Source: Microcaldota archaeon
GTDB lineage: Archaea > Micrarchaeota > Micrarchaeia > Micrarchaeales > Micrarchaeaceae
Direction: 5' to 3'
Assembly (NCBI GenBank): GCA_021792395.1
Contig: JAJYUR010000006.1
Span: forward strand, 1 to 48,024
DNA: 48,024 nucleotides
Of this stretch, positions 1 through 48,024 are shown in pieces. A program made the position numbers and the translations under genes. Below the pieces are notes generated by a model, which made no database searches, was not told where the DNA came from, and saw only the letters and a list, made by a program, of their open reading frames with translations. Within the stretch, counting starts at the first letter, position 1. Every line of letters starts with the position of its first letter.

Positions 1-360
1 CTACCCCTTATTAGTAATAAACCTGTAAATAATCTTATTTATAAAATAATACAAAATGTGTCTGACAGCATTTGTAGAGATAGCAACATGGCGTTCAATA
101 CAAAGATTTCTAATAATCATATAGACGTATATAACAAAAGCGATAATAATAACATCTTAGCAAAAGTAATATTTAATCTTGAAAAGCAAAATCTAAGGCA
201 GCATAAAAATAGGGTCATTAAGATAAGTATTCACAGCATAGAAATACAAAAAGATATTAAGAGCTTGGTTGTGGGAAGGTTATCGAGTATAAGAGAGATG
301 AATAATGCAGAATTGGAGCAGTTTTTAGATTCAGGTGACATCGCATATATATTAAGATAG
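1..360 (+). CDS. Hypothetical protein, C-terminal part (5' end outside window)
   Basis: The frame is open from base 1 to the TAG at 358-360, so the visible 119 codons are probably the C-terminal part of a longer gene; GTG at 58 and ATG at 88 are possible internal starts. The pattern of strands and helices, ending in a stretch around ILR, recalls a Pcc1-like fold (KEOPS complex) but no diagnostic motif is visible, so I do not name it. It is AT-rich and converges on aRF1, with about 180 bases between them. It could also be a small stand-alone protein starting at 58. Confidence 0.5.
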   Translation, partial: LPLISNKPVNNLIYKIIQNVSDSICRDSNMAFNTKISNNHIDVYNKSDNNNILAKVIFNLEKQNLRQHKNRVIKISIHSIEIQKDIKSLVVGRLSSIREMNNAELEQFLDSGDIAYILR

Positions 361-480
361 TACAGTCTTTTCTGTAAACCCGTTCTTAAATAATATAACA
401 AAATACAATAAAGATCAAATTTTGCTCTTTTAAGTTTTCTTGATATTAGTATGGCTGCGCCATTGTTGTCAAAAGGGCGG

Positions 481-499
481 ATCGCTAATAGTCAGCGAT
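481..499. terminator. Hairpin between convergent genes
   Basis: ATCGCT (481-486) and AGCGAT (494-499) form a 6-bp stem with a 7-nt loop, between the stops of the left-edge gene and aRF1. The position fits a terminator or transcript-end structure. No long T run follows it on either strand. Confidence 0.3.
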
Positions 500-544
500 T
501 ATTAGGCTCAAAGGATTAATTACTGTGCATGCCAGAAATTTTCT

Positions 545-1753
545 TTATGGTTTGTACTTGAGCATCGCAGCAATGCCTCCAAATCCCAATAGGAGCTCTT
601 TTCCGTATTGGCTGTCAGACGCTATGAAAGAGACGTCGACCCCATTCTTGTCTGCTATCTCTATTAATTCCTCTATTGCATCGGTCTCACTGGTTATCGA
701 TAAGGTTCCGCCGCATTCGTGCTTAGTTGACCTTTCGTTGCCATGTTCGAGCCTGGTAAATTCGGCGTTGCATGAGCTGCATTTGTAGGATACGTTGTAT
801 AGCTCTGCATCCTCGCTTATTATCAACTTTACCACATTATTAGACATAAGGGCTTTCTTTACCTTTTCATATCCCGAAAGCGCAAGGTTTCCGTGTGCGA
901 GCTCGTTGAGGAAGCGCTCCATCGTCTTCCTCTCCTGTATCGCCTGCTGCTCTACGAGCACCTCCTTAGCCTTTTCAAGAAGTTCATTCACGCCCATATT
1001 TTCGTCGGTATATCCTGTGTCGAATATCCCAAGAGTCTTTATCTGATAGTTGAGGTTCTTCGACTTAATGAAATTCTCTTTTGCGGGCCCTGGGCCGCCG
1101 ACTACCAGTCCCTTGAGCTTGAATGCATACTTTGCGAACATGTCGTTTATGGCACCTGCGACATTTTTGTAGTAATCATCTATGCTCTCTTCTATTGCAC
1201 GCGAGTACCTTGCGGCTGACTGCCCTCCTTTGTTTACCTTAGAATGGGCGAAAGACTTTATCTTTTTGTCAACTATAACCTGAGTGCCCTTGAGCAGCGC
1301 TATCGTTGCGTCCCTTCCGTCCATGACGAGAAGCCCGTACATGTCCTTGGCTTCGAGCATCGATTCTATGGGCTCTAGAAGGAACGTAGAGTCGCATCGG
1401 TATATGTTTGCCTTTATGGGCTGCGGAGGCTCCATCGAAAAGAGCTGTATGTTTGGTTTCGACTGCTCATTGGATATGTTGCCGCAGAATACTGCCAACC
1501 CGTTCTTCGGAGGCGTCTTATAAAGCTTTATGTACTGTATAATCTTCTCAATGGCTCCCTGTACGTTGAGCTTCGTGGTCTTTGACTTTATGTTGGATGC
1601 CTGCCCATGCTCATCCCTAAGCTTGCCTATCTCGTCTGCTATCGAGTACCCAGGTGGCATGTAAATGCTTATGAGCTCTGTTCCAGAGCCCCTTACGGAC
1701 CCTAGCCTCTTTATCTCCCTTTTAATATCATACTCTTTTTTCATTTTAATCAT
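545..1753 (-). CDS. prf1: Peptide chain release factor aRF1
   Basis: Class I translation release factor that recognises all three stop codons and triggers peptidyl-tRNA hydrolysis. The 402-aa product has the NIKS stop-codon motif at residues 54-57 (domain 1), the GGQ motif at 176-178 (domain 2), and a C-terminal segment with a CxxC pair and a later Cys that fits the archaeal zinc-binding mini-domain (about 323-348). Length is normal for the family. Two in-frame ATGs (1753 and 1744) compete and no Shine-Dalgarno site separates them; an AT-rich TATA-like stretch lies just upstream. It follows SerRS on the same strand with a 102-nt gap, so it may be read with it or from its own promoter. Confidence 0.96.
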   Translation of the reverse strand: MIKMKKEYDIKREIKRLGSVRGSGTELISIYMPPGYSIADEIGKLRDEHGQASNIKSKTTKLNVQGAIEKIIQYIKLYKTPPKNGLAVFCGNISNEQSKPNIQLFSMEPPQPIKANIYRCDSTFLLEPIESMLEAKDMYGLLVMDGRDATIALLKGTQVIVDKKIKSFAHSKVNKGGQSAARYSRAIEESIDDYYKNVAGAINDMFAKYAFKLKGLVVGGPGPAKENFIKSKNLNYQIKTLGIFDTGYTDENMGVNELLEKAKEVLVEQQAIQERKTMERFLNELAHGNLALSGYEKVKKALMSNNVVKLIISEDAELYNVSYKCSSCNAEFTRLEHGNERSTKHECGGTLSITSETDAIEELIEIADKNGVDVSFIASDSQYGKELLLGFGGIAAMLKYKP

Positions 1754-1855
1754 TTAAATAAATATTATATCGGCATGCAAGCGGGAAATGCAAAAAATAC
1801 GAAACCCGCATGCAATAATTGGATTGCACTCTATAAATCCTTTTGCATGCGCCTG

Positions 1856-3163
1856 CTATGCCTTCAGTTTTTCAATGCGATTCTTACCCATATAAGGCAC
1901 CAGCACCTTTGGCACCGTTATGCTTCCATCATCATTAGAATAGTTTTCAACTATGGCAGTTATGGCCCTTTCTATCGGCAATCCAGTGCCGTTGAGCGTA
2001 TGGACATATTTCCTTTCGTTTCCCTCGTCATATTTTATATCCAGCCTTAAACTCTGCCAATCTGTGCAATTAGAATGCGATTGCAGTTCCCTGTAATCCT
2101 TCTGCCCTGGCATATATACCTCTACGTCATAGGTCTTTGCCACCTGCGCGCCTATGTCTCCAGTGCACAATATTACTACATGATACGGTATCTCAAGCTT
2201 TTTTATGATATCCTCGCCGTTCTCTCTTAGCTCTTCAAGATACTTCCATGAATCCTCCTGCCTTGAAAATATAAACTGCTCGACCTTGTAGAACTGGTGC
2301 ACTCTGAATATGCCCTTGGTGTCTTTGCCATGCGATCCTGCTTCCCTCCTGAAGCACGGGCTTATGCCTACATACCGTATGGGGAGATCCTTTACCGAGA
2401 ACGTTGCATCTGCATGCATGGCTGCCATTGCGTGTTCGGCCGTTCCTATCAAAAAAAGGTCCTCTTCCATCTTTTCGTAGCCCTCTTTTGCCTTTGTCTC
2501 ATTCGCTTCGGTAGTGCGGTATAGCGCATCCTCGAAGACGCCCAGAGGCGCAGCGCCCCTGAAATATTTCTTCTTTATCATGAAAGGCGGGGATATCAGG
2601 GTAAACCCCTTCTTGACCAGCTCGTCTATAACAAACCGTATGAGTGATTGTTCCAGAAGCGCAAGGTCCCCCTTAAGGAAATAGAATCGAGATCCTGCAA
2701 CCTTTGAAGCGCTATCCATGTCAAGCAGGCCCAATGCTGTCAATATCTCCTCATGGTTCTTTCCTTCTCTCTTTTTTATCTCGCCCCACTTTTTAATTTC
2801 TATATTGTCTGCTGCACTGCTTCCGCTTGGTACGGATTCGTGCAGTATGTTCGGAAGGTTCCAAAGAAGGTCGTTTATCCTCTCATCCAAGCCTGGCATT
2901 GAGGATTCAATTGCATCTATGCTGCTTTTGAGCTCGGCAAGCGCCGCTATGCTGCCCCCTATATCCTTTCCCTCCTTCTTTATTTTGGATATGTCCAGGC
3001 TGGCCTTATTTCTCTGCGCCTGCAGCTCTTGAAGCTTCGTGGTCTTATGCCGCCATTCCTCATCAAGCTTGATGAGCTCGTCTATGGGATAATCGCTATT
3101 CCTCCTTTTAAGCGAATTTTTGATATCATCAATATGCTCCCTTACATATCTGGTAGTCAACAT
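1856..3163 (-). CDS. serS: Seryl-tRNA synthetase
   Basis: Charges tRNA-Ser with serine in the cytosol. The 435-aa protein has the N-terminal antiparallel coiled-coil arm (about residues 25-105) and a class II catalytic core with motif 2 at about 268-297 (FRREAGSHGKDTKG) and motif 3 at about 391-408 (GTGLPIERA). This is the common bacterial/archaeal SerRS, not the aberrant methanogen type. Start is ATG at 3163. It lies 98 nt downstream of a membrane-protein gene and upstream of aRF1, all on the minus strand, so a small translation-related transcription unit is plausible. Confidence 0.96.
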   Translation of the reverse strand: MLTTRYVREHIDDIKNSLKRRNSDYPIDELIKLDEEWRHKTTKLQELQAQRNKASLDISKIKKEGKDIGGSIAALAELKSSIDAIESSMPGLDERINDLLWNLPNILHESVPSGSSAADNIEIKKWGEIKKREGKNHEEILTALGLLDMDSASKVAGSRFYFLKGDLALLEQSLIRFVIDELVKKGFTLISPPFMIKKKYFRGAAPLGVFEDALYRTTEANETKAKEGYEKMEEDLFLIGTAEHAMAAMHADATFSVKDLPIRYVGISPCFRREAGSHGKDTKGIFRVHQFYKVEQFIFSRQEDSWKYLEELRENGEDIIKKLEIPYHVVILCTGDIGAQVAKTYDVEVYMPGQKDYRELQSHSNCTDWQSLRLDIKYDEGNERKYVHTLNGTGLPIERAITAIVENYSNDDGSITVPKVLVPYMGKNRIEKLKA

Positions 3164-3261
3164 TAAGCATCAACGGTATCTTTTGAAAGATTAAAGCTAA
3201 AAAGCATTTGTGTTGGCGCAAAACAGTTAAGCGACAGCCATCTTGTGCCCTGCCATGTATG

Positions 3262-3837
3262 CTATACCCTGCCTTTCGAATATATGATGCTGAAATACTT
3301 TCCGACGAATGTGGAATTCGGAGCCTGTATAGTCATAGTAAGATTGTCCGTAGCATTCGGGTAGCCTCCGCAATTACTGTGCCCCATGGTGCGCATCCTA
3401 TAACCCAAAAGCCTGAATGGCTTAAATACATATATGCTCAATACAGAAGGCAATGAACTGCTGCTGTTGAAGGTTAGGCTATAATTGAAAATCTCTCCTG
3501 GTTTTGCAGTGGTATAATAATTGAATGTGAAATCCCTTTCGCCAGCCTTTTGTATTGAAAGGTTCTCAGGGCAGAAGGTCTGGTTCAATGGCACATATGA
3601 TATGCCTGAAAGATTAGCAGGGCTTGAATTTACATAGAATTCTATGGGGGGTGCGATAATGGTGGGTGCGCCGAGTGCAGTTTTAAGCGCACTATAGCTG
3701 TATGAAGCTTCAAAAGCATATGCTGCAATCACGACGATTGCAAAAATCAGGGATCCCATGGCTATGTAAGTAAATGTATTGTCCATGCGTCGTGCCACTG
3801 GCTTTGCTTTGCGCTCTGCCCTGCTGCCTGCTGCCAT
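3262..3837 (-). CDS. Hypothetical membrane-anchored protein
   Basis: Not recognised. A basic N-terminus is followed by one strong membrane segment (about residues 23-42), then a roughly 145-residue domain rich in Asn, Ser and Thr with several N-x-S/T sequons, as expected for an extracytoplasmic archaeal surface protein. The ATG at 3837 (MAAGSRAERK) is preferred; a TTG three codons upstream at 3846 is in frame but has no ribosome binding site. The topology is a signal anchor with the bulk outside. It precedes serS on the same strand. Function unknown; a small cell-envelope or pilus-accessory protein is one possibility. Confidence 0.7.
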   Translation of the reverse strand: MAAGSRAERKAKPVARRMDNTFTYIAMGSLIFAIVVIAAYAFEASYSYSALKTALGAPTIIAPPIEFYVNSSPANLSGISYVPLNQTFCPENLSIQKAGERDFTFNYYTTAKPGEIFNYSLTFNSSSSLPSVLSIYVFKPFRLLGYRMRTMGHSNCGGYPNATDNLTMTIQAPNSTFVGKYFSIIYSKGRV

Positions 3838-3940
3838 AAAATACAATTTTTCTTAAAAACTAAATATCTTCCCTTCCATCAAGAATTCGAAATGCAACGG
3901 AAGGTATTTCTATTTTCTCAATTAATCTATAAAAGTTAAT

Positions 3941-4026
3941 GCAGGGATAGCAAAGCCTGGCCAAATGCGACGGGTTTAGGGCCCGTTCCCGTAGAGGGTT
4001 CGAGAGTTCAAATCTCTCTCCCTGCA
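3941..4026 (+). tRNA. tRNA-Leu (anticodon UAG)
   Basis: The acceptor stem pairs GCAGGGA (3941-3947) with TCCCTGC (4019-4025), with discriminator A at 4026 and no encoded CCA. The anticodon stem ACGGG/CCCGT encloses the loop TTTAGGG, giving anticodon UAG, which reads CUA. A long variable arm (TCCC...AGGG) makes it a class II tRNA, as required for Leu. The T arm is GAGAG-TTCAAAT-CTCTC. No intron. The 26 bases from 4001 to 4026 are repeated at 5480-5505, on the far side of an AbiE gene pair, so this gene appears to be an integration site. Confidence 0.96.
4001..4026 (+). repeat. Left direct repeat (att-like), tRNA-Leu 3' end
   Basis: This 26-bp segment covers the T arm and 3' acceptor strand of tRNA-Leu and matches 5480-5505 in 25 of 26 positions. 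The one difference is T4019, which pairs with A7 of the acceptor stem, so the functional copy keeps the base pair and the distal copy has lost it. This is the arrangement left by site-specific integration into a tRNA gene. Confidence 0.75.
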
Positions 4027-4050
4027 TCTCAAATTGCTCTTTTTGCAAAA

Positions 4051-4079
4051 GTATTTATATATTAACATTTAGTTAATAT
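4051..4079 (+). promoter_or_regulatory. AbiE promoter with 8-5-8 inverted-repeat operator
   Basis: A TATA-like stretch (about 4052-4062) overlaps a perfect inverted repeat: ATATTAAC at 4059-4066 and GTTAATAT at 4072-4079, with a 5-bp spacer, immediately before the ATG at 4083. AbiEi antitoxins are known to bind inverted repeats in their own promoter and repress it; the position over the transcription start fits such autorepression. The link to this AbiEi is inference. Confidence 0.6.
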
Positions 4080-4082
4080 ACT

Positions 4083-4799
4083 ATGAAATTAACAACAAGG
4101 ATAAAGGGGTATGTCGATTCGGCAAAGATGACCAACTTCCCACTTCTAGCCAGTCTCTCGTTAACCTCTGAGAGCTCATTACGGGTCACGCTCAGCAGGC
4201 TAGTCAAAGCAGGCGAAATCTACAATCCCATTAAAGGAACATATGTCTCAAAAAATGCAGACATGTTTTGGGCAGCATGCCAGCTCTACCAGGGCTATAT
4301 CTCCCTATCCACTGCTTTCTATCTACATAATCTGATAGAGGAATTCCCATTCACGGTTTTTGTTGCATCTAAAGTTAGAAAAAATGTGCAGATGGGGAAC
4401 CTAGAATTCGTTTACTTCAAGGCATGCAATTATTTCGGTGTCGAGAAGGGGGATTACCCGCTTGCATCGGTAGAAAAAGCAGTCAGCGATTCTCTAATGC
4501 ACTTGCCATTAACAAGTTTTACCATGCTTGCAAAGGTACTATATTATGCAGACATTGATTCCGCCAAACTGATTCAATTATGCGATAGTGGAAGTTCCGC
4601 ACTCTTTCAAAGGCTCGGTTATCTATTATCCCTTCTTCCAAAACTTGATGAGGAAAAGGCAAAAGTACTCAGGTTTTGCAGGAAAAAGATAAGGACAACT
4701 GCGTATCTTAGTGGCAGACGGAGCGGTACATACGTAGCCGAATGGAAAATTATAGATAACGTAGGCAAGGAGGTGATTATGTCATGGTGGCAACAATAG
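4083..4799 (+). CDS. AbiEi-type antitoxin / transcriptional regulator
   Basis: Antitoxin of a type IV toxin-antitoxin (AbiE) system. The 238-aa protein has an N-terminal winged-helix region (about residues 1-60), then the family features: a YISLSTAFYLHNL-like helix (about 92-104), a VEKAVSD segment (about 139-145) and FQRLGYLL (about 180-187). In characterised systems the antitoxin represses its own operon and counters the AbiEii nucleotidyltransferase without direct binding. An inverted repeat sits between its TATA box and ATG. Its 3' end overlaps the toxin start by 16 nt and carries the toxin's ribosome binding site. The pair lies between two copies of a tRNA-Leu 3' end, so it was probably acquired by transfer. 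Confidence 0.85.
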   Translation: MKLTTRIKGYVDSAKMTNFPLLASLSLTSESSLRVTLSRLVKAGEIYNPIKGTYVSKNADMFWAACQLYQGYISLSTAFYLHNLIEEFPFTVFVASKVRKNVQMGNLEFVYFKACNYFGVEKGDYPLASVEKAVSDSLMHLPLTSFTMLAKVLYYADIDSAKLIQLCDSGSSALFQRLGYLLSLLPKLDEEKAKVLRFCRKKIRTTAYLSGRRSGTYVAEWKIIDNVGKEVIMSWWQQ

Positions 4800-5464
4800 C
4801 TTTTAAAATTGATGAGCTGCGGGATTATGCAGCAAGGGCCGGACTAAGCCTGAATTTCGTAGTCAAAGAAGCCTTCCTCTTCGAGCTTATGGAATTTGCT
4901 AGAATGGAAAGATTTGTGTTAAAAGGAGGCACGGCCATAAACAAAGGCTACCTGGGTGGCCACCAGAGGTTTTCCGAAGATCTAGATTATGATACTGACT
5001 TAGATAGTGGCGATGTCAAAATGCATATCAAACAGTTTGGATGGGAAATAAAGAAGGAATTTTTCACAAAACATTCGATAGGTTTTATGCTGGCATACCA
5101 GTTTGATAATATTAGGGATGTGGTAAGACTTGACATTTCATTCGGAATAAAGAACAAAATAGAAAAGAGGAGAGTCGCATCAGACTTTATACCCGTCTCT
5201 AAAATAATGCCAATGTACGATTTTAGGGAACTTAACCGTCAGAAGGAATCCGCATTTGAGGAAAGGAAAGAGTGGAAAGATATATATGACTTATATTGGA
5301 TGCGCGAGCTATATCAAAATGAATTTAGGGTAAAAAATAAGACAAAGTTCGTGGAGGCGCTTTTAAATACAAACGTGCCAAAGACTGCAAACGCATACAT
5401 ACCCGCACAAAAAAGACCCAACTGGGATGAAGTTATTGAGAAACTGAAAGAAGCATCCAAATAG
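4784..5464 (+). CDS. AbiEii-type nucleotidyltransferase toxin
   Basis: Toxin half of the AbiE pair, a DNA-polymerase-beta-fold nucleotidyltransferase; homologues act on tRNA or otherwise use NTP and stop growth. Visible motifs in 226 aa: LKGGTAI at 46-52, RFSEDLDYD at 62-70 (metal-binding Asp66 and Asp68) and KDIYDLYWM at 165-173, all typical of the family. Start ATG at 4784 is fixed by a very strong ribosome binding site, AAGGAGGTGATT (4767-4778), inside the antitoxin gene; this is stronger than most sites in the window. The stop lies 15 nt before the right direct repeat. No integrase or other cargo is present. Confidence 0.88.
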   Translation: MVATIAFKIDELRDYAARAGLSLNFVVKEAFLFELMEFARMERFVLKGGTAINKGYLGGHQRFSEDLDYDTDLDSGDVKMHIKQFGWEIKKEFFTKHSIGFMLAYQFDNIRDVVRLDISFGIKNKIEKRRVASDFIPVSKIMPMYDFRELNRQKESAFEERKEWKDIYDLYWMRELYQNEFRVKNKTKFVEALLNTNVPKTANAYIPAQKRPNWDEVIEKLKEASK

Positions 5465-5479
5465 CCTCTGTTAGATAAG

Positions 5480-5505
5480 CGAGAGTTCAAATCTCTCCCC
5501 CTGCA
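5480..5505 (+). repeat. Right direct repeat (att-like), orphan tRNA-Leu 3' fragment
   Basis: Matches 4001-4026 in 25 of 26 positions (C in place of T4019). No 5' half of a tRNA precedes it, so it is not a tRNA gene. It bounds the AbiE cassette on the right, giving a unit of about 1.48 kb. Confidence 0.75.
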
Positions 5506-5540
5506 AATAAGTCGGATTGGGGTAAAAAGCAAGGAATAGC

Positions 5541-5720
5541 CTAATTATCTAATTCCGCATCTTTCATTCTGGTCTCGTATTCGTCGAACCATTCCATGTG
5601 CCACGAATACGGGCTGTCCTTTATGACAATGAATCTCCTGTCATTATTAGGATCGTTTGCGAGTTTCTGAGCTCTTTTTGCCCTTTTATGGTTCAGTATC
5701 ATTTTTGATATTGGATTCAT
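5541..5720 (-). CDS. Small hypothetical protein (59 aa)
   Basis: Not recognised. It reads from ATG at 5720 (MNPISKMILNHKRAKRA...) to TAG at 5541 and is preceded on its strand by an AGGTG Shine-Dalgarno site with about 7 nt spacing. The N-terminal third is very basic, the rest is Trp/Asp/Glu-rich (SWHMEWFDEYE). Its start is 8 nt after the stop of the next gene upstream, so the two are probably one transcript and translationally coupled. A small nucleic-acid-binding partner of that protein is possible but unproven. Confidence 0.6.
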   Translation of the reverse strand: MNPISKMILNHKRAKRAQKLANDPNNDRRFIVIKDSPYSWHMEWFDEYETRMKDAELDN

Positions 5721-5728
5721 AATAACAC

Positions 5729-6049
5729 CTATTTATCGTTTTTTATTGCAATCTTCTTCAACCTGTAATAGCTTACTACTGCACCATATTTCGGGTCTAT
5801 GTTCTTGGCAAGATATTTCTCCAGATCGTCAGGCGCATCGTGGTCGTAAAATTTAGCCTTGACCATGAAGCCGCAATCTCCTCCGGTTACATATACCTCC
5901 TTTACCTTATCAAGGTCTATTATCTTCCTTGCGAGCTGCTCGGTATTCTGGTTTTGCTTTGGCTTAAAAAGGTAAAATTTGTGCGAATGCCCGTGCATCC
6001 GGGCGACCCTTTCACTCTTTACATAGTTTTCAAATCCCATATTATTCAT
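5729..6049 (-). CDS. Stand-alone RAM/Lrp-ligand-domain-like protein
   Basis: Small 106-aa protein. The segment VKEVYVTGGDCGFMVKAKF (about residues 49-67) followed by a helix and strand looks like the alpha-beta RAM (SMB) domain of Lrp/AsnC regulators, where the core is normally a G-D-x-D motif; here that Asp is Gly-Phe. There is no helix-turn-helix, so if the match is right it is a free ligand-sensing domain, perhaps partnering the Lrp-like protein encoded divergently at 6401. Start is ATG at 6049 or 6040; an AT-rich TATA candidate lies near 6065-6080. Homology is judged by eye. Confidence 0.55.
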   Translation of the reverse strand: MNNMGFENYVKSERVARMHGHSHKFYLFKPKQNQNTEQLARKIIDLDKVKEVYVTGGDCGFMVKAKFYDHDAPDDLEKYLAKNIDPKYGAVVSYYRLKKIAIKNDK

Positions 6050-6097
6050 ATCTATTCCCCATTATATTGTTAATATAAAATTCAGGTTCAGATTAAG

Positions 6098-6216
6098 CTT
6101 AAACAGGTTATTCAAAAAAAGCATTATTGGTGTTTGGGGGCGTGGGTGGGATGGGAAACGCAAATAAGAAGTGTTTTGAGCACAAATTCTTTTTGCCGCC
6201 ATTCCAAACACCAACA
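6098..6216 (+). ncRNA. Candidate structured RNA closed by 11-bp inverted repeat, G-rich interior
   Basis: TTGGTGTTTGG (6127-6137) and CCAAACACCAA (6204-6214) are perfect complements 66 nt apart. A TATA-like CTTAAAC (6098-6104) sits about 25 nt before the first arm, so a transcript would start at the stem. Inside are a G-rich run of the form G5-N3-G3-N1-G3-N2-G3 (6136-6155, a quadruplex-type pattern) and a nested stem AAGAA...TTCTT with GTG/CAC. An ACA triplet (6214-6216) follows the closing stem directly, as in H/ACA guide RNAs, but I see no clear kink-turn, so the class is open. The rest of 6050-6400 is very AT-rich with no convincing gene. Confidence 0.35.
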
Positions 6217-6370
6217 TATAATATTAGGGCGTTGGACATATTAATAGGCTGTGTTATCTATTCTAATAAAATGGCTGTATGGTACTCAATATATGGCAAT
6301 GATATTAACTTTTATAAGAAAACAATGTTTTTTTATGTGTTATATCAATTTTTAATTATAAACAAAAGGA

Positions 6371-6381
6371 TTAAATATATC
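6371..6381 (+). promoter_or_regulatory. TATA box of the Lrp-like gene
   Basis: TTAAATATA at 6371-6379 lies about 25 nt before the ATG at 6401, so the transcript would begin at or next to that ATG (leaderless). This decides the start over the in-frame ATG at 6389. Confidence 0.5.
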
Positions 6382-6400
6382 GATTTATATGTTATATAAT

Positions 6401-7795
6401 ATGGAAGAAATTCCTTCAAAGGTCGCAGAGACATATGCAAGGCTCAAAGGCGAGTACCCATTCTTCATAGCGTTGAAGCACATAAATGGAAAATACTACA
6501 TATATTCGCAAACCACAACGAGCGATAGAAAAACAAAGAAAATAAGGTCGATATCCAATTATTTAGGCAGGATAAACGAAGGCGGCGCGTTCATAAAGAA
6601 AAGGGCATCTGATTTAGACGACATAAAGAATGCGAGAGAGATAATAGAGGCGTTAGGGGGAAAAGTTGTAATGCCTGAGACACTCAAGGATGATATAGAA
6701 GAGCTTTACATGCAAAAAATAGATCAAATAGACCGTACCCTATTGACCGCCCTTACAATGAACTCAATGGAATCTACTGCGACGATGGGCATTAAAGTAG
6801 GCATGAAAGCATCGTCCGTGCACTACAGGATTAGGCACCTTGAAGAGAAGTATTTCATAAAGTATACTGCTGAGATAGATACAGAAAAATTAGGGTTCAA
6901 CGCATATATAACATTCGTGAAGTTCAACACTGGCATTCCTACAAAGGAGATAGTATCTGATGCTCTGAAAAACAGGGCTAGAGTTCAGTTCGCCGCATTC
7001 GTAAAAGGGCAATATGACCTGATAATATACTTTCTTGCAGAAGACAACGCAAAAGTTGCAAACCTGATATATGATCTAAGGGTCAACACGGACCTGAAGA
7101 TGTTTCCTTCATATTGGCAGGTTACTTCACTAAAAGAGTATTATGGATTCATGCCATTAAGGAACGAGTTCTTCGAACTGCTTAAAGAAAGGGTATGGCA
7201 CAGGGAAAAGGAATTCGTAAGGAAAACGTCATGGCAGATAACAGAGAGCGAATATGCAGTAATGAAAGACCTGAATATGGGCATACGAAACCTAAATGAA
7301 ATAAACAAAAGGAACGAATTGAAGCAGCAGTCCTCCAGATACGCATATATGAAGCTCCTTGATACAAAGGTAATCAAAAGGCCTACAATAATAATGCAGA
7401 ACATTCCCCTGAAATACAACGCTGTGATAATAGCAACATTAACCGATAGCAACGCATTCATGCAGACGAGGAAGGGCCTTCTGGAGCACATAATAAAGGA
7501 GATAGAGGGCAACATAACAAACAAGTATTCGTTAGAGGGCGATACCGATTCTCCTGATGGCGCGATATTTATAAGTCCATTATTGAAGGAGAACGATTTG
7601 GAAATGATAAAAAAGGATTTCAATGAAAGCATAAAAGGCATGGAGCTTGAGGATATGATAATTACCGAAACGATAATAGGAACATTAGGCTACAGGCTCT
7701 TCGACAACGAGTACTCAGACCAATATCATGGTTTGAAGAAAACATACAGTTACGAATCTTTCAAACAATTGGGCAGTATAAAAAGAAATATTTAA
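6401..7795 (+). CDS. Tandem Lrp/AsnC-like regulator with transposase-like N-terminus
   Basis: A 464-aa DNA-binding protein, about three times the size of a normal Lrp. Residues ~30-58 (GKYYIYSQ...SISNYLGRI) resemble the N-terminal domain of IS4/IS1634-type transposases. Residues ~107-158 are an AsnC helix-turn-helix (IDRTLLTALT...VHYRIRHLEE), followed by a RAM-like ligand domain with a canonical VKGQYDLIIYF core (~201-211). A second helix-turn-helix-like region (~280-330) and a degenerate second RAM-like region (~340-430, LEGDTDSPDG) follow. No transposase catalytic domain is present. It probably acts as a transcription regulator; a second RAM-like protein is encoded just upstream on the other strand. 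Domain limits are by eye. Confidence 0.65.
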   Translation: MEEIPSKVAETYARLKGEYPFFIALKHINGKYYIYSQTTTSDRKTKKIRSISNYLGRINEGGAFIKKRASDLDDIKNAREIIEALGGKVVMPETLKDDIEELYMQKIDQIDRTLLTALTMNSMESTATMGIKVGMKASSVHYRIRHLEEKYFIKYTAEIDTEKLGFNAYITFVKFNTGIPTKEIVSDALKNRARVQFAAFVKGQYDLIIYFLAEDNAKVANLIYDLRVNTDLKMFPSYWQVTSLKEYYGFMPLRNEFFELLKERVWHREKEFVRKTSWQITESEYAVMKDLNMGIRNLNEINKRNELKQQSSRYAYMKLLDTKVIKRPTIIMQNIPLKYNAVIIATLTDSNAFMQTRKGLLEHIIKEIEGNITNKYSLEGDTDSPDGAIFISPLLKENDLEMIKKDFNESIKGMELEDMIITETIIGTLGYRLFDNEYSDQYHGLKKTYSYESFKQLGSIKRNI

Positions 7796-7862
7796 AAATA
7801 TACTTAATCTCCTCCGCTTTTTCCTGGATCCATAATATCACATTCCAAACTGGAATGGCAAC

Positions 7863-7961
7863 CTTTAAATAAGTTTCTCTGTTTGGATATGTAATCATAT
7901 ACGTGCCATAAGAAGGGCATTTAGGCAGGTCAGAAGGTACGCCTAAATGGAAATTAATGCC
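7863..7961 (+). promoter_or_regulatory. Possible structured leader upstream of the Tes-like gene
   Basis: The 315 bases 7796-8110 contain no convincing gene. TTTAAATAAG (7864-7873) is a TATA candidate. Downstream, CATTTAGGC (7918-7926) pairs perfectly with GCCTAAATG (7941-7949) around a 14-nt loop. The same left arm can instead pair with TGCC (7904-7907) or with AATGCC (7956-7961), so alternative folds exist. A second TATA candidate, CTTTAAAAAC (8073-8082), lies closer to the coding start. No known riboswitch class is recognised. Confidence 0.3.
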
Positions 7962-8110
7962 ACTAAATATATATTGAAAGGTAAAAAGTGCATGCGCACT
8001 GCCGCTGGCAGGACTACATGGGCTCTATAGACATGCAATTTTTGAAAGAAAGTAAAGTTTTGCACCAAAAGACTTTAAAAACCTTTGAATTCACATCATA
8101 CTCAATTAAC

Positions 8111-9988
8111 ATGGTGTTAACAATGCCGGATGAAACAGGATTGATGAGTGCAAAGCTTAGTGAAGCTGAAGTTCAAATAAACGTGAGCAAGACATTAGAC
8201 GAAGAAGTAGACCAAAACCTTATCTCAAATATAAACAACGTAAGGCCAGAGACTGATGTATCTGATAGCGCTACAATGGATCCGCTTCTTGCGCCATACC
8301 ATAGAACAGTCGAAGAAATAGAGAAAATGCCTGTAATAGAGCAGACAAAGACCGTTTGCCCGGAATGCAAGCTAATAATAGACGGCACTATCTACAAAGA
8401 TGGAGATAACGTCATGATAAGGAAGAACTGCCCTGAGCACGGATGGACTGTTGAGAAATATTGGGAAGACTACGACATGTACATGAAAATGAGAAGGTAC
8501 AATTACTACGGAAGGGGATTTGATAACCCTAACTATATAACAGAAACTAAGGGCGCCAACTGCCCGTTCGATTGCGGAATGTGCGAGAGGCACAAGTCGC
8601 ACACTGGCCTGGCAAACGTTGTGGTGACTAACAGGTGCCACCTAAGCTGCTGGTACTGTTTCTTCTATGCCAAGGAAGGCGAATCCATCTACGAACCAAG
8701 CCTTGCGGAGCTCAACAAGATATTCCTCAACCTAAGGAGCCAAAAGCCTATACCTGCAAATGCACTTCAGATAACAGGCGGCGAACCTACAATGCATCCG
8801 AAGATAGTGGAGATAGTAGAGCTTGCCAAGAAGGCAGGATTTGACCAGATACAATTGAATACTACTGGCATAAATCTGGCAAACAATCCAGAATTGGCCA
8901 TGAAGCTTAGATATGCAGGCGTAAGCACGCTATATATGAGCTATGATGGAGTCAGCAAACGCGCAAATCCAAAGAATCACTGGGAAGTGCCGAAGACCCT
9001 TGAGGTGGCAAGGAAGGCAAACATCGGAATAGTGCTGGTGCCTACAGTAATAAGGACTGTAAATGACCACGAATTGGGTGCAATGATAAATTTCGCATTG
9101 AACAATTCGGACATTGTGCGCGCAGTTAACTTCCAGCCGGTTTCGTTGGTGGGGAGGATGCCTTCAAGGCTGAGGGAGAAGCAGCGCATATCAATACCAG
9201 GCGCAATCAAGCTCATAGAACAGCAGACAAACGGGGTCGTAGCAAAAGAGGACTGGTTCTCCGTGCCGTACATAGGCGGGATAAACAGGTTCATAGAGGC
9301 GTTGACTGGCGAGTACAAATACGACATGTCTATACACTTCGCTTGCGGCGCAGGAACATATCTGTTCCTTGACACAGACAACAAGATAATCCCAGTGACC
9401 AGGTTTGTAGACGCTGCTGGACTGATAGATCACCTGCAGACTGCAGTCAACGAGATGGAGGGTAAGGGCAGATTGGCAAGGAAGGCAATAGCCCTGAAGG
9501 CCCTGATGCAGTTCAAGAGGTTCATAGACCCGAAGAACCAGCCAAAGTCGGTCAATTTCAGCAAGATGATGGTATCTGTACTGACAAAGCATGATTTTGC
9601 CACTATGGGCAAATTCCAGATGAAGTCGATATTCCTCGGAATGATGCACTTCCAAGACGAATACACATATGATATACACAGAGTCGAAAAGTGTGACATA
9701 CACTATGCCATGCCGGATGGGCAGGTGCTTCCATTCTGCACGTTCAACGTATTCCCAGAAGTGTACAGGGATAAGATACAAAAGCAATACAGTATACCAT
9801 CAAAGGAATGGCAGGAGTCCCATCAGGACTGGAATTATTCTAAGGATAAGTATATCAGGAACATAAAGGAGCTAGAGTCGTCTCCAGCATATAAGAAGAC
9901 ATACGGTAAAATGATAGACTACTTTGCATTGCCAGTTAACGGCGGGAAGCCGGTATCTGCATTTGCAAACGAGGTCTTCAAGGAGTAA
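8111..9988 (+). CDS. tes: Radical SAM protein, tetraether lipid synthase (Tes)-like
   Basis: Tes (MJ0619 family) joins the tails of two archaeol lipids to make membrane-spanning tetraether lipids by radical SAM chemistry. With the start at 8111, the protein has an N-terminal Cys pair CPEC (C83, C86) and CPEHG (from C107) as in the rubredoxin-like part of the family, CPFDCGMC (C151, C155, C158), the radical SAM motif CHLSCWYC (C176, C180, C183), the SAM-binding ITGGEPT, and later Cys residues for auxiliary clusters (HFACGAG, HYAMPDGQVLPFC). An in-frame GTG at 7988 would add 41 residues unlike the family; the TATA box at 8073 favours 8111 (or ATG 8123). About 80 residues before the first Cys pair look lineage-specific. 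The next gene follows closely, probably in an operon. Confidence 0.8.
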   Translation: MVLTMPDETGLMSAKLSEAEVQINVSKTLDEEVDQNLISNINNVRPETDVSDSATMDPLLAPYHRTVEEIEKMPVIEQTKTVCPECKLIIDGTIYKDGDNVMIRKNCPEHGWTVEKYWEDYDMYMKMRRYNYYGRGFDNPNYITETKGANCPFDCGMCERHKSHTGLANVVVTNRCHLSCWYCFFYAKEGESIYEPSLAELNKIFLNLRSQKPIPANALQITGGEPTMHPKIVEIVELAKKAGFDQIQLNTTGINLANNPELAMKLRYAGVSTLYMSYDGVSKRANPKNHWEVPKTLEVARKANIGIVLVPTVIRTVNDHELGAMINFALNNSDIVRAVNFQPVSLVGRMPSRLREKQRISIPGAIKLIEQQTNGVVAKEDWFSVPYIGGINRFIEALTGEYKYDMSIHFACGAGTYLFLDTDNKIIPVTRFVDAAGLIDHLQTAVNEMEGKGRLARKAIALKALMQFKRFIDPKNQPKSVNFSKMMVSVLTKHDFATMGKFQMKSIFLGMMHFQDEYTYDIHRVEKCDIHYAMPDGQVLPFCTFNVFPEVYRDKIQKQYSIPSKEWQESHQDWNYSKDKYIRNIKELESSPAYKKTYGKMIDYFALPVNGGKPVSAFANEVFKE

Positions 9989-10002
9989 ATAAGGTGTTTT
10001 GA

Positions 10003-10680
10003 TTGGACAAGAGCAACAAGCAGCCTTCGCAAAGCGCATATCAGGATGACCTCAATAGGAACTCCGGAATAAGCGAAGAGCAGATAACGAAGCAGTACAT
10101 AATAGAGAATGGCAACAAGGTAAGGATACCTTACAAGATGGTCAAGGAGGTAGTTTTCTCAAATATAAGCAAATCCGATATGGTAGACAGTGAGCATGCT
10201 GCGAGATTGCAGTACAGGCTCATGCTCAATGATCCAGTCATAAAGGCAAGAGTGCATTACATAAAAGGTACGATACGCGTAATATATAATCCAGCCGGCG
10301 CGGATAACCTGAGGGAGAAGATAAGCCTTGAAGACCTTATAGCATTCCTAAGCAAAGAGGGTGTAAGCGTAGATAGAGCTGCGATTGACGACCACGATTA
10401 CGACTATTATGCGAACTACTATTCAAAGACATTCAATCCTGCATCAATAAGGGAGCATGCGCCATATGGCTACACATTGCAGGAATGGAGAAAGCTGAAA
10501 CCAGAATGGGAGAAGCGCAAGATCAAATATGCCGAAAAAAGTGAGCAGAAGCAGAAAGATTTTCAGATGCAGTATCTCATTGACCATCCCGAACTGGCTG
10601 ATGCAATGGGCGTAGCTGTTCCTGAAATGAAAAAGAAAAAGGTCAGCATCCTATCTGGCATTTTCGGGAAGAAGGCATAA
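10003..10680 (+). CDS. Hypothetical protein downstream of the Tes-like gene
   Basis: Not recognised. It begins with TTG at 10003, supported by the Shine-Dalgarno site AAGGTG (9991-9996), only 14 nt after the Tes-like stop, so the two are probably co-translated. The 225-aa product has a charged, disordered N-terminus (~1-35), a compact middle (~40-125) whose strand-helix-strand order (NDPVIKARVHYIKGTIRVIYNP) recalls a ferredoxin-like/HMA fold without the metal-binding CxxC, and a highly charged C-terminal helix rich in Lys, Glu and Gln. No signal peptide or membrane segment. A partner or lipid-carrier role for the Tes enzyme is a guess from context. Confidence 0.7.
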   Translation: MDKSNKQPSQSAYQDDLNRNSGISEEQITKQYIIENGNKVRIPYKMVKEVVFSNISKSDMVDSEHAARLQYRLMLNDPVIKARVHYIKGTIRVIYNPAGADNLREKISLEDLIAFLSKEGVSVDRAAIDDHDYDYYANYYSKTFNPASIREHAPYGYTLQEWRKLKPEWEKRKIKYAEKSEQKQKDFQMQYLIDHPELADAMGVAVPEMKKKKVSILSGIFGKKA

Positions 10681-10700
10681 ACGGGTCATTCTGATTATCA

Positions 10701-10751
10701 AGTGGGTTGGAAGCATGCGGCATTATTGGCGCAGGCGCCGCTTAAACCACT
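10701..10751. terminator. GC-rich hairpin between convergent genes
   Basis: Nested arms AGTGGGTT (10701-10708) with AAACCACT (10744-10751), and GCGGC (about 10717) with GCCGC (about 10737), form a long imperfect hairpin that fills the gap between the stop at 10680 and the pheT stop. It fits a shared transcript end for both strands. Confidence 0.4.
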
Positions 10752-12427
10752 CACTCGAGCCCTTCCAAATAATCTATATTCTCAAGGAGCGTAACCTCTG
10801 CCGCAACAACCGGCTCTTCAAGCTTGAAGTTGTTTAGTACCTGCGGATGCATCTCTCCGAAAACGCCTATCCTTCTTTTGCCCGCCATTATGCCGAGGCA
10901 CCTGCCTCCTATAAATGCCGGGTCATCCGAATCGCAGAACGAGTATTCTATCTGCATTCGGTCTAAAAGTGCCTCTACATATCCCTTTATTTCGGCAAAG
11001 TTGGCTTTTGAATGCTCTGATACCATCGCAAGAGCTGTGCTTTCAATGGCATTTCCATGCTCTACCCTAAATATGCTTCCGATTTCAAAGAGCTTTTGCG
11101 GCATTTTCTCATGAGCCGACGTGCCCAAATCCTGCATCAGCGATGGAAGCAATCTCTGCCTCAATATGGAATAGGCTTCCGTTTTTGAATATTCTATGCG
11201 TACTATGGAATCGGTGTCTGGCTTCCTTTGCATGTTTTCAAAATCGTTTGTTTCATTGGTCAGATACGTGTTTATGCTTTCAAAAAAGCCCATGCCGACC
11301 ATCAAATACGATAGGTTGTCCTTGAGAGACGTGAATAGGCTAGGCATTCCATGCGCTGTGCCGTATATCGGTTTAGGCTCTATTGCATCATACCCTACGG
11401 CTATGGCTATATCCTCTACAATGTCCTGCCAGTTGAGAACGTCTACCCTGTACGGTGGCACTATAGCTACAAGTTTTCCTTTTTCATAAGCTGATCCGTA
11501 ACCCATTCTAGAAAGCAGTTGCAATATATCCTTTTTGCCCATCTCATGCCCCAATCTCGCTGAAACCCTATTAGGGTTTATTGTGATGCGCTTGTATTGC
11601 AGGGCATAGTGCGCAGCCTTTTTCTTGCCATACTCCGTGTCTATGCTGAATACATCCGCGCCTGAATCTATAAAGGAACATGCAAATATGCCTGCAACAT
11701 CATGTATGGCCTTTTCATCAGTGCCTGTTATATCTATAAATAGGTTCTTGGTCTTTTCAGTAATCTTCGTAGCGCCTGAATTTATTATTGGTATCATGGC
11801 TAATATCTTCTCCTGATCTTTTAAGAACGGATACACCTTTGCGATATTGCCTTTTTTTGTCAATGTATGTGCATACTCTATGCCCTTCGGATGTCTTTTA
11901 ATTATATCATCAAAATCATGCTCTAATTCAGAATCCAAAGGTGTGAACCTAGCACTGGCAGTTGCGTCATATTCAAGGTTCCCCTTTATTGCATCCATAT
12001 TATGCAAGCCTATCGCCAGTTTTTTTCTTCTCCTTCCGTAAGTGTCGCCTATCTTCTCCGCAAAGTTTATCAGATATTGAAGTTTGTTGCCGCTTAGGTC
12101 GGCGCCCATTACTGCAAATGCCTCGATGAAAGGCCTGACGCCATTAACCTTCTTTGTCACGTTGAGTTTTTTGATTGGGGCACTCGATGACAAAGAGTAT
12201 TCCCGTAGCTTTTTGTCACCTTCGATAAGCCCGATTGCGCGCATAAGTCCTGCAAAATCCAAAAGGTCTGGCCTGTTTGGCGTTATGTCTATGGTTATCG
12301 AAGTATCGTCGCTGCTTTCGATATCCATGCCTAATGCTATGACAAGCTCCTTGAACCTGTCATAGCCAATATGCTTTTTTATATCATCATTGTAGAATTT
12401 CACTGTTGCCAAGATATCATCCATCAT
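10751..12427 (-). CDS. pheT: Phenylalanyl-tRNA synthetase beta subunit
   Basis: Beta subunit of the alpha2-beta2 PheRS. The 558-aa product has the archaeal/eukaryal-type size (no long bacterial N-terminal tRNA-binding extension), a B3/B4 tRNA-editing region in the first half, the B5 region (RITINPNRVSARLGHEMGKK, about 290-310), and the catalytic-like module in the last third (VEDIAIAVGYDAI, FEIGSIFRVEH, ...RCLGIMAGKRRIGVFGEMHP). Its start overlaps the pheS stop by 4 nt, so the subunits are translated in a coupled way at equal level, as expected for a stoichiometric complex. Confidence 0.95.
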   Translation of the reverse strand: MMDDILATVKFYNDDIKKHIGYDRFKELVIALGMDIESSDDTSITIDITPNRPDLLDFAGLMRAIGLIEGDKKLREYSLSSSAPIKKLNVTKKVNGVRPFIEAFAVMGADLSGNKLQYLINFAEKIGDTYGRRRKKLAIGLHNMDAIKGNLEYDATASARFTPLDSELEHDFDDIIKRHPKGIEYAHTLTKKGNIAKVYPFLKDQEKILAMIPIINSGATKITEKTKNLFIDITGTDEKAIHDVAGIFACSFIDSGADVFSIDTEYGKKKAAHYALQYKRITINPNRVSARLGHEMGKKDILQLLSRMGYGSAYEKGKLVAIVPPYRVDVLNWQDIVEDIAIAVGYDAIEPKPIYGTAHGMPSLFTSLKDNLSYLMVGMGFFESINTYLTNETNDFENMQRKPDTDSIVRIEYSKTEAYSILRQRLLPSLMQDLGTSAHEKMPQKLFEIGSIFRVEHGNAIESTALAMVSEHSKANFAEIKGYVEALLDRMQIEYSFCDSDDPAFIGGRCLGIMAGKRRIGVFGEMHPQVLNNFKLEEPVVAAEVTLLENIDYLEGLE

Positions 12428-13890
12428 ATGTTTTTTCTAGACCTTAGCCAATCGATTTCATTCCTGTAGAGCTCTGAAAGCGTTTTTATCCCTAGCCTGT
12501 TGAACATTAGCCTGTCTAATCCGCCTCCCCATGCGAGGACGGTCTTTTTTATGCCCAGCGCCTTGGTTATTTCATCCCTTATGACTCCGCCTCCGCAGAG
12601 TTCAATCCAGTCATTGAGCTTTTTGTCGAAATAGTGCACCTCCAATCCAGGCTCAACGAAGGGAAAATAGGCTGGTTTTATCCTAACCTCCATATCCAGC
12701 TGTGCGTAGAACTCCTTCAGCGTATATATCAAGTGTGAAAGCCCGATGCCATCACCCACTATTATGCCATCGTATTGGTACAGTTCTGCCAGGTGCTTGT
12801 AATCAAGGCTCTCGTTCCTGAATACCTTCCCTATGGAAAATATTTTCATAGGGTATCCCATGTTCTCCTTGCCTGCCAGTTTCTGCATGTAGTGTGCAGA
12901 TACTACTGTCGTATGCGTCCTGAGCAATGCCTGCTTTGCAAGTTTCTCGCTCCATGTGCGGCTCCATGCCTTCTTATGCATGTGCTTCACTTTGGACAGC
13001 AATTCCAAATCATCTATATCTATCTCCTTAGGGTTGGATAGGAAGAACGTATCCTGCATTTCTCTGGTGGGATGATCCTGCGGCGAGAAAAGAACATCAA
13101 AATCCCAGAACGCCGAATCTATGATTGGACCTGTACCCTCTATAAATCCCATGCGCAGCCATATACTTCTTATATTGCTTATGAATTCATGCACAGGATG
13201 CAGCCTTGCCGGATAGACCTTGATTGCCTGTGCATCAACATTGTAGGGTATGAAATGTTTTCCTTTCCATCCTCCATTAGTTATTATATCTCTAGTCAAT
13301 GCGCTTATGCCGCCCGTGCGCGAGTCCGAGTGGACGAGCCTCATGCCTATATCCGTTATGGCTACGCTTTTTATTCCGCTATACAATTTTACCTCGAACA
13401 GCTTACGTTTCTTCGAAAGCACATCGGCTTCCTGCCCTGCCTTGGACAGCATACTGTCAATATCTGCAGGCTTGGCGTTTGCAAGCGCATTGAGCAGCTC
13501 CCTGTAGTTGTAATGGCCGTCAGATAAGATATGGTTGCCTTTTTCCGAAAGCGCCACAAAGCCATCATTTATCGATATCCAGCCGTTCTTTTTGGCCCAT
13601 ATGAATCCGATGTCAGCGCCGCATTCCTTTATGTCAATCCTGCCCTTTTTTGCAACGGCTTTTATAAATCGCTCCTCGGGGAACTCCCTAAGGCATTCCT
13701 TGCCTTCATCGCTTAAAATGCATCCCAATTGCTTGGTTCTTTCAACACGTATCGCATTCTTTTCGGCCAAGGACTCTATCGCCCATATTATCTGGTCGTT
13801 GCCAAGGTTCAAATCGTTGCGAATATCTTCTAGCGCAGCATTGTCATGCTCCTTAAGGTATGCCAATAGCTTTATCTCGTATTCATGCAA
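12424..13890 (-). CDS. pheS: Phenylalanyl-tRNA synthetase alpha subunit
   Basis: Catalytic subunit of PheRS. The 488-aa protein starts with winged-helix DNA/tRNA-binding-like domains (about 1-150), normal for the archaeal type, followed by the class II catalytic core with motif 2 (FRNESLDYKHLAELYQYDG) and motif 3 (WGGGLDRLMFNRLGI) near the C-terminus. The start is TTG at 13890: no in-frame ATG or GTG exists nearby, and a GGTGG ribosome binding site lies a few nt upstream. It is followed by pheT with a 4-nt overlap and preceded by a membrane-protein gene ending 14 nt away, so all three probably form one operon. Confidence 0.95.
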   Translation of the reverse strand: MHEYEIKLLAYLKEHDNAALEDIRNDLNLGNDQIIWAIESLAEKNAIRVERTKQLGCILSDEGKECLREFPEERFIKAVAKKGRIDIKECGADIGFIWAKKNGWISINDGFVALSEKGNHILSDGHYNYRELLNALANAKPADIDSMLSKAGQEADVLSKKRKLFEVKLYSGIKSVAITDIGMRLVHSDSRTGGISALTRDIITNGGWKGKHFIPYNVDAQAIKVYPARLHPVHEFISNIRSIWLRMGFIEGTGPIIDSAFWDFDVLFSPQDHPTREMQDTFFLSNPKEIDIDDLELLSKVKHMHKKAWSRTWSEKLAKQALLRTHTTVVSAHYMQKLAGKENMGYPMKIFSIGKVFRNESLDYKHLAELYQYDGIIVGDGIGLSHLIYTLKEFYAQLDMEVRIKPAYFPFVEPGLEVHYFDKKLNDWIELCGGGVIRDEITKALGIKKTVLAWGGGLDRLMFNRLGIKTLSELYRNEIDWLRSRKNI

Positions 13891-13904
13891 AGGGCTCCAC
13901 CACT

Positions 13905-14684
13905 CTACCTAGACGCTCTCAAATAAGCGTAAACTATGAAGGCGAGTATGACGACCCCTATGAGCACATATGAAAATATGCCCAGCGCGGAATACACGCC
14001 TGTGAAGAAATCAGTTACCTCCTGCTGCAGGGTCTCAGTAATCTTGAAAGTCAATGTGAACTTAGAAAGAGGCTCACCCTCAAACCACGAAAACTTCGTA
14101 ACATTCGGGTAGCCTGAAGATATGCCCTTTGTGGGTGCGTCTGGCAGCGGGTATATCGATGTCAGCAATGCCCCATTTGGCAGTACTATATTCAAGGTTG
14201 TATTCTGGGGAAGAGCTTCGCCGCTTGCAACATGCTCGAAATTGAAGACGCTGTCATTGAATGAGTACTCAAAAATCCTAGGCGATATCTGTTTAACATC
14301 CGTAACGTTTTTAACGCTATAAGACATCAGCAGGTATGCCGTTCCGCTGTTGTAGGATTTTATCAGCGGTCCCGGAAGGAATTTGAAGTTGTACACGCCT
14401 GACTTCGGGTTAATTATGTGCTGTACCAGGTATGGCCCTATGAGCGATTGCCATGTGCTTAATGTAAGATTCAATGCTATCCTGTCGGTTTCATAAGAAT
14501 TTAGGGATGTATTACTTACCGCAACTGTGAGCAGCTCAGTTACCGAGGCGCTTGTATTAGTATTTAGGGTAACCGTGGCGTTCAGATTTGTTACGGTATA
14601 AGAGGCATTGGCGATGCCCATGCCGTATACAAACATAAGCCCAAGCGCTATAGCACATAATGCCGCTGCTTTATGGATATCCAA
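13905..14684 (-). CDS. Hypothetical extracytoplasmic protein with C-terminal membrane anchor
   Basis: Not recognised. The 259-aa protein has an N-terminal signal peptide (about 1-28, AAALCAIALGLMFVYGMG, ending ANAS), a beta-rich domain with many N-x-S/T sequons (~30-225), and one C-terminal membrane helix (about 236-256) followed by a short basic tail, so it is a surface protein anchored at its C-terminus. The start is TTG at 14684, supported by GAGGT about 8 nt upstream. It lies directly before pheS on the same strand. Possibly an envelope or S-layer-associated protein. Confidence 0.75.
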   Translation of the reverse strand: MDIHKAAALCAIALGLMFVYGMGIANASYTVTNLNATVTLNTNTSASVTELLTVAVSNTSLNSYETDRIALNLTLSTWQSLIGPYLVQHIINPKSGVYNFKFLPGPLIKSYNSGTAYLLMSYSVKNVTDVKQISPRIFEYSFNDSVFNFEHVASGEALPQNTTLNIVLPNGALLTSIYPLPDAPTKGISSGYPNVTKFSWFEGEPLSKFTLTFKITETLQQEVTDFFTGVYSALGIFSYVLIGVVILAFIVYAYLRASR

Positions 14685-14809
14685 TATAAAAACCTCTATT
14701 ATCTTTTACTAAGCAATAATAAATAGATTTTGTTTGCGTCTAAAATATAAATGAGCGGCAGCCAAACGGCGCATTTTATCACAGATGTGAAAACCTGAGG
14801 AACAGAAGA

Positions 14810-14843
14810 TTTTTAAAGGCTAATATGCTTAATTAAAGCATAT
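14810..14843 (+). promoter_or_regulatory. Promoter with 8-5-8 palindrome before TRAM gene
   Basis: A TATA-like TTTTAAAG (14811-14818) is followed by ATATGCTT (14823-14830) and AAGCATAT (14836-14843), a perfect inverted repeat with a 5-bp spacer that covers the expected transcription start (about 14838-14842). The position fits a repressor operator; the regulator is unknown. Confidence 0.5.
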
Positions 14844-14889
14844 ACGGAGTAAAGCTAAAGGCTGATTCTGCGTATGAGCGAAAGATCTA

Positions 14890-15201
14890 ATGTCGGATGA
14901 AAGTTTCGAAGAAGAAGGTTCGGGAAATGAACATGGATACGGCAGGAATCATGGCAAAGGTCATGAAAGAAGGGAGCACGGAGGAGGCATGCATATAAAG
15001 TCATCGTACTTCATGCAGAAACCCGTAAAAGCCGGAGACGAAGTTGAAGTCACCATAGAAGCAGTTGCGTCTAAAGGCGATGGAATAGCTAAAGTCAATG
15101 GATTCGTAGTTTTCGTGAAAGGCGCAAAGCAAGGCGAGAAAGTAAAGGTAAAGATAACCGACGTAAAGGCAAGGTTTGCGATAGGAGAGCTTGTGCAGTG
15201 A
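14890..15201 (+). CDS. TRAM-domain RNA-binding protein
   Basis: Small archaeal TRAM proteins bind RNA and act as RNA chaperones, comparable to bacterial cold-shock proteins. In this 103-aa product residues ~44-103 form the TRAM beta-barrel (VKAGDEVEVTIEAVASKGDGIAKVNGFVVFVKGA...VKVKITDVKARFAIGEL). The first ~40 residues are a Gly/His/Glu-rich low-complexity tail, not part of the domain and probably disordered. A palindrome overlaps the promoter, so expression may be tightly controlled, and the 5' leader is about 50 nt. A second TRAM protein is encoded at 31397. Confidence 0.85.
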   Translation: MSDESFEEEGSGNEHGYGRNHGKGHERREHGGGMHIKSSYFMQKPVKAGDEVEVTIEAVASKGDGIAKVNGFVVFVKGAKQGEKVKVKITDVKARFAIGELVQ

Positions 15202-15239
15202 TGCCAAGTTTTCCATTCATCTTTTCTTACGGTTAAACC

Positions 15240-15283
15240 TTTTCAGGATAAACGCTTAATATTTTCAGGATAAATGCTTAATA
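15240..15283 (+). repeat. Two tandem 22-bp repeats upstream of valS
   Basis: Two head-to-tail copies of a 22-bp unit (TTTTCAGGATAAACGCTTAA and two more bases; 15240-15261 and 15262-15283) differ at one position (C to T). They end about 50 nt before the valS start. The second copy also forms GCTTA...TAAGC with following bases (15276-15290). They may be binding sites for a regulator, or a recent slippage duplication. Confidence 0.75.
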
Positions 15284-15336
15284 ACTAAGCGGGAAATATA
15301 TACTGCAATATATCGCCTGCTTATCGGTGTTTAATC

Positions 15337-17775
15337 ATGTATGATCCAAAATCTGAAGAGAAATGGAATGATTATTGGGAAAAAAGTGACATCTTCCTGT
15401 TTGACGATAAAGACGAGAAGAGACCGCTATACGTGATAGATACTCCTCCGCCAAATACTACTGGGGACCTGCATATGGGTCAGGCATTTTGGGTATCATA
15501 CATAGACTCTATTGCACGGTACAAGCATATGAAGGGATATAATGTGATGTATCCGCAGGGGTGGGACACACAGGGATTTCCCGTTGAGCTCCAAGTGGAA
15601 AAGAGACTTGGAAAGAACATGTCAAGAGACGAATTCTATAAGAAATGCACGGAATTTGCAACTGCCAACCTTGCATCCATGAAAGCACAGATGAGGCTTC
15701 TTGGAGCGTCATTCGATGAACGTCTAGAATACATAACCATGTCTGGCAGTTACAGATCAAAGATACAACTCTCATTGCTGCTCATGTACGAAAAGCACAT
15801 GCTATACAGGGCCGAGCATCCAGTAGAATGGTGCCCGCACTGTAATTCATCCATTGCAAGGGAAGAGCTCACAGATGCAACTGAAGAGACGCAACTCAAT
15901 TACATCGAGTTCGCAATAAAGTCGAAAGACCATCCTGCCATATTGATAGCCACTACAAGGCCTGAACTGCTCCATGCATGCGTAGCTATAGCCGTAAATC
16001 CGGATGATGAAAGATATTCAAAGCTGGTTGGCAAAGAAGCGGATGTTCCTATTTTTGGCTCCCGCGTGAAGATAATCTCTGATGCTTCAGTTGACAAGGA
16101 GTTCGGGACGGGCGCCGAAATGGTCTGCACATTCGGGGATAAGGATGATATCGCAATGTTCTACAAGCACAAGCTGAACATGATAAATTCGATCGATTCG
16201 AACGGTTTGCTCAAAAACGCCGGCAAGTTTTCGGGACTTGGGATAAAAGAAGCAAGGTCTGCAATACTAGAAGAACTTTCGTCAAAAAATGTGCTTAAAA
16301 AACAGGAGAAAATAACCCACAGCGTCAAGCTGCATGACAAATGCTCTACTAAGATAGAGCTCATATCATCGATGCAGTGGTTCATCAAAAGCAAGGAGTA
16401 TGCAGAGCGCATAAAGGAACAGGCAAGGCAGATTAAATGGAATCCTGAATTCGCCATACAGAGGCTTTACGACTGGGCGGATTATATAGAGTGGGATTGG
16501 AACATATCAAGGAACAGGGTATTCGGCACGCCGATACCTTTCTGGTACTGCAATTCATGCGGCGAGATTGTGCCTCCGGAAAAGGACCGTCTCCCTGTGA
16601 ATCCTGCAATGGAAGCGCCGCCAACAGACACCTGCCCAAAATGCAAGTCGCATGACATAATTGGCGAGCAGACGACATGCGACGTATGGGTCGATTCTTC
16701 GATAACTCCTCTCATAATAGCAGGTTGGCCGGATAACAAAGAACTTTTGAAAAGGGCATTTCCTGCATCATTGAGGATGCAAGGCAGCGACATAATACGC
16801 ACATGGGCTTTTTATACAATACTTAGGACGTGGGCGTTGGAGGGCAATAAGCCATTCGAGAACATGATCATAAATGGCATGGTGCTTGATGCGAGCGGCA
16901 AGGAGATGCACAAGAGCGAGGGCAATGGGGTATATCTGATGGATTTGATAAGCAAATACTCCATAGATTCGGTAAGGCTATGGGTTGCTTTGAGCGGAGG
17001 CGCTGGCAAAGACAAGCCATTTTCATACGAAGAATTGGATTTTGCAAAGAGCTTCATAATAAAGATATACAATTCATCGCTCTTCATAAAGAATGCGATT
17101 GCAGATGCCAAACCGGTAACTGCAGAGCCGCATGATTCATTCAATGTATTCGATATATGGATAATGAACAGGCTGAACAGCGTGATAAGCGAAGTAGACA
17201 AAAGTTATGCTGAGACCGACCTTTATAGTGCAATGGGCGTAGCTGTAAATTTCTTCTGGCACGAGTTCTGCGATTATTACATAGAGAATGTCAAGCACAG
17301 GATATATTCAAAAGAAAAAGGTATGCAGAAGAGCAGGGATGCAGCCATATATACGCTAATGCATGTATTGTCATCATCGTTAAGGCTCCTCGCCCCCGTT
17401 ATACCTCACGTTTCAGAGGAGATAAATTCGTTCTTCAAAAGCACGAGCATATTCCAGGAAGAATTCCCCAAGTCAGTGAAGCAGGAATCCAAAGCAGACT
17501 ACGTAATAAACGGCCTTATATTCAAGAGTGCCCTGGTGGATGTAGATTATGAATCTGCCGGCAACATGCTCAATAAGGTAATAAGCGACATCAGGAAAGA
17601 AAAAGCCCAGCATAGGATAGCCCTGAACAAGCCGATAAAGCGAATTAATATAAATGTTCCTGCGGAATATTATAACGCAGTTAAGGTCGCACTCGGCGAC
17701 ATAAAGGAGATATGCAAAGCCGAGCAAGTGGAAGAAAAATCAAGCGACAATTATTCTGTTTCAATAGAAGTGTGA
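15337..17775 (+). CDS. valS: Valyl-tRNA synthetase
   Basis: Class I synthetase that charges tRNA-Val and edits mischarged Thr. The 812-aa protein has the HIGH-type motif HMGQ (46-49), the CP1 editing domain (about 180-340), Cys clusters for zinc (WCPHC near 168; YCNSCG...CPKC near 406-435), and a KMSKS-type loop reading KEMHKSEGN (522-530), in which the usual KMS is EMH. An anticodon-binding domain and a short C-terminal part follow. At 812 aa it is somewhat shorter than usual. Start ATG at 15337; two tandem 22-bp repeats precede it. Confidence 0.95.
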   Translation: MYDPKSEEKWNDYWEKSDIFLFDDKDEKRPLYVIDTPPPNTTGDLHMGQAFWVSYIDSIARYKHMKGYNVMYPQGWDTQGFPVELQVEKRLGKNMSRDEFYKKCTEFATANLASMKAQMRLLGASFDERLEYITMSGSYRSKIQLSLLLMYEKHMLYRAEHPVEWCPHCNSSIAREELTDATEETQLNYIEFAIKSKDHPAILIATTRPELLHACVAIAVNPDDERYSKLVGKEADVPIFGSRVKIISDASVDKEFGTGAEMVCTFGDKDDIAMFYKHKLNMINSIDSNGLLKNAGKFSGLGIKEARSAILEELSSKNVLKKQEKITHSVKLHDKCSTKIELISSMQWFIKSKEYAERIKEQARQIKWNPEFAIQRLYDWADYIEWDWNISRNRVFGTPIPFWYCNSCGEIVPPEKDRLPVNPAMEAPPTDTCPKCKSHDIIGEQTTCDVWVDSSITPLIIAGWPDNKELLKRAFPASLRMQGSDIIRTWAFYTILRTWALEGNKPFENMIINGMVLDASGKEMHKSEGNGVYLMDLISKYSIDSVRLWVALSGGAGKDKPFSYEELDFAKSFIIKIYNSSLFIKNAIADAKPVTAEPHDSFNVFDIWIMNRLNSVISEVDKSYAETDLYSAMGVAVNFFWHEFCDYYIENVKHRIYSKEKGMQKSRDAAIYTLMHVLSSSLRLLAPVIPHVSEEINSFFKSTSIFQEEFPKSVKQESKADYVINGLIFKSALVDVDYESAGNMLNKVISDIRKEKAQHRIALNKPIKRININVPAEYYNAVKVALGDIKEICKAEQVEEKSSDNYSVSIEV

Positions 17776-17835
17776 TTTTATAAGGCATTAGTCCTATCGC
17801 ACCAAACATGTATTAAATGATTATGAGTGTGTTTA

Positions 17836-18297
17836 ATGGCAAGATTGCATACAAAGAGGCACGGCAAGGCTAAATCAAGGAAGCCTATGCCTGAAAATTC
17901 TGAAGCTCCGCAAATGAAGGGCGCAGATATAGAAAAGCTTATAGTTGACTATTCAAAGCAGGGCATGAAGCCGGCGATGATAGGCGAGACGCTAAAGCGC
18001 AAGCACAGCATCAAATACCCAAAGCAAGCGCTAGGCAAACGCATGGGCAAGGTATTGGAAGATAACGATGTTCATAGCACAATACCTTATGACATGCTAG
18101 ATCTTATGTCAAAGGCAGTTAATATGCACAAGCATATGGACTCCAACAAGCAGGATGTCCACAACCGCATAAGGCTTGGGAGAATAGAAGCAAAGATATG
18201 GAGGCTTACTAAATATTACATAAGGACCGGCAAGCTGCCAGCTGGATGGAGATACAACGCCAAGCAGGCCGAACTGATAATAAGAGGAAGGGCGTAA
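17836..18297 (+). CDS. rps15: 30S ribosomal protein uS15
   Basis: Small-subunit protein that binds the central domain of 16S rRNA. The 153-aa product has the archaeal/eukaryal N-terminal basic extension (MARLHTKRHGKAKSRK) and the conserved helical core (KHMDSNKQDVHNRIRLGRIEAKIWRLTKYYIRTGKLPAGW). The start at 17836 gives the family N-terminus MARLH; an in-frame GTG at 17827 would add three residues. It is followed by eS1 after 4 nt, so the two form a ribosomal-protein operon. Confidence 0.95.
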   Translation: MARLHTKRHGKAKSRKPMPENSEAPQMKGADIEKLIVDYSKQGMKPAMIGETLKRKHSIKYPKQALGKRMGKVLEDNDVHSTIPYDMLDLMSKAVNMHKHMDSNKQDVHNRIRLGRIEAKIWRLTKYYIRTGKLPAGWRYNAKQAELIIRGRA

Positions 18298-18301
18298 TTA
18301 G

Positions 18302-18865
18302 ATGGCTTTACAAAAAACAGACAAGTGGAAGACAAAGAAATGGTTCACAGTATACGCGCCGAAGGCATTCAACGAGATACAGATTGGTGAGATACCTGCG
18401 AACGACGAGAATGCTGTCATAGGGCGAAGGATAAAAGTCGGACTCAGCACATTGACAAATAATCCATCAAATGCATATACTAATGTATTCCTAAAGGTCG
18501 TAGACGTAAACGGCGAAGCTGCGCATACGAAATTCGTAAGGATGGAACAGCTATACGGTTACCTTAGGTCATTGATAAGGAGGTACAGGAGTATATCAGA
18601 TGCGGTCATACCAGTTACAAGCAAGGATAATCAGAGCATGGTGTTCAAGGTCATAGTAGTTACCAGGGAGCGCACCGCGCATACCAGGTTAATAGGCATG
18701 AGGAAGGAGATGAAGGAGCACATAGAAGCATTCGCAAAGGAACACGATTCAAACGCCATGATAAGCGCGGTCATAGATGGAAAGCTTCAATCAGAGCTTT
18801 CTGCAAAGCTCAAGCATATAGCTTCAATAAACAAAGTAGAAGTCAAGAAGCTTGAGATAAAATAA
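18302..18865 (+). CDS. rps3ae: 30S ribosomal protein eS1 (S3Ae)
   Basis: Archaeal/eukaryal small-subunit protein near the mRNA exit. The 187-aa sequence has the family N-terminus (KWKTKKWFTVYAPKAFNEIQIGEIPA), the VGRR-like IGRRIKVGLSTLTNNPSNAYTN segment and the central RTAHTRLIGMRKEM region. Its start ATG at 18302 is 4 nt after the uS15 stop. Length is close to other archaeal eS1 proteins. Confidence 0.95.
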   Translation: MALQKTDKWKTKKWFTVYAPKAFNEIQIGEIPANDENAVIGRRIKVGLSTLTNNPSNAYTNVFLKVVDVNGEAAHTKFVRMEQLYGYLRSLIRRYRSISDAVIPVTSKDNQSMVFKVIVVTRERTAHTRLIGMRKEMKEHIEAFAKEHDSNAMISAVIDGKLQSELSAKLKHIASINKVEVKKLEIK

Positions 18866-18930
18866 AGTGAAATCATCTCCTATCTGAAACTAGGGCTTTT
18901 TCTGCGCGCATAATGCATTCTCGTTTTTAG

Positions 18931-18964
18931 GGTGCGCATATACGTAAGGTGCACATATGCGCCA
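18931..18964. terminator. Inverted repeat between convergent genes
   Basis: GCGCATAT (18934-18941) and ATATGCGC (18955-18962) form an 8-bp stem with a 13-nt loop, extendable by flanking GG/CC with a one-base bulge. It lies between the eS1 stop and the stop of the convergent transporter gene and may mark both transcript ends. Confidence 0.4.
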
Positions 18965-18977
18965 TATCAATGATAAG

Positions 18978-19334
18978 CTAGCTGATGCCAACTATGATGA
19001 GCCCAAGCGTTATAACCAGCACGCCTATCCATCTCAATAAAGGTATCTTTTCTAGCAGTACTGTAGCTGCAAGTATTACGGCAATTATGTAGCTCAATCC
19101 GCCTATGCTATAAGCCCAGCTCAAATGAACCTTGCTCAACGCATAAAAATAGAACAGCGTAGATATCCCATATGCTATGATGCCCGCGATAAAGATAGCT
19201 GCGGTTAAAATGAGTGCATGCTCCAACGACATCGAGTATTTGAACATCACTTGGCCGATTGCGCCAAGCGTGGTTGACACTACCAAAAGTCCAAGGCTTT
19301 CTCTTTTCAAATTGCTCTTCATCTGCTCCTTCAT
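18978..19334 (-). CDS. Half-size EamA/SMR-like membrane protein
   Basis: The 118-aa protein has four predicted membrane helices and matches one half of a drug/metabolite transporter of the EamA superfamily (TTLGAIGQVMFKYSMSL..., LSKVHLSWAYSIGGLSYIIAVILAATVLLEKIPLLRWIGVLVITLGLIIVGIS). Such four-helix proteins work as dimers. Its start is 13 nt after the stop of a similar gene, so the two probably form a hetero-oligomeric transporter as in ArnE/ArnF or paired SMR proteins. Substrate unknown. Confidence 0.8.
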   Translation of the reverse strand: MKEQMKSNLKRESLGLLVVSTTLGAIGQVMFKYSMSLEHALILTAAIFIAGIIAYGISTLFYFYALSKVHLSWAYSIGGLSYIIAVILAATVLLEKIPLLRWIGVLVITLGLIIVGIS

Positions 19335-19347
19335 GGCGATTGCCTTT

Positions 19348-19710
19348 TCAATGATATGATAATGCTATGGCTACTATTCCTATAAAGATTATAAGTATGC
19401 CCACAACCCTGGCCGGCGAAATTCTTTCATTAAGGAATTTATATGACAAAATGGCTATGAATATGAAACTGCTTGCAAATACAGGATAGACTACCGAAAG
19501 GGGCGCTTTGGATAGCGCATATATGTATATGATAAAGCTTATCCCATATCCAGCCAGCCCAGCAAGTATCCTCCTGTCATTGAGGACCGTCCTTATCAGA
19601 TGCATCATGCCGTGTACCCTGATATTTAGCCTCTTTTTGAAAAGCAGTTGCGATGCAGATGCTATCAAAGCCGCAATAAGTGTTATAAATATAACTAAGT
19701 ATATAATCAC
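19348..19710 (-). CDS. Half-size EamA/SMR-like membrane protein
   Basis: The 120-aa product has four membrane helices with the EamA signature in the second half (IYIYALSKAPLSVVYPVFASSFIFIAILSYKFLNERISPARVVGILIIFIGIVAIAL). It is the upstream partner of the gene at 18978-19334 and shares its length and topology. The start appears to be GTG at 19710; no strong ribosome binding site is visible. The promoter would lie in the short gap shared with the divergent membrane-protein gene at 19732. Confidence 0.8.
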   Translation of the reverse strand: MIIYLVIFITLIAALIASASQLLFKKRLNIRVHGMMHLIRTVLNDRRILAGLAGYGISFIIYIYALSKAPLSVVYPVFASSFIFIAILSYKFLNERISPARVVGILIIFIGIVAIALSYH

Positions 19711-19731
19711 ATAATCGCCAACGATGATTCC

Positions 19732-20031
19732 ATGGTAAGCAGAAACATGAACGATAAGCTTTCGTTGTTTGTACTCTCCCCTGCTACAATAATATTTGCT
19801 ATATTATCGATAGCCATATTTATATATTATGGGGCTAAAGGTCTATTCTACGCGTTCGTTTTCATAACAATAATTATAGGGATAGCAAATGCATGGTCAA
19901 TATCGCGCATAGGCACATATGCAGAAAACGTGCAGCTCCAGAAAGCTCCCATTAAAAGGACCTCGAAGCGCAAGGCGGCAAGAAAGCGTCTTGGCGGGAT
20001 AGGCAAATCACAAAGGAAAATAAAAAGGTAA
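19732..20031 (+). CDS. Small two-helix membrane protein with basic tail
   Basis: Not recognised. The 99-aa protein has two membrane helices (about 15-33 and 38-57) and a strongly basic C-terminal tail (KRTSKRKAARKRLGGIGKSQRKIKR) that should stay in the cytosol and could bind RNA, DNA or the ribosome. ATG 19732 or 19747 may be the start. The gene ends 4 nt before topA, so they are probably cotranscribed. Confidence 0.65.
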   Translation: MVSRNMNDKLSLFVLSPATIIFAILSIAIFIYYGAKGLFYAFVFITIIIGIANAWSISRIGTYAENVQLQKAPIKRTSKRKAARKRLGGIGKSQRKIKR

Positions 20032-20035
20032 TGCT

Positions 20036-22288
20036 ATGGGTATTCTCATAATTGCAGAAAAGCCAAGCGTAGCGTTGCGCATAGCTATTTCATTGGGTGA
20101 TGGGAAGCAAAAAAAAGTGTCAAAAGGGCGCACAAGCTATTACACCTTTGAAAAGGGCGGCAAAAAGTTGTACGTTGCAGCTGCTGTGGGCCATCTATTT
20201 ACTTTGAAGCAGACCAGCAAAGAGTACAAATATCCTGTTTTCGAGATAGATTGGGCTCCTTCGTATTCTGTCGGTAAAAATTCGCTTTATACTAAGGAAT
20301 ACCTTGATATGCTTATAGATGTATCAAAGGAATGCGACTCTTTCATAAATGCATGCGATTTCGATATCGAAGGCACAGTGATAGGCACAAATATAATAAA
20401 AGAGCTGACAAAGAAAAGCGTAAAGGACCTTGCCAAAACATCGCTGAGAATGAAATATTCAACTACTACTACAAAAGACCTGCAGGAATCATATGCGTCC
20501 CTGATGCCGTTGGATGTAAATAATTTTTACGCCGGCGAGACGAGGCACAAACTGGATTGGTTATGGGGCATAAATTTCAGCAGGGCATTGACATCTGCTA
20601 TAGGTTATTCTGTTGCAAGAGCACCGTTAAGCATAGGGAGGGTGCAGGGCCCTACATTGGCCATGCTCTCAAAGCGTGAAATCGAGATAGGTGAATTCAA
20701 GCCAAGACCTTTCTGGAGGGTCAATGCAATGCTTAGAGGGGTTGAATTCTCCAATTCAAGGGGCGATATGTTCGAAAAAGAATTGGCAGCCGATGCTTAC
20801 GCCGAAACCGAAAAGAACAATGATAAAATGCATGTAGACGATATAGAGGTAAACGAAGAATACAAGCGCCCTCCGCCTCCATTCGATCTGACTACACTGC
20901 AGCTGGAAGCAAGCCGTGCGCTGCACATGGATCCGTCTCTCACGCTTTCACTTGCACAATCACTTTATGAAAGGTCATACATATCATATCCAAGGACGTC
21001 ATCACAGAAGCTGCCGCAGTCGCTTGGCCTTCCAAAGATCATAGAAGACATATCAAGGAATCCTGACTACAAAGACCTGGCATCTATGCTGCTCAAGGAA
21101 CGCAGGTTCAAGCCGGTCGAGGGCAAAAAGGACGATGAGGCACACCCATCAATATTTCCAACGGGTGAAATGCCTAAGGCGCTTTCGCAGCAGGAGGCAA
21201 GGTTGTATGATCTGATAGCGCGAAGGTTCCTTTCATGCTTTGCTCCAGACGCAAAAATGTCAAGGATGAAGGTCATTGTATCAGCAGGTGCGGAAAAATA
21301 CTCTGCATCCGGCATGCATATAATGGAAAGCGGCTGGCTTGGCTATTATAAATATGCAAGGCTGGAAGATAAGACACTGCCTGAATTCATGAAAGGCGAA
21401 TCATTAAAGGCAGAAGCAATAGAATTAAAGCCGCTTGAAACGCAACCGCCCAGAAGATACACGAAGGCCGGCGTAATATCGGAACTGGAAAAGCGAGGGC
21501 TCGGCACAAAAGCCACAAGGGCAAACATCATAGATACGCTATTCAAAAGGAATTATATAGAGGGCGCGAGCATAAAGGTAACTAATTTCGGCCTTTCTGT
21601 GTATAACGCACTATCACGTAACTGCAGCATGATAATAGATGAGACGACGACGAGAAAGCTCGAAGACGATATGGAGCTCATAAGCAAGGGGAAGAAGACA
21701 GAGCAGGAGGTAATATCAGAAGGTAAAGCAATGCTTGTCGAAGCGCTAGGCATATTTGACAAGAACAAGGATGAGATAGGCAAGGAGATGAAGGTAAGCT
21801 TCACGCAGACTGCGATACTAGGCATATGCCCTAAGGATGGAGGCAACCTGATAATAAGAAAGTCGAGATTCGGGAAACAGTTTGTAGCATGCTCAAACTA
21901 TCCGAAATGCACTAACACATATTCATTGCCTCAGAATGCAAAAATAGAACCTACCGGAAAGGTGTGTGAATACTGCAAAACTCCTGTGATAAAAGTGATA
22001 AGAAGAGCAAAGAGGCCTTTTGAAATGGATCTAGATCCGAACTGCATTACCAAGGAAGCGATGAAGAAAGCAATAGAACAGCGCAATATCGCTAGGGCAG
22101 CAAAAGAGGGATCAGTAAAATCGGTTCATGAAGAAAACACTGTAGAAATTAAACCAGTCAAACCGGTTCAGGAGGGTAAAGATGGAAGCAAACAAAGAGC
22201 AAGCCAGAAGCCCAAAGCAAAGCCAAAGAAATCCAAAAAGGCACATGCTAAGGGCAGTGGCATAAAAAAACAAAAGGTTAAACGATGA
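20036..22288 (+). CDS. topA: DNA topoisomerase I (type IA)
   Basis: Relaxes negative supercoils by passing one strand through a transient break. The 750-aa protein has an N-terminal Toprim domain (IIAEKPSVALRIA; acidic CDFDIEG), and the catalytic Tyr318 in YISYPRTSS. The C-terminus has a four-Cys zinc module (CPKDGG...CSNYPKC, then CEYCKTP) and ends in about 60 Lys-rich residues that look disordered and DNA-binding. An AGGTAAT ribosome binding site precedes the ATG. Its stop overlaps the trmI start by 4 nt. Confidence 0.94.
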   Translation: MGILIIAEKPSVALRIAISLGDGKQKKVSKGRTSYYTFEKGGKKLYVAAAVGHLFTLKQTSKEYKYPVFEIDWAPSYSVGKNSLYTKEYLDMLIDVSKECDSFINACDFDIEGTVIGTNIIKELTKKSVKDLAKTSLRMKYSTTTTKDLQESYASLMPLDVNNFYAGETRHKLDWLWGINFSRALTSAIGYSVARAPLSIGRVQGPTLAMLSKREIEIGEFKPRPFWRVNAMLRGVEFSNSRGDMFEKELAADAYAETEKNNDKMHVDDIEVNEEYKRPPPPFDLTTLQLEASRALHMDPSLTLSLAQSLYERSYISYPRTSSQKLPQSLGLPKIIEDISRNPDYKDLASMLLKERRFKPVEGKKDDEAHPSIFPTGEMPKALSQQEARLYDLIARRFLSCFAPDAKMSRMKVIVSAGAEKYSASGMHIMESGWLGYYKYARLEDKTLPEFMKGESLKAEAIELKPLETQPPRRYTKAGVISELEKRGLGTKATRANIIDTLFKRNYIEGASIKVTNFGLSVYNALSRNCSMIIDETTTRKLEDDMELISKGKKTEQEVISEGKAMLVEALGIFDKNKDEIGKEMKVSFTQTAILGICPKDGGNLIIRKSRFGKQFVACSNYPKCTNTYSLPQNAKIEPTGKVCEYCKTPVIKVIRRAKRPFEMDLDPNCITKEAMKKAIEQRNIARAAKEGSVKSVHEENTVEIKPVKPVQEGKDGSKQRASQKPKAKPKKSKKAHAKGSGIKKQKVKR

Positions 22289-22878
22289 ACTACATGTACC
22301 TGCCTCCTGCATACAAATCGCTCAAGCGCGGCCCTCAGGTAATGCTGCCAAAGGACATAGGGCTTGTAATATCCTATTCGGGGATAGGCAAAGAAAGCAT
22401 ATGTGTAGATGCAGGGACCGGAAGCGGCTGGCTTGCCATAGCTCTTTCAAGGGTATCAAAAAGTGTAACGAGTTACGAGACTAGGGAGGAGTTCATAAAG
22501 ATAGCTCAAAGAAACGCAGACAGGCTAGGTGTAATGAATCTAAAAATAATAAACGCAGACATATCGAAAGGCATTGGCGAAAAGGATGTTGACCTAATAA
22601 GCCTTGACATGCCAAATTCGGACAAGATAATCAAATACGCGAACAAGGCACTAAAGGACGGCGGATGCATATTCGGCTACCTGCCCCACATGGAGCAGGT
22701 CAAGAAATTCATCAAGGCGCTAAACAGATATAAATTCAGGGACACGATCACCATCGAAGCAATAGTCAGGGACATGCTTGTAAGGGAGGAAGGCATGCGC
22801 CCATCTACAAAAGGCGTATGGCATACTGCATATTTGGTTTTTTCTTTCAAGGAAGCAAAGCATCCTGCAAAATCTTAA
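22285..22878 (+). CDS. trmI: tRNA (adenine-N1)-methyltransferase TrmI-like
   Basis: SAM-dependent methyltransferase expected to make m1A at position 57/58 in the tRNA T loop. The 197-aa product has the family N-terminal segment (KRGPQVMLPKDIGLVI), the SAM-binding motif VDAGTGSGWLAIAL (41-54), the active-site-type SLDMPN (where DxP contacts the base), and the C-terminal MRPSTKGVWHTAYLVFSFK. It is shorter than typical archaeal TrmI (about 250 aa), with a reduced N-terminal domain. Translation is coupled to topA by a 4-nt overlap. Confidence 0.88.
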   Translation: MNYMYLPPAYKSLKRGPQVMLPKDIGLVISYSGIGKESICVDAGTGSGWLAIALSRVSKSVTSYETREEFIKIAQRNADRLGVMNLKIINADISKGIGEKDVDLISLDMPNSDKIIKYANKALKDGGCIFGYLPHMEQVKKFIKALNRYKFRDTITIEAIVRDMLVREEGMRPSTKGVWHTAYLVFSFKEAKHPAKS

Positions 22879-22976
22879 GTTTAAGGATGTGCGAATGGCA
22901 TATGCATAAAAGGGAAAAGGCCGCGATTTCGATTGTGCAAGATATCGCATAATAGAAACGCAAATAGGCGAAAGCA

Positions 22977-24152
22977 ATGTCAAAGATAAAAAATGTGTAC
23001 CTATTCTATTCCATAATAATACTTATCTCATTTACTTTTGCAGTCAGGGCTTCAAATAATGCGTTTATGACTACACTACCGCTTTTTGTCAAGGAATATT
23101 TTAACTTCAGCCAGGTGGACATAGGAATTTTAGCCGGATTCTCCTCGCTTATAACGTTCTTAACCTCCCTATTAATTAACAGTAAAATTAATTCAAGCGC
23201 AAGGAGGCGTCTATTCATATTTGCAAACTTATTGATATCTATATCCTTCTTGTTGATAATATTTTCCACTACTGCCTCTATATGGTTCTATGTGCTTTTT
23301 ATAAGCTTCGCAGCTGGCATCATAATGCCAAATATGCTGACATCTGCTGGAGATTATAAAGATAGGAAAACAAGGGAAAGGATGTTGGGGATCTACACGC
23401 TGGCTTTAAGTGCAAGTCTGATAGTTGGTCCGACCATAGAGGCCCTTGCTCTCGAACATTTTCCATTAAAGTATGCCTTTTTGGTATTCGTTCCGATAAG
23501 CTTAATGGCTCTTATACTGTCACCATTTATGAAGTTTCCCGAATCTAAGACGGAAGAGTCAAAAGACATAAAGGTATTATCAAATCCGGGGTTCAAAGTA
23601 GCTGTATATTCGATATTGACCTACAACGCACCCTTCTCTATGATCGTATTTTTCAGCGGTATATTTGCAGAACAAACGCTAAAACTTCCATACGATACAA
23701 TAATGCTGTTGTTTTCGCTGTTGTTTGCCGTATCGTTTATATCCAGGGTGCTGCTGTCATACATAGTGCCATCAAGATTATGGAGATATATAAAATTTTC
23801 AATGCTAATGACCATATTAGGTCTCTCAATAATATTCATAAGCCGGAATGCCGCAGTGTACGCCATAGGGATAATATTTTTAGGGGTGCCGCATGGGCTG
23901 ACCTATCCTCTTTCAATTTCATCCATAGGGAGATCATTCGACATAAACAAAAGAAACAAGGCAAACAGTTATTTTTTTGCGGTTATAATGCTAATAAACA
24001 TAGGTGTGCCTGCTTTGGCCGGCGGGCTCATACAGGCTATCGGATTCAGGAATGTTATGGTGCTCATAGTGCCTGTGATAATAGTGCTCTTCTTTTTGGC
24101 AAGGTCCCAAGTAAAAAAGATAAATTTCAACCGTCTGCACCAAATCAAGTAA
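22977..24152 (+). CDS. Major facilitator superfamily transporter
   Basis: The 391-aa protein has about 12 membrane helices in two halves, with the basic loop between helices 2 and 3 (NSKINSSARRRLFIF) and the charged central loop (FMKFPESKTEESKDIK) typical of MFS carriers. No substrate motif is clear; drug efflux or metabolite uptake are both possible. The ATG at 22977 follows a weak AGGCGA site. It stands alone, converging with the TBP-like gene. Confidence 0.85.
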   Translation: MSKIKNVYLFYSIIILISFTFAVRASNNAFMTTLPLFVKEYFNFSQVDIGILAGFSSLITFLTSLLINSKINSSARRRLFIFANLLISISFLLIIFSTTASIWFYVLFISFAAGIIMPNMLTSAGDYKDRKTRERMLGIYTLALSASLIVGPTIEALALEHFPLKYAFLVFVPISLMALILSPFMKFPESKTEESKDIKVLSNPGFKVAVYSILTYNAPFSMIVFFSGIFAEQTLKLPYDTIMLLFSLLFAVSFISRVLLSYIVPSRLWRYIKFSMLMTILGLSIIFISRNAAVYAIGIIFLGVPHGLTYPLSISSIGRSFDINKRNKANSYFFAVIMLINIGVPALAGGLIQAIGFRNVMVLIVPVIIVLFFLARSQVKKINFNRLHQIK

Positions 24153-24299
24153 CAGCAAGAGAATTTCAAACCATTAAATAATCAAGGCATAATACTGCAA
24201 TGCGCATGCATTCTGCCCTTGCGCTAGCCAGATGCGGATCCTATAGTCTATTATAAATGCAATGCAATGGCCAAGCTTGCGCTAAGAAGCAATATATCG

Positions 24300-24321
24300 G
24301 GCGTATGCAATTGCATACGCC
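24300..24321. repeat. 22-bp perfect palindrome between convergent genes
   Basis: Each 11-bp half is GGCGTATGCAA with its exact complement following, with no spacer, centred at 24310/24311. It lies in the 306-base gap between the MFS gene and the TBP-like gene (24153-24458), which otherwise holds AT-rich sequence and no convincing gene. It could fold as a transcript-end hairpin on either strand or be a dimer-protein binding site. Confidence 0.7.
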
Positions 24322-24458
24322 TCGGGTGGATGAGAATAGGGTTGTTACAGAATAAGCTTAAACCGCCCTACACGGCGCTAATGAATTGCATGCATACATA
24401 TAAAAAGATTCCTTTAAATTTCGTATATTCATATATTGGCAAAAAGCGGGGCAGGCCG

Positions 24459-24785
24459 TTATTTGCCCCTAGTCTGGCCCTTATATTTTTTTATGAGCTC
24501 GATTGCCTGTTCGATTGCCCTTTTGACATCTGCAGCGGTTCTGGCGCCAGTGCATATGATCTTCCCGTTCTTGAAAAGCAGGAGTGCTGACTTAGGATCA
24601 TGAACCTTGAATATGGCTCCAGGGAACTGTTCTGGCTCATAATCTACATCATATGAGAGTTTTGCTAGCCCATAAAGGTCTAATTCGGTCGCCAAATCTG
24701 CACTTGCGACGATATTCTCAACCCGATAGGTCGGTTTTAATATGACATTTTTCTTATGCTCGTTAGGGCTTAGGGCTTTTGGCAT
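24459..24785 (-). CDS. tbp: Single-repeat TATA-binding protein (half-TBP)
   Basis: TBP binds the TATA box and bends it for TFB and RNA polymerase. Known archaeal TBPs have two saddle repeats in about 180 aa; this 108-aa protein has one: VENIVASADLATELDLYGLAKL (22-43), YEPEQFPGAIFKV (49-61) and PKSALLLFKNGKIICTGARTAADVKRAIEQAIELI (64-98). The two DNA-intercalating Phe positions are kept at F54 and F71, 17 residues apart as in each TBP lobe. No second repeat is found before the start or after the TAA in any minus frame. It should need to dimerise to form a full saddle. It is divergent from eL21 with an AT-rich promoter gap. Whether the genome also has a full TBP cannot be seen here. Confidence 0.88.
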   Translation of the reverse strand: MPKALSPNEHKKNVILKPTYRVENIVASADLATELDLYGLAKLSYDVDYEPEQFPGAIFKVHDPKSALLLFKNGKIICTGARTAADVKRAIEQAIELIKKYKGQTRGK

Positions 24786-24880
24786 TTATACACCTGGTGC
24801 ATATGGGGCATTAAATAATAAATATATTGCGTATTAAATAAGTATGCAAAATTTAAGTCTTATTTGCAAAAGGTAATAAA

Positions 24881-25171
24881 ATGACAAAAAGATCAAGCGG
24901 ACTGTTTTCCGGAAGGACGAGGAATCTGGCCAGGCACCATAAGCCTTTGGATCAGCGCATAAATACATTCATCAAGGAATTTGAAGTGGGCGACAAGGTT
25001 GCCATAGTGCCTAAGGGGAATGTTGCCAATAGCCCCCACCCGAGGTATAAAGGCAGGATAGGTACTGTTATAGCAAAAAGAGGCAAAGCCTATACTGTGG
25101 AAATCACGATAATGGGTGCAGTGCGCAAGCTCACAGTGCCTGTTATGCACTTGGAGAAGGCAAAATTATGA
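24881..25171 (+). CDS. rpl21e: 50S ribosomal protein eL21
   Basis: Archaeal/eukaryal large-subunit protein. The 96-aa product has the expected SH3-like barrel (FEVGDKVAIVPKGNVANSPHPRYKGRIGTVIAKRGKAYTVEI) and basic N-terminus. AAGGTAAT lies a few nt before the ATG at 24881. In many archaea eL21 is followed by rpo4 and DUF655; here those genes are 1.7 kb away on the other strand and eL21 instead overlaps a GHMP-family gene by 4 nt. Confidence 0.96.
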   Translation: MTKRSSGLFSGRTRNLARHHKPLDQRINTFIKEFEVGDKVAIVPKGNVANSPHPRYKGRIGTVIAKRGKAYTVEITIMGAVRKLTVPVMHLEKAKL

Positions 25172-26184
25172 TGCAAATGGAAGCAGAACCGAAAGCAGTA
25201 TCGAGCGTCACAGCTGAAGCGTATCCTACGATACCGATAATATTTGTTTCTAGTGCAAGGGACAATCGCCTGCCCGTGCACAATTCCATGGGTTTGTCTG
25301 TTACTGACAAAAACGGCCAAACAAAGGTCGTGACAAAAATCATAAGGACTGAAACAGGAAGGCTCGGAAGCTTCAGGGTAAACGGGGAAGAGCTTCCACA
25401 AGAGCGTCGAAAGTCAATAGAGGATGTCCTAAGAACCTTTCAGGAAGCTACTGGGAAGCACTATGGTTTCGATGCTGAATCTAACAACTACAACGTGTTC
25501 TCCGGCAGCAGCGACGCAGGAGCTGCAGCACTCGTTGTTGCGCTTGACCGGATGTTTGGCACTGATTACAGCAACGAGCGAATAGCCATCCTCTCAAATT
25601 CCATATCCGAATCTGCTGTGAGAGCTGTATATGGCGGGCTCAATATACTGGTGGTTGACGGTCCAGGCGCACCATATGGGAGGCAGCTCGCCTCGGATGA
25701 TGATTTGAAAGACATAAAAATATTTGCCATGGGCTTCGATTATCCGTCAAGGATATCAGCCGCGGAGATATTCCAGCTCACAAGGAGCAATCCATTCTAC
25801 GATTACAGGCTTAAGATGATGCCGCAGTGGGAAGCCAAGATAAAGCTGGGTATCATCAACCGGGACTGGAAACTCGTATTCTCCTCTGCAGAGGAGAACT
25901 GCGCCAATGCGCACTACCTGATTGAGAGCTCCGGAAAGAGAGTCAGGAAAAGGGAAATGATGGATGCCATCATAAATATAGAGGAGATAAGGGAATCGGG
26001 CATGCCTGTATACTGGACTGCCGGAGGAGGCAAGGTAATCAATGCGTTCACATGGGAACCCTACGGCGATGCCGTGTTCAAGGCCTTGAAGGAACGCGGG
26101 CAGGAACCAATCGAGTACAAGGTGGCGCCAGCTGCAATGGTAACTAGCGTAGAGTACTCTGCGCTGAAGACTACCGGCGATTGA
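25168..26184 (+). CDS. GHMP-family, diphosphomevalonate decarboxylase homologue (mevalonate-3-kinase-like?)
   Basis: Related to diphosphomevalonate decarboxylase: it has the substrate-side segment RLPVHNSMGLSVTD (about 34-47) and the GHMP phosphate loop SGSSDAGAAALVVAL (about 113-127). Two catalytic residues of true decarboxylases seem lost: the Lys of the YWGK segment (here FVSSARDN) and the Asp of TFDAGPN (here YWTAGGGK near residue 288). Thermoplasma acidophilum uses a homologue with altered catalytic residues as mevalonate 3-kinase and another as mevalonate 3,5-bisphosphate decarboxylase, so one of these roles is likely. It feeds isoprenoid lipid synthesis. Its ATG overlaps eL21, and a P-loop kinase follows. 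Confidence 0.7.
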   Translation: MMQMEAEPKAVSSVTAEAYPTIPIIFVSSARDNRLPVHNSMGLSVTDKNGQTKVVTKIIRTETGRLGSFRVNGEELPQERRKSIEDVLRTFQEATGKHYGFDAESNNYNVFSGSSDAGAAALVVALDRMFGTDYSNERIAILSNSISESAVRAVYGGLNILVVDGPGAPYGRQLASDDDLKDIKIFAMGFDYPSRISAAEIFQLTRSNPFYDYRLKMMPQWEAKIKLGIINRDWKLVFSSAEENCANAHYLIESSGKRVRKREMMDAIINIEEIRESGMPVYWTAGGGKVINAFTWEPYGDAVFKALKERGQEPIEYKVAPAAMVTSVEYSALKTTGD

Positions 26185-26800
26185 AACGAAAGACTACAAG
26201 ATAATATTCATAGGTGGAGTGCCTGGCGTGGGAAAGACGAGCATAGCGGGTGCAGCGGCCAAAAAACTCGGCATAAACATAATGCTTTCAGGGGACTACC
26301 TCAGGGAATTCATACGCCCACTAAACGTTGAAAGCGGCAAACTATTGGAAACCAGCGTCTACGACGCATGGAAGCACTACGGCGACAGGAACAAGGAAAA
26401 CATAATAAGGGGCTTTGAGGCCCAGTCGGATGTCATGTGTAGTGGCATCGCAGCCATGGTAGAAAGGGCTGAAAGGAACGGCGAAAGCGTGATAATAGAA
26501 TCGCTATATATGAACCAGCGCATTGCCGATGTGCTGAGGGAGAATTCCGCTCTGGTTGCATACCTCTATATTTCAGACCCAGAGGTGCATGCCAAAAGGC
26601 TGAACGAGAGGGAGTTGTTCACCCATTTCAAATCCGCCGGATCAAGGCTCGTAGCGCAGCTTGACGCATATAGGACTATAATGGACTACTCTGTTGGGCT
26701 TTCGAAGTCCAACGGCATAAGGCTATTCGATAACATCGATTATGAAAGCACCAGGAAAAATATGCTGAAATTTTTTGGTGATGAAGATGCTGATAAATGA
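26180..26800 (+). CDS. P-loop kinase, candidate mevalonate-3-phosphate 5-kinase
   Basis: A P-loop kinase of the 2-phosphoglycerate-kinase/shikimate-kinase-like type with Walker A GVPGVGKTS, a DYLRE segment and C-terminal helices. GTG at 26219 is the first usual start, but it lies inside Walker A and would remove its first Gly and the preceding strand (YKIIFIGG), which is in frame upstream with no ATG, GTG or TTG. The reading frame is open only from 26168; ATT at 26180 overlaps the upstream stop and is the best candidate for a non-canonical, coupled start. Thermoplasma mevalonate-3-phosphate 5-kinase is also a P-loop kinase of this kind, and the neighbour is a GHMP mevalonate enzyme, so that role is inferred. 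Confidence 0.65.
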   Translation: METKDYKIIFIGGVPGVGKTSIAGAAAKKLGINIMLSGDYLREFIRPLNVESGKLLETSVYDAWKHYGDRNKENIIRGFEAQSDVMCSGIAAMVERAERNGESVIIESLYMNQRIADVLRENSALVAYLYISDPEVHAKRLNERELFTHFKSAGSRLVAQLDAYRTIMDYSVGLSKSNGIRLFDNIDYESTRKNMLKFFGDEDADK

Positions 26801-26845
26801 AAAGGGCATTGCCAGGCTGCGTGCCATAGGCAGGCGCTGCACATA

Positions 26846-27415
26846 TCAATTTCTAGGCCTTTTTGAATAAGGCTTCGTAAACACGTAAAACCTCTCCCCC
26901 CCTTCAAGCTCCTTCACTACCCTGTCACCTATGAGCTTTATTGGATCCTGCAGCAGCTGAACCCTTGAAGTTATATCATCAAAGCTTTCAAACACCTTTT
27001 CATTCCTTGCCCCCAATATCGCGTTCAGGTGCTTTTTCCCTATCCCTGGAAGCAATTCAAGCGAATGCTCTCTTATGTTTATTGGTCCTGCCTTATTGAA
27101 AAAATTCACAAACCTCTTCTCGTTTGCCTTGATTATAAGCCTTATAGCATTGGAAAGGTTCTCTTTGGCCGTTTGGGTAAGTTCTTCATACCCTATCCTA
27201 AACTTTATTACCGATATCTTGTCACGTTCGTCCTTGCCTATGTACACGCGTTCTCCAGTCGAAAGAACAACGCCTTCCTTGGGCGTAGCCTCAAGCAAGG
27301 TAAACCATTCCTCCCCTATGAGCTGTGTGAGAGGTTCAGCCCTATTAGAAAAAGACTTCCCAGTATGCATGAAATCAAGAACAACTGCATACTCCTCGCG
27401 TCTCTCTGTTTCCAT
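26846..27415 (-). CDS. DUF655 family protein
   Basis: Conserved archaeal protein of unknown biochemical role, often encoded with eL21, rpo4 and the 16S rRNA dimethyltransferase. The 189-aa product has an N-terminal OB-like beta region (EYAVVLDFMHTGK...EGVVLSTGERVYIGK) and a helix-hairpin-helix-like segment (REHSLELLPGIGKKHLNAIL, about 117-136) that suggests nucleic-acid binding. It follows rpo4 on the same strand after 29 nt, keeping the usual pairing. Confidence 0.88.
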   Translation of the reverse strand: METERREEYAVVLDFMHTGKSFSNRAEPLTQLIGEEWFTLLEATPKEGVVLSTGERVYIGKDERDKISVIKFRIGYEELTQTAKENLSNAIRLIIKANEKRFVNFFNKAGPINIREHSLELLPGIGKKHLNAILGARNEKVFESFDDITSRVQLLQDPIKLIGDRVVKELEGGERFYVFTKPYSKRPRN

Positions 27416-27444
27416 ATTGCCTTACCTTTGAAATGCATATTAAG

Positions 27445-27789
27445 TTAACCCTTGTTGTTTATTACGTTGAGCACTTGTGAAAGCTGCTCATCCGTGAAAG
27501 TCTCCTTCTCTCGTGTCACTATCTGCCTGAGCATCATCAGGTTCTTGGGCATTATCTCAAGTATCTTTATGATGCTGTAATCGCTCAGCATGTTTAGGTC
27601 TCTGAGCTTTTTTTCAATCTTATTATACTCCTTGATGCCCATTTTGAACTTTTCGGCATACTCTATTGTGACCTGCTGTTCATATGTGAGCGGCTTTGAA
27701 CTTTTCTTCCTGTCATTGAGTATGTTGTATACCTCGTCTATAGAGGCCATGCCCTTTTCCTTTGCTTCCTTTCCTATCATAAAAATCAT
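27445..27789 (-). CDS. rpo4: DNA-directed RNA polymerase subunit Rpo4 (RpoF)
   Basis: Subunit of the Rpo4/7 stalk of archaeal RNA polymerase, which helps open the promoter and hold the transcript. The 114-aa protein matches the family in size and pattern (VTIEYAEKFKMG; LNMLSDYSIIKILEIMPKNLMMLRQIVTREKETFTDEQLSQVLNVI). Starts at 27789 or 27780 are both ATG. It is divergent from the MoxR gene and upstream of DUF655. Confidence 0.93.
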   Translation of the reverse strand: MIFMIGKEAKEKGMASIDEVYNILNDRKKSSKPLTYEQQVTIEYAEKFKMGIKEYNKIEKKLRDLNMLSDYSIIKILEIMPKNLMMLRQIVTREKETFTDEQLSQVLNVINNKG

Positions 27790-27883
27790 CTATATTTAAC
27801 ACTAACTTAAGGTGCCTAATTTAAATGTTGCCCCACCAATAATATTTGTCACATACTATATTATAAAGGTTTTGTAGGGTCTT

Positions 27884-28807
27884 ATGATGGAGAGTTCTGA
27901 CGTAAAAGGGGTATACGAAAAGGTGCTTGCAGAAGTAAAGAAAAGGATTGCAGGGAAATCAGATGTCATAAAGCTTCTTTTCATAGCTATCCTCGCCAAT
28001 GGGCATATACTGCTTGAAGGCGTGCCAGGTGTGGCTAAAACCACTATGGCTAAAACGCTATCAGAAGCTATTCAAGCAGAGTTTGGAAGGATTCAAGGCA
28101 CTCCAGACATAGAATTCAAGGACATAGTGGGCTACACATATGTAGACGAGTCTAACAATCTGCAATTGAAGAAAGGTCCGATATTCACTAACATATTGCT
28201 AATAGATGAAATTAACAGGGCGCCTCCTAGGACAACTACTGCATTGCTCGAAGCGCTGGAGGAACGCCAGGTAACTATGGGTGATTCGACTATGCCGCTT
28301 GAAAAGCCGTTCATTGCAATGGCGACCCAAAACCCGCTCAACATAGAAGGGACCACACAGCTGCCAAAGGTATTGGCAGACAGGTTCCTGATGAGAGTGG
28401 CGGTCGAATACCCTACTGCAGAGGAGGAACAGCAGATGCTGCGCATAAAAGAATCAGAATCTAGGGTACCCATAAATAAGGTAATCTCGATAAAGGACAT
28501 AATAGAGATGCAGGGCATGGTCAATTCCATAAAAGTGCCAGATAATGTAATAAAATACATAACCGATATAGTTGGAGCTACACGAAAAGACATTCACATA
28601 GTGATGGGAGGCAGTCCAAGGGCGGAGATAAGCTTCCTGAACTGCTGCAAGGCAAAAGCCCTAGTGGAGGGGAGAAATGAAGCTAATATAGATGACATAA
28701 AGTTCCTCGCGAGGCCCATACTAAGCCACAGGATTGTTGTAAGATCCACAGGAGGCATAGGCGTTAATGGCATAATAGATGGAATAATAGCATCCCTGAA
28801 AGAATAA
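27884..28807 (+). CDS. MoxR-family AAA+ ATPase
   Basis: AAA+ chaperone-like ATPase, usually acting with VWA-domain proteins in maturation of protein complexes. In 307 aa it has Walker A GVPGVAKTT (46-54), Walker B LLIDEINRAPP (about 105-115), the ATQNP sensor (about 144-148) and the lid domain (VVRSTGG). No VWA or DUF58 partner gene lies next to it, which is unusual for the family; a pilin-like gene follows after 41 nt. Confidence 0.92.
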   Translation: MMESSDVKGVYEKVLAEVKKRIAGKSDVIKLLFIAILANGHILLEGVPGVAKTTMAKTLSEAIQAEFGRIQGTPDIEFKDIVGYTYVDESNNLQLKKGPIFTNILLIDEINRAPPRTTTALLEALEERQVTMGDSTMPLEKPFIAMATQNPLNIEGTTQLPKVLADRFLMRVAVEYPTAEEEQQMLRIKESESRVPINKVISIKDIIEMQGMVNSIKVPDNVIKYITDIVGATRKDIHIVMGGSPRAEISFLNCCKAKALVEGRNEANIDDIKFLARPILSHRIVVRSTGGIGVNGIIDGIIASLKE

Positions 28808-28848
28808 ACTATTAATAAAGCCCGTAATAATAATCTATAGCGATTGGC

Positions 28849-29331
28849 ATGCGTTCACAAAGTGCAATGGAATACCTGATGACATACGGTTGGGCCATAT
28901 TGATTATAGCTATAGCTTTGATGGCCCTTTACGCAATGGGGCTCTTCAGCCCTAAGACCTTGGTAAGCACGTCATGTGTATTTCCGGCCGATTTCAGCTG
29001 CCTAAACAGCCAATTGCTCCCAAATGGCAACCTATCTATAAACCTAGAGCAATCAACGTCTTCGCCTATAAACATAACCTCCATAGGCTGCAATTCAGAT
29101 ACCGTCATATATGATATGCTTGGATTCAATCCAAACATAACCCTGCAGATAGGTTCTAACGTAACGCTACCGCAATCATCGTCGCAGGTTTTGCAATGCT
29201 TCTCCAATGGTACGGTATTTACCGGAAATCCGGGGGACGTCTTCCATGGGTATATAATAATAAATTATACCGACATAGAAACCGGTTTTCCACATACTGT
29301 AACCGGCACTGTAATAGAGAAAATGACATGA
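28849..29331 (+). CDS. Archaeal type IV pilin-like protein (class III signal peptide)
   Basis: The N-terminus RSQSAMEYLMTYGWAILIIAIAL (written in parts: QSAMEYL motif at 4-10, then a hydrophobic helix) is the class III signal of archaeal pilins and related surface proteins, cut by an EppA/PibD-type peptidase just before Gln. The remaining ~135 residues are Asn/Ser/Thr-rich with several N-x-S/T sequons and four Cys, so a glycosylated, disulfide-bearing surface domain is likely. The 160-aa size is normal. It may form adhesion pili or be a minor pilin. Confidence 0.85.
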   Translation: MRSQSAMEYLMTYGWAILIIAIALMALYAMGLFSPKTLVSTSCVFPADFSCLNSQLLPNGNLSINLEQSTSSPINITSIGCNSDTVIYDMLGFNPNITLQIGSNVTLPQSSSQVLQCFSNGTVFTGNPGDVFHGYIIINYTDIETGFPHTVTGTVIEKMT

Positions 29332-29537
29332 AACCCGAGCCTAGATGCCGATGGCTTGGAATCGCACGCTATTTATTTGGAAGCTATGCAGTTGCTAAAA
29401 CTATGCAGGTATATCGTATTAATCCAGTCATATGCATAAAAGCATGTGTATGACGGCGGCGCCTACATTCTTGCTTACGGTCTTGTTCTTAACGTCTATG
29501 CCTTGCGAGCTTTATGGGCAAAGCTCAAACTTTAGGT

Positions 29538-29568
29538 GCAGGCCGGACTAAAATGGCAAAGCCCCTGC
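29538..29568. repeat. Inverted repeat in the gap before TFB
   Basis: GCAGG (29538-29542) and CCTGC (29564-29568) can pair around a 21-nt loop. It is the only structured element I see in the 340-base gap 29332-29671 besides the TFB promoter. The gap holds no convincing gene on either strand; another short inverted repeat (CATATGC/GCATGTG) is at about 29429-29448. Confidence 0.35.
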
Positions 29569-29621
29569 TTGCAAAAGGTTTAAATATCTTACCATTCACT
29601 ATAATATTGCTATTTTTAGAA

Positions 29622-29633
29622 AAATTTAAAAAG
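29622..29633 (+). promoter_or_regulatory. TATA box of the TFB gene
   Basis: ATTTAAAAA (29624-29632) predicts a transcript start near 29653, downstream of an in-frame TTG at 29636 and upstream of ATG 29672. This supports ATG 29672 as the start. Confidence 0.5.
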
Positions 29634-29671
29634 CTTTGTCCTATTTAGACGAGATAAAATGGTGTTGTATC

Positions 29672-30799
29672 ATGAATACCCAAAAATCGAAAAATACAAG
29701 GCACGAATCAGAGAAATCAGATTCTAAACAAAGTGCCCCTTCTGGAAAAAAGATAACGGTCAGCCATAATAAGCTCAATGTAACCGATATCTCCCAGGTT
29801 AAAAAGCGGGGCCGTCCAAGAGGCAGCCATAATGGCAGCAGCCAACTTGAAACGGCAGAGCAGCAGCAATCGCACAGACTAGTGATAAATCCTGATGCAA
29901 CGGTATGCCCAAGCTGCGGCAGCTCAGACATAATATTCGATAGCGAAAAGGGAGAACGCGTGTGCAATAATTGCGGCCTCGTAATAGAAGAGAACGTTAC
30001 TGATAGTGGACCCGAATGGAGGGCTTTCGATGCAGACCAAAGGAACTCGAGGGCAAGAACGGGCGCTCCGATGAAATATACAAGACCTAATAAGGGGTTA
30101 GTAACTGAAATAGATTTATACAACAAGGATATCAGGGGAGTGAGAATCCCATCAAAAAGGCAGGCCCAGCTTTATAGAATGAGAAAATGGCACAAACGTG
30201 CAAGCATAGCAAGTTCGAGCGAAAGGAACTACCTCATAGCGCTGCCGGAACTCAACAGGGTGTCGAGCTATTTAGGTTTGCCTGAAAATATAAGGGAAAA
30301 TGCAGCCCTCTTATACAGGAGGTGCGTGCAAAACAACCTGATACGGGGAAGGCCAATAGAAACCGTAGTGCAGGCTGTGATATATGCTGCATGCAGAAAG
30401 GCTGGCATGCCAAGGACGCTCGACGAGATAGCCACAATATCCGGATTGCCGAAGAAGGAGATAGGCAGGGCATATCGTGCAATATCGCATGAATTGGGGC
30501 TCAAGATACCACTTACCGATCCAGTAGCGTATGTTCCGCGCTACGTCAATGCGCTTAAGCTCAGCGGCGAAGCTCAGGAAAAAGCTGTCGAACTTTTAAA
30601 AGAAGCGATGAAGAAAGGCTTAATATCGGGAAGGAGCCCTACTGGGGTTAGCGCTGCTGCAGTTTACATAGCTGGGGCATTGGCAGGCGAACGCAGAACC
30701 CAGAAGGAGGTAGCCGATGTTGCAGGTGTCACCGAAGTGACCATACGAAACAGGTATCGGGAGCTCAAGGAGCAGCTTAACATAGACGTCAATCTGTGA
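29672..30799 (+). CDS. tfb: Transcription initiation factor TFB with N-terminal AT-hook extension
   Basis: TFB (TFIIB homologue) links TBP-bound DNA to RNA polymerase. The 375-aa protein has a zinc ribbon (C79, C82, C98, C101), the B-reader/linker (SGPEWRAFDADQRNSRARTGAP) and two cyclin-fold repeats (about 175-265 and 270-370; the second ends in the recognition helix EVTIRNRYREL). Unusually, about 75 residues precede the zinc ribbon, which in archaeal TFBs is normally near the N-terminus; this part is charged and contains KKRGRPRG (44-51), a canonical AT-hook that binds the minor groove of AT-rich DNA. An in-frame TTG at 29636 lies before the expected transcript start. A palindrome follows the stop. 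Confidence 0.93.
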   Translation: MNTQKSKNTRHESEKSDSKQSAPSGKKITVSHNKLNVTDISQVKKRGRPRGSHNGSSQLETAEQQQSHRLVINPDATVCPSCGSSDIIFDSEKGERVCNNCGLVIEENVTDSGPEWRAFDADQRNSRARTGAPMKYTRPNKGLVTEIDLYNKDIRGVRIPSKRQAQLYRMRKWHKRASIASSSERNYLIALPELNRVSSYLGLPENIRENAALLYRRCVQNNLIRGRPIETVVQAVIYAACRKAGMPRTLDEIATISGLPKKEIGRAYRAISHELGLKIPLTDPVAYVPRYVNALKLSGEAQEKAVELLKEAMKKGLISGRSPTGVSAAAVYIAGALAGERRTQKEVADVAGVTEVTIRNRYRELKEQLNIDVNL

Positions 30800-30822
30800 T
30801 TATATCCGAACGAACTCCATCA

Positions 30823-30846
30823 GCAGCACGAGATATCTCGTGCTGC
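30823..30846. terminator. 24-bp perfect palindrome after TFB
   Basis: Half site GCAGCACGAGAT with its exact complement following, centred at 30834/30835, 24 nt after the TFB stop. It could form a strong hairpin at the TFB transcript end, or be a dimer-protein binding site controlling the next gene, whose GTG start (30840) lies inside it. Confidence 0.55.
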
Positions 30847-31238
30847 CGTTTATTTTATTTATGCTATTTGCATCCCAGGCTAATGCATCATCTGCAAACT
30901 CCACTATTCCAATAAATCAATCAATGAATTTTTCGCATGCGCTGAACTCGACGCTAGGATATCTAAAGATGGTAAATCAGAGCAGCTATGTCCTGTTCTA
31001 CCCTAACATGAAATATTCAGCTATACTTATACAAAAAGCAAAGAACGCATCACTCAAAAACCCGAGCATGGCATATTATCTGCTCAGCGAGGCAAGGGTC
31101 AATGCAACAGAGCAACTGAATGCGATAAACAAATATGAGGATATTTCATTCATGGCAATGGTAGCGCTCGCAATAATTACCGGACTGTTCCTCATGTCAA
31201 TAATGAAAAAATACAATCTCAAGACGCGCAAACATTAA
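30840..31238 (+). CDS. Hypothetical secreted protein with C-terminal membrane helix
   Basis: Not recognised. The 132-aa product begins with a short hydrophobic stretch (MLPFILFMLFASQANA) that looks like a minimal signal peptide, then a ~90-residue Asn/Ser-rich domain with many N-x-S/T sequons, and one membrane helix (about 105-124) with a basic cytosolic tail. The GTG start at 30840 sits inside a 24-bp palindrome; ATG at 30861 is the alternative but would remove most of the signal peptide. Placement of the start is therefore unsure. Confidence 0.55.
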   Translation: MLPFILFMLFASQANASSANSTIPINQSMNFSHALNSTLGYLKMVNQSSYVLFYPNMKYSAILIQKAKNASLKNPSMAYYLLSEARVNATEQLNAINKYEDISFMAMVALAIITGLFLMSIMKKYNLKTRKH

Positions 31239-31396
31239 TGCATTTATATTTTTTTGTATGGGTTAGACAAATAACAAAGAATCCTGATTTTGTAGAATAA
31301 CTTTAAAAAGGCAGCAAGCTAATCTAATAATATTGAAAAGCGTCTTTGCTCGAATCGTGGATGTTTTGGGCAGGAGAGCATTTCAAGGGTGGGAAA

Positions 31397-31648
31397 ATGG
31401 ACGACTATAAAATAAAGGAGAGTATAGAGGAGGGTATGGAATACTCCATAAAGATAGATGCAAAGGGCGCCAGAGGTGAAGGGATAGGCAAGCTAGGAGA
31501 CTTTGTAATTTTCATAAAGAACGCAAAGACAAGGATAGGAAACATATACAAGGTAAAAGTAACTAAGCTGCACAGGACATTTGGCTATGCAGAGCTTTGC
31601 GAGATGAAGCACCAGTTTGTCGGCAATGGTAGCATGCTGGAGTTATAA
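31397..31648 (+). CDS. TRAM-domain RNA-binding protein (second copy)
   Basis: The 83-aa protein is almost entirely a TRAM beta-barrel (EEGMEYSIKIDAKGARGEGIGKLGDFVIFIKNAKTRIGNIYKVKVTKLHRTFGYAEL) with the same core as the protein at 14890, but without its Gly/His-rich tail. Start ATG 31397 has a GGGTGGG ribosome binding site; in-frame TTG 31346 and ATG 31361 lie upstream and cannot be excluded. A TATA candidate CTTTAAAAAG is at about 31301-31310. Expected to bind RNA as a chaperone. It stands alone. Confidence 0.82.
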   Translation: MDDYKIKESIEEGMEYSIKIDAKGARGEGIGKLGDFVIFIKNAKTRIGNIYKVKVTKLHRTFGYAELCEMKHQFVGNGSMLEL

Positions 31649-31676
31649 CCCAAAACAGCAAGTCTTTTATAGTTTT

Positions 31677-31718
31677 GCGCAGATTAATAAAACGTTTAAC
31701 TGCGCTTTATTTTATCTT
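31677..31718 (+). terminator. Hairpin plus T-rich tail after TRAM gene
   Basis: GCGCAG (31677-31682) pairs with CTGCGC (31700-31705) around a 17-nt loop and is followed by TTTATTTTATCTT, the combination expected for a terminator of the TRAM transcript (T-rich tracts terminate archaeal RNA polymerase). It lies 29 nt after the stop. Confidence 0.5.
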
Positions 31719-31851
31719 ATATCGATTTTGCGCATGCGTTATTTTACTTGGGTCGGATGGCTACTACAGTCAGATTTATAATTGTTTGAGTAGTTCAATA
31801 ATAAAATGAATTCTGCAATAAATAGTTTAATGCAGCATATAAGGCGATACA

Positions 31852-32505
31852 ATGGACAAAAAATATACTGAAGAATATATGAAGGGCACAACGACTGTTG
31901 GTTTGGTTTGCAGCGATGGGGTTGTAATCGGTGCGGATTCGAGAGCAACAATGGATACTTTTATAGCAAGCACCGAAGCGCGAAAGGTGTGGAAGATAGA
32001 CGAGAACCTCGGTATGACCATAGCCGGCCTTGTAGGTGACGCGCAGGAGCTCATAAGAATAATAAAAATACAGAATGAAATTTATAAGATGAATGAGGGA
32101 AGGCCGCTATCCCCTAAATCTGCAGCTACGTTGCTGTCTATAATACTGCAGGAAAACAAAATGATGCCTTTTTATGTGCAGTTGATCATAGCTGGAGTTG
32201 ATGGCGGAGTCGAAGGCGAAGATGGAGAAGTATATAATATTGATGCAGCTGGAGGGTATTCTAGCGAGTCAAAATTCACTTCTACAGGAAGTGGATCTCT
32301 CACGGCATTGGGATTCCTGGAGGATACATACAAGAAAGGAATGACTGCAAAGGAGTCGATAAAGGTAGCAGCAAAGGCTCTCAATATAGCAATGAAAAGA
32401 GATTCAGCCACGGGCAACAACATAACCGTAGCTACGATAACAAAAGATGGATATGTGGAATATACTGGAAAGGATCTTGAGAAGATAGTGGGTGCTTCCA
32501 AGTAA
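31852..32505 (+). CDS. psmB: Proteasome beta subunit
   Basis: Proteolytic subunit of the 20S proteasome. The 217-aa precursor has a short propeptide ending in MKG, with nucleophile Thr13 of TTTVGLVCSDGVVIGADSRAT. Later conserved elements include AGLVGDAQ, LQLIIAGVDGG-type VQLIIAGVDGG, and the SYG-like DSATGNN loop near the C-terminus. AAGGCGAT precedes the ATG. The alpha subunit is not in the window. Confidence 0.95.
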   Translation: MDKKYTEEYMKGTTTVGLVCSDGVVIGADSRATMDTFIASTEARKVWKIDENLGMTIAGLVGDAQELIRIIKIQNEIYKMNEGRPLSPKSAATLLSIILQENKMMPFYVQLIIAGVDGGVEGEDGEVYNIDAAGGYSSESKFTSTGSGSLTALGFLEDTYKKGMTAKESIKVAAKALNIAMKRDSATGNNITVATITKDGYVEYTGKDLEKIVGASK

Positions 32506-32587
32506 GCACCTTTTGCATATATCCTAATTATTATTTTGGTGGGGATTTTGGTTTTGGCTGTTATTTCTGTTTATATGATGTGATATT

Positions 32588-34555
32588 TTGGAAGAGAAAA
32601 TCAATGATAAGGATGCTGAAGGAAAAGCCAGGAACGAAGAGATATTCAAAAGGATAAAAGAGATGCTCCCAGAAGATGCAGGTTTTATAAAAGCTGAATT
32701 CGAAGGTCCTGACATAGTAGTAACGCTTAAAAACATAAAAGCAGTCTATCATGAAGAAACAATAATAAGAGGCATAGCTTCAGCGATAAAGAAAAAGCTC
32801 ATAATGCGCAGCGATAGTTCCGTTTTGATGGAGCCTGAAAAGGCAACAGCCATAATAAACGAGCTGGTGCCAAAGGAAGCAATTACATCCAGCATAAAAT
32901 TTGTGCCAGAGTTCTCTGAGGTATACATAGAGGCGCTCAAGCCTGGATTGGTCATAGGCAAGGGTGGATCTACGCTAAAGGAGATAGTAATCCGGACTAA
33001 CTGGTCCCCTAAAGTATTGCGCACTCCTACTATGAACAGCGATACAATAAAAGGCGTACGGCAGCTAATGTTCAATGAAAGCGAGTTCAGAAAGAAATTC
33101 CTTTCTACTGTAGGCAAGAACATAAACAAGCAGATACTAAAGAGCGAATGGCTCAAGGCCACTGCTTTGGGCGGGTTTAGAGAAGTCGGAAGGAGCAGCC
33201 TTTTATTGGAGACGCCGCATTCAAAAGTCATAATCGATTGCGGTATAAGCCCCGAGCCAGGGATAAAGGGCCTGGATGCCAACGCAAACGCTGAAGGGAA
33301 TAAAGCATTTCCGTATCTTGACAGCGCAAACTTCTCTATAAATGAGCTCGATGCTGTTATATTGACGCACGGCCACATGGATCATATGGGATTCATTCCA
33401 TATCTATTCAAATACGGCTACGAGGGCCCGGTATACTGCACGCCCCCTACGAGGGATCTTGCAGCGCTGCTGCTTAATGACTATATAAAGTTAGTACAAA
33501 GGAGCGGAGGCACGCCATTATACTCAGAGAAGGACGTAAAGAAGATGCTCATGCATATGATTACAAGAGACTATAATGAAGTCACTAACATAACAGACGA
33601 GCTCAAACTTACATATCACAATGCAGGGCACATACTTGGAAGTGCAACAGTGCACCTGCATGTAGGCGAAGGCATGTACAACATAGTGCACACTGGCGAT
33701 ATGAAATACGGCTTCACCAGGCTTTTCGACCCTACATCAACTAAATACCCTAGGATAGACTCGCTGTTCATGGAGAGCACATATGGGGGCCCTAACGACA
33801 TAACTCCTAACAGGCACGATGCCGAGACCGAGCTCATGGAGACGATAAAACGCACAATACAGAACAACGGCAAGGTGCTGATACCTCTATTTGCAGTAGG
33901 AAGGAGTCAGGAGCTACAATTGGTGCTTGAGAGCTACATGGCCGGGGAAAACAGCCCATACAAGCTTGATGTGCCTGTTTACTTAGATGGCATGATACTC
34001 GAAGCCAGTGCAATACACACTGCATATCCAGAATATCTTAAGGAAAGCTTAAAGAACAGGATACTCAACAACAGGTCTCCATTCGAGAGCGAGATATTTG
34101 AAGTGGTAAAGGGCGAGCGCGAAGAGGTATTCGAAAAAGGACCGGCAGTGATACTTGCAAGCGGCGGCATGCTTAACGGAGGAGCAAGCGTTGAATATTT
34201 TAAGCATCTAGTCGAAGATGCCCGCAATACCATGGTATTCGTAGGGTATAATAGTGCCAATTCGCTCGGAAGGAGAGTCCAGAATGGCATATCTGAGGTA
34301 GCCCTGCCCAACGAGGACGGCAAGTTAGTATCCATGAAAGTAAACATGGGCATTAAGACCGTAGAAGGATTCTCAGGACATAGCGACAGGAGGCAGCTTA
34401 TAAGCTTCGTGCAGAAGCTCAATGTAAAGCCTAAAAGCATATACACAATGCATGGAGAAGAGCAGAAATGTGAAGACCTGGCAAGGACTCTTGGCAGGAT
34501 GATGCACATAGATGCCAGAGCACCTATGAATCTTGATTCGATACGCCTAAAATGA
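32588..34555 (+). CDS. fttA: Transcription termination factor/ribonuclease FttA (aCPSF1)
   Basis: Archaeal CPSF73-like protein that cleaves nascent RNA and ends transcription. The 655-aa product has N-terminal KH domains (about 1-145; VIGKGGSTLKEI), a metallo-beta-lactamase core with THGHMDH (260-266) and GDMKYG, and a beta-CASP domain (VGRSQELQLVLE; SGHSDRRQL; TMHGEEQ near the end). Start is TTG at 32588 with a TGTGAT-like site; no in-frame ATG is near. It is 82 nt after psmB. Confidence 0.95.
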   Translation: MEEKINDKDAEGKARNEEIFKRIKEMLPEDAGFIKAEFEGPDIVVTLKNIKAVYHEETIIRGIASAIKKKLIMRSDSSVLMEPEKATAIINELVPKEAITSSIKFVPEFSEVYIEALKPGLVIGKGGSTLKEIVIRTNWSPKVLRTPTMNSDTIKGVRQLMFNESEFRKKFLSTVGKNINKQILKSEWLKATALGGFREVGRSSLLLETPHSKVIIDCGISPEPGIKGLDANANAEGNKAFPYLDSANFSINELDAVILTHGHMDHMGFIPYLFKYGYEGPVYCTPPTRDLAALLLNDYIKLVQRSGGTPLYSEKDVKKMLMHMITRDYNEVTNITDELKLTYHNAGHILGSATVHLHVGEGMYNIVHTGDMKYGFTRLFDPTSTKYPRIDSLFMESTYGGPNDITPNRHDAETELMETIKRTIQNNGKVLIPLFAVGRSQELQLVLESYMAGENSPYKLDVPVYLDGMILEASAIHTAYPEYLKESLKNRILNNRSPFESEIFEVVKGEREEVFEKGPAVILASGGMLNGGASVEYFKHLVEDARNTMVFVGYNSANSLGRRVQNGISEVALPNEDGKLVSMKVNMGIKTVEGFSGHSDRRQLISFVQKLNVKPKSIYTMHGEEQKCEDLARTLGRMMHIDARAPMNLDSIRLK

Positions 34556-34616
34556 GCTTCGACTTTAAAGCGGTGAATGGATTGCACTCCCCTGCCAAAC
34601 GCTGCTAAAGCAAAGA

Positions 34617-35306
34617 TTACATTATGTTCAATTCAAGGCTGCCTGCATAGTCAAAATCAGGTGCTTTGATATAAAATATAACTATGAAACTGCTGTCACT
34701 CTCTATGCTGAATGGCAATTCTGGTTCCGACCTGACAAATAAGAAAGGCTTATTTACGGAAACGCTTGTTATAGCATCTCCCTTCTTGAAGGCCCTTAGC
34801 ATCTGGACAGACGATTCAAATATATCGCCTTTTCCAATCCTCTTAACTTCTCCAGATTCGCTTACCTTTATGCTTTTGCCCTTGGCGTTGAGCACAACCT
34901 TTTGAAGTTCAAGATGTATCTCTGCATTGGATGCACTTCCAAACTTTATTGTAAGCGGACCGCTATAATTGTAATCAGGATTCTTGATTTTTATATGTAT
35001 ATCTACCTTTTCCCCAGTATTGACTGCCATCGGCAGTTCTGGTGCTATCAAGTCTATCTTAAAGGGGTCAGAAACGGTTATTGAATCGATAATCTCCTTC
35101 TTGTTCTGATCCTTTAGGAATGATAAGCCAGCGCCATGATTTGTGAATGGTATTATAACATCATGCGTATCGCCATCGATTTCAAATCCGGGTATCGAGT
35201 GCAGCGCACCCTTCCAGTAAATATTTATATTCGATACGCTCCCTGAAGGTCCATTGCTGGTTTTTTTGCCGTTGAATATGCTTCCGATAGCATTTTTAAT
35301 ACTCAT
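34617..35306 (-). CDS. Hypothetical protein with internal duplication (beta-rich)
   Basis: Not recognised. The 229-aa cytosolic protein (no signal peptide or membrane helix) has two similar blocks: DPFKIDLIAPELPMAV...KNPDYNYSGPLTI (about 81-121) and KPFLFVRSEPELPFSI...KAPDFDYAGSLEL (about 186-227). The shared pattern PELP...(N/A)PD(Y/F)(N/D)Y(S/A)G suggests tandem Ig-like or arrestin-like beta sandwiches. It converges with fttA and is divergent from the peroxiredoxin gene. A scaffold or trafficking-type adaptor is a guess. Confidence 0.65.
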   Translation of the reverse strand: MSIKNAIGSIFNGKKTSNGPSGSVSNINIYWKGALHSIPGFEIDGDTHDVIIPFTNHGAGLSFLKDQNKKEIIDSITVSDPFKIDLIAPELPMAVNTGEKVDIHIKIKNPDYNYSGPLTIKFGSASNAEIHLELQKVVLNAKGKSIKVSESGEVKRIGKGDIFESSVQMLRAFKKGDAITSVSVNKPFLFVRSEPELPFSIESDSSFIVIFYIKAPDFDYAGSLELNIM

Positions 35307-35397
35307 GTTAAGCGCGCCTTTTATTTATGTATGTAAATATTTGCTGAAGTCCCATTTTAAATCCTTTCTATAAAAAGAATGTAAATGGGTGGATAAT

Positions 35398-35856
35398 ATG
35401 TTATCTGAAGGAGATATGGCGCCGGATTTCAAGCTTCCAGGATCAGATGGGAAAGAGCATTCTTTGAGAGAGTTAAGAAGCAAGTATGTAGTGCTATACT
35501 TCTATCCTAAGGATAATACTCCTGGGTGCACTATCGAAGCAAATAATTTCAACAAAAGGCTTGACGAGATAAGGAAGCTCAATGCAGAAGTTATAGGCAT
35601 AAGCAAAGATGATTACAAGTCTCATGAAAAATTCATGAATAAGTACGAGCTTAAATTCCTACTGCTCTCCGATACAGAGAGCAAGACCATAAAGGATTAT
35701 GGTGCGTATGGCGATCGTGGCATATTTGGCGTAGGTACGCTAAGGAATACGTATCTGATAGGGAAAGATGGGAGGATTATAAAGATATTCGAGAAAGTCA
35801 ATCCAAAAAGCCACGCTGATGAAATAATATCTGCGATAAAAGAGGCAGAAGCATGA
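35398..35856 (+). CDS. bcp: Peroxiredoxin, Bcp/PrxQ type
   Basis: Thiol peroxidase that reduces peroxides. The 152-aa product has the thioredoxin fold and active-site segment YPKDNTPGCT with peroxidatic Cys44. The resolving Cys five residues later in most Bcp proteins is Asn here (CTIEANNF), and no other Cys exists, so it must work as a 1-Cys enzyme. Start ATG 35398 has GGTGG 7 nt upstream; an in-frame GTG at 35389 overlaps that site. A thioredoxin reductase is encoded at 42318. Confidence 0.92.
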   Translation: MLSEGDMAPDFKLPGSDGKEHSLRELRSKYVVLYFYPKDNTPGCTIEANNFNKRLDEIRKLNAEVIGISKDDYKSHEKFMNKYELKFLLLSDTESKTIKDYGAYGDRGIFGVGTLRNTYLIGKDGRIIKIFEKVNPKSHADEIISAIKEAEA

Positions 35857-35869
35857 TTCAAAAAGAATG

Positions 35870-36094
35870 TTACGAGTAGCCCAGATCCTCCAGTTTCTTC
35901 CGTATTATTTTTGCTTCATAATCCGCCTTTGACCTTCTTCCACTACTGCTTATTAATATCCTGAGTATGAATGCAACATAACTTGATACAGAAGGAAAGC
36001 CGGTATCCTCTATATGCTGTTCTACCTTTTCAAATAACTGGCTGGGTATAGATATAGTGGTGAATTCCTGCTTCTTGCCCCTTTTTATTTTCAT
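35870..36094 (-). CDS. Ribbon-helix-helix (CopG-like) regulator
   Basis: The 74-aa protein has a basic N-terminus, the strand EFTTISIPSQLFEKV and the helix SVSSYVAFILRILI, the pattern of ribbon-helix-helix DNA-binding proteins, followed by a charged helix (KADYEAKIIRKKLEDLGY). It should bind DNA as a dimer. ATG 36094 follows GTGGAT; an in-frame GTG at 36103 is an alternative. It is divergent from the hypothetical/cysD/cysN unit, so it could regulate that promoter; this is inference. It could also be an unpaired antitoxin. Confidence 0.75.
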   Translation of the reverse strand: MKIKRGKKQEFTTISIPSQLFEKVEQHIEDTGFPSVSSYVAFILRILISSSGRRSKADYEAKIIRKKLEDLGYS

Positions 36095-36185
36095 GCTATC
36101 CACATACTACAATTTGAACGGAAAGATTTATATTATTAATTATATATAATTAGGATACTGATGTTTAACCGTCTATGTGAATTCG

Positions 36186-36476
36186 ATGAAAAATTCCAGC
36201 GACATACGCAAAGTTGTAGAAGCATTGAACAATGATCCAAGCAAATCCAACTGGGAAGCCATGTCATCATGCATCAAGCGCAGCAGTGTTTCCTACTACA
36301 AGGTCGTCTATCCAAAGAAAATAAAAGAAAAGCAGGATCTCAAAAGTGCATACGTTATACTATACGACTACAAATTTAGAATAATTGGCAAGATACCTAT
36401 TTTATCAAAAAGCAGCCACGGGGCAAACGGGATGCTTTTTTATTTAAGAGGTCTTAATTTGAATAGAAAGGTCTAA
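36186..36476 (+). CDS. Small hypothetical protein upstream of cysD
   Basis: Not recognised. The 96-aa protein is basic, with a helical first third and a short beta-rich region (SYYKVVYPKK, AYVILYDYKFRIIGKIP). Start ATG 36186 follows GTGA; GTG 36177 is the alternative. A TATA-like run (about 36137-36152) lies upstream. Its stop is 10 nt before the cysD start, so it is probably the first gene of the cysD-cysN unit. Confidence 0.6.
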   Translation: MKNSSDIRKVVEALNNDPSKSNWEAMSSCIKRSSVSYYKVVYPKKIKEKQDLKSAYVILYDYKFRIIGKIPILSKSSHGANGMLFYLRGLNLNRKV

Positions 36477-36486
36477 GTGGTGTTTG

Positions 36487-37278
36487 ATGGCTGCTGAAAA
36501 TAATTTGAAAGAATTAGAAGAAAAGAGCATATTCATACTGCGGGAAGCGAATGCGAAATTCAAGCATATCGCTGCTTTGTGGAGCATGGGCAAAGATTCG
36601 ACTACAATGCTTGCCGTTGCGCGCAAGGCATTCATGGGTAAGATACCATTTCCAGTCATATATATAGACAACGGGATAGACTTTCCAGAGTCGTACGAGT
36701 TTATGGAAGAAATGGCCAAAAAATGGAAATTAGACCTGATAATCACAAAAAGCGATATAAAATCAGAACTGTCTGGTTTCAGCTGCTGCGGTGCAAATAA
36801 GACAAATGCCCTAAAGAAATTGATTAAGGAAAATAAATTTGACGCCATCATCGCATCTATACGGAGAGATGAGCATTCTATAAGGGCGAAGGAAAGATAT
36901 TTTTCACCTAGGAATTCAAGCTTTAAGTGGAACTACAAAAATCAGCCTGCAGAAGTATGGGGCAATTACGCGTCTAAAATTGATGGTGGGTCGCATTTCA
37001 GGGTTCATCCGCTGCTGGATTGGACGGAGCTTGATATTTGGAGATATATTAAAAAAGAGGGCGTGCCAATAAATCCATTATACCTTGCAAGGGACGGATA
37101 CAGATATAGAAGCCTTGGATGCACGCATTGCACCATACCTATAAAATCGAATGCCTCTTCTATTGACGGCATAATAAGGGAGCTTAAAACTACAAAGACC
37201 GAGGAAAGGAGCGGCAGATCACAAGATAAAGAAAAGGCATACATAATGGAAAAGCTAAGATCGTTGGGTTATATGTGA
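36487..37278 (+). CDS. cysD: Sulfate adenylyltransferase subunit 2 (CysD/NodP-like)
   Basis: Catalytic subunit of ATP sulfurylase, forming adenosine 5'-phosphosulfate from ATP and sulfate. The 263-aa product has the pyrophosphatase loop SMGKDST (33-39), the CysD block ARKAFMGKIPFPVIYIDNG, RRDEHSIRAKERYFSPR, LDWTELDIWRYIKKE and YRSLGCTHCTIPI. Start ATG 36487 follows GTGGTG. The GTPase partner follows after 4 nt. No APS kinase, APS reductase or sulfotransferase is visible, so the fate of the product is open: reduction, or sulfation of surface glycans. Confidence 0.88.
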   Translation: MAAENNLKELEEKSIFILREANAKFKHIAALWSMGKDSTTMLAVARKAFMGKIPFPVIYIDNGIDFPESYEFMEEMAKKWKLDLIITKSDIKSELSGFSCCGANKTNALKKLIKENKFDAIIASIRRDEHSIRAKERYFSPRNSSFKWNYKNQPAEVWGNYASKIDGGSHFRVHPLLDWTELDIWRYIKKEGVPINPLYLARDGYRYRSLGCTHCTIPIKSNASSIDGIIRELKTTKTEERSGRSQDKEKAYIMEKLRSLGYM

Positions 37279-37282
37279 TTCC

Positions 37283-38506
37283 ATGGACCGTTGGATAACT
37301 ATGCTTGGCGAGAAGGACCACGGTAAATCAACATTGCTTGGTAATCTCCTTATAAAAACAGGCTCCATAAAGCGCTCGCGTATAAATTCAATATACTCTT
37401 CAAATGTTGATGGCAAAAGATTTGAACCTGGATATATACTTGACAGTTTTAAGGAAGAACAGGATCGTGGCATGACGATTGATCAGACATCTGCAGAAAT
37501 CGTCTATAAAAACAAGCGGCTCCACATGACTGACGTGCCTGGACATCTAGAGCTTCTAAAAAACATGCTGACTGGAGCTTCAAATGCCTCTTTAGGCTTA
37601 CTAGTGGTATCTGCAAAGAGGGGAGAAGGGTTCACTAACCAGTCAAAAAGGCACCTTTATATATCCAATCTAATGGGCATTGATTCAATGCTTGTGGCTA
37701 TTAATAAAATGGATACTGTGGGTTTCAGTGAGAAGGCATTTGTCGATGCAAGGAAATCTATCACTGACTATTGCCGTGCCGCAAACATAAAGCCCAAACT
37801 TGCATTTGTACCTATATCTGCATATAATATGGAAAATGTAATTGAGCTATCAAAAAAAATGCAGTGGTATAATAATAAGCCACTGATGGACATGCTTTTA
37901 GAAATGCTAGGGCATAACAACATGCTTATTGCAGCACAAAATGGGCTGAGGATATTGGTACAGGACAGAATTGGCGATGCCTTTTTTGGCCAAGTGCTCT
38001 ATGGAAGGGTCAAGAATGGCTGTAATATTGTATTGCACCCTGGAAGTAAAAAAATGCGCCTGTTCAACCTTAAAAAATTCAGCAGGGTCATCAGATCGTC
38101 TGCAGCTCCCTCCAATATATACTTCAAGCTTGATTCTGATTTCAAGGCATCAAGGGGCGATATACTGTATGGTGTTGGGGAGCATCCCAACGCAGAAACT
38201 AATTTCAACGCAAAAATATTCCTGATAAAAAACATATCATTATCTGAATTATCAGAGTCAAAGATAAGTTTTAATGGAAACTATATTAATGCTGCAATGC
38301 GCATTGCAGGGTTATTTGATATAACTAAAGCAGTAAAGATAACAAAAAGGAAAAATACAGGTATAACTCCTAATTACTCTATAGATGTGGCTGTCAAACT
38401 CGCAAAAAAATGCGCCGTAGAGCACTTCAGTAAATATCCATTATTGGGGCGCTTTGGCATATACTCAAAGTCAGGCATATTGATTGGCATAGGTATAGTG
38501 AAATGA
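37283..38506 (+). CDS. cysN: Sulfate adenylyltransferase subunit 1, GTPase (CysN/NodQ-like)
   Basis: EF-Tu-like GTPase that drives CysD. The 407-aa protein has G1 GEKDHGKST (9-17), G3 DVPGH (84-88), G4 NKMD (141-144) and two following beta-barrel domains. It is shorter than bacterial CysN (about 475 aa) and has no fused APS kinase domain. The start is 4 nt after the cysD stop. AT content and AUA use rise compared with neighbours, which may hint at transfer, but I have not measured this. Confidence 0.87.
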   Translation: MDRWITMLGEKDHGKSTLLGNLLIKTGSIKRSRINSIYSSNVDGKRFEPGYILDSFKEEQDRGMTIDQTSAEIVYKNKRLHMTDVPGHLELLKNMLTGASNASLGLLVVSAKRGEGFTNQSKRHLYISNLMGIDSMLVAINKMDTVGFSEKAFVDARKSITDYCRAANIKPKLAFVPISAYNMENVIELSKKMQWYNNKPLMDMLLEMLGHNNMLIAAQNGLRILVQDRIGDAFFGQVLYGRVKNGCNIVLHPGSKKMRLFNLKKFSRVIRSSAAPSNIYFKLDSDFKASRGDILYGVGEHPNAETNFNAKIFLIKNISLSELSESKISFNGNYINAAMRIAGLFDITKAVKITKRKNTGITPNYSIDVAVKLAKKCAVEHFSKYPLLGRFGIYSKSGILIGIGIVK

Positions 38507-38586
38507 CAAAAATAATGGCATGCCTGTAATCTGCCAAAAATGAATTCGACGTCTTTTCATATGGTTATATAAGACACACTATGGGG

Positions 38587-40323
38587 CTAATTCTTTTTCT
38601 CTATCAAATAATTTCCCATTATTAACTTTCTGGCTCCGGTGTTTTTGAGTGTCCATATTGCGTCTTCAGGATCAAGCACTATGGGTCGCCTGTGCAGGTT
38701 GAAACTGGTATTGACTATTGCGCCTATGCCTGTTTTTTTCTTTATCTTTTTTATAAGATCTGCATATAACTGATTTTCTTCGCCATTTACAACTTGCGGT
38801 CTTGTCGTATGATCTATATGTGAAGCTGCAACAAGGTCCTTTTGATACTCCTTTTTTATGCTGTTTGCGGTAGTCATGAATTTATTTGGATATTTATAGT
38901 CTGCAAACATCTTTTTCGCATCTTCTTCAAGTATGGAACTTGCAAAAGGCTGATAATATGGCCTGTGTTTTATCACAAGATTAAGTATTCCCCTACTTTC
39001 ATCATTGTTCGGCATGGTTAGCACGCTGCGGTCGCCCAGCGCCCTTGGCCCGTATTCCATACGGCCCTGGAACCACAGCAATACCTCTCCCTTGTCTGCA
39101 ATAATGTCAGCTGCATTTCCAGACGGGTCAGATATCTCAGTATATTTCAGGCCTTTCATCGTCCTTTTCTTCAGCTCCGCCAATATTTGTTCATTGCTAT
39201 AGCCTGGTCCGAAATACGCATTATCTATCTGTTTCCTCTCAGATTTTCCATTCAGCATGAAATCTACGAATGCAGCCGATCCAACTGAAAGGCCTCCATC
39301 ACCCATGTGAGGGAACACAAAGAAATTTTTGACTTCAGGCATGTGCTCTACCATCATATTTACTATGACGTTCGAAAAAAATCCGCCTGCTGCAGCAATG
39401 TTGTGTATGCCTGTTTCAGACACCCATTGCTTTATCAAATTATAAACCTGTTTTTCGGCATGCTTCTGCACAGCATACGCAAAAGATTCACGATCCGTTT
39501 TTGATAATATATGGTCCTTCATATACTCCGCCAGAAGCATTTCGCTCCTGGTGCCCTTCTTTGAAACAAAGGTCTTCCTTTCAGGATCGTAAAAGCATAT
39601 GTCTTTGAGCGCCTCTATGCTTGATGGATACGAGTAAGCCGCAAGGCTCATAAGCTTGCCCTCGTCTTCGTTGAAACGCATGTCGCACGCCATGGTGGCA
39701 GCACCATACATTATGCCTAGGCTGGCACTTGCCTTGAACGAAGCAAGCCTTTTAATTTCTCCGTTATCGCCTATCGATACGGTGCCGCTCAAGCCGTCTC
39801 CCGCCCCATCCAATGTTATTACCAATGCCTCCCTGAACCCTGATGTGTAATACGCAGAGGCTGCATGGGCCATATGGTGCTCTACTACATAAATGCTTTT
39901 TTTTGCAATGCTTCTATCTATCTGTGCAAGCCTTTTTTTAGTGACATTTTTACCTATTGAACTTCCAACCGCTTTCCAGAAAAATTTTGGATTTTGATTT
40001 TGCATAATCCTATATACAAAGTTGCCCAGATGGAGGCTTGGTCTAGATGGTTTTGGCAATTCCCTTCTCCACAATCCGCGCCTTTTCCTGTCCCATGAAG
40101 GAATAATCCTAGATACTAGTGCGTTGCCGCCTATCCATGCGAGTGCCACTGCATCTATTTCATCCTTTGTACTGCCTATGGAATACCTTATGGAGCCATA
40201 TGGGAACCCTACATCATTCTTTTTCTTTGTAAACCGTTCTTCGTTTACTGCTGCGAGTATTTCGCCATTATAAACAATTGAACTTCCTGAATCGTGGGAA
40301 TCGTTTATGCCTAATACTACCAT
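38587..40323 (-). CDS. NodU/TobZ-family O-carbamoyltransferase
   Basis: Transfers a carbamoyl group from carbamoyl phosphate to a hydroxyl of a sugar or other product. The 578-aa length is normal. Motifs: GINDSHDSG (5-13), VEHHMAHAASAYYTSG (147-162, metal-binding His), ITLDGAGDG (169-177), and in the C-terminal half GGFFSNVIVN, FPHMGDGGLSVGSA, and GRMEYGPRALGDRSVL. Start ATG 40323 follows GGTG. It converges with cysN. NodU together with NodP/NodQ-type genes is known from rhizobial glycan decoration; here a role in surface glycan modification is inferred. Confidence 0.9.
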   Translation of the reverse strand: MVVLGINDSHDSGSSIVYNGEILAAVNEERFTKKKNDVGFPYGSIRYSIGSTKDEIDAVALAWIGGNALVSRIIPSWDRKRRGLWRRELPKPSRPSLHLGNFVYRIMQNQNPKFFWKAVGSSIGKNVTKKRLAQIDRSIAKKSIYVVEHHMAHAASAYYTSGFREALVITLDGAGDGLSGTVSIGDNGEIKRLASFKASASLGIMYGAATMACDMRFNEDEGKLMSLAAYSYPSSIEALKDICFYDPERKTFVSKKGTRSEMLLAEYMKDHILSKTDRESFAYAVQKHAEKQVYNLIKQWVSETGIHNIAAAGGFFSNVIVNMMVEHMPEVKNFFVFPHMGDGGLSVGSAAFVDFMLNGKSERKQIDNAYFGPGYSNEQILAELKKRTMKGLKYTEISDPSGNAADIIADKGEVLLWFQGRMEYGPRALGDRSVLTMPNNDESRGILNLVIKHRPYYQPFASSILEEDAKKMFADYKYPNKFMTTANSIKKEYQKDLVAASHIDHTTRPQVVNGEENQLYADLIKKIKKKTGIGAIVNTSFNLHRRPIVLDPEDAIWTLKNTGARKLIMGNYLIEKKN

Positions 40324-40337
40324 TTCTACACCAAATC

Positions 40338-41165
40338 TTACTCAAATAATATGGATGAATATGCTACAACACTTGTATTGTCGCCGGTCACATTACCTGA
40401 ATTATCATATTTAAGCATGCATCCTTTTTTAGCGTTATGTTCCAATGCAAAAAGCATTGCAATTGTTATCGGCCCTATGCCGCAAGCGCTGTCATCAAGC
40501 TCTTTCGCTAGGATATTCAATCCCATATAGTCTATTTTTTCTATTGCTCCTATGAGTTTCATATCCTTCTTCCGTGCCTCTTCTACACTTTCATAATGAT
40601 TAAAATCAGAGCTGGCTATAACGCCGATATTCCTTCCTAAATTTTTTTCGGCATTAGATATAGCTTCTGAAACGAGTCTGCTTGCTCTTATGGATTGATC
40701 GCCAATGCATATGGGCACTATGCGTTTATCTTTGAGTGTAGACTGAAGAAATGGGAGTTGCACTTCAATCGAATGTTCATCAGCATGTGCTATCTCATCT
40801 ATTGCTATGCCCTTCTTATAACCTGCAATTGCCTCTGCCATCTCTATATCGTTCTTTACTATGCCAAGGGGAGTCCTCCAATCTTCTTCGGATATGGATA
40901 TTGCCTTACCCAGCCCGGTGTGGTTAGGTCCCAATATGACTATGGTGTCTGCGCTAAGCATCTTCTTCGAGCTGAGCATTGCCTTATAAACATATGCAGC
41001 TGTCCTCCCAGAATAAGCATATCCTGCATGTGGTGCTACAAACGAAACTGAATTTACTGCATGGCATTTTATGTCATTTGCATCTGCCATGGTCCCAGAT
41101 ATGAACGATGAAAGGCCCGTGGGCTTATCGGAATAAAAGCTACCTGCAAATGCCGGATTCCTCAT
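40338..41165 (-). CDS. Memo family protein (AmmeMemoRadiSam system protein B)
   Basis: Dioxygenase-like fold family present in most archaea; it works with AMMECR1 and a radical SAM protein in an unresolved system. The 275-aa protein has the family N-terminus RNPAFAGSFYSD, SFVAPHAGYAYSGRTAAYVY, ILGPNHTGLG, ADEHSIEVQLPFLQ, SSDFNHYE and the C-terminal CGIGPITIAM. The ATG at 41165 gives the family start and follows GTGATC; an in-frame ATG 15 codons upstream is less likely. Its stop is 14 nt before the carbamoyltransferase start, so they are probably cotranscribed. AMMECR1 is at 45306. Confidence 0.93.
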   Translation of the reverse strand: MRNPAFAGSFYSDKPTGLSSFISGTMADANDIKCHAVNSVSFVAPHAGYAYSGRTAAYVYKAMLSSKKMLSADTIVILGPNHTGLGKAISISEEDWRTPLGIVKNDIEMAEAIAGYKKGIAIDEIAHADEHSIEVQLPFLQSTLKDKRIVPICIGDQSIRASRLVSEAISNAEKNLGRNIGVIASSDFNHYESVEEARKKDMKLIGAIEKIDYMGLNILAKELDDSACGIGPITIAMLFALEHNAKKGCMLKYDNSGNVTGDNTSVVAYSSILFE

Positions 41166-41280
41166 CTGATCACATCTCAATTCTAGAACTATATTATTAT
41201 TTAAATGCAATATATATTAATTGGGTTATCCTTCAATATCGTTTAGGGTGATATGCCTGGAAAGCAACCATGATATAATA

Positions 41281-42321
41281 ATGCATATAGACATGGATTA
41301 TTTCTTTGCGGCATGCGAAGAAATGCGGCATCCTGAGCTTAAGGGCAAACCTATGGCGGTCGGCACATCGCGTTTCGAAGACCGGGAAAAAGGTGTAGTC
41401 CAAACATGCAATTACGAAGCACGGAAATTCGGGGTAAAGAGCGGTATGCCTACATCAATGGCATTTAAGTTGTGCAAGGAGCTCGGATACTTGCAATCTG
41501 ATGAATCATATTATGAAGACGTCTCTGGAAGGATAATGGAATACTTGAAGTCATTAGGTTACAAAATGGAGATAATGAGTATAGACGAAGCGGCATTGGA
41601 TCTAGGTAAAATGTCATACGAGGTTGCAATCGGTGTGGCAAAAGGAATAAAGGATGCGGTGCGAAAAAAGTTTGGCCTGCCCTCTACAATAGGTTTAAGC
41701 ACTGGAAAGAATCTTGCAAAGATGGCGTGTGATAAAGCGAAACCAGATGGTTTAATCATGGTTAAGGCTGATGAGATAAAAGACTTTTTAAGGGATATGG
41801 CTGTGGAAAAGATTCCTGGGGTAGGTCCAAAAACGAAGGAGAAGCTGAATCGTATGAAGCTGACAACCATAGGAGACATATCAAAATCGAACAAGATGGA
41901 CATGATAGCAGAGTTGGGCTCCTTCGGAAGCCAATTGTACAACCTTTCAAACGGTGTAGATACAAACAAAATAATTGATACAAATGTAATACTTTCAATA
42001 AGCAGGGAGCGTACAATGGATGCAAGCACCTTAGACATAAATGAAATAGAGCCGATGATAAAGAAACTCGTGGCCGAAGTTATGTCAGACGTAAGCAAAA
42101 AAGGTTATCTATTCAAAACGATAGGGGTAAAGGTAAGGTACGAAGATTTCACCGAAAAAATAAAAAGCAGGAATTTGCACCATTATACCGATTCCGAAGA
42201 AATCCTATATTCAAATTCCAGAAATCTCATATCATCTCTTTTATACGGCAAAAAAGCAAGGAAGATAGGTGTGAGGGTATCCGATTTTAACGATATTAAA
42301 AAACAGAAGAAGCTATTTTAG
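41281..42321 (+). CDS. dinB: DNA polymerase IV (Y-family, Dpo4/DinB)
   Basis: Low-fidelity translesion polymerase. The product starts at the conserved HIDMDYFFAACEE (metal-binding Asp4 and neighbours), followed by YEARKFGVKSGMPTSMA, MSIDEAALDL (second acidic cluster), SIGLS-type STIGLSTGKNLAKMA, the helix-hairpin-helix EKIPGVGPKTKEKL and a little-finger domain. No PCNA-binding tail is obvious apart from the C-terminal KKQKKLF, which could act as one. ATG 41281 begins two residues short of some relatives; GTG 41248 and TTG 41221 are in frame. It overlaps the convergent trxB by 4 nt. Confidence 0.94.
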   Translation: MHIDMDYFFAACEEMRHPELKGKPMAVGTSRFEDREKGVVQTCNYEARKFGVKSGMPTSMAFKLCKELGYLQSDESYYEDVSGRIMEYLKSLGYKMEIMSIDEAALDLGKMSYEVAIGVAKGIKDAVRKKFGLPSTIGLSTGKNLAKMACDKAKPDGLIMVKADEIKDFLRDMAVEKIPGVGPKTKEKLNRMKLTTIGDISKSNKMDMIAELGSFGSQLYNLSNGVDTNKIIDTNVILSISRERTMDASTLDINEIEPMIKKLVAEVMSDVSKKGYLFKTIGVKVRYEDFTEKIKSRNLHHYTDSEEILYSNSRNLISSLLYGKKARKIGVRVSDFNDIKKQKKLF

Positions 42322-43259
42322 GGCGCCTTGCTATAGTTCATATTCTGGAGGTATTCCCTGACCTTGAGCGCTGCCTTCACTCCGCTGCCTGCTGCGGTTG
42401 CCGCCTGCCTGTATATGTGGTCTGCATCATCTCCGGCTACAAATACACCTTCTATGTCTGTTTCAACCTCCTCCTTTGTTATAATATAACCTTTGTCATC
42501 AAGCGGCAAGCTGCCCTCTAAAAATTTGGTGTTAGGTGCGTAGCCTATGGCTACAAATATACCATCTATACCCATTTCTGTAACCTGATCGGTCTTGAGG
42601 TTTCTTATCTTTACTCCGGAGACCTTATCATCCCCTATTATTTCGTCTATGCCTGAATCCCACACAACTTTTATTTTTTGATTTGAAAGCACCCGTTCCT
42701 GCATTATCTTGCTTGCCCTGAACTGGTCTCTTCTATGGACTATTGTAACGCTGTTGACGAATTTCGTAAGGAATAGAGAATCCTCCATTGCGGTATCGCC
42801 GCCACCCACTACTATGACATTCTTATTCTTGAAGAAGGGTGCATCGCAAGTTGCGCAGCTGCTTACGCCCTTCCCTATGAACTTCTTTTCAGATTCAATC
42901 CCAAGCCATTTAGCCGATGCTCCTGTAGCCACTATCAAGGAATTTGCTTCATACTGTCCTGAATGCGTTTTTATCTTGAAAGGTCTGGAAGAGAAATCGA
43001 CTCCGATAACATCATCTGCTATAAACCTGGTCCCAAATTTTTCAGCTTGTTTCCTCATTAGGTCTATGAGCTCTGCCCCTTGCACTCCATCTGGGAATGC
43101 AGGATAATTTTCTACAGTTGTAGTTAGAAGAAGCTGGCCTCCTGCATTAACTCCAGTTATGACTAATGGCTTGAAATCCTCCCTTGCAGTATAAAGTGCT
43201 GCACTTAGTCCTGCTGGACCAGACCCGATTATTATAACGCCTTCTGCCATGAAAATCAT
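42318..43259 (-). CDS. trxB: Thioredoxin reductase
   Basis: NAD(P)H-dependent flavoenzyme. The 313-aa protein has the FAD-binding GSGPAGLSAA (12-21), the redox pair CATC (C135, C138), and the nucleotide-binding GGGDTAMEDS, followed by VAGDDADHIYRQAATAAGSG near the C-terminus. Starts at 43259 and 43250 are both ATG. It may support the 1-Cys peroxiredoxin at 35398 through a thioredoxin encoded elsewhere. Confidence 0.95.
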   Translation of the reverse strand: MIFMAEGVIIIGSGPAGLSAALYTAREDFKPLVITGVNAGGQLLLTTTVENYPAFPDGVQGAELIDLMRKQAEKFGTRFIADDVIGVDFSSRPFKIKTHSGQYEANSLIVATGASAKWLGIESEKKFIGKGVSSCATCDAPFFKNKNVIVVGGGDTAMEDSLFLTKFVNSVTIVHRRDQFRASKIMQERVLSNQKIKVVWDSGIDEIIGDDKVSGVKIRNLKTDQVTEMGIDGIFVAIGYAPNTKFLEGSLPLDDKGYIITKEEVETDIEGVFVAGDDADHIYRQAATAAGSGVKAALKVREYLQNMNYSKAP

Positions 43260-43374
43260 TAGTATTTAAGCATTGTAAATTTTAAGCTTTTACTTTCAAT
43301 AAAAGAAATGTAATAAACGTAAAGCAGATACTAGCACATATTTTATAATCTGCAGCGGATAAATAAGTGATGGC

Positions 43375-44337
43375 ATGGAATTAGACAGCAAACCTATATC
43401 TATATCCCTTGATAGGAACGAGAAGAATTCCTCCCTTGCATTCATATCCCACGCACATAGCGATCATATAGCTGCTGCAAAAAGCAAAAAGAAACCTAAG
43501 ATTATATCAAGCTTGGAGACGTGTTCGTTGATTAATGCAGTATATGGCCTTAATCCTGAACTATATGAAAGTGAAAGCTCAAACGATGGGATAAGCATGC
43601 TCGATGCAGGCCATATGCTTGGGTCTAAGCAGTTGTGCATAGATGCTGGCAACGGCAGGACTGTCTATACGGGAGATTACCAAATGCAAAGGTCTATGGT
43701 ATCAAAGCCATTGGATTATACAGACGCAGATACGTTGATAATGGATTCTACATATCCAGATCCGGATATAAAATTCGGCGATAGGGCGGAAACAGAAATG
43801 CTGTTGCAGGAATGGACAGAGAAGAGGCTAGATGAAGGCATAGTCCTTTTTGGATCGTATGCTATGGGGAAAGCCCAGGAAATAATATCAATACTTAATA
43901 AAATAGGCATAACCCCTGCAGTGAGCAGGAAGATATTCGAAGTAAACAAGGTATACGTAAAATACGGGTATAACCTAAAATCGTATCCTGCTTATGATAC
44001 GCCTGATGATACGTCGATATTCTCTGACAACTTTGTTGGCGTGATAGAAAACAATATGCTAAAACGGGTATCTGAGATGCTTTACGCATCCCACAAAAAG
44101 CATGTCTTTACTGCCGTAGCTACTGGTTTTGCAAAGGTATACAAGTTTAGCACAGACGCACAATTTGCTATAAGCGACCATGCCGATTTCAACCAGGCGA
44201 TAGAATTAGTGGAAAGAGTAAAGCCAAGGAAAATCTACACATATGGGAATAACGACGTAAAGTTCGCACATAACCTATCCAACGCAGGATATCCAGCTGC
44301 GCCCTATCCTGGGGGCAAAACGATAACAATAGAATAA
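43375..44337 (+). CDS. Metallo-beta-lactamase-fold nuclease homologue
   Basis: The 320-aa protein has the metal-binding SHAHSDH (25-31), DAGHMLGS, YTGDYQ and the late SDHADF motif, as in archaeal exonuclease/mRNA-3'-end-processing-type proteins. It is short, with no KH domains and only a reduced beta-CASP region, in contrast to FttA at 32588. Likely an RNA or DNA nuclease. The start ATG 43375 follows an AT-rich promoter gap divergent from trxB. Confidence 0.85.
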   Translation: MELDSKPISISLDRNEKNSSLAFISHAHSDHIAAAKSKKKPKIISSLETCSLINAVYGLNPELYESESSNDGISMLDAGHMLGSKQLCIDAGNGRTVYTGDYQMQRSMVSKPLDYTDADTLIMDSTYPDPDIKFGDRAETEMLLQEWTEKRLDEGIVLFGSYAMGKAQEIISILNKIGITPAVSRKIFEVNKVYVKYGYNLKSYPAYDTPDDTSIFSDNFVGVIENNMLKRVSEMLYASHKKHVFTAVATGFAKVYKFSTDAQFAISDHADFNQAIELVERVKPRKIYTYGNNDVKFAHNLSNAGYPAAPYPGGKTITIE

Positions 44338-44344
44338 TAACCTA

Positions 44345-45124
44345 TCAAATCGTTTTTCTTTCATTTAAAAGGTGCATATATACCTCTCTTATCCCGTCCT
44401 CCAAATCTACGTATTTATCCAATATGCCACTGTCCTTTGCGTACAAACTCTCCGCTTCATCGAGTATGTAATCCTTATAAGTTACCTGCAATTTTTTTCC
44501 AGATATTGATTCAACAAGCTTCAACAGTTCCAACACGGATGTAGGCCTGCCGCTTCCTACCTCATAATCTCCAGGTATAATCTCCTTGTTTGCAATCTTC
44601 TTTATTATCTTTGAAATATCATTCACATGGACAAAATCACGTTTATGGGACCCATCCCCATACACTACTACTTGTTCTCCTTCTATTGCTGCTTTGGTAA
44701 ATAAGTAGACGGCACCCTTTTTGCTAGTTGGTCCATAAATATTATAAAATTTCAATATATATGCGTCTATGTCGTAGAGTTTCCTATATAAATTAATCCA
44801 TTCTACTGCATGCTTTTTGGCCAGAGAATACGGATTAGAAGGCTCGCTTATAGAACCAGAGGTTGGAAATATTATTGGCGTTTTATCTCTCCTTGCCTTC
44901 TCCACGAATTTCATGGTCAATCCAAGCCCGTCCTGAAAATATTCGTATGGCATTTCTTTAGACTTCCTTATCAATGTCCTAGCTGCCAAATGTACTATAA
45001 GGTCATATCTTTGATCGTCAAATTTACTATCTATATCAAATCCATAAACGTCATGCTCATTTTGCAAATCAGCATAAACTACCGAACCTATAAAGCCCTT
45101 ATGTCCTGTAACCAAAATCTTCAT
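44345..45124 (-). CDS. NAD-dependent nucleotide-sugar epimerase/dehydratase
   Basis: Extended short-chain dehydrogenase acting on nucleotide sugars for surface glycans. The 259-aa product has the NAD motif GHKGFIG (7-13), HLAAR, the catalytic Tyr99-x3-Lys103 in YSLAKK with upstream TSGSIS, YNIYGP and RDFVHVNDI. It is shorter than typical UDP-glucose 4-epimerase (about 310 aa). Substrate cannot be told. Together with the carbamoyltransferase and ATP sulfurylase it suggests surface-glycan decoration. Confidence 0.9.
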   Translation of the reverse strand: MKILVTGHKGFIGSVVYADLQNEHDVYGFDIDSKFDDQRYDLIVHLAARTLIRKSKEMPYEYFQDGLGLTMKFVEKARRDKTPIIFPTSGSISEPSNPYSLAKKHAVEWINLYRKLYDIDAYILKFYNIYGPTSKKGAVYLFTKAAIEGEQVVVYGDGSHKRDFVHVNDISKIIKKIANKEIIPGDYEVGSGRPTSVLELLKLVESISGKKLQVTYKDYILDEAESLYAKDSGILDKYVDLEDGIREVYMHLLNERKTI

Positions 45125-45167
45125 GCGTTATCATCCCAAATGGTTTAGTAATGTACAAACGAAAACA

Positions 45168-45263
45168 TGGGCCTGGAGAGATTTGAACTCTCGACCTCCC
45201 GATATCTGCTTACCCTATTAAAGATATCAGTCGGGCGCTCCAACCATGCTAAGCTACAAGCCC
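45168..45263 (-). tRNA. tRNA-Ile (anticodon GAU) with intron
   Basis: On the minus strand GGGCTTG pairs with CAGGCCC (acceptor), discriminator A at 45168, no encoded CCA. The anticodon stem is CCCGA/TCGGG with GAT at 45226-45228. About 21 nt (45204-45224) interrupt the anticodon loop one base after the anticodon, the canonical archaeal position; removing it gives a 75-nt tRNA with a 7-nt loop. GATATC occurs at both splice junctions and can pair, consistent with a bulge-helix-bulge. T arm GAGAG-TTCAAAT-CTCTC. Confidence 0.93.
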
Positions 45264-45305
45264 ACTATGTTCTTATTTTTGCCAAAAGGATATAAATACA
45301 TACAA

Positions 45306-45914
45306 CTAAAGCTTAATCTCTATTATCTTTCCGTTGGGTGCGTCTTCCCTAAAAATCTGAGTCTGGAACTTGTAAAGCCTTACATTTTTCTGCTTCCAGT
45401 ATTCTTTAGGCAATCCTGCCTTTGTGCATGTCTCATCAAGTAGCCTTGCACTATCCCATTTCTGTTCAGCTGCCACTATAGGGAGCAGCAATCCACTATA
45501 ACCTCCATACTCTATCAGCGTGCCGTCCCTGCCGACTATAATTGCCTTAAGGCGTTCCTTCTCCTCGCCATCTACGATTTCTGGCTTCGAGAGTATGCTA
45601 ACCTCGATTGTTGATTCGTCTAATTCTGGCCCGGATATACGTACGAACCGCGGATCCTCAAATGCTGCTGCAAGCGAAGCCTGCACAAGGGTTTTTTTTA
45701 GCGGTTCTTTAGATTTTATAAATCCTACGCATCCCCTAAGTGCTTTTGTCGGGTAGTGCTCTATTGTGACAAATACGCCAGTCTTCTCGTCAAATTCGCT
45801 TATGCTGCCCTCGACAATATCTGGTTTGAACCTTGGGCTTTTTATAGAAAGCTCTATAGCTGCTCTAGCTGCATTTACTAGTTTTCTGCCCTCCTGCAGC
45901 GTGTAGATATGCAT
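45306..45914 (-). CDS. AMMECR1 family protein (AmmeMemoRadiSam system protein A)
   Basis: Conserved archaeal/eukaryal family of unresolved activity, genetically linked to Memo and a radical SAM protein. The 202-aa product has the signature LRGCVGFI (about 77-84) after VTIEHYPTKA, then SLAAAFEDPRF, STIEVSILSKPE, IVGRDGTLIEYGGYSGLLLP and VAAEQKWD. Normal length. Memo is 4 kb away on the same strand; the radical SAM member is not in the window. Confidence 0.94.
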   Translation of the reverse strand: MHIYTLQEGRKLVNAARAAIELSIKSPRFKPDIVEGSISEFDEKTGVFVTIEHYPTKALRGCVGFIKSKEPLKKTLVQASLAAAFEDPRFVRISGPELDESTIEVSILSKPEIVDGEEKERLKAIIVGRDGTLIEYGGYSGLLLPIVAAEQKWDSARLLDETCTKAGLPKEYWKQKNVRLYKFQTQIFREDAPNGKIIEIKL

Positions 45915-46023
45915 AATATAATTGTTTAGATTAATTATTTAGTATATTAGTTTGACAATAACTTATTCCACTCATAAATAGCGCAGGGTTTCCGGCTCAC
46001 GGCGTCAAGGACAAGGTGATCGT

Positions 46024-46452
46024 TTGAAGAAAATTACAATATATACCGATGGAGCGGCAAGAGGAAATCCCGGAGAAAGTGCATCCGGGTATATCATATA
46101 TGGTGATGGGGAAGAAATATTAAAAAAGCACGAAGAATACAACGGGATAAAGACTAACAATTATGCAGAATATAATGCCATAATGCTTGCACTGGATTGG
46201 TGCCTTAAAAATATGGGCGACCCAAAAGAATTGGACATTACCTTATATTCAGACAGTCAGTTGGTTGTGAAGCAATTGAATGGCATATACAAGGTAAAAT
46301 CTCCAGATATGATTGAACTAAATGATAGGACGAAGATGATGATAAAAAACCTTGGATCATTCAAGATAATAAACGTACCAAGGGAAAACAACGGCATCGC
46401 CACTGTAGACGCTGCATTGAACCATTTTCTCGATAGGCGTAAAAAACAGTGA
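46024..46452 (+). CDS. rnhA: Ribonuclease HI
   Basis: Cleaves RNA in RNA-DNA hybrids. The 142-aa protein has the acidic triad Asp9 (YTDGAARGNPG), Glu49 (NNYAEYNA) and Asp77 (LYSDSQLVVKQL), with a C-terminal Asp in TVDAAL. The start is TTG at 46024, fixed by an excellent ribosome binding site AAGGTGATC (46014-46022) just upstream. The basic-protrusion-less short form is typical of archaeal RNase HI. Confidence 0.93.
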   Translation: MKKITIYTDGAARGNPGESASGYIIYGDGEEILKKHEEYNGIKTNNYAEYNAIMLALDWCLKNMGDPKELDITLYSDSQLVVKQLNGIYKVKSPDMIELNDRTKMMIKNLGSFKIINVPRENNGIATVDAALNHFLDRRKKQ

Positions 46453-46469
46453 ATATATAAACTAATAAT

Positions 46470-46481
46470 CTATAAATATTT
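46470..46481 (+). promoter_or_regulatory. TATA box of the TPR-AAA gene
   Basis: TATAAATATT (46471-46480) is centred about 24 nt before the in-frame TTG at 46498, so translation may start at the first base of a leaderless transcript. Confidence 0.45.
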
Positions 46482-46497
46482 AATTTGTGCAATCAAA

Positions 46498-48024
46498 TTG
46501 CATCTAAGTGATTTATTGTCAGATGAAGCAGTACAGCCAAATGAAAGCTCGCCCCAAGTGGACTTAAATGCTAAAGACCATTGGAAGAAGGGCAACAGCA
46601 TGTTCGAGGCTAGCAAATTTGATGATGCAATAAAGGAATTTGACGAAGCAATCAGCATAGACCCAAAATATGCAGACGCTTATTTTAATAAGGCACTTAC
46701 AGAGCGCATAATGCGCAACTATGATGCTGCAAAAGCAGACCTGGAAAAAGTCATGGAATTGCAGCCAAGCAGCCCTGATGCACCGCTATTATTCGGTGAT
46801 ATATTAGAATCTAGCAATGATCTACTCGGGGCAAGGTTCTGGTATGAAAAATCTCTTAAAATTGACGCAGGATATTCGGAAGCAAAGAACAGGCTTGAGC
46901 ATCTTGATTCACTCATACACATGGACTATGGAAGCACACAGAAAGAGAAACAAGTATCAACAAATAGTCCAACAAGCAAGAATGAGAATACTGAATTGAT
47001 AGAAGAAGGTCAGATAAAGAGGGTGAAATTCTACAAGTCCAACGTAAAATTTGACAGCGTAATGGGTCTGGAAAAGGTAAAAAAATATCTGCACGACAAT
47101 GTGATACTTGCGATGCAGCACCCCGAACTATTTAAGAAATATGGCAAGAAGCTCGGCCTTGGACTTATACTATACGGGCCTCCTGGAAACGGAAAGACCC
47201 ATATTGTAAATGCAATAGCCGGAGAGGCAGGAGCAAATGTGATAATAGCCCAGATAAACCAGATAGTTGACATGTATACAGGAAATACTGAAAAGAACCT
47301 TAAGCAGATATTCGTGCAGGCAAGAGAAAACCTGCCATGCATAATATTTTTCGATGAACTGGATGCCCTTGGGGTCAAAAGGGGTGGTGGGCAAGAAGGA
47401 GGAGAAAGTTCAGCCCTAAGACTGGCAGTGAACGAATTCCTTACCCAGATGAGCGGAGTCGAAAAGAACCCGGACGGGCTTTTTGTGATAGGTGCAACTA
47501 ACCATCCATGGGACATAGACCCTGCGCTCAAGAGGAGCGGGAGATTCGGGGACAGCGTTTACCTGATGCCTCCAAAATATAAGGATAGGAAAAAGCTATT
47601 TGAATTTTATACTAGGGATAAGCCAAAATCGCATATAAACTTCGGAAGGCTAGCACGGGCAACTATAGGATTTTCAGCTGCTGATATAGAACGGATATGT
47701 GATAAAGCTGCAATGCTGCCATTGTTACACGAATACGAGCACAAGAGCGGAAGAAGCATGACAATGAAAGATATGTTAAAAGTATTGAAGGATAAGGATA
47801 CGAGCGGGAGTTCTTTAGATGAATGGTATTCAATGGTGAAAAAGGACGTCATAAGCAAGACAGAAACTCAGACCGTGGATGGAAAGAAGCAAGAGATAGT
47901 GAAAGAAGGCAAGCTTGACCCCCAGGAGAAAATCCTTTACAAGGCTATGATAAAAGATATTAAAAAGAATACAAGTCCTATGAATATTAGGATCAGGCGT
48001 TTCATGAGATGGTTTGCACTGCAC
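46498..48024 (+). CDS. TPR-AAA+ ATPase (3' end outside window)
   Basis: The frame is open from the RNase HI stop to the right edge. The N-terminal part (about 25-140) has TPR-like repeats (WKKGNSMFEASKFDDAIKEF; AYFNKALTE...). Residues ~180-430 form a Cdc48/Vps4-type AAA module: Walker A GPPGNGKT (227-234), Walker B FFDELDAL (D286, E287), the sensor GATNHPWDIDPALKRSGRFG, and a lid (FSAADIERICDKA). TTG 46498 is placed by the TATA box; TTG 46516 and GTG 46558 are alternatives. TPR suggests it recruits protein partners for remodelling. A long open frame on the opposite strand here is a shadow. Confidence 0.85.
   Translation, partial: MHLSDLLSDEAVQPNESSPQVDLNAKDHWKKGNSMFEASKFDDAIKEFDEAISIDPKYADAYFNKALTERIMRNYDAAKADLEKVMELQPSSPDAPLLFGDILESSNDLLGARFWYEKSLKIDAGYSEAKNRLEHLDSLIHMDYGSTQKEKQVSTNSPTSKNENTELIEEGQIKRVKFYKSNVKFDSVMGLEKVKKYLHDNVILAMQHPELFKKYGKKLGLGLILYGPPGNGKTHIVNAIAGEAGANVIIAQINQIVDMYTGNTEKNLKQIFVQARENLPCIIFFDELDALGVKRGGGQEGGESSALRLAVNEFLTQMSGVEKNPDGLFVIGATNHPWDIDPALKRSGRFGDSVYLMPPKYKDRKKLFEFYTRDKPKSHINFGRLARATIGFSAADIERICDKAAMLPLLHEYEHKSGRSMTMKDMLKVLKDKDTSGSSLDEWYSMVKKDVISKTETQTVDGKKQEIVKEGKLDPQEKILYKAMIKDIKKNTSPMNIRIRRFMRWFALH

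Follow-up and report, generated by a model that had tools for sequence, protein, structure and literature searches.

The window, by which is meant the whole 48,024-nucleotide stretch of archaeal DNA that was analysed (contig JAJYUR010000006.1), contains a gene for a TATA-binding protein (TBP) with a single repeat, here called TBPa. TBP is generally described as two repeats, in archaea as well as in eukaryotes. The features of the locus are collected in Table 1. Two of the neighbours of TBPa are conserved: the gene for ribosomal protein L21e adjoins TBP in 46 of 80 TBP loci, one-repeat and two-repeat Micrarchaeota genes alike, and the DUF655 gene is present at 44 of the 80. TBPa-type one-repeat genes and two-repeat genes thus share one locus. 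Immediately 5' of the TBPa start codon there is a Shine-Dalgarno-like GGTG motif, which is likewise prominent upstream of genes in A_DKE.

Table 1. Features of the TBPa locus, and the second one-repeat TBP gene of the same assembly
Feature	Position	Strand	Basis
TBPa, one-repeat TATA-binding protein, 108 aa, ATG start	24459..24785	-	ORF, PF00352, orthologues
Single TBP repeat (N24, V26, stirrup E50-P-E-Q53, F54, F71, I77, T79)	24483..24728	-	PF00352, residue table, AlphaFold2 topology
AT-rich divergent promoter region, 95 bp, TBPa/rpl21e intergenic	24786..24880	.	sequence
Ribosomal protein L21e (rpl21e), conserved TBPa neighbour	24881..25171	+	PF01157; synteny
DUF655 protein, likewise a conserved neighbour at the ancestral TBP locus	26846..27415	-	PF04919; synteny
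TFB, zinc ribbon and two cyclin repeats, the genome's only TFB, expected partner	29636..30799	+	NCBIfam NF001658
TBPb, second one-repeat TBP, open frame of at most 156 aa	contig C31		six-frame TBP search

An earlier note had described TBPa as a frame of 108 amino acids with a single repeat, and this stands: the frame begins with ATG and has one match to PF00352, in which residues 20-101 cover positions 2-85 of the 85 in the profile (90.5 bits against a cut-off of 22.9, E 4e-26). The two phenylalanines that the note pointed to, F54 and F71, are indeed spaced by 17 residues, and they are 100% conserved in every aligned repeat. From an input of 29 sequences and as a single chain, AlphaFold2 predicts a complete TBP lobe with the topology S1-H1-S2-S3-S4-S5-H2 (mean pLDDT 84.7). 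A Foldseek comparison with the PDB aligns about 78 residues of this model with TBP lobes at an rmsd of about 1 Å. The fold, the phenylalanine pair, the N/V/T contacts and the TFB stirrup are shared with the two-repeat TBPs of archaea (Pyrococcus 1pcz/1ais, M. jannaschii 2z8u, S. acidocaldarius 1mp9), to one lobe of which TBPa is 40-46% identical. These proteins differ in having two repeats per chain where TBPa has one, and TBPa has the residues A57, K72, N73 and I77. The NCBIfam equivalogs for archaeal TBP (PRK00394 series) score TBPa at 65-85 bits, below their cut-offs of 181-347, with half of the model length matched. A six-frame TBP search of the whole genome found no second tandem repeat in the TBPa chain or in its contig. 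TBPa is a complete single TBP repeat and no fragment.

Modules of RNase HIII (DUF3378) and DNA glycosylases also have a single TBP-like fold per chain, but they are domains of enzymes, whereas TBPa stands alone and matches PF00352 at 90 bits. A domain profile search gave no DUF3378 match in TBPa, and OGG1 appeared in the fold search only at E 0.36. A frameshift or assembly error masking a second repeat can be ruled out, with closed genomes and independent MAGs having the same architecture. In the closest independent MAGs the orthologues are full length and 97% and 95% identical; the nearest named relatives are from Candidatus Micrarchaeota and include Ca. Micrarchaeum sp. A_DKE and a Ca. Mancarchaeum MAG. 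Because independent MAGs carry full-length orthologues and closed genomes have orthologues too, TBPa is not an assembly artefact.

TBP genes in the assembly and in related genomes

The earlier note held TBPa to be the only TBP-family gene of the window. This is correct for the contig, where the six-frame search finds no further TBP match, but not for the genome, which has a second one-repeat gene and a two-repeat gene elsewhere. The 0.83-Mb assembly contains four TBP stretches in all, namely TBPa, TBPb on contig C31 and those of the two-repeat gene on contig C43. TBPb lies at a locus of its own, distant from and unlinked to TBPa, which is conserved and includes a glycosyltransferase, an FAD-type oxidoreductase and SRP54 (neighbours named by eye from the sequence). 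C43 (L005, 1-8383, 8.4 kb) has a canonical two-repeat TBP together with an MFS transporter, an IS1634-like transposase, DUF72, cytochrome b and a 100-base N gap.

With a complete canonical TBP within the same assembly, it could be argued that the C43 gene, provided that the contig belongs to the strain, encodes its true general factor and that the one-repeat genes are accessory. This reading is disfavoured and highly improbable: apart from its small size, transposase, cytochrome b and gap, the contig lies at a tetranucleotide distance of 0.317 from the window (0.176 for C31, and at most 0.186 for pieces of the window of the same size), and its TBP is without A57, K72, N73 and I77 and groups with the canonical lobes. 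Among the matches listed, there is no two-repeat TBP in any other genome of family f1 or in its sister family f2, and 84 relatives are without it. C43 looks foreign because of this absence in relatives, the deviant tetranucleotides and the missing lineage residues, and it is probably misbinned. Since Thermoplasmatales are the hosts known for Micrarchaeota (PMC8975820, PMC5498576), contamination by a host is its likely origin. With TBPa conserved and C43 looking foreign, the two-repeat gene does not speak against the earlier note.

One-repeat orthologues, whose conservation in relatives the earlier note had proposed to check, are found across Micrarchaeota, including in closed genomes. In f1 (85 genomes), two or more separate one-repeat TBP genes occur in 30 of the 32 genomes with a completeness of 90% or higher. 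The four closed, single-contig f1 genomes G006, G061, G070 (952,257 bp) and G075 (989,838 bp) have two separate genes each; among them, Ca. Micrarchaeum harzensis A_DKE (989,838 bp) and Ca. Mancarchaeum Mia14 (952,257 bp) have exactly two one-repeat TBPs and no other TBP. Among the 19 f2 genomes at the same completeness threshold, 11 have exactly one one-repeat TBP and eight have two; the closed f2 genome G087 contains exactly one PF00352 stretch, as do ten more f2 genomes that are at least 90% complete. A single one-repeat TBP is the only TBP also in G085 (97% complete) and G232 (100% complete). Families f14-f26, G232 included, have one-repeat TBPs, mostly one per genome, and families f3-f13 have two-repeat TBPs. 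Much of Micrarchaeota, closed cultured genomes included, makes TBP as a half-size chain of one repeat. The living one-repeat TBP proposed in the earlier note is therefore real in the sense that it is conserved, would act in place of the ordinary TBP, and is found without any two-repeat TBP in many complete relatives.

In the repeat tree, TBPa-type and TBPb-type sequences (a and b) form separate clades, and the duplication that gave rise to them predates the split of f1 and f2. Several f2 genera retain a alone. Fixed differences between the paralogues are F/Y20, E23, G32 and A41 in a against I20, Q23, H32 and S41 in b. The pair is not a split TBP with a as the N lobe and b as the C lobe, both being in the Micrarchaeota repeat clade; such a split is also contradicted by the fact that TBPa scores equally against both lobes of Pyrococcus TBP (67.8 bits for N, 68.1 for C). 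Haloarchaea likewise have multiple TBP genes per genome, as f1 does, but each haloarchaeal copy tested has two repeats.

Some further genomes should be mentioned. Genomes of the genus g89 carry two or three one-repeat TBP genes each (in G234, L163, L242 and L243). Six fairly complete MAGs (G059, G084, G102, G217, G233 and G243) have no TBP match, probably owing to missing contigs. A seeming two-repeat TBP in f1 (L150, 2-415) was discarded, as it is a copy at a contig end whose sequence is 100% identical and which is open at its 5' end, likely an assembly artefact. No earlier report of a one-repeat TBP was found in the open-licence papers searched, and the papers on A_DKE and Mia14 make no mention of TBP.

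Pairing of chains, TFB and promoters

The canonical C lobe of TBP is the lobe that binds TFB. Its stirrup sequence, EPEQ, is invariant there and degenerate in the canonical N lobe; in Micrarchaeota it is present in 100% of the repeats, as expected if each chain must serve TFB, and this pattern is what interchangeable TBP halves would need. Of the DNA-contact residues, N24, V26, F54 and F71 are invariant across every Micrarchaeota repeat group and T79 predominates, while at position 77 the canonical V is replaced by Ile in TBPa. The residues A57, K72, N73 and I77 mark the Micrarchaeota repeats against both canonical lobes (L/M/I57, R/S/G72, S73, V77).

With good confidence, TBPa can be taken as the general TATA-binding factor of the cell and as one half of the TBP saddle, with paired chains that would bind and bend the TATA box and TFB and the BRE setting the direction. 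Two chains would pair via the exposed edge that corresponds to the lobe-lobe junction of ordinary TBP, as a homodimer (a2) in species with one gene, and as a2, b2 or a/b in the source organism. The dimer would cover a full 8-bp TATA box and intercalate four phenylalanines into it. An intact TFB-binding stirrup on each subunit would let TFB dock on either, so that the one-sided BRE together with TFB, and not TBP, would choose the end used and with it the direction of transcription. Dimerisation, DNA bending, docking of TFB and the pairings present are what we infer. In the single-copy lineages (the closed G087, and G085 and G232), a homodimer would, going by gene content, be the only way to a two-lobed TBP. 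That two copies of one type can make a working TBP is indicated by the two-repeat TBPs of Micrarchaeota, each made up of two near-copies of this repeat type.

In the source organism, a heterodimer of a and b is as possible as a homodimer, both paralogues having been kept. A stricter version, in which TBPa and TBPb form an obligate heterodimer of dedicated saddle halves, only one of them facing TFB, and homodimers are minor, is a serious possibility but falls somewhat short of being probable. It would account for the retention of both paralogues in 30/32 of the f1 genomes at least 90% complete, and for clades that are older than the f1/f2 split and have fixed residue differences. However, a alone suffices in the several f2 genera that have only this paralogue, a and b each retain the full DNA contacts and the EPEQ stirrup, and their genes are not linked.

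Promoters of relatives bear on the question of whether one chain could be enough. In G087, where the sole TBP is one-repeat, there is an upstream BRE (AA) followed at about -30 by a TTTATATA-like motif (AA..ttTAtAtA), and the two-repeat G160 has the same BRE and full TATA box. The full-length box in G087 needs two lobes. It is improbable, then, that a one-repeat TBP stays monomeric, reads half a TATA box and leaves the rest of the recognition to TFB: nothing direct points to this, although the confident prediction of a single domain would be compatible with it, and besides the full-length motif of G087, as nearly palindromic as that of G160, fused two-copy versions exist at the same locus in the same phylum.

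The earlier note expected that a symmetric TBP would have consequences for how promoter direction is set. The effect is probably small. The TFB of the window is a normal one with two cyclin repeats (442 bits against NF001658, cut-off 384), and the one-sided BRE is kept in G087 and G160. That TFB and BRE set the direction of archaeal transcription is an established rule (PMC7289017), and since both TFB and the BRE-TATA promoters of these relatives are ordinary, direction is most likely, or at least probably, set by TFB and the BRE in this lineage too. Nor does the one-repeat lineage differ from the two-repeat one in this respect, as the TATA box comes close to a palindrome in both (palindrome distance 0.127 in G087 and 0.16 in G160). 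A more symmetric TATA box in one-repeat species was looked for and not found: the motif of the whole G087 genome is as in G160, and a perfect palindrome, TTTATAAA, seen in half of the G087 genome vanished when the whole genome was used. With BRE and TATA kept, the lineage would offer a clean test of whether TFB and the BRE alone set transcription direction.

Two-repeat relatives and the history of the repeat

A dimer of one-repeat chains has long been proposed as the ancestor of all TBPs, an idea so far confined to thought experiments. Now that a cultured lineage is seen to have a one-repeat TBP, it becomes directly testable with regard to oligomeric state, DNA bending, TFB docking and the value of asymmetry. 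Like TBPa, the hypothetical ancestor (PMC4910066) is a chain of a single repeat that would have to dimerise, with subunits alike; it differs in being hypothetical, whereas the Micrarchaeota form is living, and is found inside Archaea beside two-repeat relatives. The simplest reading is that the one-repeat TBP of Micrarchaeota was reduced secondarily and does not survive from the primordial state.

The two-repeat TBPs of Micrarchaeota are of particular interest here. Their N and C repeats, each with the Micrarchaeota residues, are 51-78% identical to each other, compared with 42-54% in the TBPs of Pyrococcus, C43, Sulfolobus and M. jannaschii. In the repeat tree, all Micrarchaeota repeats, whether from one-repeat TBPs or from either half of a two-repeat TBP, are on one side and the canonical N and C lobes on the other, with support of 100/97. 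The two-repeat TBPs of Micrarchaeota are best read as two copies of a Micrarchaeota-type repeat, and not as canonical N and C lobes. Adachi et al. (2016) found clean clades of first and second repeats in 34 species, which fits a model of a single duplication, and stated that mixed repeat clades would imply more than one (PMC4910066). Unlike the N/C split in those 34 species, the Micrarchaeota repeats show mixed clades.

Gene conversion complicates this picture. In L227, L231, L233, L235 and L236, the central DNA-binding and stirrup segments of the two repeats are nearly identical, even at synonymous codons (81-97%; 94-97% in L235 and L236, 91% in L227), a sign of gene conversion within the gene of a general transcription factor, apparently ongoing. 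It follows that a two-repeat TBP might have been kept in all Micrarchaeota ancestors, with its repeats homogenised by gene conversion and the one-repeat forms arising as later deletions. Besides the identity at synonymous codons, the AU tests leave room for this: when the centre is left out and only the flanks are used, the best tree still has Micrarchaeota together, but the test no longer rejects a clade of canonical and Micrarchaeota N repeats (p 0.169). Nevertheless we regard homogenisation as unlikely, if far from negligible. With full-length repeats, the grouping of canonical and Micrarchaeota N repeats is rejected (p-AU 0.003) in line with the well-supported Micrarchaeota side of the tree. 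In the S1-H1 flank, most of whose synonymous codons differ, the N and C repeats of the same protein are 61% identical, compared with 26% in canonical TBPs, and the identity between N repeats and the C repeats of other proteins (55%) is close to that among N repeats (60%). The linkers of the Micrarchaeota two-repeat TBPs are 10 aa long, except for two of 8-9 aa, and most have KP at their end, resembling the N-terminal tails of one-repeat TBPs, whereas the linker of the C43 TBP has 7 aa and the gap in archaeal TBPs of the PDB is similar (7-8 aa). Finally, when an RpoB' tree is given Thermococcus and Sulfolobus as its root, the earliest split in Micrarchaeota sets off a clade in which all have one repeat (100/100). 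On this tree the architecture needs at least three changes. As to the number of re-fusions, a single two-repeat clade is not rejected (p 0.257), nor is a clade that unites all N repeats (p 0.147).

The balance tips slightly towards a one-repeat ancestor of the Micrarchaeota TBPs, followed by re-fusion and then by gene conversion; the preference is only slight because conversion from a two-repeat ancestor is possible and the comparison is with canonical lobes rather than with the nearest outgroup, the TBPs of other DPANN phyla. The fuller scenario, for and against which we see the arguments as evenly weighted, would be that the Micrarchaeota ancestor reduced TBP to a symmetric dimer, which was kept in most families, became a/b pairs in one order, and was re-fused at least once beside rpl21e. 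If true, re-fusion would be a replay of the founding duplication of TBP, with homodimer, paralogue pair and fused pair all alive today. Near-identical halves that appear to undergo gene conversion would also break the pattern of a single duplication that is used for dating the evolution of TBP.

Two minor observations concern gene architecture. In G238 (L244, G238:C62), two one-repeat TBPs are found at 662-988 and 1937-2266, close together and in the same orientation, a possible fusion intermediate. In nearly all Micrarchaeota genomes examined, rpoB is split, the C-terminal half of RpoB having an open frame of its own of about 610 aa (L271-L329).
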